Shown: piece by piece, positions 1 to 64,000 of the stretch
How the letters are laid out: each line of letters opens with the position of its first letter
Position numbering within the stretch: the first letter of the stretch is position 1
Origin: Allorhodopirellula solitaria
GTDB taxonomy: Bacteria > Planctomycetota > Planctomycetia > Pirellulales > Pirellulaceae
Length of the DNA: 64,000 bases
Direction: 5' to 3'
Assembly (NCBI RefSeq): GCF_007859855.1
Contig: NZ_SJPK01000002.1
Span: 491,003-555,002 of the forward strand
Translations under genes and position numbers: made by a program
The notes under the pieces: generated by a model
The model's input: only the letters and a program-made list of their open reading frames with translations
The model's database searches: none
Told to the model about the DNA's origin: nothing

Positions 1-355
1 GCGTGTAGTCCCAGAGTTCTTCGAGCCGCTCGCGAATCGGTCCGCGGGAGGGCAGTTGGCTGAGGTAGTCCTGCGTCACTTTGTTCTGGGCAGCAACCCA
101 GGCTTCCGTTTCCTCGCTTTCGACGTCCTCAAGCCATCGATAGGGATCGGCAACGATGCGGCCGTGATAGTCGTCGACTGTCTCGCCAGCGTGGCTGGGC
201 GGGTAGGTGATCTTCGAAGTGATAGGCATGGTGTCTGACGAAGGAGTTTGTGCAGTGACAGGATGAGAGAGTCGCCCCACTCCGCACGTCGTGATGAGCA
301 AAGGGAGGATCCGAATCAAGGCAAGTCTGAGCAAGAACGGTTCGCGATGTGTCAT
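1..355 (-). CDS. Prolyl oligopeptidase (S9 family), secreted, N-terminal part only
   Basis: The gene runs off the left edge, so only about 118 N-terminal residues are present and the catalytic Ser/Asp/His are outside the window. The reverse-strand translation contains the segments DPYRWLED and EAWVAAQN, which mark the start of the S9A propeller domain; these enzymes cleave after proline in short peptides. I chose the ATG at 355 rather than the one at 229 because the intervening 42 codons are open and encode a basic start followed by a leucine/isoleucine-rich stretch and an Ala-Gln, which looks like a Sec signal peptide. Export to the periplasm is therefore inferred. A start at 229 would give a cytoplasmic enzyme. 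The family call is firm; the start is less so. Confidence 0.82.
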   Translation of the reverse strand, partial: MTHREPFLLRLALIRILPLLITTCGVGRLSHPVTAQTPSSDTMPITSKITYPPSHAGETVDDYHGRIVADPYRWLEDVESEETEAWVAAQNKVTQDYLSQLPSRGPIRERLEELWDYT

Positions 356-450
356 GTGGAAGTTGCTCGCAGTGGGAGTGAAACAGTACGCGGACGTTGG
401 GAGCATAAGCGCCAACCCGCCCAGTCGCAACGCGAGTAGCGGCGGAGCAA

Positions 451-772
451 AGTAGCCAGACGGCTCCGCCCGTCTGAGCTGGGGGAGAGAGTGCGCTCGT
501 ACTCGCGACGGTCGGAGCCGTCGGTCGACAAAGTAGCCAGACGGCTCCGCCCGTCTGAGCTGGGGGAGAGAGTGCGCTCGTACTCGCGACGGTCGGAGCC
601 GTCGGTCGACAAAGTAGCCAGACGGCTCCGCCCGTCTGAGCTGGGGGAGAGAGTGCGCTCGTACTCGCGACGGTCGGAGCCGTCGGTCGACAAAGTAGCC
701 AGACGGCTCCGTCCGTCTGAGCTGGAGGAGAGAGTGCGCTCGTACTCGCGACGGTCGGAGCCGTCGGTCGAC
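451..772. repeat. Tandem array, 4 copies of an 81-bp double-palindrome unit
   Basis: Units begin at 451, 532, 613 and 694 with an exact 81-bp step. Each holds palindrome A (arms CAGACGG/CCGTCTG) and palindrome B (arms CGACGG/CCGTCG). The 16-bp core of B is the reverse complement of the core of A except for one base. Changes among copies are few; the fourth has a C to T change in the loop of A. The array fills the gap between the 5' end of the peptidase gene and the 3' end of modC. Open frames crossing it exist only because 81 is a multiple of three. A related 77-bp array lies at 56621-57236. Confidence 0.95.
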
Positions 773-779
773 TATGAAA

Positions 780-1418
780 CTACTGCTCCACCAAGCAGCC
801 GTTTTCGATTCGCAGGCAGCGATCGGCCAGCCTCGCGGCTTCGCCTGAGTGGTGGGTCACGTGTAGCGTGGTGACATGTGTGGCATCTTTGACTGACAAC
901 AGCAGTGCTAGCATCTCGTCACGGGTCTGCTCATCGAGTGCGCTGAGTGGTTCGTCGAGCAGCAGTACCGCGGGTTCCAAGGCGAGTGCTCGTCCCAATG
1001 CTACCCGTTGGGCTTCGCCACCACTGAGCCCGTGCACGGGGCGATCGAGCAGGTGAGTGATCGCGAGCATCTCGGCAGTACGCTCGCGTTGTGCGGTGAT
1101 GTGTTTCCGCGAAGCGCCACGTACCTTCCACGCAAACTCAAGATGCTCCGCTACGCTCATCGTGGGAAACAGGGCCAAGTCTTGGGGGACGTAACCGATC
1201 TGTCGATCGCCGGGGGAGTAATGCGTGACATCGGTACCGCCGATCCATACCGAACCCGACGTCGGCTTACGCAGACCACAGAGTATCTCCAAAAGAGAAG
1301 TCTTGCCGCATCCCGTCTTGCCCATCAAAACCACATACTCGCGCGGCTGGATCTCGAGAGACAAGTTAGCCAGCGAAAAGTCGCCAGCCTCGATCGTGAT
1401 CTCCGATAGCCGAATCAT
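780..1418 (-). CDS. modC: Molybdate/tungstate ABC transporter ATP-binding protein
   Basis: This is the cytoplasmic ATPase of an oxyanion importer. All nucleotide-binding motifs are visible in the 212 residues: Walker A GKTGCGKTS (residues 33-41), a Q-loop (YVPQDLALFP), the signature LSGGEAQR, Walker B VLLLDEP and the H-loop HVTHH. The protein ends right after the ATPase domain, so the C-terminal TOBE/MOP oxyanion-sensing domain of classical ModC is missing, as in short ModC/WtpC types. The start overlaps the stop of the permease gene by 4 nt (ATGA), indicating translational coupling. Sulfate or tungstate specificity cannot be excluded; the binding-protein neighbour favours molybdate/tungstate. 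Confidence 0.85.
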   Translation of the reverse strand: MIRLSEITIEAGDFSLANLSLEIQPREYVVLMGKTGCGKTSLLEILCGLRKPTSGSVWIGGTDVTHYSPGDRQIGYVPQDLALFPTMSVAEHLEFAWKVRGASRKHITAQRERTAEMLAITHLLDRPVHGLSGGEAQRVALGRALALEPAVLLLDEPLSALDEQTRDEMLALLLSVKDATHVTTLHVTHHSGEAARLADRCLRIENGCLVEQ

Positions 1419-2269
1419 CTGGAACGGGCTCCCGGTGACGCGGCGACTCCGAGTCGCAACGTTCCCAATCCTCGTAGCGCCAACAGAACAGCGATGGCGA
1501 TCAATACCATCAACAGGGAAATGGCCACAGCGGAATCCAAGTCACCGACGCTGAACTCCAACCACACGGAGGTGGACAGGACCTCCGTCCGCATCCGAGT
1601 GGCCCCGGCGAAGACGAGGATCGGGCCAAACTCACCGAGCGCTCGCGCCCACGCGATGGTGAAGGCCGCGACCACGCCACGACCGGCTTGCGGCAACGCG
1701 ACCTGTGTGAACGCTTGCATGCGTGTGCACCCGAGCGTCCGGGCGACGTCCTCACTGCGTGGGTTGATCTGGTCAAAGGTGACCCCCATCGTCCGGATCG
1801 CGAAGGCGCAGGCGACCGTGAATTGTGCCAGGACGATGGCGGGCCAGCGATAGGTGACGGGGAACCCGACGTCCTCACGGAGCCAGGACTCCAGCTCCCA
1901 TTGGGAGTGACCCAGGGGAAGATGGAACAAAATCAGCAAGCTCAACCCCAGCACCAAGGGTGGCAAGACCAACGGGATGTCCACGAGCGTATCGATAATC
2001 ACGCGGCCGGGAAAGCGAAACCTTGATAGCAGGTAGGCGAGCGGCACAGCAACGAGGACTGCGAGGATCGCGGACACGCTGCAGGAGAGCACCGTTAGAC
2101 GGATCGACGATTGAATTTCTGGCTTGGCCATCGCACTGCGGAAATCAGCGAACGAGGTAAACGCGATGTCCGCAGCGAGCAACAGGACGATCAATATCAC
2201 GAAACAGGAAGAGATCCCACCCATGACTAGGAAGAACGGAACATCGCTGCGGCGCTGGATCGGGGTCAT
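1415..2269 (-). CDS. modB: Molybdate/tungstate ABC transporter permease
   Basis: A 284-residue inner-membrane permease of the BPD_transp_1 family. An N-terminal segment (residues about 12-35) is strongly hydrophobic, and further membrane spans follow across the protein. The EAA loop that docks to the ATPase is recognisable around EDVARTLGCTRMQAF with the following LPQAGRGV, about two thirds along. It lies second in the order modA-modB-modC on the reverse strand, 42 nt after the binding protein and overlapping modC by 4 nt. The length is somewhat greater than that of a typical ModB (about 225-230 residues), owing to N- and C-terminal extensions. Confidence 0.87.
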   Translation of the reverse strand: MTPIQRRSDVPFFLVMGGISSCFVILIVLLLAADIAFTSFADFRSAMAKPEIQSSIRLTVLSCSVSAILAVLVAVPLAYLLSRFRFPGRVIIDTLVDIPLVLPPLVLGLSLLILFHLPLGHSQWELESWLREDVGFPVTYRWPAIVLAQFTVACAFAIRTMGVTFDQINPRSEDVARTLGCTRMQAFTQVALPQAGRGVVAAFTIAWARALGEFGPILVFAGATRMRTEVLSTSVWLEFSVGDLDSAVAISLLMVLIAIAVLLALRGLGTLRLGVAASPGARSR

Positions 2270-2311
2270 CGATGAGACGGATGCTCGGAGAGAAGACCCC
2301 GATGCGGCGTC

Positions 2312-3139
2312 TTATGGGTTAGTCAACGGACGGTCGTTCGGCAATTCATGGAAACCGTACTCACGGTATCGCACCAACCCATGTTCGGGCGAGGTCACAT
2401 AGTCCACAAACTGCTTTGCGGCGGCGGGATGGCGAGAAGTCGATAGCAGGCCCACACCGAACTGGGAAACCGCGGTCTTGAGTTCAGGCAGTTCGACGAT
2501 ATCGAGACCAGGATAGTTGTGCTCCATGCAATCGTAAACAATGGCAGCGTCGGCCGACCCTATCACCACATCGGCTGCGGCCTCGGTGACGTTGCCGCGG
2601 TAAGCCGCCGTTGCTGCTTCGGCGGCCTTCGATAACCCTAACCGCTGCCAGGTCAGTTCAGTGATTCTGCCGATCGCAGCCGCCTCCGGGTTGGCCTGCA
2701 CCCAGCGTACGTCGTCTCGCAACAAATCATCAAAAGAGTGAATCGCCTTAGGGTTGCCTCGTTGCACGATCACGACCGCACGCATGGTACCGATGGGAAA
2801 CATCTCCGAGATGAGTCCTCGGCGCTGCGCCATATGGAGATAGCTGTCGTCGGCCGGCAAAAACAGATCGCCGGTTCGGGAGACTTCGATCTGAGATAGC
2901 AAGCCTTGCGAGGGCCCGTAGTTCACAAAAACGTTCCCACCTCGTTGACGCCGATAATCGGCCACGATCGCTTCCATAACAGCCTGGTTGCTGGCGGCGC
3001 AATAGATAGTGATTGGCGAGTTGCCCGTCCCCAGTCCGCTCGGGGTGTGGTCTCGGGCTGATTCCGAGCGAGCGAGTAAGTAGAAGAGCACCGGCACAGC
3101 GGCGAGCAATCCGGCGAGCAGAATGATGGTACGATTCAT
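2312..3139 (-). CDS. modA: Molybdate/tungstate-binding periplasmic protein
   Basis: Extracellular solute-binding protein of the ModA family, 275 residues, that captures the oxyanion and hands it to the permease. The start ATG at 3139 gives a clean signal/anchor segment (TIILLAGLLAAVPVLFYLLA). The open frame extends 32 codons further upstream, but that part has no signal character. The mature protein begins with the typical ITIYCAASNQAVMEAI strand, followed by a GDLFLPADDSYLHMA segment and a late AAIVYDCM segment expected of the two-lobed fold. No lipobox cysteine is seen, so it may stay membrane-tethered by an uncleaved N-terminus. It is the first gene of the importer operon and is divergent from the sialidase-like gene across about 110 bp. 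Confidence 0.85.
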   Translation of the reverse strand: MNRTIILLAGLLAAVPVLFYLLARSESARDHTPSGLGTGNSPITIYCAASNQAVMEAIVADYRRQRGGNVFVNYGPSQGLLSQIEVSRTGDLFLPADDSYLHMAQRRGLISEMFPIGTMRAVVIVQRGNPKAIHSFDDLLRDDVRWVQANPEAAAIGRITELTWQRLGLSKAAEAATAAYRGNVTEAAADVVIGSADAAIVYDCMEHNYPGLDIVELPELKTAVSQFGVGLLSTSRHPAAAKQFVDYVTSPEHGLVRYREYGFHELPNDRPLTNP

Positions 3140-3250
3140 ATCCGCGAGTTTATCGAGAACCTCCGATGGGCCATAGGTCCATGTCACCTCCAACGGCGGC
3201 GGGACACATGCAAACGTGCCGCCTGGATCCAGCAACTTTGAAAGAAGGAC

Positions 3251-4414
3251 ATGACATTGCTTTCACGCCGAAAATTTGTCGCCGCATCGGCATCGACCTT
3301 GATAGCGTCTCCCCTGACCCGTGCTGAGGATGCCCCCGCCCCGTTCACCCTGACGGGTATCGAGACCATCAGTTTGCAGGAAGATCGGTACCATGGTTGG
3401 CCGACGCTATGCCGGCGGGCCAACGGTGAATTGCTGGTCGTTTGTTCGGGCGGTCGCGAATCTCATATCTGTCCGTTCGGCCGCGTCGACTTGATTCGTT
3501 CGAGCGACGAGGGAGAGTCATGGAGTTATGAGCGGACCATTCTCGACGGTCCGATTGACGATCGGGATGCAGGGATCTTGGAGACCGACCGTGGCACGTT
3601 ATTGGTAACAACATTCACTTCGCTAGCGTATGAGCCGCAACTGCGCAAGGCCATCGCGACGGCCGCGACGGACAAGCCGTCGATGTCACCGCCGCAGTTC
3701 GCCAAATGGCAGGCAGCTCGCCGCCGGATTCCCGAGGGGCAGCATTCGCAGCACTTGGGATGCTGGATGTTGCGATCGGAGGACGGCGGCCTCCATTGGT
3801 CAGCCGCTTATCGTGTGCCGCTGAACAGTCCGCACGGCCCTATCCAGCTCAGTGACGGCAGTCTCTTTTATGCCGGTGTGGCACTCTGGCAACCTGGTCG
3901 GGCCGTCGGCACGACCCGCTCCGAAGATGACGGACGCACCTGGTCCGCCCTGAAGAAACTACCTGTGCGTGAAGGCGATGACCCCATGCAGTATCACGAA
4001 CTGCACGCTGTCGAGGCTGCCGATGGTCGCCTGATCGTTCAAATTCGCAACCATAATTCAGCCAATGCGAGAGAGACTCTGCAAACGCATAGCAGCGATG
4101 GTGGCGAGACCTGGGCGACGCCGTATTCGATTGGCGTGTGGGGGCTGCCGTCGCATCTGCTGCGGTTATCCGATGATCGACTTGTGATGACCTATGGACA
4201 CCGACGCGACCCATTGGGCAATCAAGCTCGAGTTAGCAACGACCACGGTCGCACCTGGTCGGCGCCAATGATCATCGATGGAGACGCCACGTCGGGAGAT
4301 CTCGGTTACCCGTCCACCGTGGAAGTATCTCCGGGCAAGCTGGTCACGGTTTGGTACGAACGGCTCGCGGGCAATGCCAACGCCCAGCTGCGGATGGCGA
4401 AATGGGAACTGTGA
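3251..4414 (+). CDS. Sialidase-superfamily (BNR repeat) exported protein
   Basis: A 387-residue protein with a twin-arginine signal (SRRKFVAAS, residues 5-13) and Ala-rich core, so folded export through Tat is expected. Five Asp-box/BNR motifs of the form S-x-D-x-G-x-(T/S)-W are visible: SSDEGESW near residue 84, SEDGGLHW, SEDDGRTW, SSDGGETW and SNDHGRTW. They mark a six-bladed propeller of the exo-alpha-sialidase superfamily. The canonical FRIP arginine motif is not obvious; the equivalent place reads WPTL, so the substrate may not be sialic acid. A purine-rich AAGAAGGA sits only 1 nt before the ATG but 7 nt before an in-frame TTG at 3257, so translation may begin there (MLSRRKF). Confidence 0.83.
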   Translation: MTLLSRRKFVAASASTLIASPLTRAEDAPAPFTLTGIETISLQEDRYHGWPTLCRRANGELLVVCSGGRESHICPFGRVDLIRSSDEGESWSYERTILDGPIDDRDAGILETDRGTLLVTTFTSLAYEPQLRKAIATAATDKPSMSPPQFAKWQAARRRIPEGQHSQHLGCWMLRSEDGGLHWSAAYRVPLNSPHGPIQLSDGSLFYAGVALWQPGRAVGTTRSEDDGRTWSALKKLPVREGDDPMQYHELHAVEAADGRLIVQIRNHNSANARETLQTHSSDGGETWATPYSIGVWGLPSHLLRLSDDRLVMTYGHRRDPLGNQARVSNDHGRTWSAPMIIDGDATSGDLGYPSTVEVSPGKLVTVWYERLAGNANAQLRMAKWEL

Positions 4415-4432
4415 AACGCTCCAGGGCCGCGA

Positions 4433-5665
4433 TCAGCGAGGCGCCGTCGATGGAGCCGACGCTTGATGGGTTAGCGGAGATCCTTCCAGCGGCGTGAACT
4501 CGGCATAGACAGGCAGGTAACTCGAAACCGTCTGGGCTTGAGCCACGCTGAGATTGTAGATGCGAAGGAAATCGTACACGCCGCCGCGCCCGATCGCTTC
4601 GGCAGTCGTGCTCCGATCATAGAGCACATTGCTGGTTTGATGGCGGCCAAAGACATCCGTTGGCGTGCTGGTCACGGAAGCTTGGATGTTGTCGCGAGCG
4701 ATGACTGGCAATAGGTAGGCGTCGTCGGCTTGGAACAACCCGGCCACGACGACGTCATCTTCACCCCGGCCGTCATCACGGACCGACTTGAGTAGTTGTC
4801 CGAGCAACGCGACCTCTTGAGGTGCGTGTGACAAGTCGATGCGCACATTGACCAAGCTAAACGTCCAGGCCTTTTCCACCGCGGGTTCGGCAGCCCGAAA
4901 CCATGCGACCAGTGGGTCGTAGGTGAGTTGATTGTCGGGGTCAGCCACCGTGTAGGTTTCGGTCCGGTCAACGCGCACGCGAGACGGGTTGAATAAAATC
5001 ACGAGCAACTCGCTGCGACCGTCGGGGCCCTGGGGGGGGCCGAGCACGTAATCATAGAGCGGAGCCCCGCCACCAAGCGAGCTTTCGTTGAGGGCGTCGA
5101 CCAACCGTGGTACCAAGTCCATGTGGGTTGAAGAGACCTGTTGCAGGGCGATCACATCGAACTGGCGGATGACCCGCAAGAGGTTGGTACGCGCCAGCTC
5201 GCTGGCGAATTTCGTCGGCCCGTATCCGTCGAGGGCCCAGGAAGCGATACGCAATTGATCAGGGGTATGACGCGATCGCCCAAACGCTCCCGCCGGTGGG
5301 GCGGGGGCATGCTGGTCGCTGGGGCTGGAGATAATCGGATCCACCTCGTAGCCCATCTTCCCCTTGGCCGTGGAGACCAAGGACTTGATGGAATCGCTAA
5401 ACCAGCTCCCCTCGCCGCCCGATGCTGGGGTGTCGCCTTGTGCGTCCTTGGGTGCGTTATCTGCATCGACCGAGGAGGCGAACGTGAACGGGGCGCCCAT
5501 CTCCTCGATGGGCGAGGACGTTTGCTGCGCCTGTTTGCGATTCACGGAGATACCGTCGAGTCCGGAGACATCGTAATTTCGTAGGAAATACCACCCACCG
5601 CCCGCCAGGCACAGCACGATCAGCCCGGCCTGTATTGGGTGGCCTCCACTGGATTCACTGGACAT
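4433..5665 (-). CDS. Membrane-anchored DNase I-like (EEP) protein, probably catalytically dead
   Basis: From the ATG at 5665 the product is 410 residues: a short cytoplasmic tail, one membrane span (about residues 11-28), a low-complexity linker to about 135, then an endonuclease/exonuclease/phosphatase domain of the DNase I type. Fold landmarks are clear ([57 protein letters not shown]). However, every expected catalytic position is changed: Asn to Ala144, Glu to Gln176, His to Arg, GDFN to GLFQ, and SDH to SSY. A periplasmic, non-enzymatic role such as binding or scaffolding is inferred. The open frame reaches 5947, but the upstream part overlaps the divergent sucB leader and lacks domain content. 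Confidence 0.72.
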
Positions 5666-5900
5666 GAGATTGGATAGGTGGTTAGATCGATGGGGCGAGA
5701 CCGAGAAGGAAACAGGCTCTTTTCGGTGGAGACGCGACGGGCACATCGCTTTTATCGGCTCAATCGGCCCAGTCCGTGCATCCGAATTTCCGCAAAATAC
5801 CTCCTTTCGGTCCGGTACACTGGCAGGTCGGGGCGGGATCGTTATCCTAGAGGCGTACCCAAGATCCATCGCAAGTTCCTTATTGGCAAAAGACGATTCT

Positions 5901-7265
5901 GTGAGCGAAATCATTCCAGTCGAAGTCCCGACCGTCGGCGAATCCATTAGCGAAGTTCAAATTGGAACCTGGCTCAAGAACGACGGCGAGTGGATCGACA
6001 GCGGCGAGGATCTCGTCGAGATCGAGACCGAGAAAGCATCCGTGCAGATCCCTGCCCCCGCGAGCGGCTATCTGACGGACATCCTCAAGCAGACCGAAGA
6101 GTTTGCCGCCGTCGGCGACCAGATCGCCAGCATCCGTGTGGCTGAGCGTCCGGATTCCGCCGGAGGTGGCTCAGGGGCCTCGCCCTCAGGCTCTTCCCAA
6201 GCCACGGGCGAATCCTCCGGCTCCGAAGCCGCCTCGGCCGCTCCGCAATCTTCCCAAACAGGTGGCTCAGCTCCAGCACGCGGGGCATCGGCATCGCGTC
6301 CCAGTTCAGGTGGGTTTGTCATGCCAGCGGCTCAGCGACTCCTCGATGAGCATGAACTCAATGCTGCCGACGTGCCCGCGACCGGTCCCGGTGGCCGCTT
6401 GCTCAAGGAAGACGTGCTCGCCTTCATCCGCAGTGGCGCATCCCGGCCACAACAGCCCGCGCCGCAACCGCAGCAACCTGCTCCGGCGCAACAACCCGCA
6501 CGCCAAGAGGTCTCCGCGCCCACTCCCTCCTACGAATCGCACTCGCTCGTTACCGAAGGTGCCTATCGTAGCGAAGAGGTGAAGCCAATGAGCATGCTGC
6601 GGCGAACGATCGCCTCACGGCTCGTCCAGGCCCAGCAGACGGCTGCGTTGTTGACCACGTTCAACGAAATCAACATGCAGCCGGTGATGCAGATCCGCAG
6701 CAAGTACAAAGAAGCGTTCGCGAAGAAGCACGGTGTCAAACTCGGCTTCATGTCGTTCTTCGCCAAAGCTGCCGTGGAAGCCCTCCGCCGCTTCCCCGCC
6801 GTCAATGCCGAGATCCGTGGCGATGCGATGGTCTACCGGAACTATCAAGACGTCGGCATCGCGATCGGCGGCGGCAAGGGACTCGTTGTCCCCGTTCTCC
6901 GTAACGTCGAAAGGATGTCGTTCTCGCAAATCGAAGGCTCGATCGCTGAGTACGCTCGTCTGGCCGGTGAAAATCGACTGCAACCGAGCGACCTGATGGG
7001 TGGCACGTTCACGATCAGTAACGGTGGCATCTACGGATCGCTGTTGAGCACCCCGATCGTCAACCCACCGCAAAGCGGCATCCTGGGGCTGCACTCCATT
7101 CAGGAGCGGCCCGTCGCCGAAGATGGTCAAGTCGTGATTCGGCCGATGATGTACATCGCCCTGACCTACGACCACCGGATCGTCGATGGCCGGGAGGCCG
7201 TTGGGTTCTTGGTCGCGATCAAAGAGATGGTCGAAGACCCCTCGCGGTTGTTCCTGGAGGTCTAA
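5901..7265 (+). CDS. sucB: Dihydrolipoyllysine succinyltransferase, E2 of 2-oxoglutarate dehydrogenase
   Basis: E2 core subunit (454 residues) that moves the succinyl group from lipoamide to CoA in the TCA cycle. Domains in order: an N-terminal lipoyl domain with the lipoylated lysine in ETEKAS (about residue 43); an Ala/Pro/Gly/Ser-rich linker; a peripheral E3-binding domain ([12 protein letters not shown] to LLKEDVLAF); a second Pro/Gln-rich linker; and the catalytic domain ending in TYDHRIVDG with the active-site His and Asp. The GTG at 5901 starts directly before [14 protein letters not shown], the usual E2 N-terminus. The frame is open 79 codons further upstream, but those codons lie opposite the start of the neighbouring gene. 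No E1 or E3 gene is in the window. Confidence 0.9.
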
Positions 7266-7368
7266 CCCCGGGCTGCTCAAATTCTGACGTTGCCTCGTCA
7301 TCGACGACATTCATTACTCCCGCGTTCCTAACTGGAACACCGACTCTTTCAGCGGTCTCCTGCGTCGC

Positions 7369-8250
7369 TCAGGCCAACGCAATCGCTGCCAGCCACGAGG
7401 CGGCGATCAGCAACATCGCGGCGAACCCGGCCGCGAACTGCGCGTTCTCGCTAGCGAGCAGCCGCGAAGGCAGTGCACTGCACAGGCCGCCGACCAGGAG
7501 GCCTGCGATGAATCCGGTGACGTGGGCGAGCACATCGGTTCGCTCGCCCTCCAAGCCGAGAGTCGCCAACAGTAAAACGCCTCCGATCAGCGGGCTCCAA
7601 CGCTTCATCGCGGTTTCCGCTCGCTGAGCCGCGGGGGGCCGCAGGGCCAGTGCGACGAGCACACCGAGGGCAGCAAACACAGCTGTCGATGCGCCGATGG
7701 ACAAATGAGCTGGATCACGGAGGGCGGCATTGAGGAAGTTGCCCAACCCGCCACCGATGATAATCGCTAGCCAGGCGAAACCGCCGCCGAGAATCCGCCC
7801 GGCCAACAATCCAAACACGCTGCCGAAGGCAAGATTGGACAGCAGGTGTTGTAGGTCAGCATGCAGCGTCAGTGCGGTGATCGTTCGCCACAGTTGGCCC
7901 GACATCACCCCGCCAGCACGCATTTCGCCCACTGCCATCCAGTCCACGCCGTACGCCGAAACTTGGTTGAGCACTGCTACTGCAATCAAGATCGACACGT
8001 AGAACAAGATGCCCACGAATGCGCCACCGAGCCGGGGCGACCCTGTGCCCGGCTCGGGCGGTTCGGCGGCTTTGTCCTGGCCGTATTCGTGAATCTCTGC
8101 GTCCGCTGCAGCGGCGTCGCTTTCACGGACGACCACGGCCCAGCCGTGTTCGCTGCGAACCAACTCAGAGCTGATGCCCACGGCTTCGAGCACCATGCTG
8201 ATCTCTTGGCTCGCAGGACGGCCTGGCGATTGAAAGATGATGACACGCAT
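7369..8250 (-). CDS. Rhomboid family intramembrane serine protease
   Basis: A 293-residue membrane protease. An N-terminal cytoplasmic domain of about 70 residues (MRVIIFQSP onward) precedes about six membrane spans. The catalytic pair is visible: Ser188 in GASTAVF and His243 in AHVTGF. The HxxxxHxxxN motif at His130-His135-Asn139 is also present, so the enzyme should be active on transmembrane substrates. The N-terminal domain resembles the soluble caps found on GlpG-type rhomboids. It lies 9 bp downstream of yceH on the same strand, so the two are probably co-transcribed. The substrate is unknown. Confidence 0.88.
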   Translation of the reverse strand: MRVIIFQSPGRPASQEISMVLEAVGISSELVRSEHGWAVVVRESDAAAADAEIHEYGQDKAAEPPEPGTGSPRLGGAFVGILFYVSILIAVAVLNQVSAYGVDWMAVGEMRAGGVMSGQLWRTITALTLHADLQHLLSNLAFGSVFGLLAGRILGGGFAWLAIIIGGGLGNFLNAALRDPAHLSIGASTAVFAALGVLVALALRPPAAQRAETAMKRWSPLIGGVLLLATLGLEGERTDVLAHVTGFIAGLLVGGLCSALPSRLLASENAQFAAGFAAMLLIAASWLAAIALA

Positions 8251-8259
8251 GTCGGGGGC

Positions 8260-8988
8260 TTATTTTTCCCAGTCAGCGAGTTTTTGTTCGAGTGCTTCGA
8301 GGCGGGTGGAGACGTCTTCGAGCCGTTGTTGGATTTTGTCGATGCGGCTCTCATTGGCAGCTGATGCCGGGGCGGGCGAGGGGGCCGCAGCCGGCGTAGA
8401 GGCCGGGGGGCTCGCGGTCGAACCTGTCTGTTTTTCGACCTTCGCCGCCAAGTGCTGTCGCTCGCTGGGGGTGTAGAGAGTGTGAGCAAAGGTTTGACCG
8501 CGACCCGGTGGTGTGACTGCGAACACGAGTCCTTGTGAGACAAGTGAATCCACTTCGGCCTGCGTGGCCGATAGGTCGACGAAGGGATGCATCCGCGAGG
8601 CGCGTGTCCGCAGCTCGCCGACGGTTTGCGGACCACGCAGCATCAGCTCTGTCATGAGGGCTGCACCGGGGCTGTCGCAATCGAACCATTCGTAGGCGGC
8701 ATGGCGATACTTCGTCACCCGACCGCTGCCTTGGATCTCACGCACCGCACCGACCTCGCGAAGTTCATCGAGTGCCAGCAGCGCGTCATCCTCGCTGACA
8801 TTCATCTGCGGGTCGCGATTGGATTTTTGATTACTGCCGGTAACGATCCCCGCGAGGCTGAGCGGATACGAATCCGGTGTTGTCTTGGCTTTCTCGATCA
8901 GCACACCGAGACAACGGCGGGCGGTTGCGGATACCGGTTTGGCGAGTGGTTCGGAGCCGGGGGCGGATTCGTCGCTCATGCTAGACAA
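8260..8988 (-). CDS. YceH/UPF0502 (DUF480) winged-helix protein
   Basis: A 242-residue cytoplasmic protein. Residues about 20-190 match the DUF480 family: it opens with RCLGVLIEKAKTTPDSYPLS, then NQKSNRDPQMNVSE, and a second winged-helix half containing LMLRGPQTVGELRTRA. The family is made of two tandem winged helices and has no settled biochemical role. The C-terminus adds an Ala/Pro-rich linker and a predicted coiled coil (IDKIQQRLEDVSTRLEALEQ), which suggests oligomer formation. Immediate neighbour of the rhomboid gene with a 9-bp gap. Confidence 0.88.
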   Translation of the reverse strand: MSSMSDESAPGSEPLAKPVSATARRCLGVLIEKAKTTPDSYPLSLAGIVTGSNQKSNRDPQMNVSEDDALLALDELREVGAVREIQGSGRVTKYRHAAYEWFDCDSPGAALMTELMLRGPQTVGELRTRASRMHPFVDLSATQAEVDSLVSQGLVFAVTPPGRGQTFAHTLYTPSERQHLAAKVEKQTGSTASPPASTPAAAPSPAPASAANESRIDKIQQRLEDVSTRLEALEQKLADWEK

Positions 8989-9092
8989 TCGGGCTGGCGG
9001 GAAGGAAAGGAAACACGCACAGAAAGATCAGAATCCTATCATTCCAGCCAGCCAAGCGTAGCCCGGGGATGAAAAGCCCAGCCGAACGCGGA

Positions 9093-10937
9093 TCAGTCCA
9101 GCGTCACGTCGATCGGTTCGCCGCCGACCTGAGCTTGCTCGGCGATCACGCGTTGGGGAGCGTCCTCGCCAACCTTGATCACAAATGATTTGCCCTTGGG
9201 GGCACCAGGCGTGAAGGACTTGCCCGCGACGCGAACGGTGTAGAGCACGTCGTTGCTATCCGCATCGATCAGTTGGACAACAGGGGACTCGACATCAAAG
9301 CTGAGTTCACCGAGTTTGCCCCAGGACGGTGGGTTGTAGTTGTCAAACTGTGAGATCGTGCGTGGCCACCCCGGGTACTGTTTCGCGTCTGGATCGGTCA
9401 CATCCACGTTACGCGGCCAGCACTCCATGGTGATCTCGCGAGTTTTCGTGTTGAAACGGACGATCCCAAATCCAGCTGCACGAGTGTTGAGCAGATTGCC
9501 CGCGGGCCGTTTTTCTGGGTTGGCAGCAGCGTAGTTGGTGACTTTGTTGGCGAATCCATCGAGCTGATCGCCGGTGTACTCTGGACTGCCGGGCTCACGA
9601 TTCGCTCCTGGTTCGATCGGTTCCCACCAACGCAGATAGAGGTTCGCGATCGATGGCACGCAGAACGACCAGACGGCGTCGCGGTACTCATCGATGCCGT
9701 GATGAAAGAGGGTGGCCAAGTGTTGGTCCCCGGCATAGTGAAACGCGAAGGCTTTGCGAAGAGCGGCGAGCGCCCGATTGCGGCCCGTTTGCGGCCAACC
9801 ATTGGAATCCATGTCCGCGTGCAGACGACCGTTAGCACTACCGTGAATGTGGGCGCCCCCACAGAAAATTGTCTGCGAGAGAGCGACCTTCATGTCGGCA
9901 GCATGCCAATCTTGAGCCCATGCGTCGAGAAACGCAAGCTGTCGATCACCGAGCAGCACTGCGCCCTCGACATCGACGCTCTTGGGATCATATTCGGGGT
10001 TGCGAATGTGGTCGGGACGCGGTCCCTGTTTCGGCACACGGCCAGCAGGACCGGTTTTGAATTTACGGTCTTCGAGAATGGCAAAGTCAATATTGCCCCA
10101 ATTCAAATTGGTGAAGTAGACACCGATTCCCTGGTCGACTTTACGGGGATCGACCGGATCGGGAAGGTGGCTGGTCTGGGCTCGCTCGACTTCTTTGACG
10201 TACACAGCCGGTTTGGAATAGCCACCGTCGGAGGCACCGCTGAGCGTGGAGATTTTGCCGCTCTCACCCCACAGGTTGGGTTGGCCCACGTCATGATCGT
10301 CGGGTAGGCAAATGGTGGGGCGATCCTTGATGATGTCGCCAAAATCACGGCCAAACTTCAGCCAAGCGGCGTAGTGTCGATTGTGATCGTAAACCTGGTC
10401 ACCGGAGAAGTACAGCACGTCCGCGTCGACCTTGTTGACATTGTCAATCAGGTCCTGGCGAGAGATGTCACCACCATGGGCGGGCTGGATCGAATTGCCG
10501 GTGAACCCTGCGACGATGATGACATCTTGGTCGGTCGGGTTCTTCCGAATCGTGCCCTCGTAGAATGCGGTATCGCCGTGGGCCACACGGTATCGGTGCT
10601 GCTGGGAATCGTCCCAGTCCTTGACTCGAAAGGGGGCAGTCCAGCCAGGTTCGATCACCTTCGTCTGGGCAACCTCCACCCACTCCCCGTCCTTCTCGAT
10701 CTGCAGTCGAACGATTTTGGGGTCGCCCGCGGACAGCGGATAGAGCTGCGCGGTGAGTTTCAAGGTGTGATCGTTCACCGTGTACAGGGCGAAACAAATC
10801 ACGTCCTTCTTGGCCACTTTGGGAATGCTCAGGTCGGCGCGTTTCCTCGCTCGCGAACCATTCTGCTGAGCCAGAACGGGGCCGCCGAGCAAGAGTACGG
10901 CCAAGCAGCCCAGGACGGTATAGTGCAATGATCTCAT
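9093..10937 (-). CDS. PhoD-like alkaline phosphatase/phosphodiesterase, secreted
   Basis: A 614-residue protein with a Sec signal peptide (hydrophobic YTVLGCLAVLLLGGPVLAQ). The metallophosphatase core shows YFSGDQVYDHNRHYAAW, with the metal-ligand Asp, and the LPDDHDVGQPN segment expected of PhoD-like enzymes. It probably releases phosphate from phosphodiesters outside the cell. An N-terminal fibronectin-like region precedes the catalytic part, and a beta-rich tail follows. Its ATG overlaps the stop of the upstream membrane-protein gene by 4 nt (ATGA), so the two are translated from one message. The exact substrate is unknown. Confidence 0.85.
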   Translation of the reverse strand: MRSLHYTVLGCLAVLLLGGPVLAQQNGSRARKRADLSIPKVAKKDVICFALYTVNDHTLKLTAQLYPLSAGDPKIVRLQIEKDGEWVEVAQTKVIEPGWTAPFRVKDWDDSQQHRYRVAHGDTAFYEGTIRKNPTDQDVIIVAGFTGNSIQPAHGGDISRQDLIDNVNKVDADVLYFSGDQVYDHNRHYAAWLKFGRDFGDIIKDRPTICLPDDHDVGQPNLWGESGKISTLSGASDGGYSKPAVYVKEVERAQTSHLPDPVDPRKVDQGIGVYFTNLNWGNIDFAILEDRKFKTGPAGRVPKQGPRPDHIRNPEYDPKSVDVEGAVLLGDRQLAFLDAWAQDWHAADMKVALSQTIFCGGAHIHGSANGRLHADMDSNGWPQTGRNRALAALRKAFAFHYAGDQHLATLFHHGIDEYRDAVWSFCVPSIANLYLRWWEPIEPGANREPGSPEYTGDQLDGFANKVTNYAAANPEKRPAGNLLNTRAAGFGIVRFNTKTREITMECWPRNVDVTDPDAKQYPGWPRTISQFDNYNPPSWGKLGELSFDVESPVVQLIDADSNDVLYTVRVAGKSFTPGAPKGKSFVIKVGEDAPQRVIAEQAQVGGEPIDVTLD

Positions 10938-12019
10938 GATGTTGTCTCAGTTGAGCATGGGTTCGTGTCGGTACCCGAAGCGGTGTGGGCGATGGCAGGT
11001 TCGTCCTCCTGCCGAGGCCTCCATAGGATAACAAGATACAGCGGCAGGAGGAAATGTGGCGCTCGCAGGATGGCTTCGTGGACGAATTGGTCGGCTCCCC
11101 AGTAGTTCAAGCTCATCGACATACCGGCGACCGGCCGCGCCAAGGCCGTGAGTAATCCCCAGACAACCGCGTACATCGCGGCCGGTTGACGCAGCCCAGG
11201 AATGAACAACGCAAAGCAGACCGCAAAGTCCAGGATACCGAACCCACGCAACAGGATATTCGCGGTCTCGTAGGAGACACCCAAGCAAACGCAGGTCATC
11301 CCATAGAAAATACCGGGCGTCGGCCACCATCCGATCGCGTAGCTGCCGTGGCCGGCAAACGTCATCACCACCGCGAGGATGGCCGTGCCAATGGTGATGC
11401 GGTGGCGAGGGCCAAGAACCAGGGCCAAAACGAGCACGATCGGGCTGAGGATCTGGCCACCATGCTCGACAAACATCGGCAGTTGACGTTGAGACGCAAC
11501 GTACTTGGCATAGCTGAGCACGCACAGCAGCAGACTGCCTCCGACCAGGCCCGCCATCTGAACGTAGGATCGAGGGCGGACCGTCACCGTCAACAGGGTG
11601 CACGCGAGAAAGAGCCAGCGGATGCGGGCAATCCATTTCTGGAGCCAGCCCTCGTCGTTGTCCGTGCCGACAAACTCGTCCCAGCTAATCCCCAATCGAT
11701 TTGCGAAATCATACGTGCCGTCTTGCCAGAGCAGGATCCCGTAGGGACCTTCCCAGTAAAAGTGCACCCAGGTCCAGCCTGCAAAGCACAGAAACGCAGC
11801 CGCGCGAAGCACAGCGACTAAGCAGGTCGGGAAAAGTTTTTCGGTGGCATGAGCCGACGGCGCTAGCCGCGGGTTCCCGCTGTTACCCGCGGCTAGCGCC
11901 GTCGGCTCACAAGAGTTGTGCGGAATCATTTCTCCCGATGTGCTTGAAACATGGTCCATCGCAGCCCGACTACGCGTTGCCGGAGCACCGATATCCTCTT
12001 CGCTGTCATGGTTAATCAT
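10934..12019 (-). CDS. Polytopic membrane protein of unknown function
   Basis: About 361 residues from the ATG at 12019. The C-terminal 290 residues hold around seven or eight hydrophobic segments, for example VLRAAAFLCFAGWTW near the start and LPLYLVILWRP near the end. No family was recognised. The start is doubtful: a perfect 25-bp-stem hairpin repeat (11851-11910) lies within the first 60 codons and is read through in frame, giving an odd EPTALAAG-type peptide. Possible starts are ATG 12019, ATG 11959 or, beyond the hairpin, GTG 11812 (292 residues, beginning at the first membrane span). It is coupled to the PhoD-like gene by a 4-nt overlap, suggesting a linked envelope role. Confidence 0.7.
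   Translation of the reverse strand: MINHDSEEDIGAPATRSRAAMDHVSSTSGEMIPHNSCEPTALAAGNSGNPRLAPSAHATEKLFPTCLVAVLRAAAFLCFAGWTWVHFYWEGPYGILLWQDGTYDFANRLGISWDEFVGTDNDEGWLQKWIARIRWLFLACTLLTVTVRPRSYVQMAGLVGGSLLLCVLSYAKYVASQRQLPMFVEHGGQILSPIVLVLALVLGPRHRITIGTAILAVVMTFAGHGSYAIGWWPTPGIFYGMTCVCLGVSYETANILLRGFGILDFAVCFALFIPGLRQPAAMYAVVWGLLTALARPVAGMSMSLNYWGADQFVHEAILRAPHFLLPLYLVILWRPRQEDEPAIAHTASGTDTNPCSTETTS
11851..11910. repeat. 60-bp hairpin element with a 25-bp perfect stem
   Basis: The left arm 11851-11875 and right arm 11886-11910 are exact reverse complements, separated by a 10-nt loop. The arms include GCCGACGGCGCTAGCCGCGG. The element sits inside the open reading frame of the downstream membrane-protein gene, ahead of its first hydrophobic segment, without breaking the frame. 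It looks like a dispersed palindromic repeat rather than a terminator, since no T-tract follows on either strand. Confidence 0.92.
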
Positions 12020-12201
12020 CGTGGAATCGTTCCAAACGGCCTGGCGACTGACGGGGGTTTTATCATAGTCGGGTTTCTGGCGCACCGACCTCTGCGCCGC
12101 GGGCACTCAATTGCTATCATCATGCATCCGACCGATTGTCGCGATTTTTCTGCGCTCGCCCGGATTGGCGAGCACGGGAAGGCCGCTGTGGAGATTTTTC
12201 T

Positions 12202-14505
12202 TTGAACACCTTATTGATTGTCCTGATCGTACTCGCGGTTCTCGTTGCGATTCTTGGCTTGATTGCATGGAAGTTCCCACGGCGATTTGTGCGAGGACTG
12301 TTCCGACCCTTCTTGGAGATTTTCTATCGCGGCCGAACCGTCGGTTTAGAAAACTTACCCGCCGAGGGCGGCGTGATGCTAGTCAGCAACCATGTTTCGT
12401 GGATCGATGGTATTTTGATTCTGTGGTTGCTGCCACGAAACGTTCGATTTGTCGTCGACGGCGGGAACTTCCACTCGCCGCTGGCAAAATATTTGTCGGG
12501 AGCCTTCGATACGATTCTGATGATGGGTGGTCCCAAGTCAATCGGACGGGCACTGCGGTCTGCTCGCGAGGGACTCAATAACGGCGAGGTGATCGGGATT
12601 TTCGCAGAGGGGACAATCACGAGAACGGGCCAGCTTCAAGCGTTCAAACCGGGGATGACGAAGATTCTCCAGAGGACCGACGCTCAGGTCCTGCCCGTTC
12701 ATATCGAAGGGATTTGGGGCAGTATTTTCAGTTTTTCAGGAGGCCGGTTTTTTAAGAAATGGCCCACCCAGTTCCGACGCACGATCACCCTATACATCGG
12801 GGAGCCACTGCCGCCGGAAACTCCGATCTCAACCATTCGCTCACGCGTGCAAGCCCTGGGATCACGCGCTCAGATTGACAACCGAGATCAGTTCCCCGTT
12901 CTCGCCCAACGCGTCCTGCGATGCTGGCGGCGGCGTGGAAAACGGCTGCAAGCTGCCGATTCCCTGGGCGTCGAAGCGGGCGGCCGGACCCTGTTGATCC
13001 GTACTCTGGCGCTGCGCCGATGCCTGCGCCGCGAAGTCTTTTCGGCTGATGAGCAGTTCGTAGGCGTGCTCCTGCCGCCGAGCGTTGGCGCCGTTGCGGT
13101 CAACGTCGCATTGGCAGCGGATCGGCGGGTCAGTGCGAATTTGAACTATACCGTCAGCAGCGACGTGATGAATCACTGCATCCGGACCACGGGGGTCAAG
13201 CACGTTTTGACAAGCGATCGGTTCCTGGAAAAACTTGACCTCGACCTCGATGCCGAGATCGTTTCTCTCGATGAGCTCAAGGAAAAAGTGTCCCTGGGTG
13301 ACAAGATCGTTGCCACGTTGCAATCAACGATCGTGCCCGCTTGGTTAACCGATCGTATTCTCGGGCTGCACAAGATCGTCAGCGATGATTTACTCACGGT
13401 GATTTTTACGAGCGGTTCGACGGGGATGCCCAAAGGCGTGTTATTGTCTAACGCCAATGTCAGTCACAATGTCGATGCCGTGGGCCGCGCTGTGCGGCTC
13501 GATCGAGACGATACCATTCTCGGCGTGCTGCCGTTTTTCCACTCCTTTGGTTACGCCGTCACCCTGTGGGCAGCCCAGACCCTCGGGCCAGCTGGCGTGT
13601 ATCACTTCAATCCGCTCGACGCCAAACAGATCGGCAAGCTGGTCGAAAAGTACAAAGCCACCGTCTTGCTGGCCACGCCAACGTTCTTGCGTGGTTACCT
13701 GCGACGTGTCCCGCCGGAACAGTTCCAAACGCTTGATGTCGTCGTCGTCGGTGCGGAGAAAATGCCGCTGGATCTGTTCGAGAGCTTTGAGAAGAAATTC
13801 GGTGTGCGCCCTGTCGAAGGCTACGGCTTGACGGAGATGAGCCCTCTCGTCAGCGTGAATATTCCCATCTCACGATCGATGGCAAAGCATCAACCCGATC
13901 GCGCCGAAGGCAGCGTGGGGCGACCGCTGCCGGGGATCTCTGCGAAAGTCCTATCTCCCGACGACCACAGCGAACTCTCGACCGGAGAGGATGGGTTGCT
14001 GATGGTGACCGGACCCAACGTGATGTGTGGTTACGCCGGGCAAGATGAGCTAACACGGAAAGCCATTCTGGACGGTTGGTACAGCACCGGAGACATCGCT
14101 CACGTCGATGCAGATGGATTCCTGTACATCACAGGACGCTTGAGCCGCTTCTCGAAGATCGGTGGTGAGATGGTGCCGCATCTCAAGGTGGAAGAAGAGA
14201 TCGCGAAGATTCTCGTCGAGGGCGAAGAAGATGATCAATTGCGAGCCTGCGTCACGGCCGTTCCCGACGAAAAGAAAGGTGAGCGATTGATCGTTCTCTA
14301 CACAGAAACCGCCAAGACCGTCGACGAGATCCGGGAGAGTCTCCGGGCAGCGGGATTGGCGAACCTGTTCATTCCCGGAAACGATGGGTTCGTCCAAGTG
14401 GATGAGATTCCGCTCCTAGGCACCGGCAAACTCGACCTCAAAGCTGCCAAGGATCTGGCGTTAGCGAAAACGTCGACCAAGACGAGTGCGCCCGTGGTTG
14501 ACTAG
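12202..14505 (+). CDS. aas: Bifunctional acyltransferase / acyl-ACP (acyl-CoA) synthetase, Aas type
   Basis: About 767 residues. The N-terminus has a membrane segment (LLIVLIVLAVLVAILGLIAW), then a PlsC domain with the HX4D motif in SNHVSWID and the phosphate-binding FAEGTITR. The C-terminal 500 residues form an AMP-binding domain with the P-loop TSGSTGMPKG, the YGLTEMSP motif and STGDIAHVD. E. coli Aas uses these activities to re-acylate lysophospholipids. The LplT-like transporter domain fused in some homologues is absent. No ATG exists near the start. The TTG at 12202, just before the hydrophobic segment, is preferred over the TTG at 12136, whose extra 22 codons look non-coding. Confidence 0.85.
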   Translation: MNTLLIVLIVLAVLVAILGLIAWKFPRRFVRGLFRPFLEIFYRGRTVGLENLPAEGGVMLVSNHVSWIDGILILWLLPRNVRFVVDGGNFHSPLAKYLSGAFDTILMMGGPKSIGRALRSAREGLNNGEVIGIFAEGTITRTGQLQAFKPGMTKILQRTDAQVLPVHIEGIWGSIFSFSGGRFFKKWPTQFRRTITLYIGEPLPPETPISTIRSRVQALGSRAQIDNRDQFPVLAQRVLRCWRRRGKRLQAADSLGVEAGGRTLLIRTLALRRCLRREVFSADEQFVGVLLPPSVGAVAVNVALAADRRVSANLNYTVSSDVMNHCIRTTGVKHVLTSDRFLEKLDLDLDAEIVSLDELKEKVSLGDKIVATLQSTIVPAWLTDRILGLHKIVSDDLLTVIFTSGSTGMPKGVLLSNANVSHNVDAVGRAVRLDRDDTILGVLPFFHSFGYAVTLWAAQTLGPAGVYHFNPLDAKQIGKLVEKYKATVLLATPTFLRGYLRRVPPEQFQTLDVVVVGAEKMPLDLFESFEKKFGVRPVEGYGLTEMSPLVSVNIPISRSMAKHQPDRAEGSVGRPLPGISAKVLSPDDHSELSTGEDGLLMVTGPNVMCGYAGQDELTRKAILDGWYSTGDIAHVDADGFLYITGRLSRFSKIGGEMVPHLKVEEEIAKILVEGEEDDQLRACVTAVPDEKKGERLIVLYTETAKTVDEIRESLRAAGLANLFIPGNDGFVQVDEIPLLGTGKLDLKAAKDLALAKTSTKTSAPVVD

Positions 14506-14670
14506 CCCAACCACGTCCTCGGTCGTCGCCGCGGAAGTGCCGGAGCAGTCATTCGCGAAAGTGGAGTGGGCGGTGAGTTGTTGATTACCCACGAGTATCC
14601 CGAAGGGATACTTCTGGATATGGAGCAGCTCGTTGGTTCGTCCAATACGACACGTATTCCTCCCCCATTC

Positions 14671-14733
14671 CTAAGCCGTCGCAGCCGACAGGTCGTCAGC
14701 CACGAGCGGGTGAATGCGAAGCAACTCAGCCAT
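14671..14733 (-). pseudogene. Remnant of a RelE/ParE-type toxin gene
   Basis: The ATG at 14733 overlaps the end of the antitoxin remnant by 8 nt, as in intact modules. It encodes 20 residues ending HPLVADDLSAATA, which matches the usual N-terminus of ParE/RelE-like toxins (HPLAxxDLxxAxxWY), followed by TAG at 14671. The codons after the stop keep no clear toxin signature, so the gene is truncated or heavily decayed. Confidence 0.55.
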
Positions 14734-14840
14734 CGACATGCCGCCACATTTCGTCGCGATCAATCGCGATGGACGGATCGGCCTTCAGCTCTGCGCTGCG
14801 GCGTTGGGCTTCTTCTCGCTGCCAAGGCTGGAGCACAATT
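14726..14840 (-). pseudogene. C-terminal remnant of an addiction-module antitoxin
   Basis: The reverse-strand frame gives WQREEAQRRSAELKADPS and then EEMW-like RDEMWRHVDG before TGA at 14726. This is the usual C-terminal half of small addiction-module component antitoxins, which carry an ELxxDP and a terminal W-x-x-V element. The N-terminal half is missing: a 32-bp palindrome at 14841-14872 abuts the recognisable part, suggesting its arrival or a deletion removed the 5' end. Confidence 0.6.
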
Positions 14841-14872
14841 GGCTCATCGGACGCACCGATGTCGGATGAGCC
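14841..14872. repeat. 32-bp palindrome next to the antitoxin remnant
   Basis: The arms GGCTCATC-G-GAC and GTC-G-GATGAGCC pair with one G-G mismatch around a GCACCGAT loop. It directly borders the surviving part of the antitoxin gene. Confidence 0.8.
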
Positions 14873-15231
14873 GATTTTTCTCACAGATGCGGCTGTGCAA
14901 GATGCTGTGATTGCAGGCGACGCACCCAGCGATCGAATGATCGACATCTGGGACGAGCCCGCATGGGAGCGGGCTGAATGCTCTATTTTGCTATTCGCAA
15001 AACGCGGATTCCCGTTGGACGAGCGGGCAGTCGGTTGAAGCCGAGGCGCGCAAACGAGCGGGTGGGCGGCGCTACCCGGTGCCTTACGGCACTCCGCTCG
15101 AGTTTGCTGCAAGCCGACTGGGGCTCCCGTTTCGTGGCTAGCCATCAGGACTGACGTCCTGGGCTAAACCTCGTAACGATGCAAGAAGGGCTGTTCCCAA
15201 AGGAGGCCAGTGCCCTTGCTCAGACAGGCTC
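14873..15231. other. Gene-free stretch carrying further small palindromes
   Basis: No coding region was recognised in these roughly 360 bp. It holds a palindrome at 14956-14975 (AGCCCGC/GCGGGCT, 6-nt loop), a short one around GTGCCTTACGGCAC near 15080, and a bulged hairpin at 15139-15166 (TAGCC and CAGGAC paired with GTCCTG and GGCTA, loop TGAC). With 14841-14872 they form a patchwork of dispersed-repeat debris. The 14506-14670 stretch before the toxin remnant shows nothing else recognisable. Confidence 0.7.
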
Positions 15232-15630
15232 TCAGTCGTCCAGGCCCGCGTCGGTGGCGGGGAGTTCGTGAGCTTTGATCTTGGCGCCGAAGGCGCGGCC
15301 GTCGGTGCTCTTGAGCTCATTGGCCTTTTGGAAGCCGGCGAGAATCTTGGCTTTGGCTTCCTCGGGGTTACTCTTGATGTATTCCTTGGGGAAATCCTCG
15401 GCGCTGAGGAATTTTTTGACGGCCTTGCCGTACTCGTTGCGGACATCGTCCTTCTTTTCACCCTTGACGTGGCAAATGTAGCAATTCGCCTTCCTCACGG
15501 TTTTCTTGTATTCGTCGGGGAGTTCGGATTCCATGATCTTGGCCTTGAATTGCTTGCCGAATTCGCTAATTGCGAAAGAGGGCGTGGCAAACAAAGCGAC
15601 GAGTCCGAACATCAGAGCCAAACGTTTCAT
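15232..15630 (-). CDS. Small secreted CxxCH (c-type haem) protein
   Basis: A 132-residue protein with a Sec signal peptide (MKRLALMFGLVALFATPSFA, cleavage after residue 20). The mature part has one CYICH haem-attachment motif (Cys50, Cys53, His54) and many Lys/Glu residues. Covalent haem binding in the periplasm is inferred from the motif. The domain is not an ordinary cytochrome c that I can name, and no distal Met ligand is obvious. Possible roles are electron carrier or peroxide handling. It stands alone, with the repeat-rich gap downstream and the kinase gene upstream on the same strand. Confidence 0.75.
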   Translation of the reverse strand: MKRLALMFGLVALFATPSFAISEFGKQFKAKIMESELPDEYKKTVRKANCYICHVKGEKKDDVRNEYGKAVKKFLSAEDFPKEYIKSNPEEAKAKILAGFQKANELKSTDGRAFGAKIKAHELPATDAGLDD

Positions 15631-15768
15631 TGAGGTTTCCTGGGTAACTGGGTGGGATGTTGAAGGTGGGAAGATGAACAGCGGAGCTGATCACGGCACT
15701 ATTAAAGTCACAGGACGGGGGAAAAGTCAAATGGCAATTTTCAAGAAGCGGCCAATCCGACCGTCCCG

Positions 15769-18700
15769 CTAGCGTGATTCGGAATCGCGCGTGTCTGGAA
15801 TAGGCTCCTGGAATGTTCGCTGCATCGGCAGATTGGGCAAGTTCTTTTCACGAAAACCGGCAAATAAAGAGCCGTCTTGTCGAAAATCGGCCGGAATCAG
15901 CTGGCTGACGGGAATTGATTCTGGCAAAGGCTCAGACCAACGCACGACCCAGCGTGGTGTTTGGTCATCGGCCCAGTTCGGTGAATTGGCGATATCTGCC
16001 AAGGCATTCATGGTTGTCGTGGCGGTTTGCCCTGTTTCATCACGCAGCAGTAGCAAGGGGTCGCTGAGGGTGGTGTCTGTCTCATAGGCGTTCGACGCCC
16101 CGCGAATTCGCAGCCAGGATTGGTCGCGATCTTCGCGAGAAATGCCACTGATCTCTACTTGTGGCACGCCGCGATCAATGACGAAGACACTTTCTTCGGC
16201 CTGCCGCTCGATCGACACCGGATAGGGGGCGCTGACGCCCAATCGCATCTGCAATAGCCCCCGCGGGATGTCAGCGGTGAGACGTTGCAATGACAGCCGA
16301 ATCGACCCCGATTTGGGTTGCGGTGGGAAGATCGATCCACCGGTTTCAATCATCCGACCGGACACGGCCAAGAGCCCGTTCTCCCAGAGCAACTGCAATT
16401 CAGCGGCGACGTCCATTCTCAGCATCGAGATTTGGCCGCGGATGATCACGTTATACAGTTCGAGGGAAACCAGCGGCATGGATTCGACCCTCTCGCTGGA
16501 GGCTCTCGATGGCCGCGGTTCCGTTGCGGGCACGGATTCGGGGTCGGTGATCACACTAAAGGCGTGGATGTCTTCGCGGCGCGACGGATTATCGATTGTG
16601 ATGGAACAATCGGTCAAGCGAACTCGTCGGTTGTCGTTCATGGCGATCATTGCGCCGCCGTCGGTCTCGCTGGCGGGGACGGTCCAGTACATATGGAGAT
16701 CGACCAATTCAATCCGGTTGGAGCCAATGGTCAGCATGTCGCTGCGCTGCATATTGATCTCACCTTGGGAGGCAAACACGATGGCAGTGCCTCCAGGTGC
16801 AGACGAGGAGATCACTAAGTCGTCCTCGGCAACGATGACAGGGCCCGTGGTGAGGATCGGGGTATCAATTTCGATTCTCCCGACATGGTGTCGCTGCGCC
16901 AAATCCAGTGCTTCTTGCAGGGTCGTCGCCAGCACCACGCCTTCCACTTCGGCTTGCCCGGAAAGTGCTGGCACGGATTCAGCCGCAATGATTCGGATCT
17001 GATGCGGCGGATCGAGGATGGTCGTGCGATTGAGGCCTTCGGGACCGGTCGGGAGCGACCCCATTTCCATCGACGACGGACTGGACCGAGCCAGGTCGGT
17101 GAAGGCTGGGAAAGGCGTCGGAATGGTCAGTGGGACGCCCACCTCTCCGCTGGCCGGGAGTGGGAAGCTACCTAGGCTCGGCGGATCGCTCGGCAAGTGG
17201 CTTTGCTCGCTCACGTCAACAGCAGCACTGGTCGCAGAGGGGCTCGTGCTGCTCGCCTCTGGGTCAGCGGTTGTCGAGCCCGGGTCGTGCGTGAACGTGG
17301 GCGAAAAATTTTGTTCAGCCAGCGCCCGGCCTGTTGCCGCTCCGACGGCGACCATGGGGAATGTCGACCCCGGCGAGGCACCACCGAGGGCTTCCAAGCC
17401 TGCTCTCGAATTGATTTCTGCGAGCGTGGGGCGGGCGGAGTCGCTCAGCGCCTGGCCCGGCACCATGAACTCGGTCGAGTCCGTCTCCGATGCTGCTGCC
17501 GAGCTGTCGCTGCTCGGCGTGAGTGGGGCCGATGCCACGGCACGATTCGCGGGCGAACCCGAGCGAAGTGTCGAGGCGTCCGGACGGCTGGCGTCTCCTT
17601 CGGCAGTCGCCGATCCCGATGATGTCGATGGTTGAAGGGGGCGAACGGTCGGCGCAAAGAGTGGGGCCGTATCCGGTTCGCTGGCGACGTCGGGCGTTTC
17701 AGCAGGTTGGCTCACGGGCGGCGATTCGAATGCCGTTTCGGAAACAGTCGCGGCAACTTGTGAGCTGAACTCACGCCGTTGTTGCGAGGAGAGCACTTCC
17801 AGGGCCAGAGCGCTGCTGACCAGTACGACGGCGGCCACGACCCACGGCAGGTGACGCAGGAGTCGCCACAGGAGCGGGTTGTCCCCCGCCACGGTGACCA
17901 CGTCGACGCCCCGGCTGCGGCGAAGGTTCTCGTGGCGGGCCAATTCCCGTAGGTCCGCGATCAATTGCTGTGAATTCTGGTAGCGTTGCTTCGGCTTTTT
18001 AGCCAGCATTTTGCGAATGATCGCCGCGAGCTCGTCACTGGCATCTTCGCGATGGTCGCGCACGTCGGGGATCGCCGCGTTGCCGTGGCTGAGCAGTTTC
18101 TGCAACATCGTGCCACCGGGATAGGGTGGCGACCCGGTGAGCATGTAGTAGAAGGTGCAGCCGAGCGAGTACAGGTCGCTGCGGATGTCGGCCAGTCTCG
18201 GATCGTGGGCCTGTTCAGGTGAGATGTAGTCGAACGTGCCGAGCGTCACACCGCTCGCCGTCATGTCTTCGCTGGTCTCAAAATTGTCCGAGCGGGCCAA
18301 ACCCATATCGACGAGCTTGATCGAACTCTCTTCGGTAACGACGACATTGGACGGCTTGATATCGCGATGCACGATCCCTCGCCGCGACGCGTGACCGATC
18401 GCTTCAGCGACCTGGGCGGTGTAGAAAACCGCATCGTCGAGCGACAGGGGGCCGTTCTGCGAGACGATATCGCGAATGTTGCGACCATCGATGTATTCGA
18501 AAACAATGTAATACCACGGCCCGTCGTTGCCGACTTCGAAGACGCGAGCGATGAGCGGGTGATCCAGCTTCGCGGCGCTTTGAGCTTCATTGCGAAACCG
18601 CCGCTGCAAATCGGGGTCACCCTCAGCAAAGGGGACCACTTTCACTGCCACGGTACGTCCCAGCCGATCATCGACGGCGCGGAATACCGCGCCCATTCCG

Positions 18701-19059
18701 CCGCCACCGATCTGATCGAGCAGCTCGAAATGATTCAAGCGTTGGCCCTGCAGCTCCCGGGTGAGCGAGGCGGGGGTGTGATGTGTCGGTCCACGCAGCG
18801 ATCCGCTGCCAGAGCCCTCGGCTACCGATCGGCTCGAACCCTGCCCGCCCTGCGGCGCAGCGGATTGACGACGAGAGGAGCCACCGGACAAAGCTCCAAG
18901 CGGATCCTGGCGGATGACCGTTTCAGCGGCTTCCAACTGCTCCGCAGCACTGTCAAAATCATCGTTCTGGACGCGCAAACCTTCACCAGTCGATGCGGCG
19001 CGATGCACCGTCGAACCGTTAGGTCGGATGATAGACGAGGAATCCATGCAGCCGTGCAT
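15769..19059 (-). CDS. Transmembrane Ser/Thr protein kinase with large extracytoplasmic domain
   Basis: A 1096-residue Hanks-type kinase. Residues 1-110 are a Gly/Ser-rich linker. The kinase domain spans about 111-375: glycine loop GGGGMGAVFRA, Lys in VAVKVV, catalytic loop HRDIKPSN, DMGLAR in place of the usual DFG, and the SPEQ segment. One membrane span (VVAAVVLVSSALALEVL, about 410-427) follows, then a Ser/Thr/Pro-rich stalk of about 200 residues. The C-terminal region of about 400 residues is beta-rich, with segments reminiscent of a right-handed parallel beta-helix, and may act as a sensor. Residues needed for phosphotransfer are present. The start could also be the second Met (19047). 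Confidence 0.88.
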   Translation of the reverse strand: MHGCMDSSSIIRPNGSTVHRAASTGEGLRVQNDDFDSAAEQLEAAETVIRQDPLGALSGGSSRRQSAAPQGGQGSSRSVAEGSGSGSLRGPTHHTPASLTRELQGQRLNHFELLDQIGGGGMGAVFRAVDDRLGRTVAVKVVPFAEGDPDLQRRFRNEAQSAAKLDHPLIARVFEVGNDGPWYYIVFEYIDGRNIRDIVSQNGPLSLDDAVFYTAQVAEAIGHASRRGIVHRDIKPSNVVVTEESSIKLVDMGLARSDNFETSEDMTASGVTLGTFDYISPEQAHDPRLADIRSDLYSLGCTFYYMLTGSPPYPGGTMLQKLLSHGNAAIPDVRDHREDASDELAAIIRKMLAKKPKQRYQNSQQLIADLRELARHENLRRSRGVDVVTVAGDNPLLWRLLRHLPWVVAAVVLVSSALALEVLSSQQRREFSSQVAATVSETAFESPPVSQPAETPDVASEPDTAPLFAPTVRPLQPSTSSGSATAEGDASRPDASTLRSGSPANRAVASAPLTPSSDSSAAASETDSTEFMVPGQALSDSARPTLAEINSRAGLEALGGASPGSTFPMVAVGAATGRALAEQNFSPTFTHDPGSTTADPEASSTSPSATSAAVDVSEQSHLPSDPPSLGSFPLPASGEVGVPLTIPTPFPAFTDLARSSPSSMEMGSLPTGPEGLNRTTILDPPHQIRIIAAESVPALSGQAEVEGVVLATTLQEALDLAQRHHVGRIEIDTPILTTGPVIVAEDDLVISSSAPGGTAIVFASQGEINMQRSDMLTIGSNRIELVDLHMYWTVPASETDGGAMIAMNDNRRVRLTDCSITIDNPSRREDIHAFSVITDPESVPATEPRPSRASSERVESMPLVSLELYNVIIRGQISMLRMDVAAELQLLWENGLLAVSGRMIETGGSIFPPQPKSGSIRLSLQRLTADIPRGLLQMRLGVSAPYPVSIERQAEESVFVIDRGVPQVEISGISREDRDQSWLRIRGASNAYETDTTLSDPLLLLRDETGQTATTTMNALADIANSPNWADDQTPRWVVRWSEPLPESIPVSQLIPADFRQDGSLFAGFREKNLPNLPMQRTFQEPIPDTRDSESR

Positions 19060-19150
19060 CGAGCAAAAGAGTAGAAAAGACGCGGTCCTTCACCACCAGG
19101 TAGCCTAATTGGTCCATGGGTCGATGGCAACAATTTTCGGCTCCCAGCAA

Positions 19151-20056
19151 CTATAGAACGCGTAACCCTGGCCGACGTTCTTGCGGGCCTTTCTCTTTTT
19201 TCGACAATTGCGCCATTTCTTCCAGTGCATGCCTTCCAGTGTCGCCTAGGTTCACCGTCCAGTCATTGACATAAAGATCAACGTGCTGCATGAGGACTCC
19301 GTCGTCCATCGATTGAGCGTACCGCCGCATCGCGGGGAGGGCCGTCTCGGGGGCTTGGCGAGCGACCGCCAGCGAGCGAGAGATCACCTGGCTGACTCGC
19401 TGCATCGTCTCGTCGTCGTGCTGCTGACGCATGACGATTCCCCCGAGCGGCAGCGGGCATCCCGTCTCGCGTTCCCAACGCTCGCCCAGGTCGGCGACGC
19501 GGTGCAGGCCAGCGGTCTCGTAGGTGAATCGTCCCTCATGGATGCAGACGCCGAAGTCTGCCGTCGCGTCCACCAATCGCGGCATGATGTCCGAAAACAC
19601 CACGTGTTCGACCGGCGTCGTGTTGGGATAGAACAGATCGAACAACCACTTGGCGGTTGTATGTTCGCCGGGGCAAAGAGTCAGCATGTGGGGCTGGCCA
19701 GGAACACATTGCTCGGGCGAGGTGTCCGGCTGGCTGGCTAGCAACAAGGGACCGACGCCGAATCCGAGCGCCGAACCGACCGGTAGCACCACGACTTGGT
19801 CCGCCAGCGAGAGGGCCGCGTGGAAACTTGCTTTGGCGAGATCGAATTGCCCCTCGAGCAACCCCCTGTTGAGCTGGTCGATATCGAGTAGCTCGATCTC
19901 AAAGGCGAGGCCATCGGTATCGACACGTCCCTCCAGCAGCGCGGCGAACGCAAAGGTATCGTTGGGACAGGTGGAGATACCGAGATGCAGTGCGGATTCG
20001 CCGTCGCCGCCCCGAGCGGGGCCGACGCGAACGCGCTGGGGTGCCGGTTCACTCAT
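19151..20056 (-). CDS. mqnD: 1,4-dihydroxy-6-naphthoate synthase (futalosine pathway)
   Basis: A 301-residue enzyme of the MqnA/MqnD family. The near-N-terminal STCPNDTFAFAALL motif is the MqnD type, which cleaves cyclic dehypoxanthine futalosine to 1,4-dihydroxy-6-naphthoate on the way to menaquinone. The start ATG at 20056 overlaps the dapB stop by 4 nt (ATGA); the frame is open further upstream but that part is dapB in another frame. The other menaquinone genes in this window (mqnE, mqnP, ubiX, menG) lie about 19 kb away, so the pathway is split. MqnA is the alternative assignment, less likely given the CPND signature. Confidence 0.85.
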   Translation of the reverse strand: MSEPAPQRVRVGPARGGDGESALHLGISTCPNDTFAFAALLEGRVDTDGLAFEIELLDIDQLNRGLLEGQFDLAKASFHAALSLADQVVVLPVGSALGFGVGPLLLASQPDTSPEQCVPGQPHMLTLCPGEHTTAKWLFDLFYPNTTPVEHVVFSDIMPRLVDATADFGVCIHEGRFTYETAGLHRVADLGERWERETGCPLPLGGIVMRQQHDDETMQRVSQVISRSLAVARQAPETALPAMRRYAQSMDDGVLMQHVDLYVNDWTVNLGDTGRHALEEMAQLSKKEKGPQERRPGLRVL

Positions 20057-20898
20057 TTCGCGGCGTCGGCCATGCCGAGGACGTCGAACATGTTGTAGAG
20101 CCCGGCGGGCATGGGCTTGCCGTCTTGTCCACGCATCAACCATTTCGCAGCGGCGAGTGCTCCGGCGGCGTAGCAATCGCGATTGCTCGCGGCGACATTC
20201 AGTTCGATCCGTTCGCCGAGCATGCCGAAGACGATCGTATGTTCGCCGGGGTTATCGCCCACGCGGATGGCATGGTATCCGATCTCATTTCGCGTTCGTT
20301 GGCCGGTATGCCCCTCGCGTCCGTGAACGTGCATGACGGGCGGGGCCTCGTCCATGGCCTCGCCGATCAATTCGCCAAATTTCAGCGCCGTGCCGCTCGG
20401 TGCATCGGCTTTGAAACGGTGGTGGCGTTCGAGGATTTCGATGTCCACGCCGCCGGCGACGTCGCGGAGCGCCGACGTGATTTGCTGGGCCATCCGCATC
20501 GACAGATTGACTGCCAGAGACATACTCGGTGCCCACACAATTGGAATGGATTGCGCTGCATTGGCGAGCGATTGCTTTTGCGATTCACTCAGACCCGTGG
20601 TGGCGACGACGAGTGGGCTGGCGTGGGCGACACAGTGAGCCACGCAGCCGTCGATCGCTTCGGGTAGTGAGAAATCGATGACGATGTCGACATCGCTCGG
20701 CCAGTCCGGAGAAATCGAGGCGTCGACAGGAGCGATGCCGGCAACAGTCCCGGCGTCTTGGCCGACTTTGGGGTGGTGGGCATGATCAATTGCCCCCACC
20801 ACGGTGAAATTTTCACCGTCCTCGGCCGCCAACGCGACTACCCGTTGACCCATCCGTCCGGCAGCCCCATGGACTGCGAGTTTGATTGTATTGCTCAT
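20053..20898 (-). CDS. dapB: 4-hydroxy-tetrahydrodipicolinate reductase
   Basis: Lysine and diaminopimelate biosynthesis enzyme of 281 residues that reduces hydroxy-tetrahydrodipicolinate with NAD(P)H. The Rossmann motif VHGAAGRMGQRV is at the N-terminus. The signature around the catalytic His appears in EILERHHRFKADAPSGTALK, with Lys and the SGTA loop. The ATG at 20898 is used; a TTG nine bases upstream is possible. It is the first gene of a coupled pair with mqnD, an unrelated pathway, so the pairing probably reflects housekeeping co-expression only. Confidence 0.93.
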   Translation of the reverse strand: MSNTIKLAVHGAAGRMGQRVVALAAEDGENFTVVGAIDHAHHPKVGQDAGTVAGIAPVDASISPDWPSDVDIVIDFSLPEAIDGCVAHCVAHASPLVVATTGLSESQKQSLANAAQSIPIVWAPSMSLAVNLSMRMAQQITSALRDVAGGVDIEILERHHRFKADAPSGTALKFGELIGEAMDEAPPVMHVHGREGHTGQRTRNEIGYHAIRVGDNPGEHTIVFGMLGERIELNVAASNRDCYAAGALAAAKWLMRGQDGKPMPAGLYNMFDVLGMADAAK

Positions 20899-20947
20899 GC
20901 CTGACAATCTAACCGGAACCGGTTCAGCCGCCCAGGATGCGTGGCTG

Positions 20948-22624
20948 TTAATAGCGGGTCGTGTACTGGAAGTAGAAGAAGTCGGCGTCGTTCTTCCCGT
21001 CGGCTGGCCCGATCGTCGGCGCGTCGTAGTAGTCGCCCGCGTTGAAGTGCGAGTAGCCCAACACGACGTTGTTGCGTGGATTGATGTTGTAGTTCAGCAA
21101 CACGTCGATTTCGTGGCCGAGGTCCTTCGATGCCGCGGGTGTCGTGGTGTTGTAGGGGGTCATGACGACGCTGTACGGTGTGGTCGCTTCGACAAGCCGA
21201 AAGTAGTGATACCACAAGATCAACGAAACCTTTTCGGTCAACGGTGTTTGCGTGAACACGTTGAAGTCATCCAGGTTGCGGCGACCGAACAAGTCCATGA
21301 ACCCGAGATACTTGTGAGCGAGCGGATAGAGGTGATCGTAACCACCATCGCCCTGGCCGACTTCGTTGAAGTCCTTTTCGCCCGATGCTCGGTCCCAGCG
21401 GCACCACACCACGGGGCTGAAGAAGTCTGTCTCGATGTTGCGACCCAATCCAGCCGAGAAGAAGCCTGCCGAGTGTCGGTCGTCGGTGGCATCGGAACCA
21501 AACTGATAGGCGCCTTCGAAATCGTACAGTGTTCCGTTGTCGGTCGCTCCGCTGACGCGGCTGCCGAGGGTTTGTTCGCTAAAGCCGATAAAATGATTGT
21601 CCGAACCGAGGTAGTAGGACTCCAGTGTTCCCAGCGACGTGTTTTGCTGGGTCAGGTAGGTTCCATAGAACTGAATGTCGGAACTGACGTCATCGGAACC
21701 TTTGGGATCCACCCGCACCAACTCCGTCCAGAACGCATCGATCGACGTGTCGCCCTGTTGATAGTTACCGCGGACACCCTGGAAGGTCCGTCGCGTGTTG
21801 GCCCAGTCCAGTGGCGAGACGGTGCGTTGGGCACCGAAGAGTAACTCTTGACGGCCCAGCCGGGCGGTCAAGGTTCCGTCGGGCCCGTCGAGTAGCTTGA
21901 CGTCCACAAACAGGTTCTGGATGTCGAAATCATTCTCTTCGATCGGCCGGGGGGCGTAGATTTCACCACCCGAGTTCGCGTCGAGCGCTTCTGCGTAGAT
22001 TCGAAAAGTGTCGTTAATGTGCCAGTCCGCGTACAGGCGGTTCCGGGTCAGCCAGAAGGTGTCATCGTTGCCGGTAATGCCCAGGCCTCGCATGTTGCGT
22101 TCGTCGTGATACCGATAGCGAGATTCGCCCCCGAGACTCAACGTGCCGTAGCGAGTCTGGATGTTCTTGAAGCAATCTGAAAAGTAACGAGGCCCGTTGT
22201 AGTAAGGGTCATCGAGGTACGAGAAGTTGTTTGCGTAGAACACTCCCGCATAGGCACCTTTCATCTTGGCCATCGCGGCGGCTCGCTTCTCCTGGACGCT
22301 TTGGGACGAGGAGGCGGCTTGGGTGCGGGCGGTGGCCGGTGGTGGTGCGGTTGCTGGAGCTACCGGTTCGGTGGATGGGCTCGCGGGCTCAGCACCGTCG
22401 TCTCGCCCAGGCTCCTGTAGCTCGGACGGGTTCGCAGACGAATCGGGGTTGGATGATTCGGCAACGCTGTCCACATCCTGTGCATTGGTCTGCACGAAGA
22501 CGGTTTCCAAGCCGTGGTCGCTAATCGCTTGTGCGTTGACATCCGTGGCCGACCAGGTAATCAGCACAAGCGATGGTATCGTCACCGAAATCCATTGAGT
22601 GCAGCGGGGCAATGCGACTTTCAT
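20948..22624 (-). CDS. Alginate-export (AlgE-like) outer-membrane porin
   Basis: A 558-residue protein with a signal peptide ending VNAQA, a Pro/Ala/Ser/Thr-rich stretch to about residue 105, and then a beta-barrel with alternating aromatic and polar residues. Segments such as WLTRNRLYADWHINDTFRIYAEA and the LGRQELLFG turn are characteristic of the alginate export family. The C-terminus ends on an aromatic-rich strand (FFYFQYTTRY), as expected for barrel insertion. It may pass acidic sugars or other anions; the substrate is not given by sequence. A Shine-Dalgarno AAGGA lies 7 nt before the ATG. Confidence 0.85.
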   Translation of the reverse strand: MKVALPRCTQWISVTIPSLVLITWSATDVNAQAISDHGLETVFVQTNAQDVDSVAESSNPDSSANPSELQEPGRDDGAEPASPSTEPVAPATAPPPATARTQAASSSQSVQEKRAAAMAKMKGAYAGVFYANNFSYLDDPYYNGPRYFSDCFKNIQTRYGTLSLGGESRYRYHDERNMRGLGITGNDDTFWLTRNRLYADWHINDTFRIYAEALDANSGGEIYAPRPIEENDFDIQNLFVDVKLLDGPDGTLTARLGRQELLFGAQRTVSPLDWANTRRTFQGVRGNYQQGDTSIDAFWTELVRVDPKGSDDVSSDIQFYGTYLTQQNTSLGTLESYYLGSDNHFIGFSEQTLGSRVSGATDNGTLYDFEGAYQFGSDATDDRHSAGFFSAGLGRNIETDFFSPVVWCRWDRASGEKDFNEVGQGDGGYDHLYPLAHKYLGFMDLFGRRNLDDFNVFTQTPLTEKVSLILWYHYFRLVEATTPYSVVMTPYNTTTPAASKDLGHEIDVLLNYNINPRNNVVLGYSHFNAGDYYDAPTIGPADGKNDADFFYFQYTTRY

Positions 22625-22631
22625 GGGTGCG

Positions 22632-22636
22632 TCCTT
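22632..22636 (-). promoter_or_regulatory. Ribosome binding site of the porin gene
   Basis: AAGGA on the reverse strand, 7 nt upstream of the ATG at 22624. It stands out because most genes in this window lack a clear Shine-Dalgarno sequence, and it fixes the porin start. Confidence 0.65.
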
Positions 22637-22846
22637 ACAGGAGAGCGTATCGTGGCTTAGAAATCTCGCCGCTCAGTAGTAAACACGTCGTCGTTTCGCA
22701 TCCTGCAAGACGATCCGCTGGTTTTCACTCGAGATAGAATCGCTATCGGCGCATTCGACCCGATAGCAGAGTGAATCTCTCGGTAGCCGATGGCGATCGC
22801 CGATAATGCGACGGCGATATCGCGCAAGCCGTGAGAACCGGCAAAC

Positions 22847-25462
22847 TCAATCACCGGTCGAGGGCGAGATGTTCAGAAGCCGTCGGTACACCGCATTCCC
22901 GTTGGTAACGTAGAGATACTCATGGTCCGGGCCAGCGAGAATGCAGCTCGTTATGGGCCGGGACGGATTCGGGCTCGGCAATATTCCGCACAATCGCCCG
23001 GTGGGATCGAAGATCGCGACACCGACGGCACTGGTAACATAGTATCGCCCGGCCTTGTCCACGGCCGACCCATCGCCGCGTGATGCGGTTTTGTACGGTG
23101 GCGGCTCGTTGAAAGCAAATGTGCCGTCTGGATCGATTGGCAGTCGCATGGTCATCGTCGGCATCTTGGCGTCGAGCGTCGCGTCCTGAGCGACTCGAAA
23201 AGTCCACGTCCACGGACCGCCATAGTCCGAAACCGCAAGCGTTCCCCCATCGGGTGAGATCACGATGCCGTTGGGCCGCGTGATGCCAGTATCGACCACC
23301 GTGGTCTGTCCGGTTTGAGGATCGATACGGGTCACCTGTTGAGCGTTTGTCTCGGTAATCAGGATGTCCCCGTTCGCGGTGATCGCGAGGTCATTGGGGG
23401 TGACATTTTCAGCCACGCTGCGGACCTTGCCAGTGGCGGGATCGATCGCAATCACGCGTTTCGATGCACCCTGGCAGCCATAGAGCGTCCCATCGGGACC
23501 GAATTCGAGACCGCTGACGGCCAGGGGAGCGATCGATTCCGGTTCGCCTTGATTGTCGGCTCGATGACGGTAGATCGCCGGTGCCCGCATGTCGGAGAAG
23601 TAGAAGTTCCCATCCTGATCGCTGCAGGCCGCGTCGGCGAACCCGACTTCCTCGGCAACAACTTCCCAGGATTGCCCGGGGATCAGGAGATTGAGTAGCG
23701 TTAAGTCGCCGCGCAAGTCGTCCGACGTATCGATTGGAGGCTCGTGCGTTTGCTCACGCCACAACCATCGCATGGCGTCGGGGAAGCGGGCGCTGCCGTA
23801 ATCCGCATTGTGCGCATAGCCTTCGGCCCAATCAAAACGCACGTCATACCCCATGTACTTGAGGCTCGATGCCATCCGGCGGTTTGCCCATGGCCAACTG
23901 CCAAAGGCATTGTCGATATCGCCGCTCGTATCGGCCATGTACACGCGGATTGGCTTCGGTTCGGTCTTTCGCACCAGGCCAGGATACGCGTTGCCACCGC
24001 GGAGGTGGGTGAAGCTGCCGACGCTTGAGTAAACCTTGGAGAACTGTTCGGGCTGTTCCCAAGCGGCGGTGAAGGCGCAGATCGCACCCGAACTCGATCC
24101 TCCGATGGCCCGCATCGCCGGGTCTGGTGAGACGTTGTATTGCGATTCGACCGCCGGCAGGATTTCTTCGAGGAGGAATCGCGAGTAGCGATCCCCCAAG
24201 CTGTCGTACTCGAAACTGCGGTTGGATGATTTGTTTCGCACTCGCTCGCGATTCTTGTCGTGTCCCGGGTTGATCAGGACGGCGATCGTGGGTGGCATCT
24301 CGCCGCGTGCAATGAGGTTGTCAAAGACGATGGGAACACGCCAACGTCCGTCTTTATCGGCAAACCGCTTGCCATCCTGGAACACCATCAACGCCGCTGG
24401 ATCGCCGGCGTCATACTGCGCCGGCACATACACCCACCAATCGCGCACGGTGTTTTCAAAGATCTCGGATTCCCAGACTGGCATCTTGATCAGTTTGCCT
24501 TGCGGGACCCCTTCGCGGGCGACCGCGTCGGCAGCGGGTTCCCAGGCTGGTTTCGTTTCCAGGTTTTCGCGTGGGTCGCTCTCGGCACTATCGTCCCACA
24601 ACCACCGCAGCGCCGCGGGGAATTCTTCGCCAGCGTATCGGCCGGTATGGCCGCCCTCGGTGATCACGAGTTTGCTGCGGTAGCCCGCGAATCGCAACGC
24701 GGCCGCCATGTCCTGATTGGCCAGGGGCCAGTTCCCGAATAGATTATTGAGGTCATCTTCGCCATCCTGCAGATAGACTTTGATGGGTTTCGGGTTGTCT
24801 TTCGTTTTTCGGATCAAGCCGGGGTAGGCCCAGCCACCGCGGATATTGGTGAAGCTGCCGATATTGCTGAGCACCTTGCCGAATTGATCTGGTTTCTCCC
24901 ACGCGGTTGTCCAGGCACAGATGCCGCCTGATGAAATGCCACACACGGCTCGCTGTTTGGGATCGTCTGAAACATGGATGTCTCGGATCGCCACCGGTAA
25001 AAGCTCATCGACCAAGAATCGGGCATAGCGATCCGACAGTGAATCGTATTCAAAGGATCGGTTGCTGCGTTTGCGGGCGCCGGGTTGGGTGGCGGGGATC
25101 GAGCCAGGATTGACGAACACCGCGACGGTGACCGGCATCGCGCCCTCAGCGATCAGGTTGTCGAAGACGGTGGGAACCCGAAACGCTCCATTGGGTTTGG
25201 CATAGTTCAGGCCGTCCATGAACACCATCAAGCTGGCAGGCTTTTCGGGGTCGTATTGAGCGGGTACGTAGACCCGGTAGTCACGCGTCGTGCCCGGAAA
25301 CACTTCGCTCTGGTCGAAAACTCCCGATGTGACCTCGCCGTGAGGCACGTCGGGCTGCACCCTTCGATCGGCTGCGTCCGGATGCTCGGCGGCAACCAAG
25401 TAGCCGGTAGCAGCGAACTGGAGGACGAAGGCGAAGGCGAGCGAAAGCGGTATTTTCATCAT
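22847..25462 (-). CDS. Secreted double esterase fused to an SMP-30/gluconolactonase-like propeller
   Basis: An 871-residue protein with a signal peptide (LAFAFVLQFAATGYLVAA). Residues about 45-290 and 305-570 are two copies of one alpha/beta-hydrolase domain of the enterochelin/feruloyl esterase type: both carry LMVFxDG, VPTVFDNLIA or VPIVFDNLIA, NRSFEYDSL and a FPxAxRWLW ending. The nucleophile elbow is GISSGG in copy 1 and GSSSGA in copy 2. The general-base region is GGHTGRY in copy 1 and GYAHNADY in copy 2. The last 280 residues form an SMP-30-like beta-propeller (ISPDGGTLAVSDYGG). It probably attacks ester groups on polysaccharides; the substrate is unknown. Confidence 0.83.
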   Translation of the reverse strand: MMKIPLSLAFAFVLQFAATGYLVAAEHPDAADRRVQPDVPHGEVTSGVFDQSEVFPGTTRDYRVYVPAQYDPEKPASLMVFMDGLNYAKPNGAFRVPTVFDNLIAEGAMPVTVAVFVNPGSIPATQPGARKRSNRSFEYDSLSDRYARFLVDELLPVAIRDIHVSDDPKQRAVCGISSGGICAWTTAWEKPDQFGKVLSNIGSFTNIRGGWAYPGLIRKTKDNPKPIKVYLQDGEDDLNNLFGNWPLANQDMAAALRFAGYRSKLVITEGGHTGRYAGEEFPAALRWLWDDSAESDPRENLETKPAWEPAADAVAREGVPQGKLIKMPVWESEIFENTVRDWWVYVPAQYDAGDPAALMVFQDGKRFADKDGRWRVPIVFDNLIARGEMPPTIAVLINPGHDKNRERVRNKSSNRSFEYDSLGDRYSRFLLEEILPAVESQYNVSPDPAMRAIGGSSSGAICAFTAAWEQPEQFSKVYSSVGSFTHLRGGNAYPGLVRKTEPKPIRVYMADTSGDIDNAFGSWPWANRRMASSLKYMGYDVRFDWAEGYAHNADYGSARFPDAMRWLWREQTHEPPIDTSDDLRGDLTLLNLLIPGQSWEVVAEEVGFADAACSDQDGNFYFSDMRAPAIYRHRADNQGEPESIAPLAVSGLEFGPDGTLYGCQGASKRVIAIDPATGKVRSVAENVTPNDLAITANGDILITETNAQQVTRIDPQTGQTTVVDTGITRPNGIVISPDGGTLAVSDYGGPWTWTFRVAQDATLDAKMPTMTMRLPIDPDGTFAFNEPPPYKTASRGDGSAVDKAGRYYVTSAVGVAIFDPTGRLCGILPSPNPSRPITSCILAGPDHEYLYVTNGNAVYRRLLNISPSTGD

Positions 25463-25537
25463 GTGACCTGGTGGAGGAAAATCGTATCATCGTCGCTGCA
25501 ACGGTGACAATCAACAGTCCACCAACGTTTCGATTCT

Positions 25538-26596
25538 CTAGGGATAACGAACCTGATCGGGTGACAATTGCGACCACTCCAATCTCGCGATCATTTCGGC
25601 GTGCCAGCGAGAGAGATTCCAGTCCGCGGTCTCCCCGGGACTGGGGAGGCTATTGAGATCGCTCATCGCGGAGCGGGCAGCCCAGCTGACGATGCTCTCC
25701 GGGGCAACGCCTTGATCACGATAATGCGACAAGCGGGTGTCGCCATGACGTTTGGCCAATCGTCGTCCGTCTGCGCCGACAACCAGGGGAACATGGGCGT
25801 AGCGTGGTGTCGGTCGATCGAGGTATTCGTAGATTTGCATCTGACGGAACGTGCTCAGTAGCAAGTCATCGCCGCGAACGACTTCGCTCACGCCCGCTTG
25901 GATGTCGTCGACAACGACGGCGAGTTGATAGGCGGCTGGGCCTTCTTTCCGCGTCACGGGGAAGTCGCCGATTGCGGTGGCGGGCTGACAGCCTACTGTC
26001 CCGACGACCAGGTCAGTGAACGATTGATGCGATGGGTTCGAGCGGAATCGCCAACAGTAGGTGACCTCCTCGGGCAGCGGATCGCCAAGCTGCCACCCGC
26101 TGCAGGTGCCCGGGTAGATCGTAGATTCCGCCGGGAGCGATCGCTGGGGCGGGGCTTGGGCGGAGGTGGCATCGCCGGCGGGCGAGTTTGCCTGCGAAGT
26201 AGGCCGAGCGGTGGCGCGTCTTTGAGGACCTGAGGATTCGTGAGGCGCCGAGGAGGCGGTTTCGATATCGCTGCGGGAACAGGTGCAGGGGTACACCCGA
26301 TCGTCGGCGATCATGCGGTCGAGCACGTTTCGATAGAGTTCGGTGCGTTCGGTTTGGATGAGGGGGTCGCCGTCGTACTCGATCCCCAGCCACGTCAGGT
26401 CCTCGATGACCTGGTCGGTAGCCCACGGTTTGACTCGCGGCGAATCGATGTCCTCGATGCGGAGAATCAGTTCGGCAGCTTGGGCCCGAGCGCTCCAGTA
26501 CGCCAGCAAGAAGGTTCGAGCGTTGCCGAGATGTTGGGCTCCGGTCGGTGAGGGGGCCAAGCGGCACACCGGTTTTCTCTTTGCGGGTGTTGTCAT
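25538..26596 (-). CDS. gluQ: Glutamyl-Q tRNA(Asp) synthetase
   Basis: A 352-residue truncated relative of glutamyl-tRNA synthetase that attaches glutamate to the queuosine base of tRNA(Asp). The class I HIGH motif appears as GAQHLGNAR (residues 19-27), and the KMSKS counterpart as RRLAKRHGD (about residue 280). A zinc site is formed by YPCTC plus YPGTC, the typical GluQ arrangement. The anticodon-binding domain of GluRS is absent, as expected. A Gln/Ala/Pro-rich insert separates the two Cys pairs, making it longer than the usual 290-310 residues. It is divergent from the sigma-factor gene. Confidence 0.9.
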   Translation of the reverse strand: MTTPAKRKPVCRLAPSPTGAQHLGNARTFLLAYWSARAQAAELILRIEDIDSPRVKPWATDQVIEDLTWLGIEYDGDPLIQTERTELYRNVLDRMIADDRVYPCTCSRSDIETASSAPHESSGPQRRATARPTSQANSPAGDATSAQAPPQRSLPAESTIYPGTCSGWQLGDPLPEEVTYCWRFRSNPSHQSFTDLVVGTVGCQPATAIGDFPVTRKEGPAAYQLAVVVDDIQAGVSEVVRGDDLLLSTFRQMQIYEYLDRPTPRYAHVPLVVGADGRRLAKRHGDTRLSHYRDQGVAPESIVSWAARSAMSDLNSLPSPGETADWNLSRWHAEMIARLEWSQLSPDQVRYP

Positions 26597-26658
26597 GTTG
26601 GCAGGGGACCAGCTTCTCGGGAGCAGCGGATTTTAACAATCTACCAGATTTCTCCTAA

Positions 26659-26664
26659 TATAAT
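26659..26664 (+). promoter_or_regulatory. Possible -10 element upstream of the ECF sigma gene
   Basis: A perfect TATAAT lies 18 nt before the ATG at 26683 in an AT-rich part of the 86-bp divergent spacer. No good TTGACA-like -35 box is present at 16-18 bp, so this call rests on the -10 match alone. Confidence 0.35.
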
Positions 26665-26682
26665 TGTGCCGGGCGAGTCTTC

Positions 26683-27270
26683 ATGGGTGTGAGGATGGTT
26701 ATGGCCACAATAACGACGAATATCATGTTGGAACCGACTCCTGAGGTCAATCAGACGAATTGCGAGGATGGGTGCACCCTCAGCCTGCGTGATTTGTTTG
26801 ATGCTGAGGAGACACCGCTGCTGCGGTATGCGTTTTCGCTGACCGGACGCCGGGCGGTGGCCGAGGAGATTGTGCAGGAAGTGTTCTTGCTGCTGCACGG
26901 TCGCTTTGACGAGGTCGAATCCCCCCGGTCGTGGCTATACCGCTGCGTCCGCAACAAAGCATTCGACCATCTTCGCAATCATCGCCGCGAAGTGATGGGG
27001 GACACGGCACCCGACCCGCCGGTCGCCAATGAGTCGCCCGAGGTACTGCTCGAACGCATGGAAGCGACGGGGTTGCTGCGTCAGGTCTTGCAGGAACTCA
27101 GCGAGCCGGATCAGCGGCTGATACAGCTGAAGTATTTTGAAAATCTCAAGTATAGCGAGATCAGTGCGCAAACAGGATTGGGCATAGGCAATGTCGGTTA
27201 TCGATTGCATCACATTTTGAAAGAACTATCTCAGAGACTCCAGCACATGGGGGTCGACGCAGCGCTATGA
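26683..27270 (+). CDS. RNA polymerase ECF sigma factor
   Basis: A 195-residue sigma-70 of the extracytoplasmic-function class. Region 2 (YAFSLTGRRAVAEEIVQEVFLLL to WLYRCVRNKAFDHLR) and region 4 (LSEPDQRLIQLKYFENLKYSEI, helix-turn-helix with GLGIGNVGYRLHH) are both complete; region 3 is absent, as usual. Its stop overlaps the ATG of the vWA gene by 4 nt, tying its translation to a probable transmembrane regulator. The first ATG is 26683; an ATG at 26701, 6 nt after a GAGG, may be the true start. Target promoters are unknown. Confidence 0.9.
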   Translation: MGVRMVMATITTNIMLEPTPEVNQTNCEDGCTLSLRDLFDAEETPLLRYAFSLTGRRAVAEEIVQEVFLLLHGRFDEVESPRSWLYRCVRNKAFDHLRNHRREVMGDTAPDPPVANESPEVLLERMEATGLLRQVLQELSEPDQRLIQLKYFENLKYSEISAQTGLGIGNVGYRLHHILKELSQRLQHMGVDAAL

Positions 27271-30107
27271 ACGAACCATCACTCAAGCCGTCATCCGACA
27301 AGGACCTCGAGACACGCATCACTGCGGTCGTCTTGGGGGAAGCGTCCGATTTTGAGCGTGATCAGATCGAACGATTGATCGAGCAACGCCCGGACCTCGT
27401 GGCGATGAAAACACGCTTTGAGAGCGTGCACCGACTGCTGCATGGCATCGGCCAGGAACAATGGCCCGGCGATGGCGATAGCGAATGGAAATTGCCGGAT
27501 CGAAAACGCGAGGCGTTGCTAGCGAAGCTCTCAGCGAAATCCGGCCAAGTCGCAACCGACGAATCGGTATCGGATAGCGGATCGCAAGACGCGAATTCCT
27601 CCATGGGGATGCTCAGTAATTTGCATGCTGCCGTTCCGGTTTCGCGTTTTACCAAGATAGCGAGTTTGGTTTGCGCTGCCTGTCTGCTGGTCGCCTTCGG
27701 GCTGTGGAAGTTCGCTGTCCCTCCTCAGATGGCAATGGTGGTATCGACACAGCAAGCCGCGAGGGAACGGACAAGCGACTTTCGGAGTGGATACGACATC
27801 GCGATTGCGGAACAGCTTTCTGCACCGGAGAGGAGTCGGCCCATGGGCCCTGAGGGCGAAGGCATCTCCAGCGGCATCGCGATGGGCAGCGGCGGCATGA
27901 GCGGCAGTGGCGGTATGGGTGGCATGGGGGGCGGCATGGGGATCAGCAGTTCCGCGCGTGATCACGACGAGATGGTTTGGGGAGTGCCAGGGCTGCCGAA
28001 AGCTCGCACGGCCACCCGATTCGGCGCCCCCAATGGACGTGTCGCTGGCAGGAAGGCCGTCTCCGCTGGCGAAGTTGACGGGCTTGGAACCGAGCAGGCC
28101 GCGCAGCTTCACTGGGGCGAGCCAGCTGATGCAGCGGCGAATCCTAACTTCGCCTACCAGGAGATTGAAGAGCAGTTGGCGGTCCCCCCGGTCGCTGCCG
28201 AGCCTCGCGCTGAGGCGGAACTTCGCCTCTTGGAAGAACAAGTGGAGTACGCTCGTGGCGCATCGCCGGAGGATAGCTCCGTGAGGTCGGATGCCTTCGG
28301 TGTTCCGACCGATGCCCCGACCAATGCCCCGACCGCGCCCGCCGATGAGGAAGCACTTTTTTCAACCTCCGGGACGGTGCGTTCGAGAGGAGCCCAAACA
28401 CTGCAGCGAGAAAAATCCCAGTTTTTGAAGGACAGAATGGACATTTCAGCGGCCCAGCCGCAGTTGGGTTTGAGCGAACGGGAGCAGATTGGACTCGCCT
28501 TTGGTGATGCTTCGTCGTGGGAGAGTTTGTCGCGGCGCCGGGCCAGCGAATTGGGGCAGCGAATCGAGAACGCGCCCGGTCAGACTGCGGCGACGATGGC
28601 GCAGCCTGCGACCGATTCGCGCTTCGAAGGCGCCGAAGTAAAAGGCGTCGATAGCTTTTTCAAACACGAACGGTTCAGTGAGTTAGCGCCTCAGGAGAAA
28701 CAGCTCAAAGCGAAACCGAGGAAACCCTCCTCGGACCCGCAGCCAAGCAAGCCACAGGCGGATCGGGAGAGCATTGCGCCTGAATCCAACGCAGCAGAGG
28801 ATCCGTTTTCAACCTTCTCGTTGCACGTCGGTGACGTGTCCTTCAAGCTCGCTGCGGCGGCACTGGCCCAAGGCCAATGGCCCGATGCGGACAAGGTTCG
28901 CATGGAAGAATTCGTTAACGCGTTGGACTATGGCGATCCCCTGCCCCGCCAGTCCGAGAAGGTGGCATGCCAGATCGAGCAATGCATCGATCCGTTTGTC
29001 CAACAGCGGAATCTGCTGCGTGTTTCGCTGCGAACCGCTGCGGCGGGACGCGCCCCAGCGACCCCTTTGCGACTGACCTTGCTGCTCGATAACTCCGGAT
29101 CGATGTCGCGAATCGATCGCCAGCAAACGGTTGTCCGCGCCTGGGAAACATTGCTGCAACAGCTTCAACCGGGCGACCTGGTTTCTCTGATCAGTTTCGC
29201 TCGAACGCCGCGTCTGCTCGCCGATCGACTCAGCGGCGAGCAAGCGAAAGAGCTCACCCGGCTGGTGGAGAATCTGCCCAGTGAAGGGGGCACCAATATC
29301 GAGGCGGCAGTGCAATTGGCCTGGGAGAAGGCTCGCGAGCAATGGTTGGAAGGTGCCCAGAATCGAATCATTCTGCTGACTGATGGAGCGGTCAATCTCG
29401 GTGATGCCAACCCCCAGCGGTTGTCAGGTCTCGTTCAATCGATTCGCGACACAGGGATCGCCTTTGACGCCGCAGGCATCAGCGCCAACGGGCTCAATGA
29501 TGAAGTCCTCGAGGCGCTCACTCGCAAGGGCGATGGACGTTACTACCTGCTCGATTCCGCGGAGTCGGCCGACGCCGGTTTCGCTCGCCAGATCGCTGGT
29601 GCGCTGCGACCGGCGGCGATGAATGTGAAGGTTCAGGTCGAGTTCAATCCAGAGCGTGTGGGCAACTACCGTTTGCTGGGGTTTGATAAACATCGGCTCA
29701 AGCAAGAGGACTTCCACAACGACAAGGTCGATGCCGCCGAAATGGCGGCAGCGGAAGCGGGTGTGGCGCTCTATCAGTTCCAAGCCAAACCGGAGGGCCA
29801 GGGAGACGTCGGATCGGTTTCGGTGCGGTTTCGTGACATCTCCACGGGCCAAATGCTCGAACGTCGCTGGCCCATTCCTTACCAACCCAATGCACCGCGA
29901 GCGGACCAGGCACCGCAGTCCATGCGTCTTGCCACTGCGGCGGCGCTGTTGGCGGCGAAGCTCGGGGGGCATCCACTCGGGGCAACCGTCGAGCTGAAAT
30001 CGCTCGCCGAACTGATCGCGGGGCTGCCACCGCAGCACCGCGTAGCCAACCGAGTCAACCAGCTCGAGCAAATGATTCAACAAGCCCGCCAGATTGGTGG
30101 GGAGTGA
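27267..30107 (+). CDS. Transmembrane von Willebrand factor A protein with anti-sigma-like N-terminus
   Basis: A 946-residue protein. Residues about 10-70 (LETRITAVVLGEASDFERDQIERLI) resemble the cytoplasmic arm of anti-sigma factors but have no zinc-binding His/Cys. One membrane span (about 132-150) follows, then a Gly/Met-rich and Ala/Pro/Gln-rich stalk of 350 residues. A vWA domain follows (about 600-800) with a full MIDAS: DNSGS, Thr in GGTNIEAA and Asp in LLTDGAVNLGD. The C-terminus matches the YfbK-type DUF3520 extension. Metal-dependent ligand binding outside the membrane, coupled to the sigma factor, is inferred from the order and the 4-nt overlap. Confidence 0.82.
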   Translation: MNEPSLKPSSDKDLETRITAVVLGEASDFERDQIERLIEQRPDLVAMKTRFESVHRLLHGIGQEQWPGDGDSEWKLPDRKREALLAKLSAKSGQVATDESVSDSGSQDANSSMGMLSNLHAAVPVSRFTKIASLVCAACLLVAFGLWKFAVPPQMAMVVSTQQAARERTSDFRSGYDIAIAEQLSAPERSRPMGPEGEGISSGIAMGSGGMSGSGGMGGMGGGMGISSSARDHDEMVWGVPGLPKARTATRFGAPNGRVAGRKAVSAGEVDGLGTEQAAQLHWGEPADAAANPNFAYQEIEEQLAVPPVAAEPRAEAELRLLEEQVEYARGASPEDSSVRSDAFGVPTDAPTNAPTAPADEEALFSTSGTVRSRGAQTLQREKSQFLKDRMDISAAQPQLGLSEREQIGLAFGDASSWESLSRRRASELGQRIENAPGQTAATMAQPATDSRFEGAEVKGVDSFFKHERFSELAPQEKQLKAKPRKPSSDPQPSKPQADRESIAPESNAAEDPFSTFSLHVGDVSFKLAAAALAQGQWPDADKVRMEEFVNALDYGDPLPRQSEKVACQIEQCIDPFVQQRNLLRVSLRTAAAGRAPATPLRLTLLLDNSGSMSRIDRQQTVVRAWETLLQQLQPGDLVSLISFARTPRLLADRLSGEQAKELTRLVENLPSEGGTNIEAAVQLAWEKAREQWLEGAQNRIILLTDGAVNLGDANPQRLSGLVQSIRDTGIAFDAAGISANGLNDEVLEALTRKGDGRYYLLDSAESADAGFARQIAGALRPAAMNVKVQVEFNPERVGNYRLLGFDKHRLKQEDFHNDKVDAAEMAAAEAGVALYQFQAKPEGQGDVGSVSVRFRDISTGQMLERRWPIPYQPNAPRADQAPQSMRLATAAALLAAKLGGHPLGATVELKSLAELIAGLPPQHRVANRVNQLEQMIQQARQIGGE

Positions 30108-30165
30108 TCCCTGTCACCCCGCATGCCTTGTCGTCGAAATGTCCTGTTTTGGAATGCTTTGTCCT

Positions 30166-33100
30166 ATGAATACCCTGCTGTCATCTACCACGCTTCGGCT
30201 GTTTGCGGTGCTCGCGATTTCGCCCTTCATTGGCGGAGCGGTTCGCGGGCAAGACGAGGCTCAGCAAACGAGTCCTGCCAAACCGATTGATATCGATAGT
30301 TCCGCTGGCGACAAAGCGATGGCAACGATTCTAGTCGAGGCCCATGGCAAACTACCCGAGCCGCCCGTCTTCTATACAACCCAGTCCCATGCCGAGGCGA
30401 ACGTGACTGCCCGGCGCGTCGAGCAATCCATCGATGTGGACATCCGGGTCATCCAAGGCCATGCCGAGACATTGATTTTGGGCATTCATGGTGACGGTGA
30501 GATTGTCGACGTCACCGATACCGGGCAGGCATTGCGGTCGTGGTCAGTCCGGCAGGCCGATGGGAAGCGGTACCTGGATCTTCAGGTAGCCGAAGAGACG
30601 ACAGAGATTCAGGTGAACGTTCAAGCTCGTTCCTCTGATTTTGAACTGCCCGCAGACACCGATCTGTTGCATCTTACGGCGGGCGAGTCCGTGGGGTTTG
30701 ATTCGAACATCCAGATCGACGATGCAGAGGGCGTGCAGGTAGTGGTTACGGAAGCGGATGGCTTTGTCCCTGTTTCAACGGACGACGGGGTGAGACGTTT
30801 TCAAACGACGGTTGGAGGTCGGCTGCGTCTATCGGTCAGTCGCAGCGGCACGTCGCCTGGGCCTGTGGAGTGGATCGATACGCAGTTGCATGGCGTTCTC
30901 GACGCTGAGAGTGATTCGATGCAGTTCGAACTTCGTGGTACCGCAGAGGTCTCTCAGGCTGGCGAAGAGGTTGTTGTGCTCGGTGGGCGGGCGGCGATCA
31001 GTGAGGTGCCCGACGATCCCAATTACCGAGTGCGATTGGCAAACGAGGACGGGCAGCCGGTCTACAAGCTGTTCTTTCCTGAAAGCGGTAGCTTCCCCAT
31101 CACGATCCACTTTGTCGCCGGTCTGGCCAAAGCGGAGGACGCCAATCGCGGTCTCGATTTCACCGTTGCCGCAGGGAGTGTTGTGCCATTGACCTTGGAG
31201 GGGCTGGGGGCGGATATCGAGTTCGCTCGTAGCCGGGAGTTCGTTTCGCCCGAGCGCCGTGAGGATGCCTGGATCGGTTTTTTGCCAGCGACTGGACACG
31301 CTCACTTGCGGTGGAATCCGGCGAGTCAGGCGGGCGAGGGCAAGCTCTTCTTCACGACCTCCGGACAGATCGAAGCGAAACTCAGCGCGGGTCTGCTGCG
31401 TCAGGACCACCAGCTCAGCTACCATGTTCTACAGGGCGAAATCAAATCGCTGCAGCTCCGTCTGCACGGGCCTGGAGAAGTTCTCGACGTCCGAGGTAGC
31501 AATATCGTCCGCTGGGAGGTGACCGGCGAGGGCGAACAAAGAGAGCTGCACGTCACGCTCAGCCAGCCCATGACGGGCGAGAGTTCAATCCATGTGCGCA
31601 GCCAGACCCCGCTCGGTGCGTTCCCCATTCGCGTTGCCGGGTTGCGACTCGAGCCCGTCGGTGCGATTCGATACTCGGGTCTGCTCCGGATTATCAATTC
31701 CGGATCGGTGCGACTCGAACCGATTGAACTCGTTGGCTTGACCCAGTTGTCACCGGATCAATTCCCCGGTGACGCGGCCGATGCGCGACAGGTTTTCGTG
31801 TATCGATATCCGGCTGCCGAGTATGCCTTTGCGGTGTCTGCTGACCGCATCCAACCGGAGGTTGACGTCTCCGAACTGGTGGTCTATGAGCTGTCCGAAT
31901 CCGACCGGACGATGCATGCCAACATTGAGATGGACATCCGCGAGGCCCCGATTCGAGAGTGGGACTTTGCCATCCCGCCGGACTATTCCGTTGTCGCTGT
32001 CACGGGCGCGAGTGTGGCTGACTACGTGACAGCATCGGAAGTCGAAGGGGAACGCCGCAACTTGAAAGTTCTCTTTTCGGAAGACGTCAGCGGTCGTCAG
32101 CTCGTCGTGTTGCATTTGGAGAAAAGCGAAGCCGCTGTGGAAGCCGATTGGGTGTTGCCCCGGATGGAGTACCCAGGAACGAAAACGGTTCGTGGCGACA
32201 TTGGTATCAGCGTTGCCGCTGGATTTCGTATCTCCGTCGCCGAGAGCGAGCAACTGACAGAGAAACCGCTGGCGTACTTCCCTCAACCCTCGCCACGACT
32301 GCAGCATGCATTTCGAATTCGCCAGCCCGATTGGTCGGCGACGCTGCATGTCGAAATGCTGCAGCGGAGCGTGCAATCGGATGTATTCCATCTGTACTCG
32401 TTGAGCGACGAAACGATCTATGGCAGTGCGCTGATCAACTACTTCGTGACCGGTTCGCCGGTGTCCCAGTGGAAGATCACGGTGCCTGAAAAGCTCGGGA
32501 ATCTGACCGTTGACGGGGAAGATGTCCGGACCTGGCGGCGAGACGGTGACACCCTCGTCATCACGCTGCACCAGGCCGTGATGGGAGCGAGCACGGTGTT
32601 GGTGACGTTTGAGGAAAAAACGAGTCCACCCGATGGCTCATTTCGCGCCGGCGTGATCACTCCGCTCGACGTGCAAAGCGAACGTGGGTACATCCAGGTC
32701 GTCAGCCCCATGCAGGTGAAGATTGAGAGCGAATCGGTCTCCGATGATCTGTTGAAACTCGACCCGCTCGAATTGCCTGCCGAGCTGCGACTTCTAACAA
32801 CGGCGCCGCCGTTGGGAACGTGGCAATACACGGCGCGACCGTTCGATTTGAATCTTCTCGTCGAGTGGTTCCAGCCGGGCACGATGGTCTCTCAAGTGGT
32901 GGAGTTTGCTGACGCCGACAGTCACGTTTCCGCCGACGGGGAATTGGTGACCAATGTGACTTATTTCGTGAAGTCTCGCGGCCAGCGGACGTTGAGGGTG
33001 CGATTGCCCGAGGCCCCGGTGCGTCTGTGGGAGGTGTCTGTCGATGGTACCCCGGTGACCGCCCGACAGGCGGACGAGTTCACTCTGATCCCGTTGCCAG

Positions 33101-36100
33101 GCGGCGCGGACCCGAATGTCCCCGTCGAAGTTCGCTTGCGATTGGGCAAGCCGAGTGTGAGTGAATCCACGCCCGAGTTGATGTTGCCGAGCGTCGATGC
33201 ACCGCTATTGAAAGTGCAGTGGAGCATTGTCGGAGATGAGAACCGTGTGTTGGCGCCGGGGCGTGGGACGGTGTCGCCGCCACGGCCGGTTTTGCCGGCA
33301 TCCGGTTTGGAATGGACAGCGCGTCATGGATTGGCATCCATGCTGCTGATCACGTTGTTAACGGGAATTGGTATTTGGGGGCGTGAGCAATCGCAGTGGA
33401 TGCAGGCCGCGTCGCTGGTCTCGCTGGCGATCGCGATCGGTATCACGCTGGTCACTGCTTTGGCGGCCGTCGCCAGCATCCGAGCTCCGCTGCCCCTGCA
33501 ATTAAGCCTGCCGATTTTATCTGCCGGGGCGCCGATCGAATTGAATGTGTTCAATATTCCACGCTGGCGTGCCAACCTGTCATGGCTCGGTTTGGCGGCA
33601 ATCGTCGCTGGCGTCGGGTGTTTGGTGTGGTCGTTTCTTCGCCAGGCTTGGAACAAGCGAATTCGCTGGATTGCTCTGCTCGTTATGGCGCTAGGACTGC
33701 TGTGGCAAGGTGACACCGCCGGATGGTTCTTCGCACTGCTTGCTGTGGCGATCTTCCTGTTTCTGTTTCTCTCACCGGCCTGGCAGATGATGCGTCGTAT
33801 ATCGGATCGCTGGGGTGAGCACCGCCGCTCGCGACAGGCGGGCCCCGACGGTGTCTCCGCGTCGCCACCGGCAACGGCCATCCTGTTGCTCGCCTTGCTG
33901 ACACTTCCCGCTGCGACCTGTTTCGCCGTCGTGCCAGACGGCTTCGTAGCTGCCGATTCGATGACGCAGGAGTGGCACGTGACCGATCACGATAAACGGC
34001 TCAGTGCCACCGGCACGATGAAAGTGTCCGGGAGCACGGGCGATCAGTTTGTGCTGCTCAACGCACCAGCGGTTTTGACGCAGTTCGACGGTGGAGGTTT
34101 GCGGTTAAGCAAACGTGAGATTCCGGGCCAGGGACTCGCCTATATTGTCAGTATCCCAGGCGGTGAGGACGCCGCTGAATCGCGTCGCTACGAAGCCTCG
34201 TTTGAATACCAGCTTGAGGATGTCGGTCCGCAAGGGAGCATTCCCATCCTCAGTGGTGACGCGGCATTCGCCGAGATCCGTTTTCACTTCGACCAATCCG
34301 GTTGGCAGGTGCACAGTCCCAATGCGGTGCGCATCGAAGCGGTGGCGTCGGAAGGCTCGACCCAGGCCGTTGTCTTGCTCGGCCCGGGAGAAGCGAGTTT
34401 ATCGCTGAGCCCTCAAGACCGCGATGTGGCGACCGAGCAAACTCAGTTTTACGTCGAAGCATCGCAACTGTATCTGCCCGCCCCCGGCGTGGTCGATGGG
34501 CGGCATCGGCTGCATATTCGTCCGTCGCAGGGACAGGTCCGGAGCCTGCGTGTGATCATCCCGGAAGGGGTGACCGTCAGCAGCGTTGCGGGCCCGATTG
34601 CGGCCTGGCAATTTGATGCCGATCGCGGCAATTTGCTGATGGAGATCTCACCACCTCAGTCCGAGGCGTTCGATATCATGGTCGAGACCCAACGCGGCCT
34701 CGATCCTTTGCCCAGCGATGTCACATTGGCACCGCTACGTGTCGCCGATGCGGTCGGCGAGGTTGGCTTTCTCGCGGTGGCGTTCGGCTCCGACGCTCAG
34801 CCTGAGAAGTTGACACCGCACGGTCTGTCCGTTGTCAATTTAAGTGATTTCGACACCAGTTTATTGCCGAGCAAGGACGCCGTCTTGCACCGCGTGCTGC
34901 GTTACGGCAGCGATGGAGGTGATGTCGTTGCACGAATCGCACCGGTGGCTCCCGAGGTTCGCGTGACCAGCCAACAGGTGTTGTCGCTGGGCGAAGAACG
35001 GATGGTAATCGGAGTGAATTTCCATGCCGAGATCACACGAGCTGGTCTGTTTCAGCTCAGCTTCCCGCTACCTGCTGGGTTGGAGGTGGAGTCGCTTTCA
35101 GGGCCTGCTCTGCATCACTGGTCCGAACGCAGTGAAACGGATCAGCGAGAGATTGTGCTCCATCTCAATGGGAAAACCATCGGGATGCAGAGTTTCTCGC
35201 TGACTTTGACGGGCCCCTCGCCCGCCGACGTGCCGCAGTGGCAGGTGCCGCGCTTTGAATTGAATGAGGCGGCCCGTCAAAGCGGCGGGTTGGTCGTCCG
35301 TCCGGCTACCGGAATTCGTCTCCGCACGATCTCACGGCAAAACGTTTCCGAGGCCGATGTAGAGTCGATGACAGAGCGAGCAACGGTCGCCCCAACGCCC
35401 GGCGGACTCGCCTATCGCTTGTTGCAGCGTGACTGGACGCTGGTTCTCGGCATCGAACAGCTTGCCCCTTGGGTGACCGGTCAAGTCATGCAGGATGTGA
35501 CCCTGCGGGAAGGCCAAACACGCACTGCCTTGGTAGGCACCTTCGAAGTACAAAACGCATCGATTCAATCACTGCAAGTCAGGCTGCCGCTTACCGATGA
35601 AGACGAGATCAAGACCTTGAGAGCGAGCGGCCGTGCGGTCAGTGATCTCGTTCGCACAGCGCCCGATTCCGATATCTGGGAGATCCAGTTCAAACGCCGC
35701 GTGATTGGTGACATCGACTTCCGCATCGAATACGAACGACGCGGTGATCGGGAGGGCGAAATCGAAACGGTGAGGCCAGCAGCTTTCCCGCAAACACGCC
35801 AACTATCCTACTACGTTGCCGTCCGAGCCGGCGGCCGCTTGGAACTTCGCCACGACGAGTTACCCGACGGTTGGCAGCGCGTCGACTGGAACAGCGTCCC
35901 CCCGTCACTGGTTGACGCGGGCACACGGTCCGCCCCTGTGTTTACACTCCGCAGTGTCTCAGCGAGTGGGAAACTCATCGTGCACGCGGAGCGGCATGCG
36001 CTCGCTGATGCCCTGAAACTACGTGTTGCCAAAGGTTCGTTGACGACCGTTCTCTCGCCAACCGGTGATCAACTGACTGCGGTTGAATTGACAGTTGATG

Positions 36101-37107
36101 TGATCCAACGCAGTAGTCTGCAGGTGGGGCTTCCCGCAGGCGGGGAACTGTTCAGCATTTTCGTCAACGGCGAGAGCGTCCACTCCATCCGTCAGAGCGG
36201 TGACACGCCGCTGTGGCAGTTCACAATCTTACCCGGGATGGATGACCGCACCGCAGATGTGCGTTTTGTCTATTCGGCTAACGGCGATGACATCCGTGAT
36301 CTGGTGCTGATCAGCCCTGAATTGAACGTACCTTTAGAAAACATCCAGTGGAGCGTTGTGGCGCCGCAGGGATTTGAACTCGTTGACCAGGATGGCAACC
36401 TCGAGTTGGTGCGGCAGAGTAAGCAAAACGACTACGACCGGCGTTCGTATATCGCGTCGGCCAGCAGTGCGAGGCGAGCCCAAGCGGAAAGAGCCGCCGC
36501 GTTGTTCGCAAAAGCCAATCAGTTGCTGCGAACCGGCGAGCAATCCAAAGCGAGTTGGGCACTCCAAAGTGTGACCAATCAACATGCCCTTGACGCAGCC
36601 TCCAATGAGGACGCGCGGATCCAACTGGAAAATCTGCAGACGCGGCAGGCCATTGTTGGTCTCAATACCCGTCGCCAAAGGATTTACCTTGACAACAACC
36701 ACGAGGAGCCCGGAGGGGGCGAGGATCAGCAACTCCGTGCTGCTGCCGGAGGGAACCCTGTGCTGCAGCAGAACAGTCTCGATATACGGCCGGGGCAGTT
36801 CAGTGACCTACTCAGTGGCAATACCACGCAGGACAACGCTTTTCTGCAACGGATTGCGGCGAAATTGGTCCAGCATCAGCGGACGGCAGAACTGCCGCCT
36901 CAAGCGATCTTGATCAGTTTGCCTCGAGAAGGTGCGATCTCGACGTTCACACGGAGCGTGCAAGTCGCCGAAGGTCTGCCAATGGAACTGGATCTTGACT
37001 TCGCTTGGAAATATAGGTTTCCCATCTGGCGATCGCTCTTGGCGATCGCGTTGCTGACAGTATTGGCCGCTGCATTCGTCGCGTTAAGGCCGCGGCAGGC
37101 TGCCTAA
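30166..37107 (+). CDS. Giant (2313-residue) membrane protein of unknown function
   Basis: No family was recognised. From the ATG at 30166 there is a signal peptide (LRLFAVLAISPFIGGAVRG) and then about 1000 beta-rich residues. A membrane block of about five spans lies around residues 1045-1255 (ASMLLITLLTGIGIWG, WMQAASLVSLAIAIGI, LGLAAIVAGVGCLVW, FFALLAVAIFLFLFL, ILLLALLTLPAATC). About 850 more beta-rich residues follow, then an Ala/Gln-rich helical stretch near 2100-2180, and a final anchor (SLLAIALLTVLAAAFVAL) with basic tail. Both large domains should face the same, extracytoplasmic side. It lies 58 bp after the vWA gene, same strand, probably one operon. The open frame extends 24 codons upstream of the chosen ATG. 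Confidence 0.8.
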   Translation: MNTLLSSTTLRLFAVLAISPFIGGAVRGQDEAQQTSPAKPIDIDSSAGDKAMATILVEAHGKLPEPPVFYTTQSHAEANVTARRVEQSIDVDIRVIQGHAETLILGIHGDGEIVDVTDTGQALRSWSVRQADGKRYLDLQVAEETTEIQVNVQARSSDFELPADTDLLHLTAGESVGFDSNIQIDDAEGVQVVVTEADGFVPVSTDDGVRRFQTTVGGRLRLSVSRSGTSPGPVEWIDTQLHGVLDAESDSMQFELRGTAEVSQAGEEVVVLGGRAAISEVPDDPNYRVRLANEDGQPVYKLFFPESGSFPITIHFVAGLAKAEDANRGLDFTVAAGSVVPLTLEGLGADIEFARSREFVSPERREDAWIGFLPATGHAHLRWNPASQAGEGKLFFTTSGQIEAKLSAGLLRQDHQLSYHVLQGEIKSLQLRLHGPGEVLDVRGSNIVRWEVTGEGEQRELHVTLSQPMTGESSIHVRSQTPLGAFPIRVAGLRLEPVGAIRYSGLLRIINSGSVRLEPIELVGLTQLSPDQFPGDAADARQVFVYRYPAAEYAFAVSADRIQPEVDVSELVVYELSESDRTMHANIEMDIREAPIREWDFAIPPDYSVVAVTGASVADYVTASEVEGERRNLKVLFSEDVSGRQLVVLHLEKSEAAVEADWVLPRMEYPGTKTVRGDIGISVAAGFRISVAESEQLTEKPLAYFPQPSPRLQHAFRIRQPDWSATLHVEMLQRSVQSDVFHLYSLSDETIYGSALINYFVTGSPVSQWKITVPEKLGNLTVDGEDVRTWRRDGDTLVITLHQAVMGASTVLVTFEEKTSPPDGSFRAGVITPLDVQSERGYIQVVSPMQVKIESESVSDDLLKLDPLELPAELRLLTTAPPLGTWQYTARPFDLNLLVEWFQPGTMVSQVVEFADADSHVSADGELVTNVTYFVKSRGQRTLRVRLPEAPVRLWEVSVDGTPVTARQADEFTLIPLPGGADPNVPVEVRLRLGKPSVSESTPELMLPSVDAPLLKVQWSIVGDENRVLAPGRGTVSPPRPVLPASGLEWTARHGLASMLLITLLTGIGIWGREQSQWMQAASLVSLAIAIGITLVTALAAVASIRAPLPLQLSLPILSAGAPIELNVFNIPRWRANLSWLGLAAIVAGVGCLVWSFLRQAWNKRIRWIALLVMALGLLWQGDTAGWFFALLAVAIFLFLFLSPAWQMMRRISDRWGEHRRSRQAGPDGVSASPPATAILLLALLTLPAATCFAVVPDGFVAADSMTQEWHVTDHDKRLSATGTMKVSGSTGDQFVLLNAPAVLTQFDGGGLRLSKREIPGQGLAYIVSIPGGEDAAESRRYEASFEYQLEDVGPQGSIPILSGDAAFAEIRFHFDQSGWQVHSPNAVRIEAVASEGSTQAVVLLGPGEASLSLSPQDRDVATEQTQFYVEASQLYLPAPGVVDGRHRLHIRPSQGQVRSLRVIIPEGVTVSSVAGPIAAWQFDADRGNLLMEISPPQSEAFDIMVETQRGLDPLPSDVTLAPLRVADAVGEVGFLAVAFGSDAQPEKLTPHGLSVVNLSDFDTSLLPSKDAVLHRVLRYGSDGGDVVARIAPVAPEVRVTSQQVLSLGEERMVIGVNFHAEITRAGLFQLSFPLPAGLEVESLSGPALHHWSERSETDQREIVLHLNGKTIGMQSFSLTLTGPSPADVPQWQVPRFELNEAARQSGGLVVRPATGIRLRTISRQNVSEADVESMTERATVAPTPGGLAYRLLQRDWTLVLGIEQLAPWVTGQVMQDVTLREGQTRTALVGTFEVQNASIQSLQVRLPLTDEDEIKTLRASGRAVSDLVRTAPDSDIWEIQFKRRVIGDIDFRIEYERRGDREGEIETVRPAAFPQTRQLSYYVAVRAGGRLELRHDELPDGWQRVDWNSVPPSLVDAGTRSAPVFTLRSVSASGKLIVHAERHALADALKLRVAKGSLTTVLSPTGDQLTAVELTVDVIQRSSLQVGLPAGGELFSIFVNGESVHSIRQSGDTPLWQFTILPGMDDRTADVRFVYSANGDDIRDLVLISPELNVPLENIQWSVVAPQGFELVDQDGNLELVRQSKQNDYDRRSYIASASSARRAQAERAAALFAKANQLLRTGEQSKASWALQSVTNQHALDAASNEDARIQLENLQTRQAIVGLNTRRQRIYLDNNHEEPGGGEDQQLRAAAGGNPVLQQNSLDIRPGQFSDLLSGNTTQDNAFLQRIAAKLVQHQRTAELPPQAILISLPREGAISTFTRSVQVAEGLPMELDLDFAWKYRFPIWRSLLAIALLTVLAAAFVALRPRQAA

Positions 37108-37277
37108 CTGGTGCCAGTCGGACGTCCACCATCGGTTGACGACTGCTTTGCCACGAGGAAACTCGCGGCGTGAGCGTGCGGCCTGTCGGAGGTGGGCGTG
37201 ACCTTCTCCGCTGAGGCCGTGGGGAAATGTATCGAGTGACTCGCCGATAGACGGGAGTCTCCCGTTCCTGCGAGCTT

Positions 37278-37574
37278 TTAGTTATCGACTTCTTCGAGGG
37301 CGTCAGCTTTGTTCTCGCCCACTTCCTCTGTGCGATCGGCCTTCTCTTCGCCGAGTTCTTCGATCGCATCGGCCTTGTTCTCAACCTGATCGGTCACCGT
37401 GCCGGCGCGATCGCGGACATTTTCGGCAGTCTCTTGCGAAGCATCGCGAATTTGGTCAGCTTGCTCTTGCGTGTTTTCACGGACCTCATCGGCTCGCTGG
37501 TCCATCGCGGATTCGTCGCAACCGACGAGAGCAAACGTACTGACGGCCAAAAATAGGGTGGCTAGCATCTTCAT
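37278..37574 (-). CDS. Small Glu/Asp-rich helical lipoprotein
   Basis: 98 residues from the ATG at 37574. The lipobox FALVGC (Cys near residue 19) marks a lipoprotein. The mature part is a charged, almost uninterrupted helix with 7- and 11-residue periodicity (DEVRENTQEQADQIRDASQ, ADAIEELGEEKADRTEEVGE), suggesting a coiled coil or an amphipathic envelope protein resembling YtxH/LEA-like stress proteins. Function is unknown. The open frame starts upstream at 37694, but those codons lack a signal and lie in the intergenic region. Confidence 0.75.
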   Translation of the reverse strand: MKMLATLFLAVSTFALVGCDESAMDQRADEVRENTQEQADQIRDASQETAENVRDRAGTVTDQVENKADAIEELGEEKADRTEEVGENKADALEEVDN

Positions 37575-37940
37575 CTTGTTTTCCTTTGATCTTGAATTTG
37601 GGCGACGCCCTTGAAATGTCAGAGCGTCGGTATGAAGGAAACCGAATGCAAGCAGTGTGCCAAAGACCCAGGCGCGGGACCGAGCATGCACCACGAGGCT
37701 GGTGAAATTCTCGTGAAAGGCAGCCGAATCTCTATTTGAGCTATCAATTTATTCGTCGACAGTGAAATAACGTGAAGTTTGAATCTGAAGCATGAGCGAG
37801 GGATCACATCGAGAACCGCGCTCACGCGGACGGTCATCAAATCGACAGTCCGTATCGCTGGCGGGCGATTACGGCGTTGCTTTGAGCGTGGTTGACCGTA
37901 ATGGAAGCATCGTGATCGGTTGGCGGTCAATGTCGTCGGC
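37575..37940. other. Gene-free interval upstream of the small lipoprotein
   Basis: About 366 bp separate the lipoprotein start from the HAD stop, both on the reverse strand. No coding signature, tRNA or strong hairpin was found. The lipoprotein promoter is presumably here. Confidence 0.6.
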
Positions 37941-38630
37941 TTACTCCAACGCCGCCAGGACTTCGTCGGTTTGTGAGAAGTTGGCAAACGTCTCGGTGGG
38001 GTTTTCTGCCGCGAGGGTTTCGAGGGAAAATTCCCCGGTAGCGACCGCGATGGTTTTCGCACCGATCGCGTGCCCACAGCGAATATCGGCGGGCGTGTCC
38101 CCCACCACGACGACTTCGGTGACGGAGTCGCCGTAGCGTCGGGCGATGATTTCCGCGGTTCGTCGTGCCAGATCGTCTCGCTCGGGGTGGAGGTTGCCCC
38201 CTGAGATCCACGCAAACCACTGGCGAAGATCAAAATGGACGAGTTTTTGTGTTGCCGTCTCCGGTAGATTTCCGGTCATGATAGCGAGCACGAGTGCCTC
38301 TCGGCGGGCTAACCTTGTCAGCAGGGCTCGAATGCCCGGCAGCACGACCCCGCCCTGACGTGCGAGGTGCCCGCCCATTAAACTAACGTATCGGTCTCGA
38401 AGCCGGCGGCAGTGCTCGTCGGTCACCTCCACCCCGTTTCGCTGCAGTATTTCGGTCAACAGCCCACAGTCGGTCCGGCCGGAGAAGGAGAGGTTGCAGT
38501 CCGGTTGCGAGACGCCGAATTCGTGCCGCAACGCCTGGGTGATCGCTCCACTGCCGACGCCCTTGGTCGTCAATAACGTTCCATCGATATCAAATAGAAA
38601 GACTCGCACGTCGCTTTTGGCCTGCGTCAA
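37941..38630 (-). CDS. HAD-superfamily phosphatase (phosphoglycolate phosphatase-like)
   Basis: A 229-residue hydrolase. Motif I is [10 protein letters not shown], with the nucleophile and acid Asp pair. Motif II is in [10 protein letters not shown], the Lys follows in the [10 protein letters not shown] region, and motif III is [14 protein letters not shown]. The alpha-helical cap between motifs I and II puts it in subfamily IA, which includes Gph. Substrate could be phosphoglycolate or another small sugar phosphate. It starts 26 bp from menG on the other strand, so the two share a very short divergent promoter region. Confidence 0.87.
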
Positions 38631-38656
38631 CTGAGAGAGAAATCAAAAACACGCCC

Positions 38657-39502
38657 ATGAGTGTCCACCCGCCCAGTGTCCCAGAGCCTCGTTCGAGCGA
38701 CCAGCCCCACCTCGACAAGAGCGGCCAGCGGGTGCGAGAAATGTTTCGGCAGATCGCCCCCCGCTACGACGCGATGAATCATTTGCTGTCGTTGAACATC
38801 GATCGTCGCTGGCGGCGAAAAGCCGTTGATCGATTGCGGATCGAGTCCGAGTCGCCGGTCTTGGATATCTGTTGCGGTACCGGTGATCTGGCGATTGCGA
38901 TCGCGGACCGTGCAGGAAGTGGGGTGCAGGTCATCGGCAGCGATTTCTGTCACGCCATGCTCGAGATCGCCCGCGACAAGGAGACCGCGAGAGTCCGCAG
39001 CGCCGCAGGCGGCAATGGTCGGCCGACGATCCCGTTCTTCGAAGCCGATTCGATGAGCCTGCCGTTTGTCAACGAGCGCTTTCAATGCGTTACTGTCGCG
39101 TTTGGGCTGCGGAATATTGCCGATACCGATCAAGGTCTAAGTGAGATGGTTCGGGTTTGCCGGCCCGGCGGTCAGGTCATGGTTTTGGAATTCTCCCAGC
39201 CATCCTTGCCGATTTTGAAACAGCTCTACGGGTTCTATTTTCGTTCGGTTCTGCCCCGGGTCGGTCAATTGCTAGCGAGCAACGATAAATCCGCCTACTC
39301 CTATCTGCCCGCTTCGGTGGGCCAATTCCCCTGTGGGGAAAAACTTGCTGAGCGGATGCGCGCCGCGGGTTTGAGGGAGGTCGAGTTCCATCCGCTGACC
39401 CTCGGGGTGGCTACGATTTATGTGGGCAACAAGCCGCCTGACGAGCGGCCCGCAGGCGACGATGAGGCAACGAGCCGACAGCCTGAGGCAGTCCACGCAT
39501 GA
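38657..39502 (+). CDS. menG: Demethylmenaquinone methyltransferase
   Basis: A 281-residue SAM-dependent methyltransferase of the UbiE/MenG family that performs the last step of menaquinone synthesis. Hallmarks: [17 protein letters not shown] near residue 33, motif [15 protein letters not shown], and the [19 protein letters not shown] segment followed by LEFSQP. A C-terminal Pro/Asp/Glu-rich tail of about 20 residues is extra. It heads a coupled run: its stop overlaps the ubiX start by 4 nt. The methyltransferase may equally serve ubiquinone, but the futalosine genes next door favour menaquinone. Confidence 0.93.
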
Positions 39503-40185
39503 CGATCCCGGAGAAACGTCCTCGCCGGATCGTCGTGGCGATCACCGGTGCCAGTGGTGCTCCGTACGCCGTGCGATTGTTGCAGGCACTGCGAAGTGCG
39601 CGTGTCGAGGTGCATCTCACGATCAGTCCCAGTGGGGCTGCTGTGATCGATCAGGAACTTGGTCTCACGCTCGATCTCCGCCATCCCGATTTGAACGCGT
39701 TGATCGATTGCACACCGACCTGGGCTACTGCCTCGGGGCCGGACGTCCACGCGGCCCCGGAAGATGTTGAGCCAGAGAATTTTGTCTATCATCGATACGA
39801 TGATTTTTTCACGCCGATCGCCAGTGGCTCGTTTGTCACCGATGCGATGGTGATCTGTCCCTGTAGTGGCAGCACGCTGTCGGGTGTGGCCCGGGCCGCG
39901 GCGTCAAATTTGATCCAGCGGGCCGCTGAAGTCCACTTAAAAGAGCACCGCAAGCTCGTGTTGGTCCCGCGTGAGACCCCGCTGAGCGTGATGCAGCTCG
40001 AAAATATGCAGCGACTCGCCTCGGCGGGCGCGGTGATCTTGCCCGCCATGCCCGGTTGGTACCACGGCGTCAGCCGGCTCGAGGACCTCGTCGATTTTGT
40101 CGTCGCTCGGATCCTCGATCAAATCGGCGTTGAAAACACACTGATTTCGCGTTGGAAAGACACGTCCAGCGAGGCGACATCATGA
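39499..40185 (+). CDS. ubiX: Flavin prenyltransferase UbiX (MqnM-type)
   Basis: A 228-residue flavoprotein that makes prenylated FMN for UbiD-type decarboxylases. The FMN-binding [13 protein letters not shown] sits near the N-terminus, and the typical [29 protein letters not shown] and [18 protein letters not shown] motifs follow. In the futalosine pathway a UbiX/UbiD pair removes the naphthoate carboxyl; no ubiD gene is in this window. Start and stop overlap menG and mqnP by 4 nt each. Confidence 0.92.
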
Positions 40186-41099
40186 CGAAGCAATCCTCGC
40201 TTCCCGATTGGCTGGGCCTGATTCGATTCTCGCACACGGTTTTTGCGTTGCCGTTCGCCGTGCTTGCTGCGTTCTTAGCTTGGGCGACCCCGCTGAACTC
40301 GGCATCGACAGCGACGCCCCCGGTTCGGGCGACCGACATCCTCGGGGTGCTGTTGTGCATGGTCACGGCGCGGAGTGCGGCGATGGCGTTCAACCGGTTG
40401 GTAGATCATCGCATCGATGCGGCGAACCCACGAACGGCCACCCGGCATCTACCCGCAGGACGTTTGTCGCGGCGGGGCGTGTTGGTTTTCACGATCCTGT
40501 GCGCGATCGGATTTGTCGCCTCGACGCTGCTGTTCCTCCCCAATCGCTTGCCGCTCTACGGATCGATTCCTGTGCTCGCGTTTTTGTGTGGTTATTCGCT
40601 AGCCAAACGCTTTACCGCGTCGGCGCACCTGTGGCTCGGCGTGGCACTGAGTTTGTCGCCCATCTGTGTTTGGATCGCGATCCGGGGGCCTGAGTTTTCG
40701 TGGGAGTATTTTCATATCCCGTTACTGTTGGCTGGCGCGATCGCCTTTTGGGTGGCTGGATTTGACATCCTTTACGCTTGCCAAGACGCCGATTTTGATC
40801 GTGTGGCCGGGCTACACAGCGTGCCGAGCCGATTTGGGATTGCGGGCGCGCTGCGAATCGCGATGGGGATGCATGTGATCATGCTCGGATTCCTCGTCGC
40901 ACTTGTTCGCACCGGTCAAGCTGCTGGGCTGGGATGGCTGTTTGCTGCCGCGGTCGGCTTGACAGCGATCTTGGTCATGGTCCAGCATTGGTTGGTCCGA
41001 CCAAATGACCTCAGCCGGGTCAATGCTGCATTTTTTCAAACCAATGCCATCATCAGCATGGTGCTCCTGATGGCGGGAGCCATCGACACGTTTTTTTAG
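40182..41099 (+). CDS. mqnP: Menaquinone-pathway prenyltransferase (UbiA family)
   Basis: A 305-residue integral membrane enzyme that attaches the polyprenyl chain to dihydroxynaphthoate. The first Asp-rich motif is NRLVDHRIDAANPRT and the second is DILYACQDADFDRVAG; both bind the magnesium-diphosphate of the donor. About eight hydrophobic segments surround them. The ATG at 40182 overlaps the ubiX stop (ATGA); the frame is open ten codons upstream inside ubiX. UbiA itself (4-hydroxybenzoate) is the alternative, but the context and proximity to mqnE support MqnP. Confidence 0.88.
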   Translation: MTKQSSLPDWLGLIRFSHTVFALPFAVLAAFLAWATPLNSASTATPPVRATDILGVLLCMVTARSAAMAFNRLVDHRIDAANPRTATRHLPAGRLSRRGVLVFTILCAIGFVASTLLFLPNRLPLYGSIPVLAFLCGYSLAKRFTASAHLWLGVALSLSPICVWIAIRGPEFSWEYFHIPLLLAGAIAFWVAGFDILYACQDADFDRVAGLHSVPSRFGIAGALRIAMGMHVIMLGFLVALVRTGQAAGLGWLFAAAVGLTAILVMVQHWLVRPNDLSRVNAAFFQTNAIISMVLLMAGAIDTFF

Positions 41100-41215
41100 A
41101 TCGGATTTTCGAGGGCGAAACGGCCGGGGGCCCCAAGTGGATTTGGAGCCCTGTACCTGTTTATCTCTTGGAGCCGGATCCCCACCGAACCCTTTATTCT
41201 CGTTGAACCCTCCCC

Positions 41216-42373
41216 ATGATTTCTTCTGAACTGAACGCTCGGTTTCGTGAAATTCGCGACAAGGTCGAAGCCAGCGAACGATTGTCACTCGAAGACGGCT
41301 TGTTCTTGTATGAGCCCGAGGTTTCACTTCAAGCCGTTGGCGAGTTGGCTAACTACATGCGTGAGCGACTCAACGGAAACGTCGCTTACTACAATATCAA
41401 CACTCACCTCAATCCAACAAACGTGTGCGTGTATCGCTGCCGGTTCTGTGCGTTTCGCAAAGACTTGCGCGACGAGAGCGGCTATGCGATGACCGATGAA
41501 CAGGTCCTCGAGCGAGGTCGTGAGGCAACCGCCAACGGCTGCACCGAGATGCACATTGTCGGCGGGCTGCACCATCAGCGAAAGTATGAGTGGTATCGCG
41601 ATCTGATCTCATTGCTGAAGACGAATTTTCCTCAGATTCACCTCAAAGCTTGGACAGCGGTCGAGATTGATTGGTTTCGGTTCCAGACCAAAAAGTCCTT
41701 TCGCTGGGTCCTCGAGGACATGCAAGCGGCTGGCCAGGGCAGCATGCCGGGCGGCGGGGCGGAGATCTTTCATCCCGAGGTGCGTGACCAGTTGTGCGAA
41801 CACAAAGCCAACACGCCCTCGTGGATCGAGATTCACAAAACCGCTCATGAGATCGGCATGAAGACGAACTGCACGATGCTCTACGGACACGTCGAAAAGG
41901 CGTATCACCGGATCGATCACCTGATGCGGTTGCGGGAGCTGCAGGATAAAACGGGAGGCTTCCAAGTCTGCATCCCGCTGGCGTTTCACCCCGATAACAC
42001 GCAACTGTCTGACTTGAAAAAGCCATCCGGACTGATGGACCTGCGAACCGTAGCGATCAGCCGGCTCATGCTCGACAATATCCGGCACATCAAAGCCTAT
42101 TGGATTATGCTCGGTATTGAGACCGCGCAGACCGCGCTGGCCTACGGCGCCGACGATCTCGATGGTACCGTCCGGCACGAACTGATCTATCACGATGCGG
42201 GAGCTCAGACCCCTGAGTTTCTGTCCGTGGAACAGATTAAACAGTTGATCCGCGAAGCCGGTCGCGAGCCAATCGAACGCGACACGACGTACAATCGAGT
42301 GATCCGAGATGCCAACGATTTTACCCAGTGGCACTCGGGCGAAAGCGTCGACGCCGAATTGGTGACAGCGTAG
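41216..42373 (+). CDS. mqnE: Aminofutalosine synthase (radical SAM)
   Basis: A 385-residue radical-SAM enzyme that joins the MqnA product, 3-[(1-carboxyvinyl)oxy]benzoate, to SAM and forms aminofutalosine. The iron-sulfur motif CVYRCRFC (Cys71, Cys75, Cys78) is of the CX3CX2C type, followed by MHIVGGLHH and the AGQGSMPGGGAEIFHPEVR loop specific to the MqnE/MqnC group. Length fits MqnE. It lies 116 bp after mqnP on the same strand. MqnC, the cyclase, is the closest alternative. Confidence 0.87.
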   Translation: MISSELNARFREIRDKVEASERLSLEDGLFLYEPEVSLQAVGELANYMRERLNGNVAYYNINTHLNPTNVCVYRCRFCAFRKDLRDESGYAMTDEQVLERGREATANGCTEMHIVGGLHHQRKYEWYRDLISLLKTNFPQIHLKAWTAVEIDWFRFQTKKSFRWVLEDMQAAGQGSMPGGGAEIFHPEVRDQLCEHKANTPSWIEIHKTAHEIGMKTNCTMLYGHVEKAYHRIDHLMRLRELQDKTGGFQVCIPLAFHPDNTQLSDLKKPSGLMDLRTVAISRLMLDNIRHIKAYWIMLGIETAQTALAYGADDLDGTVRHELIYHDAGAQTPEFLSVEQIKQLIREAGREPIERDTTYNRVIRDANDFTQWHSGESVDAELVTA

Positions 42374-42484
42374 GTTCCCATCCGTTGATAGGCAACGCAT
42401 TGGTAGCGGGCGAAGTACAGCGTCGCCTGTTTCCAGGATTCATCGCCTCGCCTGCATTTCCCACCTTTTACATACCGCAGCCCC

Positions 42485-44038
42485 ATGAACACAACTCTTT
42501 CATCCGCTCTCACCGCGATTGCCGCGTGCTTTTTTGTTTCGCTGATCGCATCACCTGCTGATGTGGACGCTGCCGAGCGTCCCAACATCATTGTGATCAT
42601 GGCCGATGACCTGGGCTACGGCGATGTGTCTTGTAACGGTGCCACCGCACTTCAGACCCCGAACATCGACAAACTTGCCGCGGAGGGCATTCGGTTCACC
42701 GATGGTTACTGCTCGGCCTCAACGTGCACGCCCACCCGCTTCTCATTTTTGACTGGCGAGTTCGCCTTCCGCAGCAAAGGAACTGGGATTGCTCCACCGA
42801 ACTCCCCCGCGATCATTCAGCCGGGTATGGAGACGGTGGCATCGTTGTTGGGCAAGGCGGGTTACACGACCGGCGTGGTCGGCAAGTGGCACTTGGGACT
42901 CGGCGGCGAGGGCGGGCCGGATTGGAATGGCGAACTGAAACCCGGGCCCCTGGAGATTGGATTTGATTCCTGCTTCCTGCTGCCGACGACGAACGACCGT
43001 GTGCCCCAGGTCTACGTGGAGAATCACCGCGTGGCGAATCTGGATCCCGCCGATCCGTTGTGGGTTGGACGGAAGAAACCGAGCAAGGATCATCCCACGG
43101 GGATCTCTGAGCGGGAGTCGTTGAAGATGGACTGGTCGCATGGGCATAACGGCACCATCCACAATGGGATCAGCCGCATTGGATTCTATACGGGTGGCAA
43201 CGCTGCGAGATTTCGCGATGAGGATTTGGCCGACAAGTGGGTCGAAAAGTCCAATGAGTTTATGGAACAGAACCAAGACAAACCCTTTTTCTTGTTCTTC
43301 TCGGGGCACGATATCCATGTCCCCCGCATGCCGCATGAGCGTTTTCAAGGCAAGACGACCCTGGGGTATCGCGGCGATGCGATCATCGAATTCGATTGGT
43401 GCGTCGGCGAGATTATGAAAACACTCGATCGTCTCGACCTCGCTGAGAACACACTTGTGGTCTTGACCAGTGACAATGGTCCGGTGCTCGATGATGGTTA
43501 CAAGGACGGCGCCATCGAGAAGAATGGCGACCATCGCGCCGCAGGTATCTACACCGGCGGCAAGTACAGCGTGCACGAGGGCGGCACACGTATCCCATTC
43601 ATCACGCGTTGGAAGGGACATGTCGAACCGGGCGAGAGTGATGCCGTCGTGTGCACGATCGATCTCGCCGCCAGTCTCTCGGCGATCGCTGGGCAAGAGA
43701 TCCCCGAACAGGCCTGCCAAGACAGCGTCGACGTATCCAAGGCGTTGCTCGGACGCGAGGGCGGAGAGGGACGCCAATGGTTGGTCCAACAAGACAATGG
43801 CAGGCGAGGCAACTACGGCTTTCGCAAAGGCAAATGGAAACTGCATCGCTACGATTCAGGTCGCACTCAAAATGTGGTTGTCGAAGAGTCGTTGCGGGTC
43901 AGCAAGGTGCCCGAATTTATGCTTTTCGATCTCGAGAAGGATCCCGAAGAACAGCACGATGTGTTGGATGACTATCCCGAGGTCGCCGCCCAGTTGAAAG
44001 CGGAACTCGTTGAGATCGTGCAGGGGAAATCGCCGTAG
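42485..44038 (+). CDS. Secreted formylglycine-dependent sulfatase
   Basis: A 517-residue type I sulfatase with a signal peptide (SALTAIAACFFVSLIASP). The metal-binding MADDLGYGD motif (Asp41, Asp42) opens the enzyme, and Cys81 in CTPTR is the residue turned into formylglycine. TTGVVGKWHLG carries the conserved Lys and His, and the TSDNGP segment supplies later metal ligands. It removes sulfate esters, most likely from algal polysaccharides; the target cannot be told. Maturation needs a formylglycine-generating enzyme, not present in this window. Confidence 0.92.
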   Translation: MNTTLSSALTAIAACFFVSLIASPADVDAAERPNIIVIMADDLGYGDVSCNGATALQTPNIDKLAAEGIRFTDGYCSASTCTPTRFSFLTGEFAFRSKGTGIAPPNSPAIIQPGMETVASLLGKAGYTTGVVGKWHLGLGGEGGPDWNGELKPGPLEIGFDSCFLLPTTNDRVPQVYVENHRVANLDPADPLWVGRKKPSKDHPTGISERESLKMDWSHGHNGTIHNGISRIGFYTGGNAARFRDEDLADKWVEKSNEFMEQNQDKPFFLFFSGHDIHVPRMPHERFQGKTTLGYRGDAIIEFDWCVGEIMKTLDRLDLAENTLVVLTSDNGPVLDDGYKDGAIEKNGDHRAAGIYTGGKYSVHEGGTRIPFITRWKGHVEPGESDAVVCTIDLAASLSAIAGQEIPEQACQDSVDVSKALLGREGGEGRQWLVQQDNGRRGNYGFRKGKWKLHRYDSGRTQNVVVEESLRVSKVPEFMLFDLEKDPEEQHDVLDDYPEVAAQLKAELVEIVQGKSP

Positions 44039-44150
44039 CCGCGCGGTCCAGGCAATCGATGGATCTAGCGAAACCTTTGCGTGTCCGTCTGGTTAGATGT
44101 CTTGTAGGAAACAAACTATTCTCCTCTCATCTTTCCAAGGCAAAACCGAT

Positions 44151-45092
44151 ATGCGTATGAAATCACTGGGTCTATTGATGGTCACGGGGGCAGCCGTGAC
44201 ATTTGCACCGCTCGCTTGGGCGGCACCTCCCGAGAAGAAGGGGGCCCACGAAGATGGTCCACGTGGTGGACGCGATTCAGGTCGCATGATGTCGATGCTG
44301 CCCGTCCTGTCTGCGCTCGATGCGGACAAAGATGGCACGATCTCGAGCGACGAGATTGAGAACGCTTCCGCGGCCCTCGGGGAGCTGGATAAGAACGACG
44401 ACGGCAAACTCGACCGGAGCGAGTTGCGACCGGATTTCGCCGGTCGCTCCGGACCACCCCGCGGTTCGCGGCACGCGAGCCGGGATTCCGGTCGCCGATG
44501 GGACCGTGATGGCGACCGCAACGGACGCAGCCGAGATGCCCGCCGGGGTGATGCTCGCCGTCACGATTCTCGTGGACGAGATGGCGTCGGCCGGCGTGAT
44601 CGCGGCCGAAATTCGTTTGACCGAGACGCTCATCATCGCAGTGCTCGCGGTCGCCGCGCACCCGAGCAGACTGATCAACGCCATGATGCCCGCGGACGCG
44701 GTGGACGTGATGCCCATGGTCACGCTGGCGATGGTCGCGATGCCGAGCGAGGTCCAGAGAGCCGAAAGGACGATGCAAAGCAAAGGGTTTCACGGGAGAA
44801 AGATAAAGCCAAACAGGCAGACAAACCGCGTGATTCGAAACCGAGCAAGCCCGCCGCTGGACCACGCCAAGGGTCTCCGATCATGGAGCGTTTGCTGAGC
44901 TTAGACAAGGACGGTGATGGCGAACTGTCGAAGGACGAGTTGGCAGATCTGCCTGTGGGCGGCCAGCGACTGCTCAAGGCCGGTGATGGCAACGAGGACG
45001 GAGCCCTTTCAAGCGACGAACTCTCAACGCTAAAAGAACGTGGCCAAGACTTTTGGAAGCAACGTCGAGAGCGTGCAGAGCAGAGCGAGTGA
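44151..45092 (+). CDS. Secreted EF-hand protein with a His/Arg/Asp-rich centre
   Basis: 313 residues from the ATG at 44151 (a start 18 codons earlier is possible but less signal-like). The signal peptide is followed by two EF-hand loops (DADKDGTISSDE, DKNDDGKLDRSE), a central region of about 130 residues rich in Arg, Asp, His and Gly, then two more loops (DKDGDGELSKDE, GDGNEDGALSSDE). Calcium binding outside the cytoplasm is expected. The low-complexity centre is probably disordered. It follows the sulfatase by 112 bp; a functional tie is unproven. Confidence 0.8.
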   Translation: MRMKSLGLLMVTGAAVTFAPLAWAAPPEKKGAHEDGPRGGRDSGRMMSMLPVLSALDADKDGTISSDEIENASAALGELDKNDDGKLDRSELRPDFAGRSGPPRGSRHASRDSGRRWDRDGDRNGRSRDARRGDARRHDSRGRDGVGRRDRGRNSFDRDAHHRSARGRRAPEQTDQRHDARGRGGRDAHGHAGDGRDAERGPESRKDDAKQRVSREKDKAKQADKPRDSKPSKPAAGPRQGSPIMERLLSLDKDGDGELSKDELADLPVGGQRLLKAGDGNEDGALSSDELSTLKERGQDFWKQRRERAEQSE

Positions 45093-45145
45093 TCCGACTT
45101 TAGATCGCAGCGACACTGAGGTGCCATTATGAAGCGTCGTGTGAT

Positions 45146-45544
45146 TCAGTCTCTGACTGCTTCGCTTCGGTAGTCGTTTGCGATTCTCGTGACCCCGTCG
45201 ATCACTTTGACTTCGTGGAAATTGATGAGCAGGCCGACCGACAGGCCTGCCAGTCGCAGGTGTGACAATAGTTGAGCCTTGTCGATCGGATGAATGGTCG
45301 ATTTTGCTTTGAGTTCCAGGATAACACTGCTGTCAATGATCAGGTCGGCTCGGAATCCACATTCCATTCGTACTTTGTCATAGATGACTGGGATGGGTTT
45401 TTCTTCAATCGCATCGTGGCCTCGCTTGCGTAGTTCGTAAGCTAAGCATTTTCGATAGGCGGTTTCGAGTAGGCCGGGGCCGAGTTGTCGATGCACCTCG
45501 ATTGCTGCACCGATGATTGACTGGGTGAGTGGGTCTTTGTTCAT
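45146..45544 (-). CDS. GxxExxY protein, PD-(D/E)XK nuclease fold
   Basis: A 132-residue cytoplasmic protein of the GxxExxY family. The name-giving motif is Gly24-Leu-Leu-Glu27-Thr-Ala-Tyr30 inside HRQLGPGLLETAYRKCL. The nuclease-fold signature is Asp67 (FRADLII) with Glu77-Leu-Lys79 (VILELKAK). A terminal strand FHEVKVIDGVTRI completes it. Family members are widespread and uncharacterised; nuclease activity is inferred from the fold. Remarkably, the first 12 codons and the upstream hairpin of this gene are repeated three more times just upstream (45777-46435). It is convergent with the EF-hand gene. Confidence 0.85.
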   Translation of the reverse strand: MNKDPLTQSIIGAAIEVHRQLGPGLLETAYRKCLAYELRKRGHDAIEEKPIPVIYDKVRMECGFRADLIIDSSVILELKAKSTIHPIDKAQLLSHLRLAGLSVGLLINFHEVKVIDGVTRIANDYRSEAVRD

Positions 45545-46435
45545 CGGGATGCTGTGGTGATGGGGATTTTGAATCGCAGAGGCGCAAAGAACGCAGAGTC
45601 CAGTGCTGAAATCTACTTGTTTTTACCTCTGCGCCTCTGCGTTGAAAACTGAATCTGTAAGGCTTCAGCGCAGAGCGTGTCGGTCTGAATCATTCTGCGA
45701 TTCATTTTATCCTCGGTTCGGTTCCGTTGTCGTCGACGATTCTTTTCACCCCGCTTACCCGTCCGGTCTGACTGTACCGATGATTGACTGGGTGAGTGGA
45801 TCCGCCATCATTGGGATGTTGTGGTGACGGGAATTTTGAATCGCAGAGGCGCAGAGGACGCAGAGTCCCTTACTGAAATTTCCTTGTTTTTACCTCTGCG
45901 TCCTCTGCGCCTCTGCGTTGAAAACCGACACTGAAAGAAGTCAGCGCAGAGCGTGTCGGTCCGAATCATTCTGCGATTCTTTTCACCCCGCTTACCCGTC
46001 CGGTCTGACTGTACCGATGATTGACTGGGTGAGTGGATCCGCCTTCATTGGGATGTTGTGGTGACGGGAATTTTGAATCGCAGAGGCGCAGAGGACGCAG
46101 AGTCCCTTACTGAAATTTCCTTGTTTTTACCTCTGCGTCCTCTGCGCCTCTGCGTTGAAAACCGAAACTGAAAGAAGTCAGCGCAGAGCGTGTCGGTCCG
46201 AATCATTCTGCGATTCTTTTCACCCCACTTACCCGTCCGGTCTGACTGTACCGATGATTGACTGGGTGAGTGGATCCGCCATCATTGGGATGTTGTGGAG
46301 ATGGGGATTTTGAATCGCAGAGGCGCAGAGGACGCAGAGTCCAGTGCTCAAATTTACTTGTTTTTACCTCTGCGTTGAAAAGAGAACTCAGCGCAGAGTG
46401 TGCCGGCCTGGAGCATTCAGCGATTCATTCCGCCT
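45545..46435. repeat. Tandem array of the GxxExxY 5' end plus hairpin, about 237 bp per copy
   Basis: Units begin at 45510 (the functional gene start), 45777, 46014 and 46251, with steps of 267, 237 and 237 bp. Each contains a copy of the first 12 codons of the nuclease-fold gene, then an inverted repeat made of CTCTGCG/CGCAGAG blocks, then a shared tail. In the extra copies the frame reads MMADPLTQSIIG and stops six codons later. Copies 2 and 3 have a perfect 24-bp stem (45842-45865 with 45894-45917, and 46079-46102 with 46131-46154). The stem in copies 1 and 4 is shortened. The last copy is cut off near 46435; 46436-46486 shows nothing else. Confidence 0.9.
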
Positions 46436-46486
46436 TCGTCGACGTGGTGAGAGGGCGGATCACAGCAGCCAAGATGTTCGGGGTGA

Positions 46487-46786
46487 TCAGGCGTTGGCAT
46501 CGCGAATCGCATCGATTAATTCTTGCTTGCTCATGTCGCTCCGGCCCCGGATCGACAGTTCAGCGGCTCGGTTACGAAGTTCTTCGACGGTTCGATCGTC
46601 GAGTGAGGTGTTCGGGTTCCCGGTGCCCTGTGTCGTCTTGTTAGGGGTGCGGTCTTCGTTCCTGCGCTGTTTGTTTACCGTCCGCGCAGCAATTTCTTCG
46701 GCCTCGTCTTCGGACTTGCCGCGATCGAGCTCGCTGTCTTTGACGTGCTCGTACTGCCGCTCGTCTTTATCGCTCCACTTGGCCAT
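46487..46786 (-). CDS. Small Rho-N/SAP-like domain protein
   Basis: A 99-residue hydrophilic protein. The N-terminal half (MAKWSDKDERQYEHVKDSEL) matches a family often labelled plasmid stabilisation protein. The C-terminal half, VEELRNRAAELSIRGRSDMSKQELIDAI, is a Rho N-terminal/SAP-type helical motif that binds nucleic acid in other proteins. No membrane or signal segment is present. Role unknown; possibly a small DNA- or RNA-binding stress protein. It stands alone between the repeat array and the SDR gene. Confidence 0.8.
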   Translation of the reverse strand: MAKWSDKDERQYEHVKDSELDRGKSEDEAEEIAARTVNKQRRNEDRTPNKTTQGTGNPNTSLDDRTVEELRNRAAELSIRGRSDMSKQELIDAIRDANA

Positions 46787-46872
46787 CGTTCCGCTCCTCT
46801 TTTGCGTTGTAAAATGATCTGATGTTGCCTCGCGTCACCAATCGGTGCACTGGGGCCGTTGCACTGGGGCCA

Positions 46873-47778
46873 CTACACTGGAGTTCGTCCACCAGTACAG
46901 CCGAAGACCTCGGCCGTGACGTAGCTGGCCTCGGGGCTCGCCAGCCAGACATACAGGGGTGCCAACTCAGCCGGCTGGGCGGGGCGTTTGAGGATCGTGT
47001 TCTCGCCAAAACCCTCAACTTTATCGGAGGGCATGGAACCTGGGATCAGCGGCGTCCACACCGGCCCTGGAGCGACCGCGTTGACGCGAACGCCGTGCTC
47101 CATTGCCAATTCTGCCAGTGCTTTCGTCATTCCTAACAATGATGACTTGGTCGCGGAGTAGGGAAGCAGATACGCCGATGGGTCGTAACCTTGAATCGAA
47201 GCGGTATTGATGATGCTCCCTCCCGCGGGCAGTCGCTGCATCGCTGCCCGGCAGAGCCAGAAGGGGGCGTAAACGTTCGTCTTGAAAATGCGATCGAACA
47301 GCTCCGTCGACCACTGATCAATTTCGTCTCGTGTCTCTTGGTAAGCCGCGTTGTTGACCAGAATGTCGAGAGATCCGAAGGCATCAAAGGAATGGTCGAT
47401 TAGTTGCTGGCAGAACGCCTCCTCCCGCAGGTCGCCGGGCAGCATGACCGCTTGCACGCCAGCCTCCTCGACCAGTTTGGCCGTTTGCTGAGCATCGTCA
47501 TTCTCTGACAAGTAGTTGATGGCGACGTTGGCACCTTCGCGAGCGTAGGCAATCGCGATCGCTCGCCCGATCCCGCTATCACCACCAGTGACCAGGGCGG
47601 ATAGGCCGCGTAATTTACCTGTCCCGCGATACGACTTTTCGCCGTGATCGGGTGCAGGCGTCATCTGGGAGGTTTTACCAGGCATTTCGATTGCCGGTTG
47701 GTCGTCGAAAGGCGGCTGAGGGTAGGCAGCTCGAGGATCGCGAAGCTGGACTCGCTCTGGCGTCTGAGTAGCATTCAC
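46873..47778 (-). CDS. Short-chain dehydrogenase/reductase, YghA-type
   Basis: A 301-residue SDR. An N-terminal extension of about 45 residues precedes the cofactor motif TGGDSGIGRAIA. The NNAAYQE segment, the catalytic Ser in INTASIQGY and the Tyr-x-x-x-Lys in YSATKSSLLG are all present. The C-terminus ends in YVTAEVFGCTGG, as in the glucose/aldehyde-type SDRs that act as stress-related aldehyde or alcohol oxidoreductases. The substrate cannot be named. Cofactor may be NAD or NADP. Confidence 0.9.
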   Translation of the reverse strand: MNATQTPERVQLRDPRAAYPQPPFDDQPAIEMPGKTSQMTPAPDHGEKSYRGTGKLRGLSALVTGGDSGIGRAIAIAYAREGANVAINYLSENDDAQQTAKLVEEAGVQAVMLPGDLREEAFCQQLIDHSFDAFGSLDILVNNAAYQETRDEIDQWSTELFDRIFKTNVYAPFWLCRAAMQRLPAGGSIINTASIQGYDPSAYLLPYSATKSSLLGMTKALAELAMEHGVRVNAVAPGPVWTPLIPGSMPSDKVEGFGENTILKRPAQPAELAPLYVWLASPEASYVTAEVFGCTGGRTPV

Positions 47779-47930
47779 TTGGCATTCTCCGTGTTAGTCA
47801 GGACGGGACAGAAAGTTGTCGAGTCGCCGGTCCTGGACGAAGTTCCGAGCTGACTCTCTGCGAGGTGCGGGTCGCAAATCGCGTTCCAAGGATCTTCCAA
47901 TGCATCCGGGCAGCCACCTACCTGGCGGCT

Positions 47931-48938
47931 TTACTCCAACGGGTGTTTCGCGACGCCTTCGTTGGTGATGCGGATCGGTAGGATATGTCCGTTCTCGTCG
48001 AACTCCATGCGATCAATGCATGTGACCCGTGAGTTCCCATCGGTCTCAGTGAGTGGGCGGCGGTGATAGACGGCGTAGTAGTCGTCGGTGTCCGGGACGT
48101 GGATCACAGAATGGTGGCCTGCACCGGTGGCGATTTTGGGGTCTTGTTGCAATACCTTGTTGATTCGTTTAAACGGTCCGAGCGGCGAGTCGGCGATGCC
48201 GTAGGCGACACTGTAGTCGGGCCCGGTCCAGCCACCTTCTGACCACATGAAGTAATATTTGCCACCGCGTTGGAACATGAAGGGGCCTTCGACATATCCT
48301 TCGGGAGTGATCTCTCGGAAAATTTCACCGTTGGCAAACGGAATGAATCCAGTGAAATCGCTGTTCAGTTTGGCGATGTTGCAATGGCGCCAACCTCCGT
48401 AGATGAGATAGTAGGTGCCGTCCTGATCCCGGAAGGCAAACTGGTCAATGGGCTGGGCGCCGTTGTGGAACTTATCGATCAAGGGTTTGCCAAGGTAGTC
48501 TTCGAACGGCCCCGCGGGGTTCTCGGCAACGGCGATGCCGATTCCGCCTTCCGCATCGTCGCTCTGAATGTCATTGGCCCCAAAAAAGAAGAAGTACCTG
48601 CCATCCTTTTCAATGATCGAGGGCGCCCACATCGCTCGGTTGGCCCACTTCACCCGCTCGGTATCGAGGATCCGCGAATGCTTCTCCCACGTAAGGAGAT
48701 CTTTTGATGAGAAACAGTCAAAAAAGGTCTGCTCGTGATAGGGGGCCGAATAGGTGGGGTAGATCCAGTAGGTGTCATCAAAAATGATTCCCTCGGGATC
48801 AGCGTACCAGCCATCGAAGACAGGGTTCCCTGAAAGGGTTTCGGGCGCGGTGGGGGCGCCGTCTTCCGCCGCGAGTGTCGCGAGGCAGGAGGAAGCCAGT
48901 AGGGCGATAGCAGTGAGTCGATGCAAAGTTGTTAACAC
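47931..48938 (-). CDS. Glycoside hydrolase family 43, secreted
   Basis: A 335-residue enzyme with a signal peptide (LTAIALLASSCLATLAA). GH43 landmarks: the general-base Asp47 in GWYADPEG, the middle Asp region WAPSIIEKDGRYFFFFGA, and the general-acid Glu in GYVEGPFMF. The five-bladed propeller should cleave arabinose- or xylose-containing side chains. No carbohydrate-binding module follows. With the sulfatase and esterases it fits a polysaccharide-degrading lifestyle. Confidence 0.9.
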   Translation of the reverse strand: MLTTLHRLTAIALLASSCLATLAAEDGAPTAPETLSGNPVFDGWYADPEGIIFDDTYWIYPTYSAPYHEQTFFDCFSSKDLLTWEKHSRILDTERVKWANRAMWAPSIIEKDGRYFFFFGANDIQSDDAEGGIGIAVAENPAGPFEDYLGKPLIDKFHNGAQPIDQFAFRDQDGTYYLIYGGWRHCNIAKLNSDFTGFIPFANGEIFREITPEGYVEGPFMFQRGGKYYFMWSEGGWTGPDYSVAYGIADSPLGPFKRINKVLQQDPKIATGAGHHSVIHVPDTDDYYAVYHRRPLTETDGNSRVTCIDRMEFDENGHILPIRITNEGVAKHPLE

Positions 48939-49126
48939 AATAACGAGGCCGAGACGGGGAGAGAGCAGGGGAATCCAAGATTCGCATCATAGCCACTTCC
49001 CCGATCGCCTGTGCTGTACGCTGTCCAGCGACGGAACTGGGCTTGCACTCGCTTGCCAATTTGAGGGATATGCTAGTACGCGACGACACCGAACCGATCG
49101 AGAAATGAGAACCCCAGGACCGGGCC

Positions 49127-49552
49127 ATGAGCATGACGGACAGCCCCCGCGGCACGAACGACTCGCTCAACATGGACGACTTGGAAGCCTTGTTTGACGA
49201 GGCATCGGAGTCACTTTCGGATGCAGTTGGCGAGACCGCTGGCGAACATCCTGAAGGGATGCGTCCCTTTTCCCTCGGTGACCTCTCGCCATCAGTGCTC
49301 GACGCGACAGCCAATCCGATTGGTATGCTCGACGAAGTCGAAATGGATCTACGCATTGAACTGGGGCGGACCCAGATGCGGCTCGAAGATGTCTTGCGGT
49401 TGCGGCCCGGTAGCGTCGTGATGTTGGATAAACTCGCCAGTGATCCAGTCGATATTTTCGCCAACGGACAACTGATTGCTCGAGGTGAGGTATTAGTCAT
49501 GAACGATCACTTTTGCGTCCGTGTCACCGAGTTGTTGGGATCTCCAGAGTGA
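49127..49552 (+). CDS. fliN: Flagellar motor switch protein FliN
   Basis: A 141-residue protein of the C-ring. The C-terminal SpoA domain (about residues 65-138) has the expected [20 protein letters not shown] and [18 protein letters not shown] segments. The N-terminal 60 residues are acidic and variable, and contain an [11 protein letters not shown] helix. Its stop overlaps the GTG of fliO. Other switch and export genes are not in the window, so only the fliN-fliO piece is present here. Confidence 0.92.
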
Positions 49553-50334
49553 GTCACATCCAATTGCCGCTATTGACCCAAACATGTTCGATGGCAATCC
49601 GCCGCATGGTGGTCTCGTCAGTGTGCGTGGCGTTGCTAGCGCCGGGGTCTCAGATCTTTGCCAGCGACATCTCGGGGCACGCCGGCAGCCCAGCAGTCGT
49701 CGCACGCAGTGGTGGCTTTCCCGCTCTTCAGCCCCGGGCGGCGGAGACGCGAGATCGACTTCAGGCTGGTCCGATCGAACAACCCACCTACCGCGTTCGC
49801 GGTTCTGTCGAGAAACCTGTCCACGCCGCCGACGAGCAGCCCGCTGAGTCACGATCAGAGATCCCTGGTGGCGGGTTGGCCTTGCAATCCAACCCGGAGT
49901 CGTCGCGATCGAAGATGATGGCGCCACTGGTGACGGTCACTTCGAGTCTGGCGATCGTTTTGGCGTTGTTCAGCGCTCTGGTATGGGCGGGACGCAAGTT
50001 CGGCGGCCGCGCGACAGCTTCGAAACCGCTGCCGGCGGCGGCTCTGGCACCGCTCGGTCACGTGATGCTGGACCCACGCACCAAGCTACTGTTGGTCAAA
50101 TGTGGCCGGCGGATACTCGTGCTCAGTCAAACCGCGAGTGGGATCACGCCGCTAACGGAGGTGAGCCATCCCGATGAAGTTCAGGAGCTGATCGCAAGTT
50201 GTTCCGCTGAGGCACGCCAGGCGTTCGAGCAAACACTCCGAGAGGTAGAGCTCGAGTCCACCCGTGGCATTCCCGAAACTCAGCCGTCCCCACCGACGGC
50301 GCGGCAATCGGGTCGATTATTCGCCACAGCCTGA
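49549..50334 (+). CDS. fliO: Flagellar biosynthesis protein FliO
   Basis: Export-apparatus helper FliO, about 261 residues from a GTG at 49549 that overlaps the fliN stop (GTGA); an ATG at 49591 also gives a good signal sequence ([19 protein letters not shown]). A Pro/Ser-rich stretch precedes the single membrane span ([19 protein letters not shown]), then the FliO domain with [27 protein letters not shown]. The N-terminal half is longer than in most FliO proteins. Family members stabilise the FliP ring. Confidence 0.82.
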
Positions 50335-50392
50335 GCTCGACGCGATTCAGCATCGCGTGATGAATAAGTGGCGAATTTTGCGAGCTCTTTTT

Positions 50393-50447
50393 GTAGTGGA
50401 CGAGGCGACGAGTCCTGCGGCCTTGGACTCGTCGCCTCGTTCACTAC
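50393..50447. repeat. Hairpin between the convergent fliO and plsC genes, 22 of 23 bp paired
   Basis: Left arm 50393-50415 and right arm 50425-50447 pair with one mismatch around a 9-nt loop. It lies between two gene 3' ends and could stop transcription from either side, although no long T-tract follows. The first 14 bases of the left arm recur at 59590. Confidence 0.88.
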
Positions 50448-50470
50448 GACAGAAATTGATCCCGCGTTCC

Positions 50471-51076
50471 TTAGCGGTCCTTGAGCTGCAAGACCGACTG
50501 TCGTGCCCGCCGCAAAAAATCGGTCTTGGGTTCGCCTGCTTCGAGGAAAATTGGTGGTCCGATCGTGATGCACGACAGCAGCGGTACGGGCAATATCTCG
50601 CCGCGAGGCAGAATGCGGTTGAGGTTTTCCATGTAGACGGGGACGAGTTCCAAATCGGGACGCTTCTTGCCGAGGTAGTACAGTCCACTTTTGAAACTGC
50701 TCATCTCCTCACCGCCACTCCGCCCGCCCTCGGGAAAGAGGATCAGCGAGTAGATATCGCCCATCTGCCGGATCATGCTGTCGATCGGGCTCTTATGGAC
50801 CTTGATCTCCTGGCGATCGATTAGCAGCGCATTGAAGCTTTGGGCGATATGGGGTTTGAACCAACCGCCGCTCCAGTAGTCCTTCGCGGCGACGGGGCGA
50901 GTCAGGGCTCGGATTTCGCGAGGCAGCGCCGACCACAGCACCACGGCATCGAGGTGGCTAGTGTGATTGGCGAAGTAAATTCGCTGGCAGGTGTCTGGCT
51001 GGCAATCGATCCAGCGGACAGTGAAACCGCTGAATAACTTGGCCAACAGCACAATCGCGTGGCTGGTGAGGGTCAT
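50471..51076 (-). CDS. plsC: 1-acyl-sn-glycerol-3-phosphate acyltransferase (PlsC-like)
   Basis: A 201-residue acyltransferase. The HX4D motif is ANHTSHLD and the substrate motif is LFPEGGRS, both in the usual order; a hydrophobic N-terminus (IVLLAKLFSGF) anchors it to the membrane. It is likely to make phosphatidate or a related lipid. The ATG at 51076 is preferred to an upstream alternative, 14 codons earlier, that lacks homology. The Aas-type gene at 12202 contains a second PlsC domain. Confidence 0.85.
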   Translation of the reverse strand: MTLTSHAIVLLAKLFSGFTVRWIDCQPDTCQRIYFANHTSHLDAVVLWSALPREIRALTRPVAAKDYWSGGWFKPHIAQSFNALLIDRQEIKVHKSPIDSMIRQMGDIYSLILFPEGGRSGGEEMSSFKSGLYYLGKKRPDLELVPVYMENLNRILPRGEILPVPLLSCITIGPPIFLEAGEPKTDFLRRARQSVLQLKDR

Positions 51077-51412
51077 GGCGAAGAGTTTAGTCGTCCCGGG
51101 GTCGCCTGCACAATCCACGGTGTGGTCAATCGCTGCCTAGATCGATCGCCCTGGCTAATCCGGTGCTATCGAAAGAGGGAACGGATCTCGGGCGGTCGGG
51201 CCATGACCGTCAACGAGTGAGCACCTTGGAGTGCAGGGCCGAGGAATAGTCGTGTGGAAATCGGTTTCTGGCTGGATGTTCCCAGCCTCACTCTTCTGTG
51301 TTGTCAATTGCCGTTGTCGTGGCGTCAGTGAATTAGGTAGCGTCGACAAGCTACGGGCTTTTCCATGGGCCCGCACCAGTCTTTGTCGCGACATTATTCG
51401 CAAGGTTTCCTC
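51077..51412. other. Gene-free spacer between plsC and a lipoprotein gene
   Basis: About 336 bp between divergent starts. No open reading frame with coding signature, RNA gene or strong inverted repeat was seen. Promoters for both genes should lie here. Confidence 0.5.
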
Positions 51413-53377
51413 ATGCACGCGATCCTATCTCGCCCCCGAATTCGACGCTTTTTCTGCTCGCTTTCACGCAGTCGACTGATGGTGCGAGCACGATTTCGAG
51501 AGGGAGTGGGCCCCATTTCGATGCACGCCGTTGCGATGCTCGTGCTCGCTGGGCTCGTCGGATGCCAGCCCGGGCGGTTGATGACGCCGCTGGCCCGTCA
51601 CCGGGCGATGGACAATTCGCCGCCTTCGATCCATGGTCCATCCATGGCTGGACCTGCCTCAGGGAAGACAGTGGGCGCCGATGCGGCGCAGTCGTCAGGT
51701 TCACAGGTCCAGGTCACTAGCGAGACCGCCGTCCCGGAAACCGATCTCGAACCGGTCGACCAGCGGCTGGCGAAGACCCGCCAGATCGCCCGCCGCAGTT
51801 CCTCAGCGAACACAGTAGCGACGCGGAGAACCTTGAGCGAGCTCGCCGCTGAGCCGGCTTCGTCTCCTGCGGCGGCACCGCTAGCCCAAACCGTAACACC
51901 GATCGCCAGCCATCCGCCCCATCGCGCTGCTTCACAGAACGTGGCCGCTACGGAGATCGCTCAGGTCTCGGCGAACATGCCCATCGAACCCGAGAGGGCA
52001 CCGGCGTTCGAACTGCCGGAAAACTACAGTGGCGTCGATATCAGTGATCTAGTGGACGCCCTGCAAGGGGCGCCACCGGAGATCCAAAAAGCCGCACTTA
52101 CCAAATTAATTGCAAGCTCCCATCGCCGCGCCCGCAAAACGTCTCAGCCCGCGGCAATCGATGACGCCCTTGCGGCTTCGTTCGGCCAGCTGCCAGAACT
52201 TCCTCGCGTCGTGCCCGACCGCGATGTCAGCCCGTCGCGGATCGGTCTCTCTCGACCACCGACTCCCCGTTGGAACGTTGCCGAGTCCGCTGGCCCTCCG
52301 GCCGAGGGTAGCGTCGCCAACGCAGTCGCCCAAGCCTCCAGCCCAACGGGACCGACGATCCAGCGAGCATCACTGGAGACGACCGGGGAACCCAAACTCA
52401 ACGCGGTCGCCGATCTCCCCACGAGCGAACTGGCTCCGGCTAGCGAATTGGCTCCGTCGAGCGAGCTGGCGGTTGTCGCGCCAACACCCGACCCCATTCC
52501 CCCACCACCATCGACTCCCCAGAGCATGTCGCTTAGCGATCAGGTTGAGCCCAGTGAGAGCGTCTCGCTTAGCTTCAGTGACACGCCGGCGGAAAAAAAT
52601 GTCTCTGCAGAGGTCTCGCTTACCGACAGGGTAGCCGATGCCAATCGAGCACCTGCCTCCGCGACCGCCGCCACGCTCAGTGATGCTGATTTATTTGATG
52701 CCCTCGTCGCTCGGCTGGGCAAAGAGGTTCCCGGCGAAAGTGACTCCGAACGGCATCGCCGCGAAGTCGTTGCCCGTCACCTGATGGTGCTCTCGGGAGA
52801 TCCCGACCGAGCTGTCGATGACTTGGATGATCTTTCGGAAGAACAGACGCAGTACCTCCGCCATCAATTGCTCGGCTTGTGGAAGATTGTTGATCCTCAA
52901 GGTCACCCGGTGCCGTCGCATCGTTTCAGTTCGGCATTGCCCGAGATCCGCAAAGCCACCGGTTATTTGGCGGTCGCCAGTAATTCGCTCGAAGTTCGGG
53001 CGTTAGAGTTCTGCACCGAGATCGAAGCCTACGGCCAGATCAAACCGTTTCCCAACCGTCGCTTCGACGCCGGCCAGGAAGTGATCCTGTACTGCGAAAT
53101 TGATAATTTCGTGTCTCATTCCGTCGAGGGCGGATTCGAGACCCGGCTGCGAGGCAGCTATGACCTGCTCAATGCCAACGGCGAACGCATCGCCAGTCAA
53201 GCGCTGCCCGAGGATCATCAGATTTCCCGGAACCATCTGCGTGATTACTTCATCGCCTACCAGATGTACCTCCCCGACGCGATTGAGCCGGGTCGCTACC
53301 AACTGCGTTTGACCATGGAAGACATCCATGGAAAGAAATACGGTCAAGCCACTGTCGACTTTGAAATCAAACGGTAG
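51413..53377 (+). CDS. Large Ala/Pro/Ser-rich lipoprotein of unknown function
   Basis: 654 residues from the ATG at 51413, which has AAGG 7 nt upstream. A basic N-terminus leads to a lipobox (VLAGLVGC, Cys near residue 51), so lipid anchoring is expected; the ATG at 51521 would start right at this signal. Residues about 60-430 are low-complexity, rich in Ala, Pro and Ser. The C-terminal 200 residues are ordered (FDALVARLGKEVPGESDSER, LRHQLLGLWKIVDP) and end in beta strands that resemble an immunoglobulin-like domain. No family was recognised. It lies ahead of polA on the same strand. Confidence 0.75.
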   Translation: MHAILSRPRIRRFFCSLSRSRLMVRARFREGVGPISMHAVAMLVLAGLVGCQPGRLMTPLARHRAMDNSPPSIHGPSMAGPASGKTVGADAAQSSGSQVQVTSETAVPETDLEPVDQRLAKTRQIARRSSSANTVATRRTLSELAAEPASSPAAAPLAQTVTPIASHPPHRAASQNVAATEIAQVSANMPIEPERAPAFELPENYSGVDISDLVDALQGAPPEIQKAALTKLIASSHRRARKTSQPAAIDDALAASFGQLPELPRVVPDRDVSPSRIGLSRPPTPRWNVAESAGPPAEGSVANAVAQASSPTGPTIQRASLETTGEPKLNAVADLPTSELAPASELAPSSELAVVAPTPDPIPPPPSTPQSMSLSDQVEPSESVSLSFSDTPAEKNVSAEVSLTDRVADANRAPASATAATLSDADLFDALVARLGKEVPGESDSERHRREVVARHLMVLSGDPDRAVDDLDDLSEEQTQYLRHQLLGLWKIVDPQGHPVPSHRFSSALPEIRKATGYLAVASNSLEVRALEFCTEIEAYGQIKPFPNRRFDAGQEVILYCEIDNFVSHSVEGGFETRLRGSYDLLNANGERIASQALPEDHQISRNHLRDYFIAYQMYLPDAIEPGRYQLRLTMEDIHGKKYGQATVDFEIKR

Positions 53378-53513
53378 CCTGTTGGCAGTGGGTCTCCCCA
53401 TCGGCTGTGCCTATCGGGAGACGGCGGCTTTGCTAGAATGGACGATGGCGATGGTTTGATCCATTTTCGCTATCTCTCTTCACGCCCCGCCTTCTCTGAA
53501 AACCGTCGACCGC

Positions 53514-56500
53514 ATGGCCAAAGCTCGCCCCACATCGAAACCTGACGATCAGATGATGTTCAGTGGGTTCGAGACGCAGTCCTCGCCCCCGGAGACTCCC
53601 ACACCGCGTCAAACGGGCCGCAGCGTCAATTCGAAAACGCGAAAACCGAACCCAGTGACAGCCGCCTCGTCCACCGCGAAGGCTGAGGCCGATGTGGACC
53701 CCGCCCCGTCCCGGGTCCGCGAGGATGCGGCGCGGCAACAGCGCAATGATGCCGTGGGCATCGCCGAGGGATCGCTGCCGGAAGTCTTGCGGCGAACGAT
53801 CGCGCCGTCGCTCGACGAGCCCACCCCCGATCTTTCGGGAAAGCTCGTCGTCGTCATCGATTCTCACTCGTTGATCTATCAGGTCTTCCACGCCCTGCCG
53901 CCGATGACGAGCACGGGCGGACTCCCCGTGGCGGCCGTCTATGGGTTTGTCGGCGATATGTTGGAACTGATCGTTCGCAAGAACCCGGATTATTTGATCG
54001 CTGCCTTTGACAAGGGAGCCATCACATTTCGCAATGACCTCTATCCCGACTACAAGGCCAACCGGGACTCGATGCCCGACGAGCTGCGACAACAGATCCC
54101 ATTGATCCGGCAGATCGTCGACGCCATGGGAATCGGGATTATGGAGCAAGCCGGGTACGAAGCCGATGACCTGCTCGCCACGGTGGCAGCGAAGGTGCAA
54201 GCCGCCGGTGGCGATTGCCTCGTCGTTACCAGCGACAAGGATTGTCGCCAACTGATCACGCCGCAGACGCAGATTTATAACCTTCGAAAAGACGAGTTGA
54301 TCGACGCCGCTCGGTTGTGGGAGCTATGGGGAATTCGCCCCGACCAAGTCGTGGACTATCAATCTCTCGTTGGTGATCCAGTCGACAACGTGCCCGGCAT
54401 CTCACTGATCGGTCCGAAGCTGGCCAAGACCTTGCTCGAACAATACGACACGTTGGAGGGAGTGCTCGACAACGCGGAAAAGTTGACGGGCAAGAAACGC
54501 AAGCAGAACCTGATGGAAGGTCGTGAGCAGGCGATGCTCAGCCGCTCATTGGTGGAACTACGCAGTGACGTCGACTCGCCGATTCCATGGAGTCGCTCGG
54601 TTCGCTCGGCAGCTGATTTGCCCCGCGTCGATGCATTGTTGCAGGAATTCGGTTTTCGCCGACTCCGAAACCGAGCCCCCGAAGTCCTCAGTGGTGAGGG
54701 GGACGGTAGCGGTGTAGGCGAACCGAGTGAAGCGGAGTGGGTTGCCGATTATCAAATAATCACCACCGAATCGGAACTCCGTGAGCTCGCCACGATGTTG
54801 GCGGGCCAGTCGCGCATCGCGATCGATACGGAAACAACCAGCACCCATGCGCGCGGATGTGACTTGGTCGGTATCTCGATCGCTTGGGATGTGGGCGCTG
54901 CCGCCTACATACCGATCCGCGCCCCGCTTGGCGACGTGACGCTCGATGAAACAATGGTCATCGAGACACTGCGTGAAGTCTTGGAGTCCGACACGATTGC
55001 TAAGGTGGGGCACAACATCAAATTCGACGCGATCGTCCTGCGATCGGCCCGGGGGCAGACATCCCTCGGTGGCGCTGATGATGACGCTGACGTCGTCGGC
55101 GAACGGGTCTCCGGCGTCCAGCTCGGTGGGATCACGACCGATACGATGATCGCCGACTACTTACTCAATCCAGGCCGGCGTAATCATACGCTCGACGATC
55201 TCTCTCGCCGACGCCTCGATCACACCACGACACCGATCAAGGATTTGATCGGGACGGGCAAGAAGCAGATTCGCATGGACCAGGTGCCCGTTGATGTGGT
55301 GGCGCCCTATGCCTGCGAAGATGTTGATGTGCCATTGCGGGTGGCCGACGATTCCGATCGTGAACTCGCTGAGTCGCAGCTCGCGGATCTGTATGAGACT
55401 ATCGAGATGCCGCTCGTCGAGGTGCTCGTTGAGATGGAATCCAACGGCATTCGAGTCGATGCGGAGTCACTCGCTGAAATGAGCGGTCGGTTCGAAGCGG
55501 AGATTGCCGATTTGAAAGCCGTCGTGTTTGCGGCAGCCGGCCATTCTTTCAATCTCGACAGTCCCAAACAGCTAGCTGGCGTTCTGTTCGACGAATTGGG
55601 ACTGCCCGTCATCAAGAAAACGAAAACCGGTATCAGTACCGATGCCGATGTTTTGTCGCAACTCGCTGTTAATCACGAGATCGCAAAGCATTTGTTGCAG
55701 TATCGGCAGGCGACCAAGCTGAAGAACACGTACATCGACACTCTGCCGCAGTTAATCTGCGAGAAAACAGGGCGTGTGCATACGTCCTACCGTCAGGATG
55801 TCGCGGCAACGGGGCGGCTGAGCAGCAGTGAGCCTAACCTGCAAAACATCCCGATTCGTACCGAGCAGGGCAAAGCGATCCGCGGCGCCTTCACAGCCGG
55901 TAAGTCCGATTGGGTGCTCCTCGGGGCTGACTATTCGCAGATTGAACTCCGTGTCTTGGCGCATTATAGCGGCGACGAAGCCCTGCTGCAGGCATACCGT
56001 GATGACGCGGACATCCACACCCGGGTGGCTGCCGAGGTCAACGGCATCGCCGAAGCCGACGTGACCAGCGAATTACGACGGATCGCGAAAACCATCAACT
56101 TTGGGATCGTCTACGGCCAGAGTCCCTTTGGTCTGGCCAAGACCCTGGGGATCCCCAAAGAGGAGGCGCGGGACTATATCGAAGAATATTTTCAGCGGTA
56201 TTCTGGGGTGGAGCAGTTCATGTTGGAGACGCTCGCCCGCTGTCGGAGCGAGGGGTACGTGTCGACCATGCTGGGTCGGCGACGTGAGTTACAGGGTGTT
56301 CGCGATTTATCGAAGTTGCCGCCTGAGAAACGTCGTAGTCTCACCGAGGTCGAGCGGATTGCGATCAACATGCCGATCCAGGGCACTGCCGCTGACTTGA
56401 TCAAGCTCGCCATGCTGCGCGTGCACGATCAATTGAAGCAGAGTTCGCTGCAAGCCAGGCTGCTGCTGCAGATTCACGATGAGCTAGTGTTAGAGACCCC

Positions 56501-56618
56501 AGCGGACGAAGTTGAAGAGCTAACGCAGTTGGTAGTCGAAGCGATGACGAGCGTCATGGATCTCGACGTGCCACTGAAAGTCGACGTAGCCTGGGGCCCC
56601 ACCTGGGCAGACTGCTGA
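53514..56618 (+). CDS. polA: DNA polymerase I
   Basis: A 1034-residue three-domain polymerase. An N-terminal extension of about 100 low-complexity residues is unusual. The 5' nuclease domain (about 107-390) has DSHSLIYQVFHAL and EQAGYEADDLLAT. The 3'-5' exonuclease domain keeps its catalytic residues: DTE (about 436), NIKFD and YACED, so proofreading is likely. Polymerase motif A is GADYSQIELR, motif B RRIAKTINFGIVYGQ and motif C QIHDELV. The stop at 56618 is 2 bp before the 77-bp repeat array. Confidence 0.95.
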   Translation: MAKARPTSKPDDQMMFSGFETQSSPPETPTPRQTGRSVNSKTRKPNPVTAASSTAKAEADVDPAPSRVREDAARQQRNDAVGIAEGSLPEVLRRTIAPSLDEPTPDLSGKLVVVIDSHSLIYQVFHALPPMTSTGGLPVAAVYGFVGDMLELIVRKNPDYLIAAFDKGAITFRNDLYPDYKANRDSMPDELRQQIPLIRQIVDAMGIGIMEQAGYEADDLLATVAAKVQAAGGDCLVVTSDKDCRQLITPQTQIYNLRKDELIDAARLWELWGIRPDQVVDYQSLVGDPVDNVPGISLIGPKLAKTLLEQYDTLEGVLDNAEKLTGKKRKQNLMEGREQAMLSRSLVELRSDVDSPIPWSRSVRSAADLPRVDALLQEFGFRRLRNRAPEVLSGEGDGSGVGEPSEAEWVADYQIITTESELRELATMLAGQSRIAIDTETTSTHARGCDLVGISIAWDVGAAAYIPIRAPLGDVTLDETMVIETLREVLESDTIAKVGHNIKFDAIVLRSARGQTSLGGADDDADVVGERVSGVQLGGITTDTMIADYLLNPGRRNHTLDDLSRRRLDHTTTPIKDLIGTGKKQIRMDQVPVDVVAPYACEDVDVPLRVADDSDRELAESQLADLYETIEMPLVEVLVEMESNGIRVDAESLAEMSGRFEAEIADLKAVVFAAAGHSFNLDSPKQLAGVLFDELGLPVIKKTKTGISTDADVLSQLAVNHEIAKHLLQYRQATKLKNTYIDTLPQLICEKTGRVHTSYRQDVAATGRLSSSEPNLQNIPIRTEQGKAIRGAFTAGKSDWVLLGADYSQIELRVLAHYSGDEALLQAYRDDADIHTRVAAEVNGIAEADVTSELRRIAKTINFGIVYGQSPFGLAKTLGIPKEEARDYIEEYFQRYSGVEQFMLETLARCRSEGYVSTMLGRRRELQGVRDLSKLPPEKRRSLTEVERIAINMPIQGTAADLIKLAMLRVHDQLKQSSLQARLLLQIHDELVLETPADEVEELTQLVVEAMTSVMDLDVPLKVDVAWGPTWADC

Positions 56619-56620
56619 TC

Positions 56621-57236
56621 AGTAGCCAGACGGCTCCGCCCGTCTGAGCTGTGGGAGAGTGCTCGTTCTCGCGACGGTCGGAGCCGTCGGTCGACAAAGT
56701 AGCCAGACGGCTCCGCCCGTCTGAGCTATGAGAGAGTGCCCGTTCTCGCGACGGTCGGAGCCGTCGGTCGACATAGTAGCCAGACGGCTCCGCCCGTCTG
56801 AGCTGTGAGAGAGTGCCCGTTCTCGCGACGGTCGGAGCCGTCGGTTGACATAGTAGCCAGACGGCTCCGCCCGTCTGAGCTATGAGAGAGTGCCCGTTCT
56901 CGCGACGGTCGGAGCCGTCGGTCGACATAGTAGCCAGACGGCTCCGCCCGTCTGAGCTGTGAGAGAGTGCCCGTTCTCGCGACGGTCGGAGCCGTCGGTT
57001 GACATAGTAGCCAGACGGCTCCGCCCGTCTGAGCTGTGAGAGAGTGCCCGTTCTCGCGACGGACGGAGCCGTCGGTCGACATAGTAGCCAGACGGCTCCG
57101 CCCGTCTGAGCTGTGAGAGAGTGCCCGTTCTCGCGACGGTCGGAGCCGTCGGTCGACATAGTAGCCAGACGGCTCCGCCCGTCTGAGCTGTGAGAGAGTG
57201 CTCGTTTCTCGCGACGGTCGGAGCCGTTGGTCGACA
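56621..57236. repeat. Tandem array, 8 copies of a 77-bp double-palindrome unit
   Basis: Units begin at 56621, 56698, 56775, 56852, 56929, 57006, 57083 and 57160, each step 77 bp. Each has palindrome A (CAGACGG/CCGTCTG) and palindrome B (CGACGG/CCGTCG), the same two elements as in the 81-bp array at 451-772, but with a spacer 4 bp shorter between A and B. Most differences between copies fall in spacers or loops. The last copy has a C to T change in a B arm that would leave a G-T pair. The array starts right after the polA stop and ends about 110 bp before the next gene. Confidence 0.95.
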
Positions 57237-57343
57237 ATCCACCGCCATTGCGACTGTCTGCTGCGGATGGATAATGAGTGGATCAGGTATTCCAGATAGT
57301 CAGGTTGCCTGATCCCTTATCCACCCCCATTGGAATTGCTGCT

Positions 57344-57847
57344 ATGAGTTGGCCAAAGCTGAAGTTGATTCGTTCCCGTACTGCTGTGGGGCCGATCGCG
57401 GCGATCGCTTGCAGCGTGATGCTGCTGATGACTACTGGTTGCCGGGTGGAGTCGCCACCTGAGACCGCTGAATCCACCCAGTCCTCTTCCGGATCCACAG
57501 AGACAGTCGCGAGCGACTCGTCGCCAGCGAGTACGGCTACTGTCGTGGTTGAAATCGATAAGCCGGGGGGTGACGGCGAAGCCGAATTTCGACAGTCCTT
57601 CGATGTCGCCGCCGGCACGACTCTCGAAGAGGTCATGCGGAAGATCGATGAGCCCGAAGTCGTCATCACCGGAAGTGGCGTGACCGCGTTCGTGCAGAGT
57701 ATGGATGGCATTGAGACTGACGCATCGCGGGGTTGGACATTCAAGGTCGACGATGAGTTCTCCAGTGTGGGAATCGGTTCGGTGAATCTGACTCCGCCGC
57801 AAACGGTGCGTTGGCAGTTCACGACATTGGAGGAAGCGACCCAGTAA
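57344..57847 (+). CDS. Lipoprotein with a DUF4430-like domain
   Basis: 167 residues from the ATG at 57344. The lipobox LMTTGC is at residue 31. After a Ser/Thr-rich spacer the domain VVVEIDKPGGDG to LEEVMRKID and GWTFKVDDEFSSVGIGSVNL matches the DUF4430/transcobalamin C-terminal-like fold, found in surface ligand-binding proteins. The ligand is unknown. It is followed by two coupled genes (a UbiA-like membrane protein and a methyltransferase), so these may form one operon. The first 22 codons of the longer frame are dropped because they lack signal character. Confidence 0.78.
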   Translation: MSWPKLKLIRSRTAVGPIAAIACSVMLLMTTGCRVESPPETAESTQSSSGSTETVASDSSPASTATVVVEIDKPGGDGEAEFRQSFDVAAGTTLEEVMRKIDEPEVVITGSGVTAFVQSMDGIETDASRGWTFKVDDEFSSVGIGSVNLTPPQTVRWQFTTLEEATQ

Positions 57848-57870
57848 TTCCCGGATAACTGGACGACCGC

Positions 57871-58833
57871 ATGAACCGATCGAGTCGACGCCAACGAATC
57901 CCGTGGCTGGCCTGGCCGAGTATGTTGTCACTCGACGCAGTGTTGGTCTCTGTCGTTTGGCAGCAACTGTTGATGCGCGGCTATTGCCAGCGGGGATCGA
58001 CTTGGACCGAGTCGGTATCGCTTGGGGCCACGGTCTGGTTGATCTACGTCGCCGACCGTCTGCTCGATGCGGCGCGGTTGGACCTGGGCGCGCCTCACAC
58101 CCTTCGGCACGCGTTCTACCGGCAGCACCGACGCTTCTTTCACGCGGTGTGGATCATCGTGCTGGCTATCGATACCTTTGTCGTGATTCACTTTCTGCCT
58201 CACGAGTTGTTGCGAGCTGGCGTGCTGCTCTCTTCGGCAGTGCTGATCTACGGGGCGAGCGTGCATTTTTCACATCGACGCTCTGATGTCGATGCCGGTC
58301 GTTGCTCGAATCCACTCCGCAGGCGACCGCTTCCGAAGGAGGCTCAGGTGGGTTTGCTATTTGCTGTGGGAGTCTCACTGAGCGTCTGGACCGAGATGTC
58401 TGTCGCAGGCGATCGCGGCTCCGAATTGGTGTCGCTAGCCGCCACTACCTGCTTTTTGGCGGTTTTGTTCGGTAGCAATTGTGTGCTGGTGGCTAGGTTC
58501 GAGCGTGACCTGGACCGGGCGCAATCCTTCCCCTCGATCGTGGCTGGGGATTCGCGTGCTCGCGATGGTCGCGTCCCCGCCATGATTCCAAACGCGGTCG
58601 CGTCAACGATGGGGCTGCCGGTGCTGTTGTTGCTATTGCCGATGCCCGTTTCTGTACTCTTCACCGCGGTGCTCAGTGCCGTGGGTTTAGCCGCTATGGC
58701 ATTGAAGTCGCAGCCGGTTCGACCGCAACCGGAGGGGCCTCTCTACCGAGCGACTTTTGATGTGCGTGGAGCTGGGGTGGACGCCGCTGTGTGGATTCCA
58801 CCGTTGGTGATCCTCTTGTTGGGGCTGTTTTGA
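57871..58833 (+). CDS. UbiA-like polytopic membrane protein
   Basis: A 320-residue membrane protein with about seven or eight hydrophobic segments. An Asp-containing motif, YVADRLLDAARLD (about residue 60), resembles the first Asp-rich motif of UbiA prenyltransferases. A second motif is not evident, so catalytic prenyl transfer is uncertain. Its stop overlaps the TTG start of the methyltransferase by 4 nt. Function unknown; a lipid- or quinone-related role is possible. Confidence 0.6.
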   Translation: MNRSSRRQRIPWLAWPSMLSLDAVLVSVVWQQLLMRGYCQRGSTWTESVSLGATVWLIYVADRLLDAARLDLGAPHTLRHAFYRQHRRFFHAVWIIVLAIDTFVVIHFLPHELLRAGVLLSSAVLIYGASVHFSHRRSDVDAGRCSNPLRRRPLPKEAQVGLLFAVGVSLSVWTEMSVAGDRGSELVSLAATTCFLAVLFGSNCVLVARFERDLDRAQSFPSIVAGDSRARDGRVPAMIPNAVASTMGLPVLLLLLPMPVSVLFTAVLSAVGLAAMALKSQPVRPQPEGPLYRATFDVRGAGVDAAVWIPPLVILLLGLF

Positions 58834-59561
58834 CAGCCGGGCAAACCTCGCGATCACAGCGTGGTTACGACCGCTTGGCCGTCCACTATCGCTGGTTGGA
58901 AAGGCTCGCGTTCGGCGGTCAGTTGCAGCGTGCGCGAATCGCCCTGATCGATGAACTGCCCAGCTGGAACCGGATGCTCATTCTCGGTGATGGGGATGGG
59001 CGGTTGCTCGATCGAATGGCCGCTAGAGAGCACCACGGTGCTGGAGACCCGTCTCCACGTCGAGACACCGTGAGAATCACTAGCGTGGACCAGAGCGCCA
59101 AGATGCTGCGGCGACAGCGGATGGGCGTCCCTTTGCATGGGGCAAAGACTGAGCCAGAGGTCGAATTCATCCAGTCCGACGCACGATCATTTCAGCCCGA
59201 CGCGGGCGTATTCGACGTGATCGTCACGCCGTTTTTCCTTGACTGTTTCACAGCGGCGGAGTTGGATGTTCTCGTGCCACGTTGGCTGCGAGGCCTGCGG
59301 CCCGGCGGACGCTGGTACCATGTCGATTTCATCATGCCTGAATCCGGGTGGAAGCGCCGGCGAGCATGTTCCTGGTCGTGGGCGATGCACGTTTTTTTTC
59401 GCTGGCAGACAGGCCTTGAGAACCAGCGGCTGGTCGATACCGAGGCCGCTATTGAACGCTGCGGGCTGGCCAAGGAAGCCGAGCGAATCAGTGGTGGCGG
59501 GATGATCGCCACCCAGATCTGGCGGTTCGACGGCGGGAGCGGAGAGTCTCCGTTGGATTGA
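58830..59561 (+). CDS. SAM-dependent methyltransferase, small-molecule type
   Basis: About 243 residues from a TTG at 58830 overlapping the upstream stop (TTGA); an open GTG start at 58791 lies inside the preceding gene. Motif I is LILGDGDGRLLDRM, in which the usual GxGxG is GDGDG. SVDQSAKML provides the acidic ribose-binding residue, and FDVIVTPFFLDCF is the post-motif. WLRGLRPGGRWYHVDF is the class I signature near the end. The substrate is unknown. It is coupled to the UbiA-like gene. Confidence 0.8.
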   Translation: MTAGQTSRSQRGYDRLAVHYRWLERLAFGGQLQRARIALIDELPSWNRMLILGDGDGRLLDRMAAREHHGAGDPSPRRDTVRITSVDQSAKMLRRQRMGVPLHGAKTEPEVEFIQSDARSFQPDAGVFDVIVTPFFLDCFTAAELDVLVPRWLRGLRPGGRWYHVDFIMPESGWKRRRACSWSWAMHVFFRWQTGLENQRLVDTEAAIERCGLAKEAERISGGGMIATQIWRFDGGSGESPLD

Positions 59562-59589
59562 AAACCTCCGCTCCTTTGCAAGTTGTTCT

Positions 59590-59603
59590 GTAGTGGACGA
59601 GGC
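59590..59603. repeat. Half copy of the hairpin seen at 50393
   Basis: A 14-bp exact match (GTAGTGGACGAGGC) to the left arm of the 50393-50447 element, again between two convergent genes. The right arm is not preserved. Confidence 0.55.
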
Positions 59604-59631
59604 ATTGATGGATCCTGCGTCCCGCAGAGCA

Positions 59632-61479
59632 TCAGGTGTCGATCAGATCTTCGGGCGATAGGATTGGAAGTTGGTTTTCTTCGGTTTCCTGTTTCTCTCG
59701 CCAAGGCTCGTTCTTGCGGTAGGATTCGAGTTCTTGCTCGAGTTGGTCGATCTGGTCGTTTTCTTCCTTTTGGCCCTGCTCGACGGCTTTCTTGCTCCAC
59801 TGGATCGCTTTGTCAAAGTCACCTGACTCGGCATACCCGGCGGCCAGGGTGCTGAGCACGTGGGCTTCGGATTCGTCGGTGAGTTCGACGGCTCGCTCCC
59901 CCAGTTCAACGGCGCGTTGCCCGTCACGAACATCGTCCTGCGGCGAGGTTGCCAGCACCCAAGCAAGGTTGTTCAGGATGCCGGACAGGATCGCAGTGTT
60001 TTCCTCGTCATCCTGGTCGCCGATCTCATCAAGTGCTCGCTCGTAGTCAGCGATGGCTTCGCTGTGTTCGCCCACAGCGAGATAGGCGTCGGCCCGCGAG
60101 CGGAGCACGGCTGAGTTACCGGGTTCTTTCTCGAGGACACTGGTGAGCGTCTCGATCGCTTGGCGTGGACGATCGTCTTGCAAATAGAGGCTGGCCAATT
60201 GCAGTTGGCGGAAAGTATCGTTGGGATTCCGTTCGATTAGGATTTGCATGTCGCTGATCGCATCGGCCATCCGTCCTTCTTCGATCGCGATGAAGCAGCG
60301 GACCACGATCGCTTGGTCGATCTGTTCGACTTGGGGCGCGATTTCGGTAGCAGATTTTAGGTCTTGTTTCGCGGATTTGACGTCGTCGCGGCCCAATGCT
60401 AATTCAGCTCGCTGGAGTAGAGCCAAAGGGTCCTTGGGCTGCATCGCGAGTGCCTTGTTGAGGTCGGCAAACGCTTCATCCTCTTTTTCGAGCATGCGAT
60501 ACAAGATGGCACGAAGTCGATAAAGCCCTTCGCTGGGGCTGGCTGCGATCGCCTTGCTCAGCAGGGCAACGGCATCGTCGGCGCGATCGAGATCGACGAG
60601 TTGTTGCACTGTCTCTTGTGCGATCTGTTGGTTGGTGGGGTCGAGTTCGAGCACTCGTTGGAGGTCCTCGACGGCCCTTTCGACGTCGCCAGCCTGTAGT
60701 TGAGCTCCGGCGCGTTGGCGGAGGGCATCCGCATTTCCCGGATTGGCTTCGATTGCCGCGTTCAGGTCAGCGAGTTTCTTATCGGCGTCTTCTTGGGTCA
60801 CCGCCCGCAACAGATACGCTTTGCTTTGCTCGATCGGGTTGTCAGCGTAGAGTCCGATGGCGGCTGTGGTGGATTCCCGGATGACATCGGTATCCCCATC
60901 GGGCAGCAGATTGAGCTGGGCGATCAACATGTGGGCTTCCGCCAAATCAGGATCATTGTCAATCGCATCCTGCAGTGCTCGAGTCGCCTCGGTGCGCGCC
61001 AGGAGTTGTTGTCGGCCGCGAAGCCGAACCATCGCGCCGGCGAGTCCTTGGCCTCGTTGGAGCTGGACGCTGCCGAGCATCTTGCGAGCAAAGGTATCGT
61101 TCTCCTCGCTGAGCCCTTTCGCGAGTGCGGATTCGATAAGCGCCGCGACAGCTTCGAGGTCGCCGTTGGATTCCGCATCGATTCGTTTCAGAACCGCTTC
61201 GTCCAAGTCGGCCTGTCCAGGATCAATCTCCGCATTGACAGGCGGTGGCGACAGAGGTGGCGCAGGCGTTGATTCCATAGGCGCGGCGTCGGCGGCCGCG
61301 TCTGGCGACTCTTCATCCGTTTCTGCCGGAGTAGCGGTTTCGACTTCCTGGGCCGTGGCGATTGAGGTTCCGCAAGGATGTACGAAGCCGGCCACCAAGA
61401 CCAAGCAAACGATCAGATGAAGCCTGCGTGATCGGTCGTCGATGGTGGCGGATTCCGCTATGATTGAAATTCGATTCAT
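59632..61479 (-). CDS. Secreted tetratricopeptide-repeat protein
   Basis: 615 residues from the ATG at 61479, followed by a signal peptide (LIVCLVLVAGFVHPC) ending in TAQE. An acidic Pro/Ala stretch leads to at least eight TPR units, for example LAEAHMLIAQLNLLPDGDT, ADALRQRAGAQLQAGD, DPLALLQRAELALGRDD and SAVLRSRADAYLAVGE. TPRs mediate protein contacts; the partner is unknown. The C-terminal 30 residues (LEQELESYRKNEPWREKQET) are charged. It is convergent with the methyltransferase gene. Confidence 0.88.
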   Translation of the reverse strand: MNRISIIAESATIDDRSRRLHLIVCLVLVAGFVHPCGTSIATAQEVETATPAETDEESPDAAADAAPMESTPAPPLSPPPVNAEIDPGQADLDEAVLKRIDAESNGDLEAVAALIESALAKGLSEENDTFARKMLGSVQLQRGQGLAGAMVRLRGRQQLLARTEATRALQDAIDNDPDLAEAHMLIAQLNLLPDGDTDVIRESTTAAIGLYADNPIEQSKAYLLRAVTQEDADKKLADLNAAIEANPGNADALRQRAGAQLQAGDVERAVEDLQRVLELDPTNQQIAQETVQQLVDLDRADDAVALLSKAIAASPSEGLYRLRAILYRMLEKEDEAFADLNKALAMQPKDPLALLQRAELALGRDDVKSAKQDLKSATEIAPQVEQIDQAIVVRCFIAIEEGRMADAISDMQILIERNPNDTFRQLQLASLYLQDDRPRQAIETLTSVLEKEPGNSAVLRSRADAYLAVGEHSEAIADYERALDEIGDQDDEENTAILSGILNNLAWVLATSPQDDVRDGQRAVELGERAVELTDESEAHVLSTLAAGYAESGDFDKAIQWSKKAVEQGQKEENDQIDQLEQELESYRKNEPWREKQETEENQLPILSPEDLIDT

Positions 61480-61683
61480 CCTGTATTCTCGCATGGGGTA
61501 TCGTGGTGATTCATCTTCGTGCTCATCCGGCATGTGGACATCGAATTTGTCTGTTGACTACCGGGATCACGCGGAGCTTCTCCTGTTGATTATGGCGAAC
61601 GCGGCAACTGCAGCGAAGGCCAATCTTGACTAAATTAGCGCTTTGTTCGCGGCAATCCATTCCCCTTTTCCCCATACGATCCG

Positions 61684-62667
61684 ATGCCAGAATCTTCCCG
61701 GCGCCAAATTTTTGTGACTCGCGAGCTTCCTGGTAGCGCCTTGGAGCGGCTGGGGCAGGCCCACGATGTCTCGGTTTGGCCGCATCGTTCGCCGCCCACG
61801 GCCGCGGAGCTGCTCGAGAATGTGGCTGGCTGCGATGGGTTGTTGACATTGCTGAGCGACGGGATTGATGAGGAGGTGATGCAGGCTGCTGGGGCCGGCC
61901 TGAAGGTGATCAGCAATTACGCGGTTGGCTACAACAACATTGACCTCGAGGCAGCGAGCCGGCGCGGAATTCGAGTGGGCAATACGCCAGATGTGCTTAC
62001 CGACGCAACCGCCGATCTGGCAGTCACACTTCTGCTCGGGGCGGCCCGGCGGGTTCGGGAAGCCTCCCAGGAAGTCAGCAGTGGCGATTGGCAGACCTGG
62101 GAACCAGCCGGACTGCTCGGGCGGGAGTTGAGCGGTCGCACACTCGGTGTGATTGGCATGGGACGGATCGGAACCGCAATGGCGAAGCGGATGGTCGGCG
62201 GATGGAACATGAAGCTACTTTACACGGCGCGATCGGATCGACCGAAGGTTGACGAGTCACTCGGCGGTCGCCGGGTCGAGTTGGCGGAACTGCTCCGACA
62301 GAGTGATTTCGTTTCCATCCATGTGGCGTTGTGTGACGAGACCCGCCACCTAATCGATGAGGCTGCTTTGGCAGAAATGAAATCGACTGCGGTCCTCGTC
62401 AATACGGCTCGCGGTGAGATCATCGATCAGGACGCCTTGGTGCGATCACTGCGTGATGGAGGAATCTTTGCAGCGGGACTCGATGTCACGACACCTGAGC
62501 CGTTGCCACCATCGCATCCCTTGGTGAAGTCTCCCAACGCGTTGATTCTGCCGCATATCGGAAGTGCCACGGACACCGCCCGTCATGAGATGGCTGAGAT
62601 CGCCGTCGACAACGTTTTGGCTGGTTTGAACGGCCAAGACCTGCGATGCGAGGTGAACCTTGCCTAA
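61684..62667 (+). CDS. D-2-hydroxyacid dehydrogenase (glyoxylate/hydroxypyruvate reductase)
   Basis: A 327-residue NAD(P)-dependent dehydrogenase. The NAD-binding GMGRIG loop, catalytic Arg in NTARGEIID, Glu in TTPEPLP and His in ILPHIGSAT form the complete active site. The N-terminal NYAVGYNNIDL and VGNTPDVLTDATADLA segments mark the glyoxylate/glycerate dehydrogenase group. The exact substrate (glyoxylate, hydroxypyruvate or D-glycerate) is undecided. Its last 8 nt overlap the next gene. Confidence 0.9.
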   Translation: MPESSRRQIFVTRELPGSALERLGQAHDVSVWPHRSPPTAAELLENVAGCDGLLTLLSDGIDEEVMQAAGAGLKVISNYAVGYNNIDLEAASRRGIRVGNTPDVLTDATADLAVTLLLGAARRVREASQEVSSGDWQTWEPAGLLGRELSGRTLGVIGMGRIGTAMAKRMVGGWNMKLLYTARSDRPKVDESLGGRRVELAELLRQSDFVSIHVALCDETRHLIDEAALAEMKSTAVLVNTARGEIIDQDALVRSLRDGGIFAAGLDVTTPEPLPPSHPLVKSPNALILPHIGSATDTARHEMAEIAVDNVLAGLNGQDLRCEVNLA

Positions 62668-64000
62668 ATGGCTCAGCTACTTCCACGACGCGATTCGCCA
62701 GCCGCGTGAGGAATTGTCGAAGCGGCAACACCAATTGCGGTATGGTTGGGACCTGATGGTTTATTGTGGCCGCCAGCTCCAGCGTCATCGAGCGGAGGGC
62801 ATGGCCGCGGAACTGACCTACCGCACAATCTTTTCGCTGATCCCCGTCGTCGTTTTGGGCTTGGTCATGTTTCGGATCGTCGGTGGACTCGACGATGTGC
62901 AAGCACGGGTTGAGAACCAGCTGTACTCGTTCTTCGGCGTTCCTGAAATTCCAACGCAGTATATGCAGGAGCAGGCGGAGGAGGTGAAGGAACAATCTGA
63001 AGAGGCAGAGCAGGAGTCCAAGGAACAGATTGCCAAGGTGCTCTCTGAAGATGACAGCACCGATCCTCCCAAGCCGCTAGTGACGCGGCCCCCGCTCGAG
63101 TCACCAGAACCTGCCGAGGGCGTGGTCCCTGACTACAGCGGGAAAGAAGGGCCCGAAGAGCGGGTCGACGAGGCCTTGGTGGATGCTGTTGCCGAGAAGG
63201 CCGATGATGCGGCCACAGCAATGGAGGCGCGTGCGAGTATCCGGCGGACGCTGCACAACGTGACGTCTCAGATTGCCTCGCTCGATTTCGCATCGATCGG
63301 TGTGATCGGTTTGGTGTTGTTTCTTTACGCCGCTGTCGCGTTGGCCGATTCCACCGAATACCTGTTCAATATCATCTACGAGGCACCCAAGCAGCGTCCG
63401 ATCCACCTGCGACTGGCTATTCATTGGTCGATTATCACGCTCGGCAGCGGCCTGCTGGCTCTGAGCTTGTATCTGTCGGGTGAGTTTGTCGATTGGTTTG
63501 GGACGATGGGAGCGGGCTCGAGTCCCACGTGGTTCCTGCGTCACCTGCTGTCGTTTTTGGCAGGCTGGGTGTTGTTATTCCTGCTGTACTCGATGATGCC
63601 CAATACCCACGTGTCGCTGCGGGCTGCGGCGATCGGTTCGGGCGTTGGCGCTGTGCTTTGGGGGTTTGCTAAATTTGGTTTTCAAATCTATGTCAGCAAG
63701 GCGGTGCCGTACTCGGCTCTTTACGGATCGCTCGGCTTGATTCCGTTGTTCTTGTTTTGGATATACGTGACCTGGCTGATCGTGCTGTTCGGGTTGATTC
63801 TAACCTACACGACCCAGACCATGCGTGGTCGCCGTCTGCGAAGCAGTTTCATTGAGCCCGATGCGGTGCCGTCGGGTGATCCAGACTGGATGTTGCCGAT
63901 CATGACCGAAGTGGCGATGGCGTTTCAACGCGGCGATGTGACCGGTCGACAAGATCTCGCTGAGGAATTGGGATTGAGCAGTCGGGTGGTCCACGACTTG
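62660..64000 (+). CDS. YihY/BrkB family membrane protein (runs off the right edge)
   Basis: 447 residues are present and the C-terminus lies beyond the window. A TTG at 62660 is the first start after an in-frame stop at 62654 and overlaps the dehydrogenase gene by 8 nt. The family core is clear: EGMAAELTYRTIFSLIPVVV, then after an unusually long acidic loop of about 130 residues (EEVKEQSEEAEQESKEQ onward) the ALYGSLGLIPLFLFWIYVTW segment. About six membrane spans are seen. The family was once called ribonuclease BN, but its members are membrane proteins of unclear function. The last residues look like the start of a helical cytoplasmic domain. Confidence 0.85.
   Translation, partial: MPKWLSYFHDAIRQPREELSKRQHQLRYGWDLMVYCGRQLQRHRAEGMAAELTYRTIFSLIPVVVLGLVMFRIVGGLDDVQARVENQLYSFFGVPEIPTQYMQEQAEEVKEQSEEAEQESKEQIAKVLSEDDSTDPPKPLVTRPPLESPEPAEGVVPDYSGKEGPEERVDEALVDAVAEKADDAATAMEARASIRRTLHNVTSQIASLDFASIGVIGLVLFLYAAVALADSTEYLFNIIYEAPKQRPIHLRLAIHWSIITLGSGLLALSLYLSGEFVDWFGTMGAGSSPTWFLRHLLSFLAGWVLLFLLYSMMPNTHVSLRAAAIGSGVGAVLWGFAKFGFQIYVSKAVPYSALYGSLGLIPLFLFWIYVTWLIVLFGLILTYTTQTMRGRRLRSSFIEPDAVPSGDPDWMLPIMTEVAMAFQRGDVTGRQDLAEELGLSSRVVHDL

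Follow-up and report, generated by a model that had tools for sequence, protein, structure and literature searches.

Inverted repeat arms around GxxExxY nuclease-fold genes: a probable REPIN/RAYT-like element in bacterial genomes

Genes of the GxxExxY family, which encode a small protein of predicted nuclease fold, carry inverted arms of one motif on both sides in 79 of 105 loci that were selected only for similarity of the protein (one duplicate removed), and such arms were found at none of 59 control places. The arms, the gene and its derivative copies very probably make up one element with a layout like that of the REPIN/RAYT systems. That a PD-(D/E)XK nuclease replaces the HUH transposase in this element and mobilises or maintains the repeats is a reading held with moderate confidence. 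The repeat array described below lies in a window of 64,000 nucleotides, the whole stretch of DNA analysed, from Allorhodopirellula solitaria. Its features are the following:

45146..45544, minus strand: complete GxxExxY gene, PD-(D/E)XK fold, 132 aa, presumed autonomous part
45568..45648, no strand: hairpin 1, imperfect stem, directly upstream of the complete gene
45735..45753, minus strand: possible remnant of the gene 3' end in unit 2, 74-84% to 45179-45197
45776..45811, minus strand: gene-start fragment of unit 2, first 12 codons, 18 codons to the stop
45835..45924, no strand: hairpin 2, perfect 24 bp, arms 45842-45865 and 45894-45917
45972-45990 and 46209-46227: further possible gene-3'-end remnants, repeat family D4, 74-84% to 45179-45197 across the three
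46013..46048, minus strand: gene-start fragment of unit 3
46072..46161, no strand: hairpin 3, perfect 24 bp, arms 46079-46102 and 46131-46154
46250..46285, minus strand: gene-start fragment of unit 4
46309..46383, no strand: hairpin 4, right arm truncated

The anatomy given in the initial annotation was confirmed. Four tandem units start at 45505, 45772, 46009 and 46246, with a spacing of 267, 237 and 237 bp. Reading of the open frames places a whole gene at unit 1 only, and translation shows that units 2-4 consist of the first 12 gene codons and stop after 18; this 18-codon reading is MMADPLTQSIIGTVRPDG followed by the stop, with K replacing the second M in one unit. Copies 2-4 are 86-89% identical to copy 1 across 129 nt, and between copies 2 and 3 the identity is 99% across 237 nt. 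The latter two are also the copies having the perfect 24-bp stem. Folded as single-stranded DNA, hairpins 2 and 3 reach -33.1 kcal/mol (z -10), a value equalled by 0 of 200 shuffles, by which a chance hairpin is rejected. For hairpin 1 the fold gave z -3.3, a weaker value that none of 200 shuffles matched, and the truncated hairpin 4 keeps an outer stem of 8 bp (z -2.7, matched by 3 of 200 shuffles). When a window unit was aligned to the gene 3' end, a fraction of 0.01-0.11 of the shuffles aligned equally well, which is only suggestive of a retained piece of the gene 3' end in the units. No downstream arm was recognisable for the gene-bearing copy of the window. On its other side the gene adjoins an ordinary EF-hand protein gene (44097-45092).

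Internally deleted copies are clearer in related genomes. In the genus of the window, genome G374 has a tandem array in which one full copy is joined by three with internal deletions, G373 an array of one full and two deleted copies, and G375 one full and one deleted copy at a contig end; G381 of the same genus and G392 of the family have a single gene between hairpins. With its single full gene and its three short copies, the array of G374 mirrors the window layout. In another family, that of G217, the copies keep the first ~87 and the last ~150 bases of the element while the middle is lost. Such fused copies of start and end occupy one other shared site in G217, G355 and G122 (loci L188, L199 and L194), a copy cut down further is found at the same site in G354 (L202), and shorter copies consisting of arms only are present at additional places. 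Copies at different places are about 72-83% alike in the G217 family, so the spread there is old rather than recent. The origin of short copies by internal deletion is thus clear in the congeners and in this other family, and suggestive in the window itself, where the units most likely carry the gene start because they are internal-deletion derivatives of a gene-bearing element.

The same family is found elsewhere in the 6.8-Mb genome of the window. The motif CGCAGAGGCGCAGAG occurs 23 times, compared to 0 occurrences of the reversed string. The GxxExxY family gave 6 matches in 4 loci, and direct reading of the DNA revealed CTCTGCG-type arms at the gene in all four. In the locus at 731 kb of contig C1, a whole gene lies between two hairpin copies that are 84% alike. 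Contigs C4, C5, C6, C8, C9 and C30 carry hairpins or arms that have no whole gene attached, and in those of C4 and C9 a resemblance to the first 14-18 codons is retained. A separate observation concerns locus L014 (2060-3130), where a tandem pair of N-truncated GxxExxY copies has the arm sequence fused directly into the reading frame.

Across the Planctomycetota, the gene was detected in 139 of 294 genomes; one of their loci, L023, agrees in every letter with part of the named planctomycete record L046, which places the set in this phylum. The 30 best loci by E-value, one per genome, were tested against shuffles for inverted similarity of the 220 nt upstream to the 220 nt downstream. An inverted repeat was found at z >= 4.9 around 28 of these loci, the exceptions being L035 and L038. 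In a scan of named genomes, the best 80 of at least 578 relatives were taken, 76 of which had enough flank; z exceeded 5 in 56 of the 76, and in 0 of 59 places located 900 bp farther out. In the combined set of 105 loci, arms were scored as present when they contained three or more units of CRCNRAG or CATGAAG, and the motif of the arms reads TTYACC-RCRRAG-(N1-2)-CRCRRAG. The enrichment of hairpins beside GxxExxY genes of other genomes, on which the initial annotation had made its proposal depend, is therefore borne out, and arms as a general trait of any gene flank are rejected by the 59 control places. The 26 loci without canonical arms comprise 22 of other kinds and 4 that are inside-out. 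Among the named loci, CRCNRAG-type arms were found in 54 of 76, representing 11 of the 13 phyla sampled and including one of the two from Methanobacteriota; many are metagenome bins, in which mis-binning is possible. Up to 14 scored GxxExxY matches were found per genome.

The association also holds at the level of genomes. A genome was counted if it contained at least three paired CTCTGCG motifs, kinship between genomes being ignored. On this count, 68 of 139 gene-bearing planctomycete genomes and 8 of 155 gene-less ones have the paired motifs (odds ratio 17.6, kinship ignored). The outcome named beforehand as a refutation, hairpins equally common in genomes lacking the protein, is not what was seen. 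With the reversed motif, 19 gene-bearing and 12 gene-less genomes were counted (p 0.13); this control also leans to the gene-bearing genomes at thresholds of 5 (p 0.04) and 10 (p 0.01). Six genomes without a detected gene (G039, G051, G091, G210, G245 and G290) carry 15-79 paired motifs, and no gene pieces were detectable in 30 loci, some of them overlapping, taken from these six.

The ends of the element were compared using a strict pattern that anchored 130 arms of 109 loci on ACC (61 upstream and 69 downstream), of which 112 were alignable. The fixed anchor letters are conserved by construction in the resulting logo. Two T's just outside the anchored pattern are conserved as well (0.75 and 0.92 bits), and positions farther out are near background. 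Three repeat units are present in 104 of the 130 anchored arms. The gap between the first two units is 1 nt in 69 and 2 nt in 42 of the 112 alignable arms, and the median distance from the matched gene segment to the outer arm ends is 56 and 50 nt.

Arm sequence differs between elements and matches within one element. An arm was matched best by its partner from the same locus in 43 of 105 cases (~1 expected), and the inverted orientation beat the direct one in 80 of 105 with 2 ties. Both arms were anchored in 56 loci. The spacers there are of equal length in 98% of own pairs versus 52% of cross pairs, and the variable unit positions agree at 0.89 versus 0.56. The spacer letters match weakly, at 0.63 in own and 0.51 in cross pairs. 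Since the units match better than the spacers, a protein-binding repeat is suggested more than a perfect stem, and pure hairpin pairing is not the main constraint.

A comparison is offered by the TIGR02436 genes, which encode four-helix-bundle proteins that we take not to be nucleases. They are flanked by inverted arrays in about 22-23 of 30 loci (L261-L290), and 15 scored TIGR02436 matches occur in the genome of the window. Their arrays consist of other motifs of ~7 bp, e.g., TTAGTTG and GGTCAG. CRCNRAG arms were found in none of these 30 loci, as against 79 of 105 GxxExxY loci, which shows that the arm motif goes with the protein family. The TIGR02436 genes look like a parallel element family. 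Enclosure of four-helix-bundle genes by inverted arrays also means that a nuclease may not be needed.

The protein of the window matches PF13366 (PDDEXK_3) at E 1.4e-36 and 125.8 bits against a cut-off of 22, and TIGR04256 (GxxExxY) at E 1.3e-38 and 131.9 bits against a cut-off of 35. Its structure model has a mean pLDDT of 89.6. The leading Foldseek matches were LHK-Exo, Cas4 and lambda exonuclease, all weak (probability up to 0.99, E 5e-3 or worse, TMq ~0.5); no Foldseek match was obtained at E 1e-3, and no solved relative was found by sequence at E <= 10. Searches of the defence and phage libraries likewise gave no match. Every row of a 70-row alignment has E27, D67 and E77, and K79, Q91 and Y95 are each kept in 90% or more of the rows. 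Q91 and Y95 form a QxxxY motif. The protein is predicted to keep the PD-(D/E)XK active site of the RecB/Cas4 type. Fifteen pairs from six open genes at the efflux site described below gave a dN/dS of 0.05-0.15 over the matched stretch, and judged by these ratios the gene is under purifying selection. A stop inside the matched stretch was present in 4 of 80 named genes (the best 80 of at least 578 relatives). A GxxExxY domain is mentioned beside a reverse transcriptase in a published report (PMC8934634).

At the six junctions read, the elements occupy tight gene junctions and are oriented with the operon. The names of the junction genes come from reading of translations:

trpE-trpG: L072, L103, L106 and L114; in L066 the trpE side only, as the contig ends
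carA-carB: L058 and L107
groEL-dnaJ: L024, L041 and L086
moxR-DUF58: L060 and L076
before purH: L067 and L095
between two efflux genes: L029, L032 and L045

The efflux junction was searched in 33 genomes of one family, and 9 of them hold the same element. A GxxExxY segment was found at an independent E < 0.01 in 21 of 30 fetched loci of this junction. It is empty in G358, and G195 and G353 have apparent remnants. G217 and G355 have flanks that are 97% (left) and 85% (right) identical, and the elements between them have CGCAGAG versus CACAGATTT arms and proteins only 39% identical. This difference is better read as one element having replaced another, or as a further insertion, than as gradual divergence. 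A diverged GxxExxY subtype was noted at the same junction in L165, L166, L175, L177, L178, L180 and L182; its arms are of the CACAGATTT type where read, its proteins are 35-39% identical in the four compared, and at this junction relatives have the CGCAGAG type.

In a tree test with 46 rows, a single clade was rejected for 0 of 5 shared sites including the efflux junction, at low power owing to the few columns. Repeated insertion is thus not shown by the trees, and elsewhere vertical descent fits equally well. No clean target-site duplication was seen in 33 genomes of one family, in which two sites were examined and the pairs are too diverged, or at groEL-dnaJ (61 genomes searched, 22 loci examined), where they are likewise too diverged; no recent insertion was found at the filled and empty sites compared. 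The best hint of one is a possible, imperfect 26-bp duplication of the trpE end and trpG start on the two sides of the element in L114 (2880-3440), where both genes are intact. For the site of the window, 20 of 40 genomes (its own included) gave any match, and 0 of 39 relatives have the gene together with the flanking genes as in the window, so no empty site is available for the window array.

The proposed element would be compact, ~460 bp at the best-mapped site, with the GxxExxY gene between palindromic ends. It would begin at an outer TTYACC and continue with a first arm (2-4 CRCRRAG repeats set 1-2 nt apart), the gene and an inverted second arm. Gene-less hairpins of the form arm-spacer-arm may be regarded as non-autonomous derivatives comparable to REPINs or MITEs, and so may the copies having only the gene start and gene end; the window would then contain one gene-bearing copy and three derivatives multiplied in tandem. 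The protein would bind the repeats in the arms of the element that encodes it, and its PD-(D/E)XK site could cut the DNA of these arms, probably while it is folded as a hairpin or single-stranded. Host repair would then make copies at a new intergenic site, in trans for the derivatives too, with tandem arrays arising as a by-product. Mobilisation of the repeats by the nuclease is suggested by the conserved active site, the specificity of the motif and the derivative copies, and mobility as such by presence or absence at sites and again by the derivatives.

The initial annotation had proposed an undescribed repeat-maintaining or mobile partnership reminiscent of RAYTs and REPINs. The association stands in both the locus and the genome counts, and mobility would follow from presence/absence and derivatives; no description of a GxxExxY, PF13366 or TIGR04256 element or of the repeat strings was found in the literature searched. 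The resemblance to RAYTs holds as an analogy of layout and does not extend to the enzyme class. In both systems a single-gene partner stands beside inverted palindromic units, gene-less hairpins are found elsewhere and several motif families exist. As in REPIN/RAYT systems, inverted doublets are located near the partner gene and are dispersed in gene-carrying genomes, with six gene-negative exceptions. RAYTs are described as HUH proteins with a catalytic tyrosine and GTAG-tagged REPs, and TIRYT genes as lying between terminal inverted repeats which make up repeat families as well (PMC3733652); RAYTs are reported to exist as single copies (PMC3116915). The partner here is instead a PDDEXK_3 protein and not an HUH/tyrosine transposase, the arm logo TTYACC-RCRRAG has no GTAG (or CGTC) tag, the repeats are phased at 8-9 bp, the gene is enclosed between the arms, and up to 14 matches occur per genome.

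Insertion sequences and their MITEs are similar in that terminal inverted repeats bound one gene and its internally deleted copies. They differ in that the gene here is PDDEXK_3 and not a DDE, HUH, serine or tyrosine transposase, the terminal repeats are short-period arrays, and no target-site duplication was seen (the pairs being diverged). The intervening sequences (IVS) of 23S rRNA are likewise selfish elements with one small ORF, that of Coxiella being described as 428 nt long (PMC4990558). Unlike the GxxExxY loci read, which lie between protein genes, they are inserted in rRNA and have an S23/four-helix-bundle ORF. With RecB, Cas4 and lambda exonuclease the protein shares the predicted fold and the E-D-ExK-QxxxY residues, but it is only 132 aa long and its Foldseek match is weak, and no helicase or Cas gene was noticed next to it in the context as read.

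Several other explanations were weighed against the nuclease-driven element. The arrays could be multiplied by another, unlinked enzyme such as an HUH transposase, the GxxExxY gene being a passenger or homing-type gene in the loops. The six gene-negative genomes with many paired motifs and no gene fragment agree with this, as do the four-helix-bundle genes in similar arrays of other motifs. However, those six genomes are drafts of 72-92% completeness, the arm motif is specific to the protein family, and the deletion derivatives keep both gene ends together with the arms, as if gene and arms were one unit; this explanation is considered unlikely. An RNA-level element seems improbable. Its arm stems in operon mRNA would be cut by RNase III, and it would be kept by transcript removal or tuning of expression, with a side role for the protein. 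Complementary arms and co-orientation with the operon at the six junctions fit such an element, and the IVS elements, similar in size and having an ORF, are described as excised by RNase III (PMC4990558). A pure stem would not be expected to keep the unit positions better than the spacers, nor does an RNA role account for gene-less copies at many other, apparently intergenic places or for the conserved nuclease residues.

The arrays could also be binding or regulatory sites of a host-useful nuclease engaged in repeat maintenance, recombination control or defence, and not substrates of a mobility enzyme. In favour of this are the low dN/dS, the operon positions shared between loci and an apparently chromosomal life: a search with a single protein found no match among 50,697 phage records and 7 among 72,556 plasmid records, and an alignment search found no relative among 24 pattern hits in viral contigs. 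A selfish gene and a domesticated or useful one would account equally well for the strong purifying selection and the shared operon positions. The defence library gave no match to the protein, though, and the patchy presence among genomes, the pseudogenes noted above, the apparent replacement at one site and the deletion derivatives point to an element, so a purely host-serving role is judged quite improbable. The plain alternative of the initial annotation, local duplication in tandem of a gene start together with a chance hairpin, accounts for the array itself, and the 99% identity of copies 2 and 3 is what recent duplication predicts. It does not explain the association of gene and arms: the same arms accompany the gene in most loci across phyla, congeners have similar arrays with deleted copies, and hairpins are present elsewhere in the genome. 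As the whole explanation it is refuted and would be extremely improbable, while it stays true for the array step.

The nuclease-driven element may belong to a wider class. Unrecognised minimal elements shared by phyla of bacteria and archaea, in which one RecB/Cas4-like PD-(D/E)XK nuclease of ~130 aa acts on its own inverted arms of phased repeats and mobilises gene-less hairpins in trans, with the four-helix-bundle genes as a parallel second class, are proposed tentatively, as a possibility somewhat short of probable. If true, this would assign a function to a family that is widespread and known from its sequence motif alone, and it would explain a class of bacterial hairpin repeats of the CTCTGCG/CTCTGTG type. 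It would also add a nuclease class to the enzymes driving transposition alone; to our knowledge, no nuclease of this class is known to do so. The persistence of gene-less palindromes could then be tested in a second independent system beside REPIN/RAYT.

Two further tandem arrays are present in the window at 448-772 and 56621-57236, with periods of 81 and 77 bp and a related unit containing CAGACGGCTCCGCCCGTCTG. Allowing up to 2 mismatches, CAGACGGCTCCGCCCGTCTG was located at 119 forward and 122 reverse places of the genome, and its reversed control at 0. These arrays are a second, unrelated REP-like family.
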